A DNA stretch of 33,296 nt from Acidobacteriota bacterium. Lineage in GTDB: Bacteria > Acidobacteriota > Vicinamibacteria > Vicinamibacterales > Fen-181. Where the stretch lies: contig JADGOB010000032.1 in assembly GCA_017883185.1 (NCBI GenBank), positions 1-33,296 of the forward strand, in the 5' to 3' direction. Shown here piece after piece: positions 1-33,296 of the stretch (the first letter of the stretch is position 1; each line of letters begins with the position of its first letter). The position numbers were made by a program, and so were the translations under genes. The notes under the pieces were generated by a model. The model did not search any database. It saw only the letters and a program-made list of their open reading frames with translations, and was not told where the DNA came from.

Positions 1-661
1 CATACGGCTTTCGCGGCCCGAAGTCGCCGCGCTCACCGCCGGGGTTGCTCGCGGGCCTCTCGCCCACCGCCTCATCTCCACCGCCGCCCGCTGGGCCCCG
101 CGCCTCGTCCCGTCCGCCCGGGGGCATATCTGCACCGCCATCACCGGGTCCGCGCACCTCGTCGCGACCGACCGGGCCGCCGGCCGGGTCGGTCGCGGGC
201 CTGAAGGGCTGCGGCGCGTCGGCTCCAGCCCCCGGCATGTCGTTACGGCCACGGGCCGCGTCATCGCCGCCCTGCGGCCGGTCGCCGTAGTCCATCTGCG
301 GGCCGCCCGCGGCTTCTCGCGCCAGGTTCGCCGCCTTCTTGTCGCGGCGCTTGCGGGCCTGGAACGTCTCCTTCTTGAACTTCTCGCGCGGGTCCTTGTG
401 CTCGCCACCTGGCCGCCAGTCGCGCGCGCGGCGCTCCTTCAGCACCGCGTCGCGCACCGCCGTCTCTCCTTCAGAACGGGCGCCCCGTGATTCTTCGGGC
501 GACTCCCACACGCGACCGCGCGCGAACCACTTCAGCTCGGCGCCCGGGTTCTTCGTCTTCAACTGGTTCAGCGTCGGCAACAGCTCCTCGCGCTCCGCCG
601 CGCGAAACGCTGTCGGCTGCCCGTCGATGATGATCGTCCAGAAGGTGAAACGGGGTGGCAT
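1..661 (-). CDS. Unknown charged, Gly/Pro-rich protein (3' end beyond the left edge)
   Basis: The frame is open from an ATG at 661 to the left edge, giving 220 codons without a stop. The N-terminal ~60 residues look folded (start MPPRFTFWTIIIDGQPTAFR, later LKWFARGRVWESPEES). A stretch rich in Lys, Arg and Glu follows (ERRARDWRPGGEHKDPREKFKK), then a long low-complexity tail of Gly, Pro, Ala, Asp and Arg. No signal peptide or membrane segment is visible. It starts 9 bases after the stop of the sigma-54 activator on the same strand, with an AAGGA ribosome site at the junction, so the two are probably co-transcribed. I recall similar conserved hypothetical proteins in Acidobacteriota, but I know no function. 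The tail could bind RNA, DNA or protein through charge; that is only a guess from composition. Confidence 0.75.
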   Translation of the reverse strand, partial: MPPRFTFWTIIIDGQPTAFRAAEREELLPTLNQLKTKNPGAELKWFARGRVWESPEESRGARSEGETAVRDAVLKERRARDWRPGGEHKDPREKFKKETFQARKRRDKKAANLAREAAGGPQMDYGDRPQGGDDAARGRNDMPGAGADAPQPFRPATDPAGGPVGRDEVRGPGDGGADMPPGGRDEARGPAGGGGDEAVGERPASNPGGERGDFGPRKPY

Positions 662-670
662 AGGGGTCCT

Positions 671-2059
671 TCAATTCTTCGTCATCCGCTTCAGCTTCTC
701 TACCAGCGTCGTGCGCTTCAGGTTCAGCAACTGCGCCGCCCGGCCCTTGTTGCCGCTCGTCCGCTCCAGCGACTGGCGAATCAGCTCGCGCTCGACGTTC
801 CCGACGTACTCGTGGAAATCGATCCCGTCCTCGGGCAGCGAAAACACTCCAGAGGATGGCGCGTCCGAAAGCTCCTGCAGCTCCGGCGGAAGATCCGCGA
901 GCTCGATTTGCGTCCGCCCCGCGCTCAGCGCCACCGCGCGCTCGAGCGCGTTCTCGAGCTGCCGCACGTTCCCGGGCCACTCGTAGGCCATCAGCCGTCT
1001 CATCGCCTGCTGCGACACGGTCATCGTCGGTCTCGGAGGGCCGAGTTCCCGGCAAAACCGATCGAGGAAGTGCTGCACGAGCAGCGGGATATCTTCCCTG
1101 CGATCGCGCAGCGGCGGCAGCCGCACCGGGATGACGTTCAGCCGGTAGTAGAGATCTTCGCGGAACTTCCCCGCGGCGACGAGCTTCGTGAGGTCGCTGT
1201 TGGTCGCCGCGATCACCCGCACGTCCACCTTGATCGTCCGCGAATCGCCGACGCGCTCGACCTCGCGCTCCTGCAGCGTGCGTAGCAGCTTCATCTGCAA
1301 CGGCCCGCTCATGGTCCCGACCTCGTCGAGGAGGAGCGTGCCCTTGTGCGCCTGCTCGAACCGGCCCACGCGATTGCCCACCGCGCCCGTGAACGCGCCC
1401 CGCACGTGGCCGAACAACTCCGCCTCGAGCAGCGTCTCGGGAATCGCGCTGCAGTTGATCGCCACGAACTGGTTCCCGCGCCGCGGGCTGTTGTGATGAA
1501 TCGCGCGCGCCACGAGCTCCTTGCCGGTGCCCGTCTCGCCCGAGACGAGAATCGTGCTGTTGGTCACCGACACGGTCTCGAGCAACTGAAAGAGATCGCG
1601 CATCGGGCGGGACCGGCCCACGATCCCCTCGAAGCTGTAGCGCCGCTCGAGCTGCGACCGGAGGTAGGCGTTCTCCGATTTCAATCGCCGCTGTTCGAGC
1701 GCCGAGTCGAGCACGTGCAGCAGTTCGTCGAACTGGAACGGCTTGGTGACGAAGTCGGTCGCGCCGCGCTTGATCGCTGCCACCGCGTCCTTCACCGTCC
1801 CGTAGCCCGTCACCACGATGCCGATAATATCGGGATAGCGGGTGACTGCAGCCTCGAGAACCTTGCCGCCGTCGATCCCCGGCAGGCGCAGATCCGTAAC
1901 CACGATGTCAAAAGCGAACTCGGCAAGACGGTCGATCGCCTCTTCGCCGTTGGCCGCCTGGACGACATCGTAGCCCTGATCCGCGAGCCGCTCGGCCACC
2001 ACTTCCCTGAGCGCCGCCTCGTCCTCGACAATCAACAGATGTTTAGTCGTATCAGCCAT
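671..2059 (-). CDS. NtrC-family sigma-54-dependent response regulator
   Basis: This 462-residue transcription activator should be switched on by phosphorylation and should open sigma-54 promoters. Domains in order: receiver (about 5-120) with the acidic pair in VEDE, phospho-acceptor Asp56 in VVTDLRLP and the KPF lysine near 106; AAA+ sigma-54 interaction domain (about 143-375) with Walker A GETGTGKE (174-181), sigma-54 contact loop GAFTGA (221-226) and Walker B LLLDE (242-246); and a C-terminal Fis-type helix-turn-helix (KGRAAQLLNLKRTTLVEKLK). All key residues are present, so it should be active. It is divergent from the small DHp-like gene at 2188, and the gene at 661 follows it directly. 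Plausible targets are the two dyads and the -24/-12 promoter at 2554-2750. The cognate kinase is not certain; the nearest is the hybrid kinase at 3767-5302. Confidence 0.95.
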   Translation of the reverse strand: MADTTKHLLIVEDEAALREVVAERLADQGYDVVQAANGEEAIDRLAEFAFDIVVTDLRLPGIDGGKVLEAAVTRYPDIIGIVVTGYGTVKDAVAAIKRGATDFVTKPFQFDELLHVLDSALEQRRLKSENAYLRSQLERRYSFEGIVGRSRPMRDLFQLLETVSVTNSTILVSGETGTGKELVARAIHHNSPRRGNQFVAINCSAIPETLLEAELFGHVRGAFTGAVGNRVGRFEQAHKGTLLLDEVGTMSGPLQMKLLRTLQEREVERVGDSRTIKVDVRVIAATNSDLTKLVAAGKFREDLYYRLNVIPVRLPPLRDRREDIPLLVQHFLDRFCRELGPPRPTMTVSQQAMRRLMAYEWPGNVRQLENALERAVALSAGRTQIELADLPPELQELSDAPSSGVFSLPEDGIDFHEYVGNVERELIRQSLERTSGNKGRAAQLLNLKRTTLVEKLKRMTKN

Positions 2060-2187
2060 TTAGTTGAGCGCCAACATATTGACACAGCTCGGCAAGCTGC
2101 GAAAGCGGATTATTGACTGGTCTCCTACAGTCCCGGAGTGGCTGTTCCGATACAAAAGGCGAACAGAGTGCGGCGTATCGCGGAAGG

Positions 2188-2421
2188 ATGCCGGTGTCAG
2201 AATTTGTTAACCATCACAACAACAAAGACTTGAGCGAGTTGTTCCATCGCCTGAACAACGAGCTTGGCATCATCCTTTCGCACGCGGAGTTGCTCGAAGC
2301 CAAGTGCGAACAGGACAAGAACCGCTCCAGGGCCGCCCAGGTGGTGGCCGCCGCGCTCGAAGCGATGGGAACAGCCAGGCAGATTCGGTCCCAGGTAGAC
2401 GACCTGTCGCTCGTGAAGTAA
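2188..2421 (+). CDS. Small stand-alone DHp/HisKA-like phosphotransfer protein
   Basis: This 77-residue protein contains FHRLNNELGIILSHAELLEA, close to the H-box helix of histidine kinases of the HxLNN type, with the candidate phospho-histidine at His20. A second amphipathic helix follows (RAAQVVAAALEAMGTARQIR), as in a DHp hairpin. No ATPase domain follows: the gene stops and the next 425 bases are non-coding. I chose the ATG at 2188 because GGAAGG lies directly before it; an in-frame ATG at 2113 would add 25 residues of unlikely sequence. It is divergent from the sigma-54 activator. It could be a histidine phosphotransfer protein, a kinase-dimer decoy or a phosphatase-like partner of the activator. 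Assignment to the DHp fold is by motif only. Confidence 0.7.
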   Translation: MPVSEFVNHHNNKDLSELFHRLNNELGIILSHAELLEAKCEQDKNRSRAAQVVAAALEAMGTARQIRSQVDDLSLVK

Positions 2422-2433
2422 GGGTCAAGAACA

Positions 2434-2453
2434 AGGCACCACAACTTGTGCCT
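2434..2453 (+). terminator. Hairpin after the DHp-like gene, possible weak terminator
   Basis: Arms AGGCAC (2434-2439) and GTGCCT (2448-2453) form a perfect 6-bp stem 12 bases after the stop codon. No T-tract follows, so an intrinsic terminator is doubtful. It may instead stabilise the 3' end. Confidence 0.35.
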
Positions 2454-2553
2454 GACTGTGCCCAGAGCCCAAGTGATTGGATTGCATGGGCCACGGAGAA
2501 CTTAGGCAGCGGACCAGTTGGAGTGCGGAATCGGCCTGCCTTCAAGCCTCATC

Positions 2554-2569
2554 TGTCAGAAAACTGGCA
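2554..2569. promoter_or_regulatory. Candidate activator-binding dyad 1
   Basis: TGTCAGAAAACTGGCA is an imperfect dyad (TGTCA, six bases, TGGCA). Sigma-54 activators usually bind 16-17 bp dyads of this kind 80-200 bases upstream of the start site; this one is about 200 bases upstream of the predicted start. Its pairing with dyad 2, exactly 33 bases downstream, strengthens the case. Confidence 0.45.
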
Positions 2570-2586
2570 CCATTTTCGACCCGGTC

Positions 2587-2602
2587 TGTCACAAATTTGA
2601 CG
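2587..2602. promoter_or_regulatory. Candidate activator-binding dyad 2
   Basis: TGTCACAAATTTGACG has the inner dyad GTCA, six bases, TGAC. It repeats the TGTCA half-site of dyad 1 exactly 33 bases further on, about three helical turns, so both sites would face the same side of the DNA. It lies about 165 bases upstream of the predicted sigma-54 start site. Confidence 0.45.
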
Positions 2603-2734
2603 AGCCGGCCCGCTTCCGCGCACGACCCCGCAACGTGACGAGCCGCAGTAAGCTCGTTCTAAATAACTGCAAAATAGGGCCTTGGTTCACTCTGGAGACC
2701 TTTTGTCTCCTCCTCGGGCAGGGGTGTTCCATTC

Positions 2735-2750
2735 TGGCACTGCCATTGCG
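2735..2750 (+). promoter_or_regulatory. Sigma-54 (-24/-12) promoter upstream of the sigma factor gene
   Basis: TGGCACTGCCATTGCG matches the consensus TGGCAC, five bases, TTGC, with the exact GG-to-GC spacing. Transcription would start near 2761, giving an ~86-base leader to the ATG at 2847. The neighbouring NtrC-type activator and the two dyads upstream support function. Confidence 0.7.
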
Positions 2751-2846
2751 AATGGCTGGGGCTGTCGGCAGCAGGTGGCTGACAGCTGGCAGCCAGCATC
2801 GGGTGGCCGAATCCAGCACCCAGGCAGATAACGTCGAGGAGATCCC

Positions 2847-3941
2847 ATGCAGTCCCAACCGATTTCCGTCCCCGAAAGCCAGCGCGTCGTTGCCGGGCTT
2901 CCATTCGTTGAAGCCCTCGCGCGGCGCCTCGCGGCGTCGATGCCGCATTCGATCGACCTCGGCGATCTGGTGCAGGACGGCGTGCTGGGCCTGATCGACG
3001 CGGCGCGTCGCTTCGACGAGGACCGCGGCATCAAGTTCGAGACGTTTGCCGAGCGGCGCGTTCGCGGGGCGATGATCGACGCGCTGCGGCGCGAGGCATG
3101 GCCGCGCGGCGTCCGCCGCGTGCGCCGCGAACTGGAAGCCGCTCGCGAAACGCTGCGGCGCGATCTGGGTCACGAGCCGTCGCTGGCGGACCTGGCGGCG
3201 AAGGTCGGGTCGGACGAGAAGCGCCTCGGCCGGACGATCCTCCGCATCACCACGATCGAATCGACGTCGCCGCTCTCCTCGGGCGGTCACATGGACGAGA
3301 CGTCACTGCCGGCGGCGCTGGTGCCGTCCGAGCCCGAGTCGCCAGACTCGGCCTACGAGCGCAGCGAAGTGAAGGAGCGGATCCGCAACGCGATGGCCGC
3401 GCTGCCCGAACGCGAGCGGCGCCTGGTCAGCCTGTACTACTTCGGCGAGGTGACGATGAAGCAGATTGGCGCGGAGCTGGGCGTGAACGAGTCGCGGGTG
3501 TCGCAACTGCACGCGCGGGCGATTCAGCGGCTGCGCGCGGTGTTCGAGCCCTCTCGCGCGGCAGCGCGGCCGACGGGCGCCCCGGTTCACTCAACGCCGG
3601 TCATCACCGCCCTCACGCCACGCGTGCCGATGGCGGCGCGGTCGGTGCTGCCGTTCGCCCGCCCGGTCATGGCGAAGGCGACGCTGCCGCGCGTGATGGA
3701 GCAGGCTGGATTGAAGTCCGGCTCCACCGTCGTCATGCCGATGCACGCCGGCGCGAACGTCCTGCCCTACCCGAGGACCTCTCGCGCGGACCTCAGCAAG
3801 TCGGCAAGCCTGAACGGCTTGGCCAGCCAGCGGCAGCCGGTTTCCTCGAAGAAGCGTTCAGCCTCGGTGCCGACGACGTCGCCGGTGACGAAGATGACGC
3901 GGCGCGCGAGCGACGGTTTCGTTGCGGCAATCGCGCGGTAG
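2847..3941 (+). CDS. FliA/WhiG-like sigma-70 family factor with long C-terminal tail
   Basis: This is a sigma factor of the sigma-28 type (regions 2, 3 and 4, no region 1). Region 2 (about 15-90) has IDLGDLVQDGVLGLIDAARRFD and FETFAERRVRGAMIDALRR; region 3 (about 95-145) has the ARETLRRDLGHEPSLADLA type of sequence; region 4 (about 180-235) has LPERERRLVSLYYFGEVTMK and a helix-turn-helix in ELGVNESRVSQLHARAIQRL. GAGGAGA precedes the ATG. FliA-type factors usually have about 240-260 residues; this one has 364. The extra ~120 residues are Ala/Pro/Arg/Ser-rich, and the last ~58 codons run antisense through the receiver domain of the convergent kinase (overlap 3767-3941). The tail may be real or may reflect loss of an earlier stop. 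No flagellar gene is in view, so a motility role is not supported. The sigma-54-type promoter upstream suggests control by the activator at 671-2059. Confidence 0.9.
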   Translation: MQSQPISVPESQRVVAGLPFVEALARRLAASMPHSIDLGDLVQDGVLGLIDAARRFDEDRGIKFETFAERRVRGAMIDALRREAWPRGVRRVRRELEAARETLRRDLGHEPSLADLAAKVGSDEKRLGRTILRITTIESTSPLSSGGHMDETSLPAALVPSEPESPDSAYERSEVKERIRNAMAALPERERRLVSLYYFGEVTMKQIGAELGVNESRVSQLHARAIQRLRAVFEPSRAAARPTGAPVHSTPVITALTPRVPMAARSVLPFARPVMAKATLPRVMEQAGLKSGSTVVMPMHAGANVLPYPRTSRADLSKSASLNGLASQRQPVSSKKRSASVPTTSPVTKMTRRASDGFVAAIAR

Positions 3942-5302
3942 AACTCCATGCCGTCGACGCGCGGCATCTTCAGGTCACACACGATCAAGTCGTAGGTCCT
4001 GGCGTCGACGCGCGCCAGGGCCTCCTCTCCATCACCCGCCCGATCGACGACGAACCCGGCGTCGGCCAGCCCGTCGCCAACCGCCTGGGCCAGCGCCGGT
4101 TCATCCTCCACCAGCAGCACCGATGCGCCCTTCAGGAGGTTTTGCGCGATGACCTCCGGCGGAGGCTGCGGCGCGCGCACTGCGCTCGCGTTGCCCGTCG
4201 GCAGCTCGACGAAGAACGACGCGCCGTTCGCTTCGTCGGGCGAACCGACCCAGATTCGCCCGCCGTGCTCCTCGACGATCGCGTAGGCGACGGTCAGGCC
4301 CAGCCCGGTACCCTTGCCCACTTCCTTGGTCGTGTAGAACGGGTCGAAAATCTTCGTCCGCGCCTCTTCCGGTATTCCCGGCCCGTCGTCGTTCACCTCG
4401 AGGACGACCGAATCGTTCGTGCCGTTGTGCCAGGTGCGGACGACGAGCGTCCCGCGGCCGTGGGCCGAGAGCATCGCCTGTTCGGCGTTGATGACGAGAT
4501 TGAGGAGCACCTGCTGCAGTTGGTGCGGGTCGGCGAACACCAGTGGCAGGCCTGCCGCGAGCGCGGAGATGACGCTGATGTTCGTCACCCGCTGTTCGTA
4601 CGATCGCAGCGCCAGCGTTTCCTCGACGATGCGGTTGATGTCCACCATCGCGCGCGTGGTGTGGCGCTTGCGCGCGAAGGTGAGCAGGTTGCGAACGATG
4701 CGCGCGGAGCGCTCGGCCTCCGACAGGATGACGTCAAGGCCCCGGCGCGTCTGATCGTCCGCCTGCCGGGACGACAGCCGCTCGGCCCAGGTGAGGATGG
4801 TGGCGAGCGGGTTGTTCAACTCGTGCGCGATGCCCGAGACCGTCTGGCCGAGCGAGGCCATCTTCTCCGCCTGGAGAAGTTGGTGATACAGGTCGCGCGT
4901 CTGATCGTCGAGCTTCTTGCGGTCGCTGACGTCGCGAACGAGCGCCTCGAGGCGGACGCTTCCGTCGGGACGGGTGTCGGCGTGGCCGGTGATCTCGATC
5001 CAGATCGGCGTGAGATCCGCGCGGCGGACGCGCACCAGGAAGTCGGTGATCGAGCCATCGTGCCGGAGGCGGTCGAGCAGGTTCGGCCGGGTCAGCGGAT
5101 CGATGAAGCGCTCGAGATCGAAGGGGAGCAGCGTGTGCTCGTCGGTTTCGATCGGGTAACCGAAGATCAGCCGGAGCCGGACATTGGCGGCCACGGTGCG
5201 GTCGCCGTGGTCTGACAGGATCCCGATGAAGGCCCCTACCTGGATGTGGTCGAACAACTGCGCGAACATCTGGTCGCGCGAATCGGCGGATGGATTGTCC
5301 AC
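3767..5302 (-). CDS. PAS-domain hybrid histidine kinase with C-terminal receiver
   Basis: This soluble 511-residue sensor has a PAS-like domain (about 12-130, ending in the usual VRDVSDRKKLD), a HisKA domain with phospho-His160 in GIAHELNNPLATI, a HATPase domain (N-box Asn272 in LVINAEQAM, G1 DDGPGIPEE, G2 GKGTGLGL) and a receiver (about 393-510) with Asp443 in VCDLKMPRVDG and the distal Lys in LAKPF. No transmembrane segment is visible, so the signal is probably cytoplasmic. The first codon is GTG at 5302; an in-frame ATG eleven codons in (MFAQLF) is an alternative. The gene is convergent with the sigma factor and overlaps it by 175 bases. A receiver after the kinase core usually implies onward transfer through a histidine phosphotransfer protein; the small protein at 2188 is the local candidate. 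Confidence 0.95.
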   Translation of the reverse strand: MDNPSADSRDQMFAQLFDHIQVGAFIGILSDHGDRTVAANVRLRLIFGYPIETDEHTLLPFDLERFIDPLTRPNLLDRLRHDGSITDFLVRVRRADLTPIWIEITGHADTRPDGSVRLEALVRDVSDRKKLDDQTRDLYHQLLQAEKMASLGQTVSGIAHELNNPLATILTWAERLSSRQADDQTRRGLDVILSEAERSARIVRNLLTFARKRHTTRAMVDINRIVEETLALRSYEQRVTNISVISALAAGLPLVFADPHQLQQVLLNLVINAEQAMLSAHGRGTLVVRTWHNGTNDSVVLEVNDDGPGIPEEARTKIFDPFYTTKEVGKGTGLGLTVAYAIVEEHGGRIWVGSPDEANGASFFVELPTGNASAVRAPQPPPEVIAQNLLKGASVLLVEDEPALAQAVGDGLADAGFVVDRAGDGEEALARVDARTYDLIVCDLKMPRVDGMEFYRAIAATKPSLARRVIFVTGDVVGTEAERFFEETGCRWLAKPFRLADLLRSAREVLG

Positions 5303-5393
5303 GGCGCGATTATAGGCGAAGTGTCACGCTGCCCTCAGAAAGACGGACGAGCCGGTGTCATCACCGATGTCGCGCGGGCCGCGATCGGCGGTT

Positions 5394-5567
5394 CTAGAGA
5401 CCCGCCCGCGCGCGCCCGGTCGCGAAGTTGACGTTCGCGTTCTCGACCCCGGGCGTGTCCTCGAGCGTGTTCTCGATCGTCCGCGCGCACGCCGCGCAGG
5501 TCATCCCGGTCACCGGGAGAGAGACATTCGCCCTCGGGGCATCCGTCTCGACTCTCTTCAAGGGCAC
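5394..5567 (-). pseudogene. Truncated heavy-metal-associated (HMA) domain remnant
   Basis: On the minus strand a 57-codon frame from GTG at 5567 reads LPVTGMTCAACARTIENT and then ENANVNFATGRARAGL before a TAG. This is the first half of an HMA copper-binding domain with its CxxC pair, as at the N-terminus of CopA-type copper ATPases or in CopZ. The second half of the fold is missing. In the next frame the DNA reads GPRDIGDDTG, which resembles the usual RDIGYD-type segment, so a frameshift followed by decay is likely. No ATPase follows: the hybrid kinase starts 91 bases downstream. An upstream in-frame TGA shows there is no longer N-terminus. Confidence 0.7.
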
Positions 5568-5686
5568 CTCTCTCCCAATCTTACCGCGTCATCGTCCGGC
5601 TTGCGCTCGAGCCGAGGTCCTTGACGACCGATAATCAGGAGACTACTGTAGAATCACGAATCAAAAACCGTTTTCGGAGGAAACCA

Positions 5687-6376
5687 ATGCGTAGACTGAA
5701 CCCCGCGCCGTGGATGATTGCGGCACTGGTCGTCCTGACGTTTGCCGCTCCGGCGGCGGCGCAGAGCACTCGGCCGACCGTGGCTCTGCTCGACTTCGAC
5801 TACGGCACCCTCAACGCGTGGTGGGGGACCCAGGATATCGGCAAGGGCATCGCCGATCTGATCGTGGACGGCCTGGTGGAAGACGGTTCCTACCGCATCA
5901 TCGAGCGCAAGCGCCTCGATGCCATCCTGACCGAACAGAACTTCTCGAACTCCGATCGCGCGGATCCAGCGGCGGCCAAGGTCGCCAAGATCGGGAAGGC
6001 GCTCGGCGTGAAGTACCTGATTGTCGGCTCCATCACGAAGTTCGGGATGGAGGACAAGGGGATGAAGATCGGCGGCGGCGGCTGGGGCGCCGGTCGGTTC
6101 GGCCTCGGCGAAGTCGGGACGAAGAAGGGCAAGGCCACGGTGGCCGTCACCGCACGGATGGTTGACACCTCGACGGGCGAAATCATGGCCAGCGCCAAGG
6201 GCGAAGGCACGTCGAGCCGGAGCGGCTTGCTGCTGGGTGGCGCCGCGAATCACGTGGGTGGCAACATCGAGTTCGGCGCATCGAATTTCCGCGACACGGT
6301 GCTCGGCGAGGCCACCGACGCCGCCGTCAAGCTGGTTGTTGCCAAGCTCATCGCCGCGAAGACGCGGCTGGAATAG
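5687..6376 (+). CDS. CsgG/LpoB-like secreted protein
   Basis: This 229-residue precursor begins with a signal peptide (positively charged MRRLNPAPW, hydrophobic MIAALVVLTF, cleavage likely after AAPAAA). The mature part fits the CsgG family: VALLDFDYGTL near the start, IADLIVDGLVEDGSYRIIER, the ALGVKYLIVGSITKFG strand, then VAVTARMVDTSTGEIMASAKGEG. CsgG proteins form outer-membrane curli secretion pores; many distant relatives are periplasmic or lipoprotein factors of unknown role. There is no lipobox cysteine here, so a soluble periplasmic or loosely attached form is more likely. GGAGG six bases before the ATG at 5687 decides the start. No other curli gene is nearby. A strong terminator follows at 6399, so the unit is probably monocistronic. 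Confidence 0.85.
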   Translation: MRRLNPAPWMIAALVVLTFAAPAAAQSTRPTVALLDFDYGTLNAWWGTQDIGKGIADLIVDGLVEDGSYRIIERKRLDAILTEQNFSNSDRADPAAAKVAKIGKALGVKYLIVGSITKFGMEDKGMKIGGGGWGAGRFGLGEVGTKKGKATVAVTARMVDTSTGEIMASAKGEGTSSRSGLLLGGAANHVGGNIEFGASNFRDTVLGEATDAAVKLVVAKLIAAKTRLE

Positions 6377-6398
6377 CGCAGCGGGACCAGGAAAGAAC

Positions 6399-6450
6399 GG
6401 CCCAGGGCTCATGGCGCAGGTCACCCCCTGTCCATGTCCTGGGCCTTTTT
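6399..6450 (+). terminator. Rho-independent terminator after the CsgG-like gene
   Basis: GGCCCAGG (6399-6406) pairs with CCTGGGCC (6438-6445), followed by TTTTT (6446-6450). Inside, CATGG pairs with CCATG and CAGG with CCTG, so most of the 47 bases can form one long hairpin. Confidence 0.8.
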
Positions 6451-6470
6451 CCGTCTTTCGGTGTGTCCGT

Positions 6471-7694
6471 ATGCGAGTCGGTCGCCAAGAACTCCTCCTC
6501 ATCGTCGGCCTCATCATCGCGCTGTCCGTGGCATTTTCCGGGCAGGTGGCGAACGTGATCCAGGCGGCACGGGACTTCGAAGGCGCGCATCGCCTCGGAC
6601 TCCTGCCGGGACTGGTGATCGCGGCGGTGTCCCTCCTCGTCTTCCTCCAGGGAAAACGGCGGCAGTTGCAGGAACGTGCGACGGCGGTTGCCGGCGAGGC
6701 CAGCAAGGCGCAGGAACGCGCGCACGAGCTCGAGCGCCTGGTCACGTTCTGGCAGGCGCTGACCCAGTCGTTCGACCTCGACGCCATCCGCGACGTTGTT
6801 CAGCAGTACCAGCCCGAGATTACCGGGAGCCACGACGGGTGGGTGGTGACGGGCACCGAAGGCAACTGGAAGTGCGTGCTCGGCCCGACGACCGTGCAGA
6901 CCGGGCGCGGCGAGATGAGCGTCACGGACCTGGCGTTCGAGGCGCTGGCGCAGTCGGGGCTGTCCGCCAAGCCGGACGGCATCGACCACGAGGGCCAGGT
7001 GTGCTTCCCGATGATCGCGGCCGGGAGGAGTCTGGGCGTGCTGGGCGTGCCCGCTGCCGCGTCGTCGCTCACGCCCGCGAGGCGCCTGATCGTCGGCGCC
7101 GCCGCGGCGCTACTCGGCGTCTCCGTCCGCAGCGTCTACCTCCTGCAGGAAGTCCGCGAGAGCAGCCTCCGCGATTCGTTGACGGGCTGCGTCAACCGGG
7201 CGTACGCGATGGAAGTGGTGGCTACCGAGCTGATGCGGGCGCGCCGGTCGCACCTGCCGGTGGCGCTGATCATGTTCGACGTCGACCGCTTCAAGTCGAT
7301 CAACGACCGCTACGGCCACCTGTGCGGAGATGCGGTGCTCGCCGAGGTGGGCGCGAAGATGCGGGCGTCGTTGCGCTCCAGTGACCTGAAGTGCCGTTAC
7401 GGCGGCGAGGAGTTCCTGATCCTGCTGCCCGAGACGCCGCTCGACGATGCGCATCGGGCGGCCGAGACGCTGCGCCGCGAGTTCTCGGAGCTCGAGATCC
7501 AGTGGAACGGCCGGGTCATCCGGGTCACCAGCAGCTTTGGCGTGGCCTGCGCGCGCCCCAATGAAATCGACCCCACGCCAGTCATCGCCCGCGCGGACGA
7601 GGCGCTCTACCGCGCCAAGCGCGCAGGACGTAACTGCGTCCGCGTGGCGGACGATCCCCCTGCCGTCGTGACATCGACCGGCCACGTGGCGTAA
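6471..7694 (+). CDS. Membrane-anchored GGDEF diguanylate cyclase
   Basis: This 407-residue protein should make cyclic di-GMP from two GTP at the inner membrane. Two hydrophobic segments (about 8-23 and 44-60) are followed by a short coiled-coil-like stretch (about 62-92), a GAF-like sensory region (about 95-225) and a GGDEF domain (about 230-395). The signature is GGEEF (311-315), an active variant, preceded by DVDRFKSINDRYGHLCGD. The product-inhibition site RSSD (302-305) lies five residues before GGEEF, so feedback control by cyclic di-GMP should be intact. The ATG at 6471 begins 20 bases after the terminator T-tract. The upstream frame is open but would run through the terminator, so I reject a longer start. 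No EAL or HD-GYP phosphodiesterase is in the window. Confidence 0.92.
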   Translation: MRVGRQELLLIVGLIIALSVAFSGQVANVIQAARDFEGAHRLGLLPGLVIAAVSLLVFLQGKRRQLQERATAVAGEASKAQERAHELERLVTFWQALTQSFDLDAIRDVVQQYQPEITGSHDGWVVTGTEGNWKCVLGPTTVQTGRGEMSVTDLAFEALAQSGLSAKPDGIDHEGQVCFPMIAAGRSLGVLGVPAAASSLTPARRLIVGAAAALLGVSVRSVYLLQEVRESSLRDSLTGCVNRAYAMEVVATELMRARRSHLPVALIMFDVDRFKSINDRYGHLCGDAVLAEVGAKMRASLRSSDLKCRYGGEEFLILLPETPLDDAHRAAETLRREFSELEIQWNGRVIRVTSSFGVACARPNEIDPTPVIARADEALYRAKRAGRNCVRVADDPPAVVTSTGHVA

Positions 7695-7715
7695 TCCCGG
7701 GCAAGGCTGACGGCG

Positions 7716-7961
7716 ATGCCACCCGCTCGTCGCCCGCCCGCATCTTCACCGCCCGCGCTCGCCTATGCCGCCTGGGTGGCCATCTGCGTGGTCTGGGGCA
7801 CCACGTATCTCGGCATCCGGATCTGTCTCGAAACGATGCGAGATGCTGTTTGGCGGCCTGGTGCTGACCGTGATCGGGACAGCCGCTGGCGAATGGCCTC
7901 GAAGGGCATGCCTGGAGGCGAACCGATCGAAGAGAGCGGCCAGAAGAGGTAGAGGCAGGGT
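7716..7961 (+). pseudogene. EamA/DMT-type transporter remnant
   Basis: The frame starting at 7716 reads AYAAWVAICVVWGTTYLGIR, the first membrane helix and WGT(T/S) motif of EamA drug/metabolite transporters. It then loses similarity after CLETM. A second frame just downstream reads MLFGGLVLTVIGTAAGEWPR, which looks like an internal helix of the same family. A full transporter has about 300 residues and ten helices, so what remains is one helix joined to an internal piece by a deletion and frameshift. The remnant runs into the start of the HD-domain gene at 7962. Confidence 0.6.
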
Positions 7962-8924
7962 ATGCTGATCCCAATGCTGCCACCTATTCGCCAGCTCACT
8001 CCGGATTCTTCCGGCCTTGGTTTCTTCATCTGCACGCAGAAGGACGTCCGTCCAGGCCGCAACGGCGAGTTCCTGTCGCTCATGCTGCAGGACGCCACCG
8101 GTCGCATCGTCGGCCGCGTGTTCGACGACGTCGAGAGGTTGAAGGGAGAATTCGACGCTGGCGAGTTCGTGAAGGTGAGGGCGAGGGCCAACCTCTACAA
8201 CGATCGGATGCAGCTCATTGTCGAGAACATCCGGCGCGTCCATCCCGAGCAGGACCGCAAGGACGGGTTTCGCGAGGAAGACTGCGTCATCTCGTCCGTC
8301 CGGGAGGTGGACGAGATGTGGGCAGAGCTGCAGGGTCTGATTGCGAACGTCGGCAACCCGTTCATCAAGCAGTTGCTCGAGAAGATCGTCTGCGCGAACG
8401 AGGCGAAACTGCGCCTGTGGCCGGCGGCGCAGACGCTTCACCATGCCTACCGCGCAGGCTTCCTGGAGCACGTGCTCCAGATGGCGGCGGTGGGCGAGAT
8501 GCTCGCGAGGGCGTACAACGCCGACGCGGACGTCATCCTGGCGGGGGCGCTCCTGCACGACATCGGGAAGCTGCAGGAGCTCGACTACGAGGTGGCCACG
8601 AGCTACTCGCGCGAGGGTCGGCTGCTCGGTCACATCATGCTGGGATCGACGCTGGTGCGGGACGTGGCGCTGACAATCGACGCGTTTCCGCCGCTGTTGC
8701 TCTCTGAGATTCAGCACCTGATCCTGTCCCACCACGGCTGCCTCGAGTACGGATCCCCGGTGACGCCGATGACGGTCGAGGCGTTCATCCTGTCGTTCAT
8801 CGACGACATGGACGCGAAGATCAATATGGTGCGCCAGGCGATCCGTGACGACACGGGCGACGGCGAGTTCACCGGGTATCACTCGCGGCTGGAGCGGGTG
8901 TTCTGGAAGGGCGCGGGCCGCTGA
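7962..8924 (+). CDS. YhaM-like OB-fold/HD-domain 3'-5' exoribonuclease
   Basis: The 320-residue protein has an N-terminal OB-fold (about 15-95; GEFLSLMLQDATGRIVGRVF, VKVRARANLYNDRMQLIVENI) and a C-terminal HD hydrolase domain (about 150-305). Visible metal-site candidates are His160/161, His170, the HD pair at 199-200 in GALLHDIGKLQEL, a His in LGHIML, the histidines of LSHHGCLEYGS and the Asp residues of SFIDDMDAK. This order matches YhaM/Cbf1, which trims RNA and single-stranded DNA from the 3' end. An ATG four codons further in (MLPPIRQL) is an alternative start; AGGCAGGG lies before the first. Its neighbours are unrelated and the FabZ-like gene is convergent. Confidence 0.88.
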   Translation: MLIPMLPPIRQLTPDSSGLGFFICTQKDVRPGRNGEFLSLMLQDATGRIVGRVFDDVERLKGEFDAGEFVKVRARANLYNDRMQLIVENIRRVHPEQDRKDGFREEDCVISSVREVDEMWAELQGLIANVGNPFIKQLLEKIVCANEAKLRLWPAAQTLHHAYRAGFLEHVLQMAAVGEMLARAYNADADVILAGALLHDIGKLQELDYEVATSYSREGRLLGHIMLGSTLVRDVALTIDAFPPLLLSEIQHLILSHHGCLEYGSPVTPMTVEAFILSFIDDMDAKINMVRQAIRDDTGDGEFTGYHSRLERVFWKGAGR

Positions 8925-8948
8925 CCGGTTTCGGCAGCCAGGGTGCGA

Positions 8949-9422
8949 TCAGGATGGTGCGGTGGCCGGCTTCGCCGATATCGCTCCGCCAAGCGAGAAG
9001 GTCATCGTCCCGGCTATGACCACCTTGCCGTTGACCCGCGCGACGCCGCGGAGGACACCCATGCGGCTGCGGAGGCGGAGGACGGTGGCCTCGATCTCGA
9101 CGACGTCGCCAGGGTGGACCGGCCGCTTGTAGCGCACGCGGTCGATCCCCATGAAGAAGATCAGTTTCTCCCGATTCTCGGGCTTCGCGAGGATCAGGAT
9201 GGCGCCAACCTGGGCGACCGCCTCGGTCAGGATCGTCGGTGGCACCACGGGCGCCTCGCCTGGGGTATGCGACAGGTGACGCTCGTTCAGCGACACGTTC
9301 TTGATGCCGACAATCCGCTTGTCCTGTTCGAACTCGGTGATCCGGTCGACGAGCAGAAATGGATAGCGATGCGGAAGAATCCGCTCGATCGCGGCGTAGT
9401 CCAGGGGAAGCTGCAAGTCCAT
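8949..9422 (-). CDS. fabZ: FabZ-like 3-hydroxyacyl-ACP dehydratase
   Basis: This 157-residue hot-dog protein should remove water from 3-hydroxyacyl-ACP in fatty-acid elongation. The N-terminal motif LPHRYPFLLVDRI is typical of FabZ, as is VHPGDVVEIEA further on. The active-site segment is altered: family members usually read GHFPGRPVMPGVL, and this one reads SHTPGEAPVVPPTIL with one extra residue. The catalytic pair seems kept as His52 and Glu67 (TEAVAQ). I take the ATG at 9422 (MDLQLPLDY); the frame stays open 30 codons further, but that stretch runs through the promoter region shared with the divergent phosphatase gene. No lpx or other fab gene is adjacent. Because of the motif changes the substrate is less sure than the family. 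Confidence 0.85.
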   Translation of the reverse strand: MDLQLPLDYAAIERILPHRYPFLLVDRITEFEQDKRIVGIKNVSLNERHLSHTPGEAPVVPPTILTEAVAQVGAILILAKPENREKLIFFMGIDRVRYKRPVHPGDVVEIEATVLRLRSRMGVLRGVARVNGKVVIAGTMTFSLGGAISAKPATAPS

Positions 9423-9461
9423 AAGGCGGAAGCTCTCCAAGCCCGACAACGAATTGAGAAG

Positions 9462-9467
9462 TATAAT
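9462..9467 (+). promoter_or_regulatory. -10 element in the divergent fabZ / phosphatase region
   Basis: A perfect TATAAT lies 40 bases before the ATG at 9507, in a short A/T-richer patch of the 84-base divergent spacer. I see no good -35 box. Transcription from it would leave a ~33-base leader. Confidence 0.4.
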
Positions 9468-9506
9468 CCGGTTGGTTTGCCCGAGTCTCGAAGTTCCTGA
9501 ACCGCC

Positions 9507-11333
9507 ATGCACTCACTTTCGCCGGATCCGTCCGTTCCTCCCGCCGACCCGACCGCCGCGACGCCTCCTCGCCCGAGCGACCAGCAGCTCCTGACCACGC
9601 TGTTCGACCTCGGCCGGCAAGTGACGTCGGTGCTCAACCTCGACGAGCTTCTGCAGCGCATCCCGCAGCTGATCAGCCGGCTCACCGAATTCACCGCGTT
9701 CGCGGTCTACCTGATCGACGAACGCCGCGGCGACCTGTACATCGCGTACTCGATCGGCTACCCGGAAGACCGCGCCCGGACCGTCAGGCTCAAAGTGGGC
9801 CAGGGGATCGTCGGCTCGGCGGTCTCCGGGGAGCAGCCGGTCCTGGTGCACGACGTGCTGGCCGACCCGCGCTACGTGGAAATCGTGCCGGGCACGCGGT
9901 CGGAGCTGGTGGTGCCGCTGCGGCGGAAGGGCAAGATCATTGGCGCGCTGAACCTGCTCAGCCCGTCCGTGTCGCAGTTCACCGAGCTGGACGAAGCAAT
10001 CCTCCGGCAGTTCGCGGCGGCCGTGGCCGTCGGCATCGAGAACGCCCGCCTGTTCGAGCGTGAACGGCAGTACGCCGAGATGCTCGAGACGCTGGCCGAG
10101 ATCGGGCGCGAGGTGTCGTCGATCCTCGATCTGGACGCGCTCCTCACGAGGCTCGCGCAGCTCACCAAGCGGGTGATCGAGTACCGGACGTTCGGGATCC
10201 TGCTGGTGAACTCGGCGACCAACGAGCTGGAGATGAAGCTCGCGTTGAAGTACGACGAGCAGACGACGGTGGCGCCCGTGAAGATGGGACGCGGCCTGGT
10301 GGGCTACGCGGCGCAGCACAAGGAGATCGTCCTCGTGCCGGACGTGGAGGCCGACCCGCGCTATGTGAAGGTGGTGGACGACGTCCGGTCGGAGCTGGTG
10401 ATCCCGCTGCTCGTGAAGGACCGCTGCATTGGCGTCATCGATCTCGAGAGCCCCGAGCTCGACGCGTTCACCAAGAGCCACGTGGAGGTGATGACGCTGC
10501 TGGCGAGCCAGGCCGCGGTCGCCATTGAGAACGCGCGGCTGTACGAGACGATCCTCGCCAACGAGGCGCGCCTCGCGGGCGAGCTGCGATTCGCGCAGCG
10601 GGTCCAGGCCGCGCTGCTGCCGAGTGAGCTGCCGAAGCGGATGAAAGGCGTGGACGTGGCCGCGCGGTTCGCGCCGGCGCGGGAGCTGGGCGGCGACCTG
10701 TACGACTACCTGTCGCCGGAGGCCAACTGCCTGGTCGTGACCGTCGGCGACGTGTCCGGCAAGGGTGTTCCGGCCGCGCTCTACGGCGCGTTCGCGGGCG
10801 AGTTGATCCGGTCGCGCACGTTCAGACGCCGGTTCGCGCCCCACGGGTTCGGGCCGGCCACGGTGCTGTCGTCGGTCAACACCATCCTCGACGAGCGGCA
10901 GCTCGAGGAGTACTACTGCACGCTCTGCTACGCGGTGTTCGATCTCAAGCGGCGATCGGTGGTGCTGTCCAACTCGGGCCTGCCGTACCCGATCCGCTGC
11001 TCCGGCGACGAATGCTCCCCGGTCGAGATCGCCGGCGTGCCGCTCGGCTTGTTCGCCGGGTCCACCTATGACGAGGTGACGTTCGACCTCCACCGCGACG
11101 ACGTGTTTGTGTTCTGCACGGACGGCGTGTTCGAGGCGATGAACGGCCAGGGGGACGAGTTCGGATCGGCGCGACTCCTCGAGGTGATTGGCCAGGCGCG
11201 CGCGCTCCCGGCCCGCGAGATCGTGGATCGGATCTTCGCGGCCGTCGAGGAGTTCCGCGGCGGCGAACCGCCGAACGACGACATGACGGCGGTCGCGATC
11301 AGGATCACGGGAGAGGACCCGACCCGTTATTGA
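9507..11333 (+). CDS. GAF-GAF-PP2C (RsbU/SpoIIE-type) serine phosphatase
   Basis: The 608-residue cytoplasmic protein has two GAF sensor domains in tandem (about 40-185 and 205-350), each ending in the VAIENARLFE/VAIENARLYE helix, then a short linker (LRFAQRVQAALLPSELP) and a PP2C-type phosphatase domain (about 375-605). The metal-binding motifs are complete: GGDLYDYL, GDVSGKGVPAAL, FCTDGVFEAM and PPNDDMTAVAI. Such proteins dephosphorylate anti-sigma-factor antagonists (STAS proteins) in partner-switching pathways, with GAF ligands or redox state as input. No STAS or anti-sigma kinase gene is in the window, so its target is elsewhere. The two GAF domains resemble each other strongly (both have DVxADPRYVxxV and RSELVxPL), which suggests internal duplication. 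Confidence 0.92.
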   Translation: MHSLSPDPSVPPADPTAATPPRPSDQQLLTTLFDLGRQVTSVLNLDELLQRIPQLISRLTEFTAFAVYLIDERRGDLYIAYSIGYPEDRARTVRLKVGQGIVGSAVSGEQPVLVHDVLADPRYVEIVPGTRSELVVPLRRKGKIIGALNLLSPSVSQFTELDEAILRQFAAAVAVGIENARLFERERQYAEMLETLAEIGREVSSILDLDALLTRLAQLTKRVIEYRTFGILLVNSATNELEMKLALKYDEQTTVAPVKMGRGLVGYAAQHKEIVLVPDVEADPRYVKVVDDVRSELVIPLLVKDRCIGVIDLESPELDAFTKSHVEVMTLLASQAAVAIENARLYETILANEARLAGELRFAQRVQAALLPSELPKRMKGVDVAARFAPARELGGDLYDYLSPEANCLVVTVGDVSGKGVPAALYGAFAGELIRSRTFRRRFAPHGFGPATVLSSVNTILDERQLEEYYCTLCYAVFDLKRRSVVLSNSGLPYPIRCSGDECSPVEIAGVPLGLFAGSTYDEVTFDLHRDDVFVFCTDGVFEAMNGQGDEFGSARLLEVIGQARALPAREIVDRIFAAVEEFRGGEPPNDDMTAVAIRITGEDPTRY

Positions 11334-11576
11334 TCGCGCGGAACCGGAGCCCTGCCAGGCATTCGAGGTGCGCCGTTGCCAGCGCCTGCCTGTGTTGTTC
11401 GTGCACCCCGCCGATTCCGCGCGACTGCCCGTCAATATATCAAGACCTGTGCCGCATCCCGTGGGAGAGAATTCGGCCACTTTCGTGCGGCTCACTTCAC
11501 ACTTCACCCGGGCCGTCCTGTCGCGGGGACGCAGGGATGACCTCTCCAGATGGCTTCGTGGTTGAATCCCGGGGGG

Positions 11577-12854
11577 CTACGGCGTCGTCGTTTCGGCGAC
11601 GAGCGTGGCCAACTGGGCGGCGATGATGGTTGCGACGGCCTGAACAGCGGGGCTCACCTCGGCGCCGTGACGGATCTCGGCGGCCACCGCCCCCACGCAA
11701 CCGCTGGCGGCGTTGATGGGCGTGACGACCGCGCCGTTGCGGTCCTTGCCCCCGCGCACCACTTCCATCTGGCCCGTGCGGTAGGCCACCGACACCGCGT
11801 TCTCAGACCGACCGGCCAGCGACTTCATCTTGGCCAGCGTGTGGTCGCTGTAGCCGTGGCTCGCTGCCGGCCGCAACACGGTTCCACCGGGCTCCGCGAT
11901 CCACAGCACGATCCCCGACGCGTCGATCAATTCCGCCGCTCTGGCCAGCAGGCCGGGCAGCTCGTTGCCGTCTTTCACCCGCGCCAGGTCGGTGCACAAG
12001 CGTGCCGCCTCGGCCAGGTCCACCTGGGCCTCGGTGTTCAGGCGAAGCTGCGATTCGCGCTGCAGGTCGTGGACGATCTCCTCCTCCGACTCATGCGGAC
12101 GTTCGGGTGGCACGTCGGCCGATGCCGGAGGGGAGTTGCGCTGGATGTCCAGGTCGAATCCCGAGCGACCCAGGGCGTTCAGTTCGACCGGGGAGGGAAC
12201 GGCCAGCGACAAGCCGAGGCCAACCGTCGGAACTGCCGGATCGGACGCTGCGGGCTGGACCTGCCCGGCGCGCGGCAGGAGGATCAGCAGCACGAGCAGC
12301 GTCAACGCCGCGGCGCCAAGCAGTGCGTAGGCTTCGATCAGCCGCACGCGCGCGGCCGATCGATCGACTGCCAGCGCCTCGGAAGGCGCCACGCTGGACA
12401 GGGCTGCCGAGGCGGTCGAGAGATACTGCGCCGCGTCGCCAAATGAGATGGAGGATGCAGTGAGCGGCTGGTTGCTGGCGAGGAGATCCCGCACGCGGTC
12501 ACTCGTGCGGGCAAAGGAGGCGAGCGCGTCGGTAGCGGCGGTCAGATCCTGCGCGGCTTCAGACGCGAGCGGGCCGCTGCCCAGCTTCTTCAGGGCGTCG
12601 GTCGCATCCTGGGCCAGTGCTGCGACCTTCGGCACCCAGTACGACGGGTCCTGGCCGTAGGCCACCATCCCGGTCTGCGCCCCGCGCAGGTCGCCAATCA
12701 TCGCCTGCGCGCGCCCGGCGTCGCGGGTGAGCGAGACGACCGCCTCGCGCGCGGCTGCCTTCTCCTGCTCTTCCTGGAAAACGAAGAACCCGGCGGCGGC
12801 CTGCCCCGCCAGCGCAAGGACCACGAACATCGTCCTCAGGATCCGGTTCTTCAT
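11577..12854 (-). CDS. Membrane-anchored sensor with periplasmic helical region and GAF domain
   Basis: The 425-residue protein starts at the ATG at 12854 (MKNRILRTMFVVLALAGQAA); the longer upstream frame is Arg/Pro-rich and overlaps nuoG, so I reject it. One membrane helix at 8-27 and a second at about 170-190 (LLGAAALTLLVLLILLP) flank a helical, Ala-rich region that should be periplasmic, like a four-helix-bundle sensor. After a ~100-residue linker, a helical stretch leads into a GAF-type domain (about 285-420; ASGIVLWIAEPGGTVLRPAA). No kinase, cyclase, phosphatase or methyl-accepting output is visible. It may signal through a partner. It lies 67 bases downstream of nuoG on the same strand, with no evident functional link. 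Confidence 0.75.
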   Translation of the reverse strand: MKNRILRTMFVVLALAGQAAAGFFVFQEEQEKAAAREAVVSLTRDAGRAQAMIGDLRGAQTGMVAYGQDPSYWVPKVAALAQDATDALKKLGSGPLASEAAQDLTAATDALASFARTSDRVRDLLASNQPLTASSISFGDAAQYLSTASAALSSVAPSEALAVDRSAARVRLIEAYALLGAAALTLLVLLILLPRAGQVQPAASDPAVPTVGLGLSLAVPSPVELNALGRSGFDLDIQRNSPPASADVPPERPHESEEEIVHDLQRESQLRLNTEAQVDLAEAARLCTDLARVKDGNELPGLLARAAELIDASGIVLWIAEPGGTVLRPAASHGYSDHTLAKMKSLAGRSENAVSVAYRTGQMEVVRGGKDRNGAVVTPINAASGCVGAVAAEIRHGAEVSPAVQAVATIIAAQLATLVAETTTP

Positions 12855-12921
12855 GACGCGACCGTCATACCACCACGGGATACCGGACGCAAGGCGAAAA
12901 GCCGCCGGATCCGTCGTTCTA

Positions 12922-14697
12922 CTACTTCGACGTCGGTTCGGGATTGTCCTTGAACTTGGCCGGCAGCCGCTCCTTGAACATCCTGTCCCACTTCCAGCGC
13001 TCGGACGGGTTGGACGTCTGGAGCCACGTCCGCGCCACCATCGGCCGGGCGAACGCGACACTCGCGAGATCGGCGTAGCCAGGACGGGCCGGCATCGCTG
13101 CCGCAATATCCGCGCGAACGCGGGCGGAGCTGGTGTAGCTCAGGGCGACACCGAGCGTCACCGCCACGTTCACGAGGATCTGAGAGTCCTCCATCGCGTC
13201 GCCTGGCGGCGTGATCGCCTGGGCCGTCGCCTGCACCCGACCCTGATCGTTGGCATAGCAGGCGTCCTTCTCGAGGCAGCTGGCGCCCGGCAGCACGAAG
13301 TCCGCCGCGCGCGCGAGGTCGGTCAGGAGGATCCCCTGCACCGCGAGTACCGTGATCTTCCCGGCCTGTCGGGCGTCGATGAGCCACGACACGTCGCCAA
13401 TCGACCCCGCCGGGCCAGGGTCGAGCACGTAGACCGCCTGGACCTCGCCCTTCTCGATTGCCTGCCGCAGTCCGGACAGGTCCGCCGCGCCGGTCTCACC
13501 TGCGACCGCCTGGAGGCCGAGATCCCTCACACCGTTCAGGTTCGGCGCATCCAGCGCCGGCACGACGAAGCGCGTCTTTGCCGACTGCTTCTTCTCGCTC
13601 ACGCGCCAGCCGATCGCGATCTTCTGATCGGCGCTCTCGCCCTGCAGGCTCCGCGTGATCTGCCCGAGCAGGGCCAGCTCTTCGAGCGACGCGTGCGCGG
13701 ATGAGAGAAAGCGCAGGCTTGCGCGCGACGCCTCGTTGGTCGCGCCCACCGCCTCGCGCAGCTTCACCAACAGGTCGTGCCAGCCGACCGGTTGGAGGGC
13801 GCCCGTTCCGTCCCGCATCAGCGGGCGCTGGAGCCGGTCGTCCCCTTCGACGAAGTGATAGTCGAAGCGGCCGATGTCGCACATCCAGTACTCGTTGACG
13901 TCCGGGTTGAAACGGGGCGTGATGCGCGCGATCCGCGGCCCCTTCGCCCACTCGGGCTTGGCCCGGAGCCACGCGGTCGTGCTGCATCCCTTCGAACACA
14001 GCGTGCAGATGGTGTCCACCGCGGTCGGGTTGTCCCACGGCCGCGACTTGAACCGGTAGTCCTTTGTCGTGATCGCGCCGACCGGGCACACGTCCATCAG
14101 GTTGCCGCTGATCAGCGAGTGCACGCCCTCTTCCTGGAAGGTCACGATCTGGCTGCCGTAGCCGCGGTCCTGGATCGAGATCTGGGCGTCGGCGGCCACC
14201 TCGCGCATGAACCGCACGCAGCGCGTGCAGAGGATGCAGCGGTTGCGGTTGAGCATGAGGGTCGGGCCGAAATCGACGTCGCCCTTCACGCCCTCGCCGT
14301 CGAAGACGCGCCTGGGGAAGTCCATCCGGCTCGCATCGGGGCCGAAGGCATACGAGTAGTCCTGCAGCGGACACTCGCCGCCCTTGTCGCACACCGGGCA
14401 GTCGAGCGGGTGATTGATCAGCAGGAACTCGAACACGGACGCGCGCGCCGAGATGACCTCCGGCGACCGTGTATCCACCACCATCCCGTTGGTGCACATG
14501 GTCGAGCAGGCGGTCTGAAGTTTCGGCATCTTCTCGATGCGGACAATGCAGACGCGGCACGAGCCATCAACCTCGAGCGCAGGGTGGTAGCAGTAGAACG
14601 GGACATGGATGCCGGCCTCGATGGCGGCCTGCAAAACGGTCTTGCCCTTTTCAACAGTCAGGGCATGACCGTCGATCGTGACATCGACGGTTTCCAT
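12922..14697 (-). CDS. nuoG: NADH-quinone oxidoreductase subunit G (NuoG)
   Basis: This 591-residue iron-sulfur subunit of complex I carries electrons from NuoF toward the quinone site. The ligands are all visible: [2Fe-2S] Cys36, Cys47, Cys50, Cys64; the His-Cys3 cluster His96, Cys100, Cys103, Cys109; a [4Fe-4S] set Cys154, Cys157, Cys160, Cys204; and the extra N7-type set Cys231, Cys234, Cys238, Cys273. The C-terminal half is a molybdopterin-oxidoreductase-like domain (VLPGASCLEKDACYANDQGRVQ) without cofactor ligands expected. E. coli and Thermus NuoG are longer (about 780-910 residues), so this is a compact form. No other nuo gene adjoins it: the membrane GAF sensor is downstream and the M1-like peptidase upstream. 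Confidence 0.95.
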   Translation of the reverse strand: METVDVTIDGHALTVEKGKTVLQAAIEAGIHVPFYCYHPALEVDGSCRVCIVRIEKMPKLQTACSTMCTNGMVVDTRSPEVISARASVFEFLLINHPLDCPVCDKGGECPLQDYSYAFGPDASRMDFPRRVFDGEGVKGDVDFGPTLMLNRNRCILCTRCVRFMREVAADAQISIQDRGYGSQIVTFQEEGVHSLISGNLMDVCPVGAITTKDYRFKSRPWDNPTAVDTICTLCSKGCSTTAWLRAKPEWAKGPRIARITPRFNPDVNEYWMCDIGRFDYHFVEGDDRLQRPLMRDGTGALQPVGWHDLLVKLREAVGATNEASRASLRFLSSAHASLEELALLGQITRSLQGESADQKIAIGWRVSEKKQSAKTRFVVPALDAPNLNGVRDLGLQAVAGETGAADLSGLRQAIEKGEVQAVYVLDPGPAGSIGDVSWLIDARQAGKITVLAVQGILLTDLARAADFVLPGASCLEKDACYANDQGRVQATAQAITPPGDAMEDSQILVNVAVTLGVALSYTSSARVRADIAAAMPARPGYADLASVAFARPMVARTWLQTSNPSERWKWDRMFKERLPAKFKDNPEPTSK

Positions 14698-14790
14698 GGT
14701 GTTTCGATGATATCACGCAGGGGGAAGGCGGACAGGCGGACAGGCGGGCAGGCAGGCGGAGACACCGTAGGGGCGACCGGCCGGTCGCCC
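14698..14790. repeat. GC-rich short tandem repeats between nuoG and the M1-like gene
   Basis: This 93-base spacer holds repeats of AGGCGGAC / AGGCGGGC (about 14727-14760), then the left part of the 28-base palindrome described separately. I see no coding potential. A promoter for nuoG is not evident. Confidence 0.6.
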
Positions 14791-14794
14791 CTAC
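14767..14794. repeat. REP-like palindrome, GTAGGGGCGACC type
   Basis: Arms GTAGGGGCGACC (14767-14778) and GGTCGCCCCTAC (14783-14794) enclose GGCC, so the whole 28 bases are a perfect palindrome. It overlaps the stop codon of the M1-like gene (TAG, complement of 14791-14793). Related palindromes with a GTAGG(G/A)GCG arm lie near 20545 and 29221. Confidence 0.85.
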
Positions 14795-17481
14795 TTGAAC
14801 ACCCCCAGCGCGGCCTGGTCACGGTTCACGTCGATCTTCCTGACCTGGCGGGCGACGGGCACCCGGGTTTCCACCACCCGGTCCGTCAACTTCACCACGA
14901 CAGTGGAGACGCTGTTGTCCGTGTGCTCGAACGTCACGGTCACCGGCAGGTCGTACACCTCGCCTGTCTGCTCGAACCGGAGCACCGCCTCGGTTGTCCC
15001 GTCGCCGCGCTTTTCGATCCGCGACGTGAACGCGACCTGCGGCAACCCCTCGCCCAACACCCACTGCTCGAAGAAGCGGCCCAGGTCCACGCCCGATTCC
15101 CTCTCCATCGCCCGGCGGAAGTCGTCCGTGCCGGCCTTCTGGAACCGCCACGTGTCGTAGAAGCGGCGCAAGCCGTCAAAGAACGCCTGGTCGCCCACCA
15201 AACGCCGCAGCATATGGAGCACCATCGCGCCCTTGTTGTAGACCACCGCGCGGAAGAGACGGCTGTCTCCCTTCACGTGGCCGATGCGATAGCCCAGGTA
15301 GATCGGCCCCTGGTCCGACTTGTCCATGGCCCACGCCTGCATCCGCCGGATGATGCCGTCGAACACGTTCCGGCCGAGGGATCGTTCCGCGTAGAGCGCG
15401 GAAAAATACTGCGCAAACCCTTCGCTCAGCCACTGCTCGTGGTAGTTCTTCCACCCGACCGCCTGGCCCCACCACTGGTGCGCCAGCTCGTGCGCCACGA
15501 AGAAGTCCGGGAAGTCAGGCAGCGCGCCGGGATCGTCCGACCACCTGAGGGTCGACGCCGGCCCAGGCATGGCGACGATCGCCAGGTACGCCGGGCTGTG
15601 GCCGCCCGGCAGCCTCCGTTCGACGGCCGCCAGCGTCAGCGCCGAATAGGGAAAGTCGCCGATGAGCGAGGTGTAGAACCGGAGGATGCTGGCTGCAGTC
15701 TTCGCCACCTGCTTCCCCCGACCCTTCTGCCGGGGGTGCGTCTGCACGCTGAACTCCACCTCGTCGTAATAGACGCCAGGGGACCTTGGCGCGTGGACAG
15801 CCTCTGCCAGGTTCTTGAGCGTGATCCTCTCGCTCCTGGCCTCGGTGAGACGGCCGACAAGGAACGACAGGTAGCGAACCGGCTGTTTCACCGCAAAGGA
15901 AAACTGTCTCAGGTGCTGGCCCTGTTGCACGGTTCCGGGCGCCGGGATCGCGGACACGAACTCTCCGCTGGCCACGCAGCTGTACGGTTCAGGCACGGTG
16001 ACCTTGATCGTCGCAGTGGCATAACCAAGCGTCGGCGCCTGCGGGTACCAGTAGCTCCGGTTGCTGAAGATATAACTCTCTTCGAGCGGAATCTCGGATT
16101 CCTCCGCTTCCTGCATCTGCGGAAGCTGCGTCGAAATCGCCTCTCTATCGATGGCCTGCGGCTGAAGAATCCCGGAGTAGTTGATCGAAAGTGTGAGCCG
16201 GAACCCCTTGATGACCGTCGTGGGCAGGTTGACGACCAAGCTGTTCTGATTGCGGACGCGGACGCACAACAAGCGGCCGAGTTCCTTCGAGACCACCGAC
16301 TGTACGGCGAGCGGCTCGGCCAGTCGTACCGTCAGGCTGTTCATCGATGGGGCGACCGTCTCGATCGTGAGGAGCGCGCGCCCTTCGAACGACCGTCTCA
16401 TCGGGTTGAACCCGACCTCCACGTCGTACGACTTGACGATGTAGTCGGATTTCTCGTCCTCCGTGTAGAAACGGGTAAACTTCGCCAGGTGGGCTCGCGA
16501 CGAGTAGACCGAGATGTTGCGCCGGTTCTTCCGGTCGTACAGCGAGATGTCCTCCACCTCGCTGCCCGATCGCGTGTAGGTAATCGCGTCGAATCGCCTG
16601 GTGCGGATCTCGACAAGGAAATCGCCGCCGACTGGCAGCAGCGACCAGGTGTCGCTGCTCAGTTCGCCCAGGTCGAGGCCGAACGACTTTACGACCTCCT
16701 GGCGAAATACCTCTTCGGCGCGCTTCAGGTCGCGAGGGTCGACGGGACGATCCACCATCTCGCGACCGGTCAGCCGCTCCCCGGTGTCGTTCGGGTTGAC
16801 ACGCAGGAACGCGGTGTCGAACGAGCTCTGCAGCGTCTCGGCGCCCGTCACGACGCGCAACTGCGCCCGCTCGGTCCGCGGCGCGGGCGTGAAGCTCATG
16901 TCGCCCCGCCCGAGGATCACGAACGCCGTCGGCCCGGCCTCGGTCTCCGCGACGAACATCGACCCTTCGGGAACGACGAGCTTGAGATCCTCGGCCGACA
17001 CCACCAGGTCGCGCACTGCAATCTGGCGTTTCGGGTTGAGCGTCAGCCGATACAACCCCTGCAGCGTCGTCAGGATTTCCTGCGAGACGATGCCCCACTC
17101 GGCGGACGGGTCGGAGCCGCGGCGTCGAACATCGAGGCGCCAGGTCGCAGCCCTGGCGCGCGGCCCGGACTCCAGGAAGACCTCGATCAGGAGGCGAAAC
17201 CCCTCCCCGGGGAGGGCGCCGGTCAACTCGGTGCGGTCCCGCTCGCGCACGACGGCGCGCGTGATACCAGGGACGATGACCGTCCGGGCAAAGTCGGCGC
17301 AGAACTCCCGGTTGGCGGCCGACGACAGGAGGTCGAGGTAACGCTCGGCGAGTCCTTCCCGCAGCGTCTGCTCGAGCCTGGCGAGCAGCGTCGCCACCGG
17401 GTCTACCGCCAGGCCCGTTTGCCCGGCGGCCGGGTCAGCCAAGCAACCGAGAAAGACGATGACCAGAATAAGGCGGTTCAT
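14791..17481 (-). CDS. Exported M1-family-like zinc metallopeptidase
   Basis: The 896-residue precursor has an N-terminal signal peptide (MNRLILVIVFLGCLADPAAG). The first ~400 residues are a family-specific extension I do not recognise, followed by a beta-sandwich-like region and the catalytic domain. Zinc ligands are His664 and His668 in HELAHQWWG and Glu687 in EQWLSEGFAQYF, with Glu665 as base, the standard M1 spacing. The GxMEN exopeptidase motif expected before HExxH is absent: the region reads GGHSPAYLAIVAMPGP. So aminopeptidase activity should not be assumed; it may be an endopeptidase or act on unusual N-termini. It is translationally coupled to the phosphatase-like gene upstream: the ATGA at 17478-17481 holds its start and the upstream stop. 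The cell location is probably periplasmic or extracellular. Confidence 0.88.
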   Translation of the reverse strand: MNRLILVIVFLGCLADPAAGQTGLAVDPVATLLARLEQTLREGLAERYLDLLSSAANREFCADFARTVIVPGITRAVVRERDRTELTGALPGEGFRLLIEVFLESGPRARAATWRLDVRRRGSDPSAEWGIVSQEILTTLQGLYRLTLNPKRQIAVRDLVVSAEDLKLVVPEGSMFVAETEAGPTAFVILGRGDMSFTPAPRTERAQLRVVTGAETLQSSFDTAFLRVNPNDTGERLTGREMVDRPVDPRDLKRAEEVFRQEVVKSFGLDLGELSSDTWSLLPVGGDFLVEIRTRRFDAITYTRSGSEVEDISLYDRKNRRNISVYSSRAHLAKFTRFYTEDEKSDYIVKSYDVEVGFNPMRRSFEGRALLTIETVAPSMNSLTVRLAEPLAVQSVVSKELGRLLCVRVRNQNSLVVNLPTTVIKGFRLTLSINYSGILQPQAIDREAISTQLPQMQEAEESEIPLEESYIFSNRSYWYPQAPTLGYATATIKVTVPEPYSCVASGEFVSAIPAPGTVQQGQHLRQFSFAVKQPVRYLSFLVGRLTEARSERITLKNLAEAVHAPRSPGVYYDEVEFSVQTHPRQKGRGKQVAKTAASILRFYTSLIGDFPYSALTLAAVERRLPGGHSPAYLAIVAMPGPASTLRWSDDPGALPDFPDFFVAHELAHQWWGQAVGWKNYHEQWLSEGFAQYFSALYAERSLGRNVFDGIIRRMQAWAMDKSDQGPIYLGYRIGHVKGDSRLFRAVVYNKGAMVLHMLRRLVGDQAFFDGLRRFYDTWRFQKAGTDDFRRAMERESGVDLGRFFEQWVLGEGLPQVAFTSRIEKRGDGTTEAVLRFEQTGEVYDLPVTVTFEHTDNSVSTVVVKLTDRVVETRVPVARQVRKIDVNRDQAALGVFK

Positions 17482-18251
17482 GACGAGGTGGGACGGTCTT
17501 TCCGTTTGACCACGAGGACGGTCAGGTCGTCAGCCAGGAATGTCTCCTGGGCGTGGATTTCCACCACCCTCAGGATGGTTTTCGCCAGGTCGAACGGGCT
17601 CGAGCCCGCGTGGACGTCCACGATGCGCTCGAGGCCCGATTCCTCGAACGGCTGCCCCTGGTGGTTCTCGGCCTCGGTGACGCCGTCGCTGTAGAGCACC
17701 AGCATGTCCCCCGGCTCGAGGGTCGCAGAGTCGTACGCCGCCTGCGGAAGCATCGCATGCTGGATCTCGCGCGCGATCTCGAGGTCGTTCTTGAGCGACA
17801 GCCGGTCGGCCACCTCCAGCAGCACCAGCAGGTTGATCAGGAGGAACCCGACGAACAGGCTGCCGGCACCCGGCGCCCAGTGCGGCAGGGGAAGGCCGAT
17901 CTCGACGGGAACCGGGCCCAGGAACACGGGCACGCCGATCGCGCTGAAGCCGTGGAACAAATTGATGAAGCCGAGCAGGCAGAGCAGCAGCGCGACGCCG
18001 TAGAGCAGCCGGCGCGCCGGCGACAGGCGCAGCGTGAAGGCCCAGAAGAGCAGCCGTGCCCGCATCAGCCAGCGGCGGTGGCGCGAGAGGCCGGTGAAGG
18101 CGGTCTCGTCGATATGTCGGGCGAAGAAACGGTAGGCCTCGCGGGTGTCGCGGGTGAACAGGCGCTGCACGTCCTCGCGTTTCAACCCATGGGTGTACGC
18201 GTCGAGAAACGAGCGCGAACGGTCGGCGAGGCTGGGTTTTCTGGCACGCAT
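17478..18251 (-). pseudogene. RsbU/SpoIIE-type phosphatase lacking its catalytic core (in-frame deletion)
   Basis: The 257-codon frame is intact but the domain is not. The N-terminus is a soluble helical region, then two membrane helices (about 82-103 and 128-150), then VADRLSLKNDLEIAREIQHAMLPQ in part, the linker that normally precedes the phosphatase domain. After PQAAYDSA the sequence jumps to TLEPGDMLVLYSDGVTEAEN, which belongs near the end of the domain. About 150-170 residues are missing, including the GGDxYD and GDVSGKG metal motifs seen in the protein at 9507. The junction maps near 17720-17732. The product could still be made as a membrane protein but should be catalytically dead. 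Its stop overlaps the M1-like start (ATGA), so translation through it may still matter for the peptidase. Confidence 0.75.
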
Positions 18252-18433
18252 GGCAGCGAGCGCCCCATCATTCTACAAGACGAGAGCGGGGCAGATCCGG
18301 TTCCTGAGAATCGGGGCCGGCTAGCACCAGAGCAGTGTATGCTAGACTTCCGCCGATTGGCCGTCTTTAGTCCCTCAATAACCCGGCGGAGCCACTTTGG
18401 TTCCGGCTCGACCGGGTTGTGTGAAGTCTGCCC

Positions 18434-18826
18434 GTGATCCTTGGTATCGGCTTCGATCTCGTTGACGTCGCCCGCTTCTCGCGGATTGCCGCCCGGCACG
18501 ACCCCGGCTTCCTCGAAAGCTTGTTTCCCCCCGCCGAGATTGTCTGGTGCGGGCGACGGCGACGGCGTGACGAGCACCTCGCGGCGCGATTTGCCGCGCG
18601 CGAGGCGGTGCTGAAAGCGCTGGGCACCGGCCTGGTCGGCCTGATGTCGTGGAAGGATATCCAGGTGGTCCCCGGGGAGGTGCCTGGCGCGGCACGCATG
18701 GTCCTCGGCGGAGCGGTGGGCGCGGAAGCGGAGCGACAGGGCGTGCAGCGGGTCCACCTGGCGCTGACGACGACCAGGGAACTGGCGGCAGCCGTCGTCA
18801 TCCTCGAGTGCGGCGCGGGTTCGTAA
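18434..18826 (+). CDS. acpS: Holo-[acyl-carrier-protein] synthase
   Basis: This 130-residue enzyme transfers phosphopantetheine from CoA to the serine of an acyl carrier protein. The motifs are present: GIGFDLVDVARF with metal-binding Asp8 at the N-terminus, and FAAREAVLKALGTG in the middle, with the usual short length. The start is GTG at 18434; I see no closer ATG. An ACP gene begins 85 bases downstream, and a Kbl-like enzyme follows that. acpS is usually a single housekeeping gene near pdxJ or alr, so its place here next to a discrete ACP suggests a shared pathway, although it may be the cell's only copy and serve all ACPs. Confidence 0.93.
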   Translation: MILGIGFDLVDVARFSRIAARHDPGFLESLFPPAEIVWCGRRRRRDEHLAARFAAREAVLKALGTGLVGLMSWKDIQVVPGEVPGAARMVLGGAVGAEAERQGVQRVHLALTTTRELAAAVVILECGAGS

Positions 18827-18828
18827 AC

Positions 18829-18898
18829 GTGGCGCGGGCGGAAACTCTCGTGTGGCGCGGGCCGGAAACTCTCATGTGGCGCGGGCTTCCAGGCCCGC
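18829..18898. repeat. Direct repeats and REP-like palindrome, GTGGCGCGGGC type
   Basis: GTGGCGCGGGC occurs three times (from 18829, 18852 and 18876), the first two followed by GGAAACTCTC, giving a 23-24 base period. The third copy continues into a hairpin with arms GCGGGC and GCCCGC (18881-18898). The hairpin ends 14 bases before the GTG of the ACP gene. The 22562-22584 element is the same kind read from the other strand. Confidence 0.8.
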
Positions 18899-18911
18899 GA
18901 GGAGATTGCGC

Positions 18912-19157
18912 GTGAAACAGACCATCCTCGACTACATCAAGAACGAGTACATCGACGAGGACGAGGCCGACGAGGTCGAGCTCGACGAGAACACCACGCT
19001 CATCAGCAGCGGCATCGTGGACAGTTTCAGCATGGTGAGCCTGAAGCGGTTTCTCGAGAAGAAATACAGCATCTCGATCCCCGACGACCAGGCAACACCC
19101 GAGGCGTTCAACACGGTCGCGAGCATCATCCAGTTGGTCGAGAAGTTCAAGAAGTAG
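18912..19157 (+). CDS. Discrete acyl carrier protein
   Basis: The 81-residue acidic protein has the ACP four-helix pattern: an acidic helix-one region rich in Asp/Glu, then SSGIVDSFSMVSLKRFLEKK with Ser38 (in the VDSFS version of the DSL motif) as the phosphopantetheine site, then ISIPDDQATPEAFNTVASI. The start is GTG at 18912 with GGAG about eight bases before it; upstream in-frame codons lie in a repeat. It differs from a housekeeping AcpP (DSF rather than DSL, and a Lys-rich C-terminus, LVEKFKK). It is 15 bases from the alpha-oxoamine synthase gene and downstream of acpS. Known bacterial sphingolipid clusters pair an ACP with serine palmitoyltransferase, so this ACP may deliver the acyl group to the next enzyme. 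Confidence 0.9.
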   Translation: MKQTILDYIKNEYIDEDEADEVELDENTTLISSGIVDSFSMVSLKRFLEKKYSISIPDDQATPEAFNTVASIIQLVEKFKK

Positions 19158-19172
19158 GCGAAGGGGACTCAT

Positions 19173-20420
<1,248 letters not shown>

Positions 20421-20446
20421 GTCGGTGCTGCCTGCCACGCCGAAGT

Positions 20447-20490
20447 CGTGGTTCGACAGGCTCACCACGCCCTGAGCAAGGTCGAAGGGC
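20447..20490. repeat. Intergenic inverted repeat, TTCGACAGGCTCA type
   Basis: TTCGAC (20452-20457) pairs with GTCGAA (20481-20486), and inside it GCTCA pairs with TGAGC. This is a common dispersed palindrome of soil bacteria. A more decayed copy lies at 29891-29957. Confidence 0.75.
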
Positions 20491-20506
20491 GCGGAGCGAC
20501 GAAGGC

Positions 20507-20545
20507 GGGACGCAGAGGGGTCGGAACTGACGCAGAGGGGTCGGT
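20507..20545. repeat. 20-bp tandem repeat, locus 1
   Basis: A full unit GTCGGAACTGACGCAGAGGG (20520-20539) is flanked by a partial unit before (GACGCAGAGGG, 20509-20519) and by the start of another after (GTCGG). It fuses directly with the palindrome at 20545. The same unit recurs at 30004 (inverted) and 33222. Confidence 0.8.
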
Positions 20546-20567
20546 AGGGGCGACGCCTGCGTCGCCC
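20545..20567. repeat. REP-like palindrome, GGGCGACGC type
   Basis: GGGCGACGC (20548-20556), CT, GCGTCGCCC (20559-20567) form a perfect 9-bp stem. The TAGGGGCG left flank matches the palindrome at 14767. Confidence 0.8.
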
Positions 20568-20624
20568 AACGGTCATTTCGCCAGGTATCAGCCGACAGGC
20601 GCCAGACGAAACAGGAGATTCAGG

Positions 20625-22556
20625 ATGGGTAGTTCAGTTACGCGGAAGATCATCGAACAGCACCTCGTCGAGGGCGAGTGGGTGGCTGGCAGGGAAATCG
20701 CGGTCCGCATCGACCAGACGCTCACGCAGGACGCGACGGGAACGATGGCGTACCTGCAGTTCGAGGCGATCGGCATCTCTCGGGTGAAGGCCGAGCTCTC
20801 GGTGAGCTACGTCGATCACAACACGCTGCAAAGCGACTTCAAGAACGCGGATGACCACAACTACCTTCGGACGGTCGCGGCCAGGTACGGCATCGTGTTC
20901 TCGCGCCCGGGCAACGGGATCTGCCACCAGCTCCATCTCGAACGATTCGCGCGGCCGGGGCGCACGCTGATCGGCAGCGACAGCCACACGCCAACGGCGG
21001 GAGGCATCGGGTCGCTGGCGATGGGCGCGGGCGGGCTCGACGTCGCGTGTGCGATGGCCGGCGAGCCGTTCCGCATCAAGGTGCCGCTGGTCGTCGGCGT
21101 CAAGCTGTCGGGCAAGCTGCCGGCCTGGGTGTCGGCCAAGGACATCATCCTCGAGCTGCTCCGGCGCGTGGACGTGACGGGCGGCGTCGGCAAGGTGTTC
21201 GAGTACTTCGGCCCCGGCGTGAGGACGCTGTCCGTGCCCGACCGCGCCACGATCACGAACATGGGCACGGAAACCGGCGCCACCACGTCCATCTTCCCGA
21301 GCGACGGCGTGACCAAGGCCTTCCTCAAGGCCCAGGGGCGCGAAGATCACTGGGTGCGCCTCCAGGCCGATTGGCGCCCGGGTTTCGACGAGGTCATCGA
21401 GATCGACCTCGACAGACTCGAACCGCTGGCGGCCTCGCCGCACAGCCCTGGCGCGGTGAAGACCGTCCGCGAGATCGGTCGCGTCCCGGTACACCAGGTG
21501 TGCATCGGGTCGTGCACGAACTCGTCGGTCAAGGACCTGAAGGTGGCGGCGGCGGTCCTGAAGGGGAAGACGATTGCCGAGAGCCTTCACCTGACGATCA
21601 ATCCCGGCAGCCGCCAGGTGGTCGAGCACCTGGCCGACAGCGGCGACCTGCGCGACCTGGTTGCGGCCGGCGCCCGCATCCTGGAGAATGCGTGCGGGCC
21701 GTGCATCGGGATGGGCGCGGCCCCACCGTCGGGCGCTGTCTCCGTGCGGACGTTCAACCGAAACTTCGAGGGCCGCAGCGGAACCAAGGACGCGTCGGTG
21801 TACCTGGTATCGCCGGAAGTCGCCGCGGCCACGGCGCTCACCGGCGTGCTGACCGACCCGCGCGACCTGGGTGATGCGCCGAAGCTGAAGCTGCCCAAGC
21901 GGTTCTTCATCAACGACAACCTGTTCATCCCGCCGCTCGACGAACCCGTCGCCGCCAACGCGACGATCCTGCGCGGACCGAACATCGCGCCGCTGCCGGC
22001 ATTCCCGCCGCTTCCGGACATGCTCGACGGCCAGGTGCTGCTGAAGGTGGCCGACAACATCACCACCGACCACATCATGCCGGCGGGCGCCAAGGTGTTG
22101 CCCCTCCGCAGCAACATCCCCGAGATCTCGAAATACGTGTTCGAGGCCGTGGACCCGACGTTCGCGCAGCGCGCGAAGGCGGCCGGCGGTGGGTTCATCA
22201 TCGGCGGCGACAACTACGGCCAGGGCTCGAGCCGCGAGCACGCGGCGCTCGCCCCGAAATACCTGGGCGTGAAGGCGGTCATCGTGCGCTCGTTCGCGCG
22301 CATCCACCTGGCCAACCTGATCAATTTCGGGATCGTCCCGCTGACGTTCAAGAACCCGGCAGACTACGATTCGCTGGAGCCGGGCGACGACATCCAGGTC
22401 AGGATCGGCGATCTCCAGGGCCGGACCGTGCTGCGGAACGTGACCGACGGCACCGAGGCCGAACTCGTTCACACGCTGTCGCCGCTCGACGCGCAGATTC
22501 TCAAGGCCGGCGGCAAGCTTCCGTGGATCAAGGCGCAGATCGAGGCGAGGGGATAG
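20625..22556 (+). CDS. Aconitate hydratase, Aquifex-type short form
   Basis: This 643-residue [4Fe-4S] enzyme interconverts citrate and isocitrate in the TCA cycle. It starts at ATG 20625 with AGGAG upstream; the longer frame before it lies in repeats. Visible motifs: SDSHTPTAGGIGSLAMGAGG, the cluster cysteines in CIGSCTNSS and ACGPCIGMG, and the swivel domain's NITTDHIMPAG, GGDNYGQGSSREHAAL and RSFARIHLANLINFGIVPL. The length is short against AcnA (~890 residues) and the domain order differs from AcnB, fitting the roughly 650-residue class first noted in Aquifex. The isocitrate dehydrogenase gene follows after 88 bases, so two successive TCA steps are encoded together. A 3-isopropylmalate dehydratase or homoaconitase is less likely, because the large and small domains are fused. 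Confidence 0.92.
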   Translation: MGSSVTRKIIEQHLVEGEWVAGREIAVRIDQTLTQDATGTMAYLQFEAIGISRVKAELSVSYVDHNTLQSDFKNADDHNYLRTVAARYGIVFSRPGNGICHQLHLERFARPGRTLIGSDSHTPTAGGIGSLAMGAGGLDVACAMAGEPFRIKVPLVVGVKLSGKLPAWVSAKDIILELLRRVDVTGGVGKVFEYFGPGVRTLSVPDRATITNMGTETGATTSIFPSDGVTKAFLKAQGREDHWVRLQADWRPGFDEVIEIDLDRLEPLAASPHSPGAVKTVREIGRVPVHQVCIGSCTNSSVKDLKVAAAVLKGKTIAESLHLTINPGSRQVVEHLADSGDLRDLVAAGARILENACGPCIGMGAAPPSGAVSVRTFNRNFEGRSGTKDASVYLVSPEVAAATALTGVLTDPRDLGDAPKLKLPKRFFINDNLFIPPLDEPVAANATILRGPNIAPLPAFPPLPDMLDGQVLLKVADNITTDHIMPAGAKVLPLRSNIPEISKYVFEAVDPTFAQRAKAAGGGFIIGGDNYGQGSSREHAALAPKYLGVKAVIVRSFARIHLANLINFGIVPLTFKNPADYDSLEPGDDIQVRIGDLQGRTVLRNVTDGTEAELVHTLSPLDAQILKAGGKLPWIKAQIEARG

Positions 22557-22561
22557 GAGCT

Positions 22562-22584
22562 GCAAGCCTGGAGGCTTGCGCCAC
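22562..22584. repeat. REP-like hairpin after aconitase
   Basis: GCAAGCC (22562-22568), TGGA, GGCTTGC (22573-22579), then GCCAC. On the other strand this begins GTGGCGCAAGCC, matching the GTGGCGCGGGC element upstream of the ACP gene. Confidence 0.75.
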
Positions 22585-22606
22585 AAGGACCTGCCGGGTG
22601 CTTGTT

Positions 22607-22634
22607 GCGCCGGCCTCTAGCCGGCGGCTTTTTT
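22607..22634 (+). terminator. Hairpin plus T-tract directly before the icd ribosome site
   Basis: GCCGGC (22609-22614), loop CTCTA, GCCGGC (22620-22625), then TTTTTT (22629-22634). It has the form of an intrinsic terminator or attenuator and ends one base before the GGAGGA of icd. It may also be a member of the REP-like family (TTGCGCCGGCCTC). Confidence 0.5.
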
Positions 22635-22644
22635 GGAGGATACG

Positions 22645-23847
22645 ATGACCAAGATCGCGATGAAGACCCCGATCGTGGAGATGAACGGCGACGAGATGAC
22701 ACGCGTCTTGTGGGTGTGGGTGAAGGACAAGCTGCTGAAACCGTACGTCGATCTCGAGACCGAGTACTACGATCTCGGCCTCGAGCACCGCGACGACACC
22801 GACGACAAGGTGACGATGGACGCGGCCGCGGCAACCAAGCGGCTGGGTGTGGCGGTCAAGTGCGCGACAATCACGCCGAACGCCGAGCGGGTGAAGGAAT
22901 ACACCCTCAAGACGCAGTGGAAGAGCCCGAACGGCACCATCCGCGCGGCGCTGGACGGAACGGTCTTCCGCAAGCCGATCCTCGCGTCCAACATCACGCC
23001 GAGCATCATCAGCTGGAAGAAGCCGATCATCGTCGGCCGCCACGCCTACGGGGACGTCTACAAGAACGCGGAGATCGCGGTGCCTGGCCCCGGCAAGGGT
23101 GAACTGGTGTTCACTGGTGCGGACGGGAAGCAACAGCGCGTCCTGATCCAGGAGTTCAAGGGACCGGGGATCCTGCAGGGGATCCACAACACCGAGCAGT
23201 CGATCCGGAGCTTCGCGAAGTCGTGCTTCACCTACGCGCTCGACGAGAAGGTGGACATGTGGTTCGCCACCAAGGACACCATCTCGAAGATCTACGATCA
23301 GACGTTCAAGCTGCTGTTCCAGGATGAGTTCGACAAGGGCTACAGGGACAAGTTCACGGCGGCGGGCATCCAGTACTTCTACACGCTGATCGACGACGTG
23401 GTCGCGCGGGTGGTGAAGGGCGACGGCGGAATGCTGTGGGCGTGCAAGAACTACGACGGCGACGTGATGTCGGACATGGTGGCGTCGGCGTTCGGCAGCC
23501 TGGCGATGATGACGTCCGTGCTCGTGTCGCCTGACGGCTGCTTCGAGTACGAGGCCGCGCACGGCACCGTGCAGAAGCACTACTACAAACACCTGAAGGG
23601 AGAGAAGACCTCGACCAACTCGATGGCACTGATCTTCGCGTGGACGGGCGCGATGCGGAAGCGCGGCGAGATCGACACGTTGCCCGAGTTGGTTGCGTTC
23701 GCGGACCGGCTGGAGCAGGCGTCGCTGAAGACGATCACCGACGGCGTGATGACCGGCGACCTGGCGCGCCTGGCAACGCCCCCGGCCAAGCAGGTGGTCG
23801 GGAGCGAGGAGTTCCTGGACGCGATCGCGGCTCGCTTGAAGGAATAG
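22645..23847 (+). CDS. icd: NADP-dependent isocitrate dehydrogenase (homodimeric, eukaryote-like type)
   Basis: This 400-residue enzyme converts isocitrate and NADP to 2-oxoglutarate, CO2 and NADPH. It is of the subfamily shared with eukaryotic IDH1/2: [14 protein letters not shown] at the N-terminus, [43 protein letters not shown], the metal-binding [13 protein letters not shown], and [12 protein letters not shown] with [12 protein letters not shown] for the cofactor site. The ATG at 22645 has GGAGGA four bases before it. It follows aconitase on the same strand; the hairpin between them may allow separate control. No phosphorylation partner (AceK) is visible, and this subfamily usually lacks that control. 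Confidence 0.95.
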
Positions 23848-23922
23848 GACGTGAGCCGGAGCAGGCAGCTGACAGCACACACGCTGCCGGCCGTCTGCTG
23901 CTTGCTGTCCGCTGCCAGCTGA

Positions 23923-25350
23923 TCACCAGTTCCTGTTGTAGATCTCCCGGATTTCCTCCGCGCCGACCTTCTCGTCCACGCTGCGCGCCCGGGCCGAGTC
24001 GAGCCAGCGCGAGTTGGGACGCCGACGCGCCACCCGGTGAATGTTCAGCAGGTGGTCGGTCGAGATGTTGTCGGTGCTCACGTTGCCCGCCTCGGTTCCG
24101 CAGGCCAGCGTGAGCGACGGGCGGAGCGTGTTGAACGTGCCGCCGATCGCGCCCTGGCTCGACGGCGTGTTCACCAGGATCCGGCCCGCGTTCATCATCG
24201 CGAAATCCTGGACCACCCGCTCGTCGTTCGCGTAGACGCCCACCGTGTGGCCCACGCCGCCCCAGTGGTTCAGCGCCTCGCACGTGTCGATCGCCTGCGG
24301 GTAGGTGTCCACCCGGTAGTACGCAAGCACGGGCGCGAGAATCTCGTACGACAGCGGGTAGTCTGGCCCGACGCCTTCCGGCTCGCCGATCAGGATTCGG
24401 GTGTGCTCGGGCACGGGGAACCCTGCGCGGTCGGCAATGAACCGGGCCGGCTGGCCGACCACCTCGGCCCGCATCCGCCTGCGCCCGACGTCCACGCATG
24501 CGGCGCCGAGAGCCTCCGTCTGCTGTGGCGTGCAGAAGTACGCGCCGCTCTTCTCCAGCAGCGGCCGCAGCTCGCGGTCCACGTCCGGCTCTACAACGAT
24601 GGCCTGCTCGCTGCCGCAGATCGTGCTGTTGTCGAACGTCTTCGAAAAGACGATGGAGCTGGCGGCCAGCGGCACGTCGGCCGAGCGGTGGACGTAGATC
24701 GGCACGTTGCCGGGGCCGACGCCGAGCGTGGGCGTGCCCGACTGCTGTGCCAGCCGCACGACCGATCTGGTGCCCGTCGCGAGGATGAGGGCCAGCTGAG
24801 GGTGCCGCAGGATGCGCTCGAAATAGTCGGACTGCGACCGGGAGATGCACTGGATGGCGTCGGCGGGCGCCCCGGCACGTTCGGCCGCCTCGGCCAGGAT
24901 CCGCGAGGTCTCGCGGATGCACTTCCGCGCGCCCCGGTGCGGGCTGAAGATCACCGGGTTGCGGGTCTTCATGCAGATCAGGGCCTTGAAGATCGTGGTG
25001 GACGTGGGGTTGGTCACCGGGATCGTCGCCAGGATCGGGCCCCGCGGCTGCGCGACCTCGCTGATTCCGCGGACCGGGTCGTGGCAGATCACGCCGACCG
25101 TCCGACGGGCGCGGATGTCCTCGTACACGAGGAGGCTCGCGTACGAGTTCTTGATCACCTTGTCCTCGAGGATCCCCATGCCGGTCTCCTCGAAGGCCTG
25201 TCGGGCCAGATCGACCCGCGCGTGCCACGCGGCCTGGTAGACCCCCTCGACGATCAGGTCCACCTGGGCTTGGTCGAATTGCCGAAAGGCCTGGGCGGCC
25301 ACTGTCGCCCTGCCGAGGAGGTCACCCGCGTATCGATCGATCGCGTCCAT
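23923..25350 (-). CDS. CoA-acylating aldehyde dehydrogenase (AdhE-N/EutE/SauS-like)
   Basis: The 475-residue enzyme should interconvert an aldehyde, CoA and NAD(P) with acyl-CoA. It resembles the N-terminal half of AdhE and related acylating dehydrogenases: RTVGVICHDPVRGISEVAQP, then GPILATIPVTNPTSTTIFKA, GVGPGNVPIYVHRSADVPLA, and the catalytic Cys245 in NSTICGSEQAIV. The iron-alcohol-dehydrogenase half of AdhE is absent. No shell-targeting N-terminal extension or microcompartment gene is present, so a EutE-type compartment role is not supported. Candidates are acetaldehyde or sulfoacetaldehyde dehydrogenase. It is divergent from the CoA-transferase/GNAT gene, across a 126-base spacer with an inverted repeat; together they suggest aldehyde to acyl-CoA to acid conversion. 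Confidence 0.88.
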   Translation of the reverse strand: MDAIDRYAGDLLGRATVAAQAFRQFDQAQVDLIVEGVYQAAWHARVDLARQAFEETGMGILEDKVIKNSYASLLVYEDIRARRTVGVICHDPVRGISEVAQPRGPILATIPVTNPTSTTIFKALICMKTRNPVIFSPHRGARKCIRETSRILAEAAERAGAPADAIQCISRSQSDYFERILRHPQLALILATGTRSVVRLAQQSGTPTLGVGPGNVPIYVHRSADVPLAASSIVFSKTFDNSTICGSEQAIVVEPDVDRELRPLLEKSGAYFCTPQQTEALGAACVDVGRRRMRAEVVGQPARFIADRAGFPVPEHTRILIGEPEGVGPDYPLSYEILAPVLAYYRVDTYPQAIDTCEALNHWGGVGHTVGVYANDERVVQDFAMMNAGRILVNTPSSQGAIGGTFNTLRPSLTLACGTEAGNVSTDNISTDHLLNIHRVARRRPNSRWLDSARARSVDEKVGAEEIREIYNRNW

Positions 25351-25393
25351 GTGTCACGCACGCCCTGCAATGGAGTCTGGCCACGCCACCATG

Positions 25394-25416
25394 TAGAATG
25401 AGGCCGCTTCATTCTA
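25394..25416. promoter_or_regulatory. Perfect inverted repeat in the divergent ALDH / CoA-transferase spacer
   Basis: TAGAATGA (25394-25401), seven bases, TCATTCTA (25409-25416). Each arm also offers a TAGAAT -10-like hexamer pointing outward. It could be a repressor operator or a pair of overlapping -10 boxes serving both genes. I see no clear -35 box on either side. Confidence 0.45.
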
Positions 25417-25476
25417 TCCGGTCTCGCCGTCGAGGCGCTTCGACGCCGCGACGAAGCGGCCACGGCGAATGACCCC

Positions 25477-27429
25477 ATGACGGCGACGCATTCCGAGCGA
25501 ACGTCTGCGTTCGCGAACAATGCGGGCGAGGAGCGTGCGATGAGCGTGCCAGGACTCGGCGAGCTCGACCGGCTGAAGGCGCAGTATCCGGACAAGTTCC
25601 TGCCGGAACACGAGGTGTTCGCGCATATCCGGCGCGGCGACCGGATCTTCCTCGGGACCGCGTGCGGCGAACCCCAGCACCTGGTCCAGGCGCTGACCGA
25701 CTACGTAAAGGCGCACCCCAAGGCGTTTTTCGACGCCGAGATTATCCAGGTCTGGACGCTCGGCGTGGCGCCTTACACCGACGAGCGCCTGAAGTCGAAC
25801 TTCCGGCTGAACGCCTTCTTCATCGGGAACAACACGCGCACGGCCATCAACGCCGGCCTCGCCGACTACACGCCGATCTTCCTGTCGCAGGTTCCCGACC
25901 TGTTCAACCGCCGGATCATCTCGATCGACATCGCGCTCATCCAGACGTCGCTGCCCGACCGCCACGGCTTCCTCAGCCTCGGCGTGGCGGTGGACATCGT
26001 GAAGGCAGCCGTCGGGTGCGCGTCGCTGGTCATCGCCCAGGTCAACCCGCAGATGCCGCGCGTCCAGGGCGACGGGTTCCTGCACATCAGCGACGTCGAC
26101 TACGTGATCCCGTTCGACGAGCCGCTGCTCGAATACCGCTCGAATGTCCCCGACGCCATGGCCACCCGCATCGGCCGCTACGTCGCGCGCATCGTCGAGG
26201 ACGGCGACACGGTCCAGGTGGGGTACGGCAGCGTGCCGAACGCGATCATGTCGGCGCTGGGCCGGAAGAAGCACCTGGGCGTGCACACCGAGCTGCTGAC
26301 CGACGGGCTGGTGGACCTGATCCGCCGGGGCGTGATCGACAACTCGCGCAAGACGATCAACCGCGGCAAGACGATCACGTCGTTCTGCATGGGCAGCCGC
26401 GACACGTACGACTTCATCGACGGGAACCCCACGATCGAGTTCAAGACGATCGACTACACGAACAGCCCGATCGTCATCGCGCAGCACGACAACATGTGCG
26501 CGATCAACAGCGTGCTGCAGATCGATCTGACCGGGCAGGCGACGGCCGAGTCGATCGGCCACTCGTTCTACAGCGGGATCGGCGGGCAGGCCGACTTCAT
26601 GCGCGGCGCCGTGCTGGCGAAGGGCGGGAAATCGATCCTGGTGCTCCAGTCCACGGCGCAGGACGGCAGCGTTTCGCGAATCGTGCCGTTCCTCCCGGAG
26701 GGCGCGGGCGTGACGCTGAACCGGGGCGACGTGCACTACGTGGTGACGGAGTACGGCATCGCCCACATCCACGGCAAGAACGTCAGGGAGCGCGCCATGG
26801 ACCTGATCGCCATCGCGCACCCGGCGTTCCGACACCAGTTGGTGGAGGAGGCGCGGCGACTCAATCTGGTCTACGGCGACCAGGAATTCGTGCCGGGCGA
26901 ACGCGGCGAGTACCCCGAGCACCACGAGACGCACAAGACGACGAAGAGGGGCCTGCCGTTGATGCTGCGGCCGGTGAAGATCAGCGACGAGCCGCTGCTG
27001 AAGGACTTCTTCTACTCGCTGTCGGACCAGAGCATGTACCGCCGCTTCATGACGCCGCGGCGCGACATGCCCCACGAGCGCCTGCAGGAATTCGTGGCTA
27101 TCGACTACACGCGCGGGATGGTGATCCTGGCGTGTCTGGACGAGGGCGCGCGGTCAGAGGTGGTGGGGCTGGCCGAGTACTACATCGAGGAGGACGGCCT
27201 GACGGCGAATGTCGCGTTCGCCGTAACCGACCGCTTCCAGAACAAGGGTGTGGGCACCGAGTTGCTGGCGCACCTGACGCAGATTGCGCGCAAGCAGGGG
27301 CTGCACGGCTTTACGGCCGAAGTGCTGCGCGAGAACGAGGCGATGCTGCGCGTGTTCGAGAAGATGAAGTTCCCGATCGAGACCAGCGTCGCCGGCGACG
27401 TCTACCGGCTGAAGATCTCGCTCAAGTAG
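25477..27429 (+). CDS. Acetyl-CoA hydrolase/transferase fused to a GNAT acetyltransferase domain
   Basis: The 650-residue protein has a two-lobed family I CoA-transferase of the acetyl-CoA hydrolase type (about 25-475) and a C-terminal GNAT domain (about 488-645). The transferase part shows VQVGYGSVPNAIMSAL, LGVHTELLTDGLVDLI, IDLTGQATAESIG, FYSGIGGQADFMRGA and YVVTEYGIAHIHGKN. The GNAT part shows LMLRPVKISDEPLL, the acetyl-CoA loop RFQNKGVGTELL and a typical ENEAMLRVFEKMKF end. A likely reading is acyl-CoA plus acetate exchange, or hydrolysis, with lysine acetylation by the GNAT domain acting on the same acetyl-CoA pool, by analogy with GNAT domains fused to acyl-CoA synthetases. A start at ATG 25540 (MSVPGLGEL) is possible. 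Confidence 0.9.
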   Translation: MTATHSERTSAFANNAGEERAMSVPGLGELDRLKAQYPDKFLPEHEVFAHIRRGDRIFLGTACGEPQHLVQALTDYVKAHPKAFFDAEIIQVWTLGVAPYTDERLKSNFRLNAFFIGNNTRTAINAGLADYTPIFLSQVPDLFNRRIISIDIALIQTSLPDRHGFLSLGVAVDIVKAAVGCASLVIAQVNPQMPRVQGDGFLHISDVDYVIPFDEPLLEYRSNVPDAMATRIGRYVARIVEDGDTVQVGYGSVPNAIMSALGRKKHLGVHTELLTDGLVDLIRRGVIDNSRKTINRGKTITSFCMGSRDTYDFIDGNPTIEFKTIDYTNSPIVIAQHDNMCAINSVLQIDLTGQATAESIGHSFYSGIGGQADFMRGAVLAKGGKSILVLQSTAQDGSVSRIVPFLPEGAGVTLNRGDVHYVVTEYGIAHIHGKNVRERAMDLIAIAHPAFRHQLVEEARRLNLVYGDQEFVPGERGEYPEHHETHKTTKRGLPLMLRPVKISDEPLLKDFFYSLSDQSMYRRFMTPRRDMPHERLQEFVAIDYTRGMVILACLDEGARSEVVGLAEYYIEEDGLTANVAFAVTDRFQNKGVGTELLAHLTQIARKQGLHGFTAEVLRENEAMLRVFEKMKFPIETSVAGDVYRLKISLK

Positions 27430-27594
27430 GGATCGGGGGCCCGGGGATCAGGGATCGGGGTTCGGGGGGCGGGGCCTCGAGTCCCGCCTCGCCGGCACAG
27501 CGCAGGTGGTTGTCGCGGCCGGCTCGGAGCTGGACGAGGAACTTCTCGAGTCGATGCCGCACGCGCAATGGCGCCGTAGCTTCAGCGGAGAAAA
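27430..27594. other. Spacer with G-rich low-complexity DNA, no gene seen
   Basis: The first ~45 bases are iterations of GGGATC/GGGG (27430-27475). The rest has no recognisable coding frame; short open frames on the minus strand do not resemble any family I know. Confidence 0.5.
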
Positions 27595-27620
27595 CCACTC
27601 CCGCTCTATTCCGGGAGTGG
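27595..27620. repeat. 26-bp palindrome, copy 1 (upstream of the serine hydrolase)
   Basis: Arms CCACTCCCG (27595-27603) and CGGGAGTGG (27612-27620) with a short loop. It differs at one base from the copy at 29188-29213, and both are preceded by GAAAA/CGAAA. The pair brackets the gene at 27676-29100. Confidence 0.85.
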
Positions 27621-27675
27621 CCGTGGGAGTGGTCGTACGCGTTGGCCGAAGCGCCGTAACGACGGGAGTTGACTG

Positions 27676-29100
27676 ATGGTGCCTGCATCCAGACCGATCA
27701 GAATCGCGTCGGCGGTCGTGTGTCTGCTTGTCGCACTCGTCGTCATTCGGCTAACCGCGGCCCAGGTTCAGGAGGGCACCAATCGGCGGATCGATGAGTT
27801 CGTCCGGGCGGAAATGGCACGGCAGCGCATACCCGGCGTGGCGATTGGCATCGTAGAGGGCGGGTCGGTGATGAAGGCGCAGGGGTACGGCCTCGCGAAC
27901 GTCGAGCACGACGTGCCCGTCACGCCCGACACGATCTTTCAGTCGGGTTCGCTCGGCAAACAGTTCACCTCCGCCGGCGTGATGCTGCAGGTGGAGGCGG
28001 GCAGGCTTGCCCTCTCCGATCAGATCACGAAGTTCTTTCCGGACGGGCCTGAGACCTGGCGTTCGATTACGGTCCGCCATCTCCTCACGCATACATCGGG
28101 GATACCGGACTACACCGACGGCACCTTCGACTACCGCAAGGACTACACCGAGGACGATCTCGCGAAGTGCGCGTACGCGCTGAAGCTCGAGTTTCCCGCC
28201 GGATCACGCTGGAACTACAGCAACACCGGGTACGTGCTCCTCGGCATCATCATCCACAAGGTATCGGGGAAGTTCTACGGCGATGTGCTCGGGGAATCGG
28301 TGTTCAAGCCCCTCGGCATGAAGACGACCCGCGTAATCACGGAGGCGGACATCGTCCCGCACCGGGCGGCAGGCTATCGACTCGTGAAAGGGGAGTTGAA
28401 GAACCAGGAATGGGTCGCACCGCTCCTGAATACGACGGCTGACGGGTCGCTCTACTTCTCGGTTCGGGATCTGATCGCATGGGACGCCGGCGTGCGCGGG
28501 CGTAAGGTCCTTCGCGAGGAGAGTTGGAAGCAGATCCTCGAACCGGTCCGGCTGACGAGTGGTCGCACCTATCCATACGGCTTCGGCTGGGCGGTCGAGG
28601 AACGCGGCGGCAAGCCGCTCCATCAGCACGGCGGCTCGTGGCAGGGGTTCAAGACAGAGTTTGCCCGCTTCCTCGGCGACGACCTGTCCGTCATTGTCCT
28701 GGCGAATCTCGCGCAGGCGGATCCCGCGGTGTTCTCCGATGGCATTGCGGCGATTCTGAATCCCACGCTTGCGGTGCCGGAGCCGAAGCCGATCGAGGAT
28801 CGCGAGCCGCGAGTGACCAGGACGGTTCTGCGGCTGCTCGACGATGTGCGCGATGGCAGGCTGTCGCCCGAGCAGTTCGCCTACGTGCGGGCTGGGTTCT
28901 TTCCTGACGCTCCGCGCCGTTACGCCGACGAGCTAAAGACCGCCGGTCCAGTCCAGCGGACGGTTCTGCTCGAGCGAAAGGAACTCGGTGACGACCGCGT
29001 CTATCTCTACCAACTGGTCTGCGCCAATCGAGCGCTGGTGCTCCGAATCGGGTTCGCGCCGGACGATCGCGTCGCCGTCTTCACGCTGCGCCGACAATGA
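27676..29100 (+). CDS. Exported serine hydrolase, class C beta-lactamase fold
   Basis: The 474-residue protein has an N-terminal hydrophobic segment (about 9-29) that is a signal peptide or anchor. The beta-lactamase/DD-peptidase-like domain (about 35-365) has the SxxK motif Ser92-Leu-Gly-Lys95, the HLLTHTSGIPDYT segment, the YxN motif Tyr181-Ser-Asn183 and the third motif HGGSWQG. Such proteins can be esterases, D-aminopeptidases or peptidoglycan enzymes; antibiotic hydrolysis cannot be assumed. About 100 further residues (from about 375) form a C-terminal domain like those that follow the hydrolase in many Acidobacteriota paralogues. The start at ATG 27676 has GGGAG upstream. Two near-identical palindromes bracket it, and it has no operon partners. 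Confidence 0.9.
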   Translation: MVPASRPIRIASAVVCLLVALVVIRLTAAQVQEGTNRRIDEFVRAEMARQRIPGVAIGIVEGGSVMKAQGYGLANVEHDVPVTPDTIFQSGSLGKQFTSAGVMLQVEAGRLALSDQITKFFPDGPETWRSITVRHLLTHTSGIPDYTDGTFDYRKDYTEDDLAKCAYALKLEFPAGSRWNYSNTGYVLLGIIIHKVSGKFYGDVLGESVFKPLGMKTTRVITEADIVPHRAAGYRLVKGELKNQEWVAPLLNTTADGSLYFSVRDLIAWDAGVRGRKVLREESWKQILEPVRLTSGRTYPYGFGWAVEERGGKPLHQHGGSWQGFKTEFARFLGDDLSVIVLANLAQADPAVFSDGIAAILNPTLAVPEPKPIEDREPRVTRTVLRLLDDVRDGRLSPEQFAYVRAGFFPDAPRRYADELKTAGPVQRTVLLERKELGDDRVYLYQLVCANRALVLRIGFAPDDRVAVFTLRRQ

Positions 29101-29187
29101 CGGTCGCCCTGAAGTCCTGAGAGCCTGTTCAGAAATGGCTGTAGTGTCATTCGGAAGGCGGAAGCCACGAGTGGTGGAGGGACGAAA

Positions 29188-29213
29188 CCACTCCCGCTCT
29201 ACTCCGGGAGTGG
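29188..29213. repeat. 26-bp palindrome, copy 2 (downstream of the serine hydrolase)
   Basis: Arms CCACTCCCG and CGGGAGTGG; one base different from copy 1 (CTCTACT in place of CTCTATT in the loop region). TTGTTT follows, so it might also act as a terminator for the serine hydrolase gene. Confidence 0.85.
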
Positions 29214-29220
29214 TTGTTTG

Positions 29221-29256
29221 GTAGGAGCGGATGCCTCCGCGAGGCATACCGCCCCT
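29221..29256. repeat. REP-like palindrome, GTAGGAGCGG type
   Basis: AGCGGATGCCTC (29226-29237), CGC, GAGGCATACCGC form an almost perfect stem (one bulge), with AGG/CCT beyond it. The GTAGGAGCG arm resembles those at 14767 and 20545. Confidence 0.75.
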
Positions 29257-29300
29257 GCTGACTAGCCCCTAGCGCCTCTTGCGTCGACGACGCCGATAGA

Positions 29301-29858
29301 TCAGCGCCAGAAGGGACGATTCGCGAACATCACGATGTGTCCCGTTGCGACCGGCGCGTCGACCACAACGGACCTGCCGGAAAGCGCCTGGCCGCCGACA
29401 AGTCCGCCGCTGAGCAGCATGTCATTCGGATCGGTCGGGAACCGCAGGATGACCCGCGGCCGCGCAACATCAGCTCCACCGCCCGCGCCTCCGCGCCCAC
29501 CGCCGGCTCCACCACGCCCGGCCAGCATCGCGCCGAGACCTTCGCCTCCGGCTTCAGCCCGGGCTGGCGGTGCACCGATCGTCGCAAGAGTCTCGGGGAC
29601 CGCGTTGGGCGTCAGGTTCATGCCGACGCCCGGAATCTGGGCGCGGCCGCCGCCGCCACCGCCGCCAAATCCCCCGCCGCCACCGCCGGCGTTGACGACC
29701 GGCACCTGGCTGAAGTAGACGGGAAGCTGATCCGCGTTGAAGCCATACGCGATCGGGCTCTTCCGATCGGCGAAGATGGCCTTGAGAACCGTGCCGCGGG
29801 CCCACAGGTCGGTCGGCGCCTCGATGGTGAAATCCGGCCTGATCGTCTCCCCTGCCGC
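29301..29858 (-). pseudogene. C-terminal fragment of an M14-like zinc carboxypeptidase
   Basis: The frame is open from just below a TGA at 29859-29861 to a TGA at 29301. It reads PDFTIEAPTDLWARGTVLKA, SPIAYGFNADQLPVYFSQ, a long Gly/Ala-rich insert, then LRFPTDPNDMLLSGGLVGGQ and GHIVMFANRPFWR. This matches the end part of large M14-like peptidases common in Acidobacteriota. The catalytic domain is missing upstream, where the sequence passes straight into intergenic repeats, and the last ~30 residues after FWR are replaced by unrelated DNA. There is no plausible start codon or ribosome site at its 5' end. The Gly-rich segments (about 29465-29520 and 29640-29695) may be late expansions. Confidence 0.7.
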
Positions 29859-29861
29859 TCA

Positions 29862-30003
29862 TCCCTTTGCCGACAGTCGCCGCGAGCGCCGTTCGACTTC
29901 GCTCACGGTCCCCTGAGCTTGCCGCCCCTCGACCCTGCTCCGGATGACTCTGAGCTCGCCGAAGGGCGCGAGCCATCCCACATCTCCCGGCGAGCCCGCA
30001 TGT
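29862..30003. repeat. Decayed repeat cluster between the M14-like fragment and acs
   Basis: GTTCGACTTCGCTCACGGTC (29891-29910), CCCTGAGCTTG (29911-29921) and CTGAGCTCGCCGAAGGGCG (29950-29968) are degenerate copies of the TTCGACAGGCTCA palindrome at 20447. I see no gene here. Confidence 0.6.
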
Positions 30004-30098
30004 TCCGACCCCCCTGCGTCAGGTCCGACCCTTCTGCGCCAGTCCCCGACCCCTCTGCGTCAGCTCCGACCCTTCTGCGTCAGCCCCCGACTCTTCAT
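30004..30098. repeat. 20-bp tandem repeat, locus 2 (inverted orientation)
   Basis: CCGAC recurs at 30005, 30025, 30046, 30066 and 30087, a 20-21 base period; each unit is a variant of the complement of GTCGGAACTGACGCAGAGGG. About five units are present. The end, CTCTTCATCGTC, matches the GATGA variant of locus 3. Confidence 0.85.
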
Positions 30099-30148
30099 CG
30101 TCCCGCCTTCGTCGTTCCGGCGACTTCGGCGTGGCGAGCAGTTCCCGA

Positions 30149-31864
30149 CTAATTGTCGTCCATCGTGCTGATGTCGCCCGTCGGCAGGCCCATCTCCTGG
30201 GCGCGCAGCACCCGGCGCAGGATCTTGCCGCTGCGCGTCTTCGGCACCTTGTCCACGAATGCGATCTCTTGCGGCATCGCCAGCGGCGACAGACGCTTGC
30301 GCACGTGGTTCATGATGCTCAGTTCGAGGTCCGCGCTCGGCGCGAAGCCCGGGCGGAGGGCCACGAAGACCTTCACCACTTCCATGTTCACCGGGTCCGG
30401 TTTGCCGATGGCGGCCGACTCCGCGACCGCTTCGTGCTCGAGCAGCGCGCTCTCGATCTCGAACGGCCCCACCAGGTGGCCGCCGGTGTTGATCACGTCG
30501 TCGTCGCGCCCGCAGAACCAGAAGTAGCCGTCGGCATCGAGGCTCGCCTGGTCGCCGCAGATGTACCACCCGTTCAGGAACTTGCCGTAGTAGGTGGCGG
30601 AGTTGTTCCAGTAGGTCCGCATCATGCTCGGCCACGGCGGACGGAGCGCGATCAGCCCGACGCGGCCCGGGCTCGTGATCGGCTCGCCGCTGCGCGGATC
30701 GACGATCGCCGCCTCGAGCGCCGGGAACGGCCGGCCCATGCTCCCGGGCTTCACCGGCATCCCCGGCAGGTTGGTGATCATGATCGAGCCGGTCTCGGTT
30801 TGCCAGAACGTGTCGTGGTAGTCGAGGCCGAACGCCTCGCGGCCCCACCGCACCGCCTCCGGGTTCAGCGGTTCCCCGACGCTGCACATGTGGCGCAGGC
30901 TGGAGTGATCGTGGCGTTTGACCGGGTCGAGGCCGTCCTTCATCAACATGCGGATCGCGGTCGGCGCCGTGTACCAGACGGTAATGCGGTGATTGTCGAT
31001 CGTCTGGTACCAGCGATCGCTCGAGAAGCCGGCGTCGACCACGACCTGCGTCACGCCAAGCGCCCACGGCCCGATGATGCCGTAGCTCGTCCCCGTCACC
31101 CAGCCGGGGTCCGCCGTGCACCAGTAGATGTCGTCGTCTTTCAGATCGAGGACGACCTTCGTCGTGAGGTACTGCGCGAAGATGCTGCCGTGGACGTGCA
31201 TCGCGCCCTTGGGCTTGCCGGTGGTGCCGCTGGTGTAGTGCAGCACGCTCGGCGTCTCGGGGTACGCGCGGAAGACGCTGAACGTCTCGAGGCGGTTGGC
31301 CAACATCGAGTAGGCCACCTCGCCGTCGCGCAGCGGACGGCCGTCCTCCTCGTGGTCGATCACGATGATCGTCTTCAGCGACGGGACCCGATCGCGCACG
31401 CGCCGCACCTTCCCGAGGTGCTTCCGCTGCGTGATGATGGCGACCGCTGCGCTGTCCTCCATGCGCGAGTGCAGCGCATCCTCTCCAAACGCCGAGAACA
31501 GCGGCTCGACGACCGCGCCAACCTTCAGGATGCCCATGAAGCCGATGTAGAGCTCGGGGACGCGATCGAGGAAGAGGCAGACGCGATCGAGGTTCCTGAT
31601 GCCAAGGCCGCGGAGGAATCCCGCCCACCCGTTGGTGAGCAGCATGAGATCGCGATAGGTGAAGCGCCGCAGCTCGCCCTCGTGGTTCTCGTGCACGAGC
31701 GCGAGCTTGTCGCCCCGGCCCGCCTCGACGTGCCGGTCGATGCAGGCGTGCGCGATGTTGATCGACGCGCCTTCGGTATGACCCAGCTCTCGTTCTGCGA
31801 CGTCCCAGGTGATGTCGTTCCGCAGTTGCTGATAGTCGAAGGCGCCGGACAACGTTGACTCCAT
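30149..31864 (-). CDS. acsA: Acetyl-CoA synthetase (AMP-forming)
   Basis: The 571-residue enzyme activates acetate (or a related short acid) with ATP and CoA through an acyl-adenylate. Motifs: the P-loop YTSGTTGKPKG, WCTADPGWVTGTSYGI, the substrate-pocket VWYTAPTAIRMLM, YHDTFWQTETGS, GWYICGD, and the C-terminal KTRSGKILRR with the lysine that is normally controlled by acetylation. It is shorter at the N-terminus than E. coli Acs (~650 residues), like many AcsA forms. The ATG at 31864 has GGAGG five bases before it; the frame stays open for 23 more codons without a better site. It is divergent from the alpha-oxoamine synthase gene at 32035. The GNAT-fused CoA-transferase nearby could be a source of lysine acetylation; this is only inference. 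Confidence 0.93.
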   Translation of the reverse strand: MESTLSGAFDYQQLRNDITWDVAERELGHTEGASINIAHACIDRHVEAGRGDKLALVHENHEGELRRFTYRDLMLLTNGWAGFLRGLGIRNLDRVCLFLDRVPELYIGFMGILKVGAVVEPLFSAFGEDALHSRMEDSAAVAIITQRKHLGKVRRVRDRVPSLKTIIVIDHEEDGRPLRDGEVAYSMLANRLETFSVFRAYPETPSVLHYTSGTTGKPKGAMHVHGSIFAQYLTTKVVLDLKDDDIYWCTADPGWVTGTSYGIIGPWALGVTQVVVDAGFSSDRWYQTIDNHRITVWYTAPTAIRMLMKDGLDPVKRHDHSSLRHMCSVGEPLNPEAVRWGREAFGLDYHDTFWQTETGSIMITNLPGMPVKPGSMGRPFPALEAAIVDPRSGEPITSPGRVGLIALRPPWPSMMRTYWNNSATYYGKFLNGWYICGDQASLDADGYFWFCGRDDDVINTGGHLVGPFEIESALLEHEAVAESAAIGKPDPVNMEVVKVFVALRPGFAPSADLELSIMNHVRKRLSPLAMPQEIAFVDKVPKTRSGKILRRVLRAQEMGLPTGDISTMDDN

Positions 31865-32020
31865 AGATGCCTCCAGGGATTCACCGCCGATGATGGGAAT
31901 CGCCGACATGGCCGCCGAGCGCTTGGCAAACACGGTGTCGTATCCAGCCTCGGGCCGCGAGGGGTAACCGGTGCGGCGCAGTCTAGCACAACAGAATGGC
32001 CCGTGGGCTCCGTTCGCGGC

Positions 32021-32026
32021 TATACT
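32021..32026 (+). promoter_or_regulatory. Possible -10 element, near-leaderless start
   Basis: TATACT lies eight bases before the ATG at 32035, so transcription from it would give an almost leaderless mRNA. No Shine-Dalgarno sequence is visible before this ATG, which is consistent. I see no convincing -35 box. Confidence 0.3.
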
Positions 32027-32034
32027 GCGGCCCG

Positions 32035-33216
32035 ATGACTACCGATCCCTTGCGGTACCTCGGCGCGGAACTCCAGGCGTTGCGCGAACAGGGCAGCGCG
32101 CTCGACATCCGGATCCTCGGCGGCGCGCAGGCCGCCACGGCCACCATCGACGGCCGCAGCGTCGTCAACCTCTCGTCCAACAACTACCTGGGCCTGACGA
32201 CCCATCCGAGGCTGAAGCAGCGGGCGCTCGAGGCCATCGAGCGATACGGGGTGGGAACCGGGTCGGTCCGGCCGATCGCCGGCACCATGGACCTGCACGA
32301 GGAGCTCGAGCAGCGCCTGGCGGCCTTCAAGCAGACCGAGGCCGTGGTGGTGTTCCAGAGCGGGTTCACCGCGAACGCCGGGACGGTGTCGTCGGTGCTG
32401 GGCCGCGAGGACGTCGTGGTGTCGGACGAGCTGAACCACGCCAGCATCATCGACGGCTGCCGGCTGAGCCGCGCCACGATCAAGGTGTTTCCGCACAAGG
32501 ACGTCGGCGCCGCGCGGAAGATCCTCCGCGAGTTGCCCGCCTCGCAGCGGAAACTCCTCATCACCGACGGCGTCTTCAGCATGGACGGCGACCTCGGACC
32601 GGTGGCCGCGCTGTGCGAGGTGGCCGAGGAATACGGCGCCATCATGATGGTGGACGACGCCCACGCGAGCGGCGTGTTCGGCAGGAACGGCCGGGGCACA
32701 GTGGATCACTTCGGCATGCACGGCCGCGTGCACATCCAGGTGGGGACGCTCTCGAAGGCGATCGGCACGCTCGGCGGCTACGTCGCCGGCAGCAGGACGC
32801 TCATCGACTTCCTCCGCCAGCGCGCCCGCCCGTTCATCTTCTCGACGTCGCCCCCGCCGGCCGTGGTGGCCGCCTCGATCGCCGCGGTGGACGTGCTGAT
32901 GGAGGAACCCGAGATCATCGAGCGGCTGTGGGAGAACACCCGCTTCTTCAAGGCGGGCCTGCACGCGATCGGCTTCAACACCGGCGCCAGCGACGGCCCG
33001 ATCACGCCGGTCATCGTGGGCGAATCGGCGGCTGCCCTGCACTTCTCGGCGCGGCTCTTCGAGGAGGGCGTGTTCGCGCAGGGGATGGCGTTTCCGATCG
33101 TGCCGCGTGGCAAGGCTCGCCTCCGGACGATCGTCACCGCCGCGCACACCACGGACGAACTGCAGTACGCGCTCGACACGCTCAAGCGGGTCGGAATTGA
33201 ACTGGGGATCGTGTAG
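32035..33216 (+). CDS. Second PLP-dependent alpha-oxoamine synthase (Kbl/BioF-like)
   Basis: The 393-residue protein has the length of glycine C-acetyltransferase or BioF. Motifs: VVNLSSNNYLGLTTHPRL, the GTGSVRPIAGTMDLHEELE loop, LNHASIIDGCRLS, ITDGVFSMDGDLGP, VDDAHASGVFG and the PLP lysine Lys241 in VGTLSKAIGTLGG. GFNTGASDGPITPVIVGE and FPIVPRGKARLRTIV near the end fit Kbl-type enzymes. It lacks the ~50-residue leader of the paralogue at 19173. No bio or tdh gene is adjacent; it is divergent from acetyl-CoA synthetase, so acetyl-CoA is a reasonable acyl donor and 2-amino-3-ketobutyrate a reasonable product. BioF activity cannot be excluded. Confidence 0.9.
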   Translation: MTTDPLRYLGAELQALREQGSALDIRILGGAQAATATIDGRSVVNLSSNNYLGLTTHPRLKQRALEAIERYGVGTGSVRPIAGTMDLHEELEQRLAAFKQTEAVVVFQSGFTANAGTVSSVLGREDVVVSDELNHASIIDGCRLSRATIKVFPHKDVGAARKILRELPASQRKLLITDGVFSMDGDLGPVAALCEVAEEYGAIMMVDDAHASGVFGRNGRGTVDHFGMHGRVHIQVGTLSKAIGTLGGYVAGSRTLIDFLRQRARPFIFSTSPPPAVVAASIAAVDVLMEEPEIIERLWENTRFFKAGLHAIGFNTGASDGPITPVIVGESAAALHFSARLFEEGVFAQGMAFPIVPRGKARLRTIVTAAHTTDELQYALDTLKRVGIELGIV

Positions 33217-33221
33217 GACGA

Positions 33222-33296
33222 GTCGGAACTGACGATGAAGGGTCGGAACTGACGACGACGAGTCGGAACTGACGATGACGGGTCGGAACTGACGAC
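33222..33296. repeat. 20-bp tandem repeat, locus 3 (continues past the right edge)
   Basis: GTCGGAACTGACGA starts at 33222, 33242 and 33262, with a fourth unit from 33282 cut by the window edge. The period is exactly 20 bases; the variable part is GATGAAGG, GACGACGA or GATGACGG. It begins five bases after the stop of the second alpha-oxoamine synthase gene. Confidence 0.9.

Follow-up and report, generated by a model that had tools for sequence, protein, structure and literature searches.

In flagellar systems, fliA is known to be under sigma-54 control, as with FlrA/RpoN in Vibrio and FleQ/RpoN2 in Xanthomonas (PMC3930126, PMC8657755). The locus described in this report resembles this flagellar sigma-54/sigma-28 hierarchy in that a sigma-54 activator is predicted to turn on a FliA-family sigma factor, but it differs in having no flagellar genes, in that its activator is a response regulator with a receiver domain and has a hybrid kinase encoded close by, and in its likely output, type IV pili. 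Related arrangements are known for other sigma factors. HrpL, for example, belongs to the ECF class. Its gene hrpL is driven by an enhancer-binding protein (HrpS), IHF and sigma-54 (RpoN), as proposed here for another sigma gene, but HrpL is of a different sigma class and serves type III secretion (PMC8657755). In PilS-PilR systems, including PilRX of Xanthomonas, the NtrC-type regulator PilR and sigma-54 act on type IV pilus genes by controlling pilA (PMC8657755), whereas the circuit proposed here has a further sigma factor as an intermediate step, and its site is at pilO, not pilA. WhiG control of type IV pili has been proposed in Rubrobacter with mapped starts, and that system shares with ours a FliA/WhiG-family sigma factor, flagellar-type promoters in a type IV pilus cluster and a non-flagellar role (PMC8325347). 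There, control is exerted by the anti-sigma factor RsiG and c-di-GMP, while here we find a sigma-54 promoter and a small protein without the RsiG motif. The SigJ-SigC-SigF system of Nostoc is likewise a hierarchical sigma cascade, leading to motile hormogonia (PMC6495340), but has no sigma-54 step and uses different sigma factors. Searching open-licence papers for work from this order or phylum on sigma factors, on sigma-54 or on the regulation of type IV pili, we found nothing relevant, and the locus combines known parts in an arrangement that we did not find described in that literature.

The main finding of this study, to which we assign a probability of about 0.8, is that the locus encodes a conserved regulatory module in which an NtrC-type regulator and sigma-54 would switch on a FliA/WhiG-type sigma factor, which in turn would feed back on its own operon and act on pilO. 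The window, i.e., the whole stretch of DNA analysed, spans 33,296 nucleotides from an Acidobacteriota bacterium (Vicinamibacterales, Fen-181; GCA_017883185.1, JADGOB010000032.1, positions 1-33,296, forward strand), and its relevant features are listed in the table. Using the sigma protein as query in 60 genomes of the order, we found orthologs in about 55 of them, 59-99% identical; paralogs, at about 40%, are clearly set apart. Across the phylum, 297 sampled genomes gave 28 matches at E <= 1e-50, every one of them within Vicinamibacterales. The 53 orthologous loci retrieved for comparison show, in nearly all cases, the same order: a conserved unknown gene, the NtrC-type regulator gene (divergent), a small gene, the sigma gene and the hybrid kinase gene (convergent). 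This arrangement is kept order-wide, with the kinase linked in most loci; in a few, such as those of family f5, the regulator or the kinase is located elsewhere. The conserved unknown gene lies beside the regulator gene (window 2-661, minus strand), and its product, conserved over its N-terminal 60-100 residues or so and variable in its tail, had no match in a Pfam search.

Features of the predicted regulatory module (positions in the window)
Feature	Position	Strand	Basis or remark
NtrC-type response regulator, proposed enhancer-binding activator	671..2059	-	Pfam Response_reg, Sigma54_activat, HTH_8
Third dyad CGCCA-ACATAT-TGACA, proposed autoregulatory site	2069..2084	.	About 10 bp upstream of activator ATG
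FliA/WhiG-type promoter TACAG-N15-TCCGATAC, proposed sigma autoactivation	2126..2153	+	Reads into small gene and sigma gene
77-aa protein, stand-alone DHp-like, proposed phosphotransfer or accessory protein	2188..2421	+	Conserved, invariant H20
Distal enhancer dyad TGTCA-GAAAAC-TGGCA	2554..2569	.	One mismatch to perfect dyad; conservation
Proximal enhancer dyad TGTCA-CAAATT-TGACG	2587..2602	.	One mismatch to perfect dyad; conservation
IHF-like site AAATAGGGCCTTG	2672..2684	+	Between enhancer and promoter; 7/9 specified positions of WATCARNNNNTTR
Sigma-54 -24/-12 promoter TGGCAC-TGCCA-TTGC = TGGCACTGCCATTGC	2735..2749	+	Exact match; conservation
FliA/WhiG-family sigma factor	2847..3941	+	TIGR02479 FliA_WhiG, 196.6 bits (cut-off 189.6)
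Hybrid histidine kinase, proposed sensor of module	3767..5302	-	Pfam HisKA, HATPase_c, receiver

The initial annotation of this DNA had proposed that an NtrC-type activator drives an alternative sigma factor from a sigma-54 promoter, on the strength of a TGGCAC-N5-TTGC box ahead of a sigma gene and two upstream TGTCA-N6 dyads. The box is indeed exact; no other exact match occurs in the window, and nothing else upstream of the sigma gene scores as high. It is followed by the sigma ATG at 2847; with the -12 GC at 2748-2749, the start site is predicted near 2761. Both dyads are present and spaced exactly 33 bp, a separation of about three helical turns, and NtrC-type activators usually have dyad pairs placed 80-200 bp ahead of a -24/-12 box. 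On their own, matches in a single genome are unconvincing, because the window's genome has 13 exact -24/-12 matches and, as a control, 12 matches to the same pattern reversed, and because imperfect dyads are frequent; we therefore tested conservation. Of 54 loci, 51 have TGGYAY-N5-TTGC at most 180 bp from the sigma start (0.04 in shuffled spacers) and the other three have near matches; the GG and GC of the box are invariant among the 53 aligned loci. Occurrences of GTCA-N6-TGAC (7 or 8 of 8 positions) are concentrated at about -180 and -148 from the -24 box, and a pair separated by 29-34 bp is found in 38/53 loci versus 0.005 in shuffles; eight of 54 loci are without one clear dyad at the expected position. 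The enhancer-promoter distance is near constant (SD about 5 bp), and the leader varies more (SD about 27 bp), with 29 to 158 bp between box and sigma start codon. We accept the elements as real because of the strict box and dyad pair frequencies relative to shuffled sequence. That they are chance matches, with a conservation that reflects close relatedness only, has next to no probability: the counts in a single genome do equal the control, but the orthologous spacers have otherwise largely diverged across some 15 families while the elements and their geometry persist, which refutes the chance reading. An rpoN gene is present in the window's genome. Lack of conservation of box and dyads in close relatives, or a genome lacking rpoN, had been named beforehand as grounds for refuting the cascade; neither was observed, and the comparison supports the proposed cascade well. 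Between genes, this genome has the tandem dyad nowhere else; a second tandem copy (C379) was discarded, as it lies inside a long ORF resembling a penicillin-binding protein and has no downstream -24/-12 box.

The comparison also brought to light elements that were new relative to the initial annotation, i.e., the IHF-like site, the third dyad, the gene for the 77-aa DHp-like protein and the FliA/WhiG-type promoter. Motif discovery by EM between enhancer and promoter yielded a 30-bp motif with a log-likelihood of 335, as against 111-119 when the sequence was shuffled. In most loci it lies near -78 relative to the -24 box, and its core reads WATCARNNNNTTR, the IHF consensus. Many orthologous loci have a dyad similar to the third one within a few base pairs of where the activator gene starts; this proximity to the regulator's own start codon ties the dyad motif to the NtrC-type regulator, which thus appears to control its own gene and would probably limit itself. 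The regulator has a receiver domain, a sigma-54 activator AAA+ domain and a Fis-type HTH. Its GAFTGA, previously described as intact, is present together with Walker motifs; among 50 orthologs GAFTGA and Walker A/B are invariant or nearly so, and Asp56 is invariant. In the hybrid kinase, the His and the receiver Asp are invariant in 41 orthologs, and the ATP-site motifs are invariant or nearly so. These features are consistent with a pathway in which the kinase would phosphorylate the regulator, possibly via the 77-aa protein; the regulator would bind both dyads, which lie in helical phase at about 200 and 166 bp ahead of the predicted start site; and, with the DNA between enhancer and promoter bent by IHF or a protein of that kind, the regulator would open the sigma-54 promoter, leading to synthesis of the sigma factor.

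The sigma factor itself had been called sigma-28-like. Its membership of the FliA/WhiG family is borne out by NCBIfam (TIGR02479), but it is not FliA itself (NF005413, 179.5 against a cut-off of 201), and in an alignment its DNA-contacting regions resemble WhiG. As previously noted, there are no flagellar genes at the locus, and the genome is without an FHIPEP match. No other FliA-type member was found in this genome, the next best match being 31% identical to the sigma factor; several flagellated relatives have a separate FliA-like paralog, about 41% identical to it, near FHIPEP. Its conserved core covers about residues 1-250, and the 3' end of its gene is antisense to the kinase gene. The sigma ORF shares 175 bp (3767-3941) with the convergent kinase gene, with the same read-through in several orthologs and an earlier stop in others.

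Promoters resembling the FliA/WhiG type (TAAA / GCCGATAA) are conserved ahead of the sigma factor's own operon and of pilO. A scan of own and relative genomes with the FliA consensus TAAA-N15-GCCGATAA gave few matches, around control level, and was abandoned. The form used in this order, with a CCGATA[CG] -10 and mostly a 16-nt spacer, emerged from scanning the orthologous loci. Written as TAMWG-N15/16-CCGATAS, it faces the small gene in 26/50 orthologous regions in its strict form (0.0 in shuffled sequence) and in 45/50 in a loose form (0.36 shuffled), and no site was found on the opposite strand of the 50 regions. Since the sigma factor is the sole FliA-type member found in the genome, self-activation is the simplest reading, and the sigma factor would thus transcribe its own operon in a positive feedback. 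The two-level response initially proposed is supported as far as the cascade is concerned, but with the third dyad, the sigma-type promoter and the pilO sites the circuit appears to have more than two linear levels.

Candidate targets of the sigma factor point to type IV pili. A scan of 15 genomes for TAMWG-N15/16-CCGATAS gave 45 sites versus 19 control sites, a modest excess, and the gene most often recurring downstream is pilO (seven genomes). PilO was found with a Pfam model in 51/60 genomes, 46 loci were examined and the pilO start could be placed in 33. A strict sigma-type promoter lies closely upstream of pilO in 15 of these 33 relatives (0.0 shuffled), in spacers that are largely unrelated, which makes type IV pilus assembly the likely output of the circuit. 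Eleven of 12 pil regions of 9-16 kb have exactly one sigma-type site, always between pilN and pilO; the site in the window's genome is one of the 11. In G009 (family f4), the sigma gene is present and there is no pilO site in the pil region examined; together with the poor -35 of the window genome's own site and with G013 (see below), this is what weighs most against the pilus output. A match upstream of a ferredoxin gene, common to G000 and G001, was dropped because the two genomes are too close to inform. Sites upstream of a similar fibronectin/Ig-like lipoprotein gene occur in two distant genomes, the window's own (L261, G000:C351:8946) and G055 (L244), which makes this lipoprotein a possible further target.

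How the two ends of the circuit are connected could be read differently. At the input end, the sigma-54 cascade could be real but its dyads bound by another regulator, with the NtrC-type protein acting elsewhere. A candidate exists, since in several relatives (L266, L278, L270 and L288) the sigma-type promoter is separated from the DHp-like gene by a small gene of the HTH_17 type (excisionase/BldC-like). We consider this quite improbable because the window's genus has no room for such a gene at this position yet retains the dyads, because a similar dyad is seen again where the NtrC-type gene starts, and because the layout is the one usual for the NtrC class. At the output end, the sigma factor might act in the cascade with type IV pili not as its main output, the pilO promoter being served by another sigma factor and the regulon being different. 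This is unlikely, but it carries more weight than the preceding alternative. It could account for G013 (L289), which has a good pilO promoter and in which the sigma ortholog was not found, although this pattern may also be due to a missing contig. It would also fit the site in the window's genome, which is weak (good -10 CCCGATAG, poor -35 TGATG), and the other sigma-type sites, which precede genes for a lytic transglycosylase (SLT), an M23 peptidase and a lipoprotein, in two genomes each, and a secretin. Against it, the promoters of pilO and of the sigma operon share one consensus, and the pilO promoter is found in genomes without flagellar FHIPEP. In addition, the DNA-contacting regions of the sigma factor resemble WhiG, and in Rubrobacter type IV pilus promoters are proposed to be under WhiG control (PMC8325347). 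We thus favour a sigma factor that, in many relatives, would transcribe from the promoter just upstream of pilO.

The role of the 77-aa protein could also be read differently. As a small helical hairpin encoded directly upstream of the sigma gene, it could regulate the sigma factor as an anti-sigma factor or cofactor, like RsiG for WhiG, instead of transferring phosphate. We find this doubtful, while giving it more credit than the two alternatives above. The predicted structure is a two-helix hairpin (pLDDT 82.6) that carries the conserved His. The invariant His lies within F-H-R-L-N-N-x-L-G, and the H-x-L-N-N-x-L box resembles HELNNPL of the locus kinase. DHp domains are among the best matches in a fold comparison with the PDB, none of which is significant (E > 0.4), and the RsiG c-di-GMP signature motif has no match in the small-protein set. 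A weak HisKA match was obtained for 7/30 members (best E 0.0013); the window's protein scores 15 bits, below the curated cut-off of 26.9, and a PDB sequence search with the family profile gave no significant match. The acidic residue following the His is mostly Arg in this family, which makes autokinase chemistry unlikely and also weakens the DHp reading. A phosphorelay through the 77-aa protein is plausible.

If the phosphorelay is included, four genes would form an order-wide module: a His-Asp-His-Asp relay via a stand-alone DHp protein would act through NtrC, IHF and sigma-54 on a self-locking WhiG-type sigma factor, and from there on pilus assembly from within pilMNOPQ. Such a module would parallel the sigma-54/sigma-28 hierarchy of flagella in a non-flagellar setting. 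We put forward this most complete version tentatively, at slightly less than even odds. The preferred circuit predicts how surface pili are controlled in a widespread, mostly uncultured soil order and names each DNA site involved. It also points to reuse of the sigma-54 to sigma-28 logic of flagella for another surface machine, as with WhiG in Rubrobacter. The predicted self-activation, if true, would make for a compact and directly testable switch.

Elsewhere in the window, a row of genes at 18434-20420 resembles holo-ACP synthase, acyl carrier protein and an alpha-oxoamine synthase-like gene, and a second synthase-like gene lies at 31996-33216; by resemblance, these genes might be involved in sphingolipid-type synthesis.
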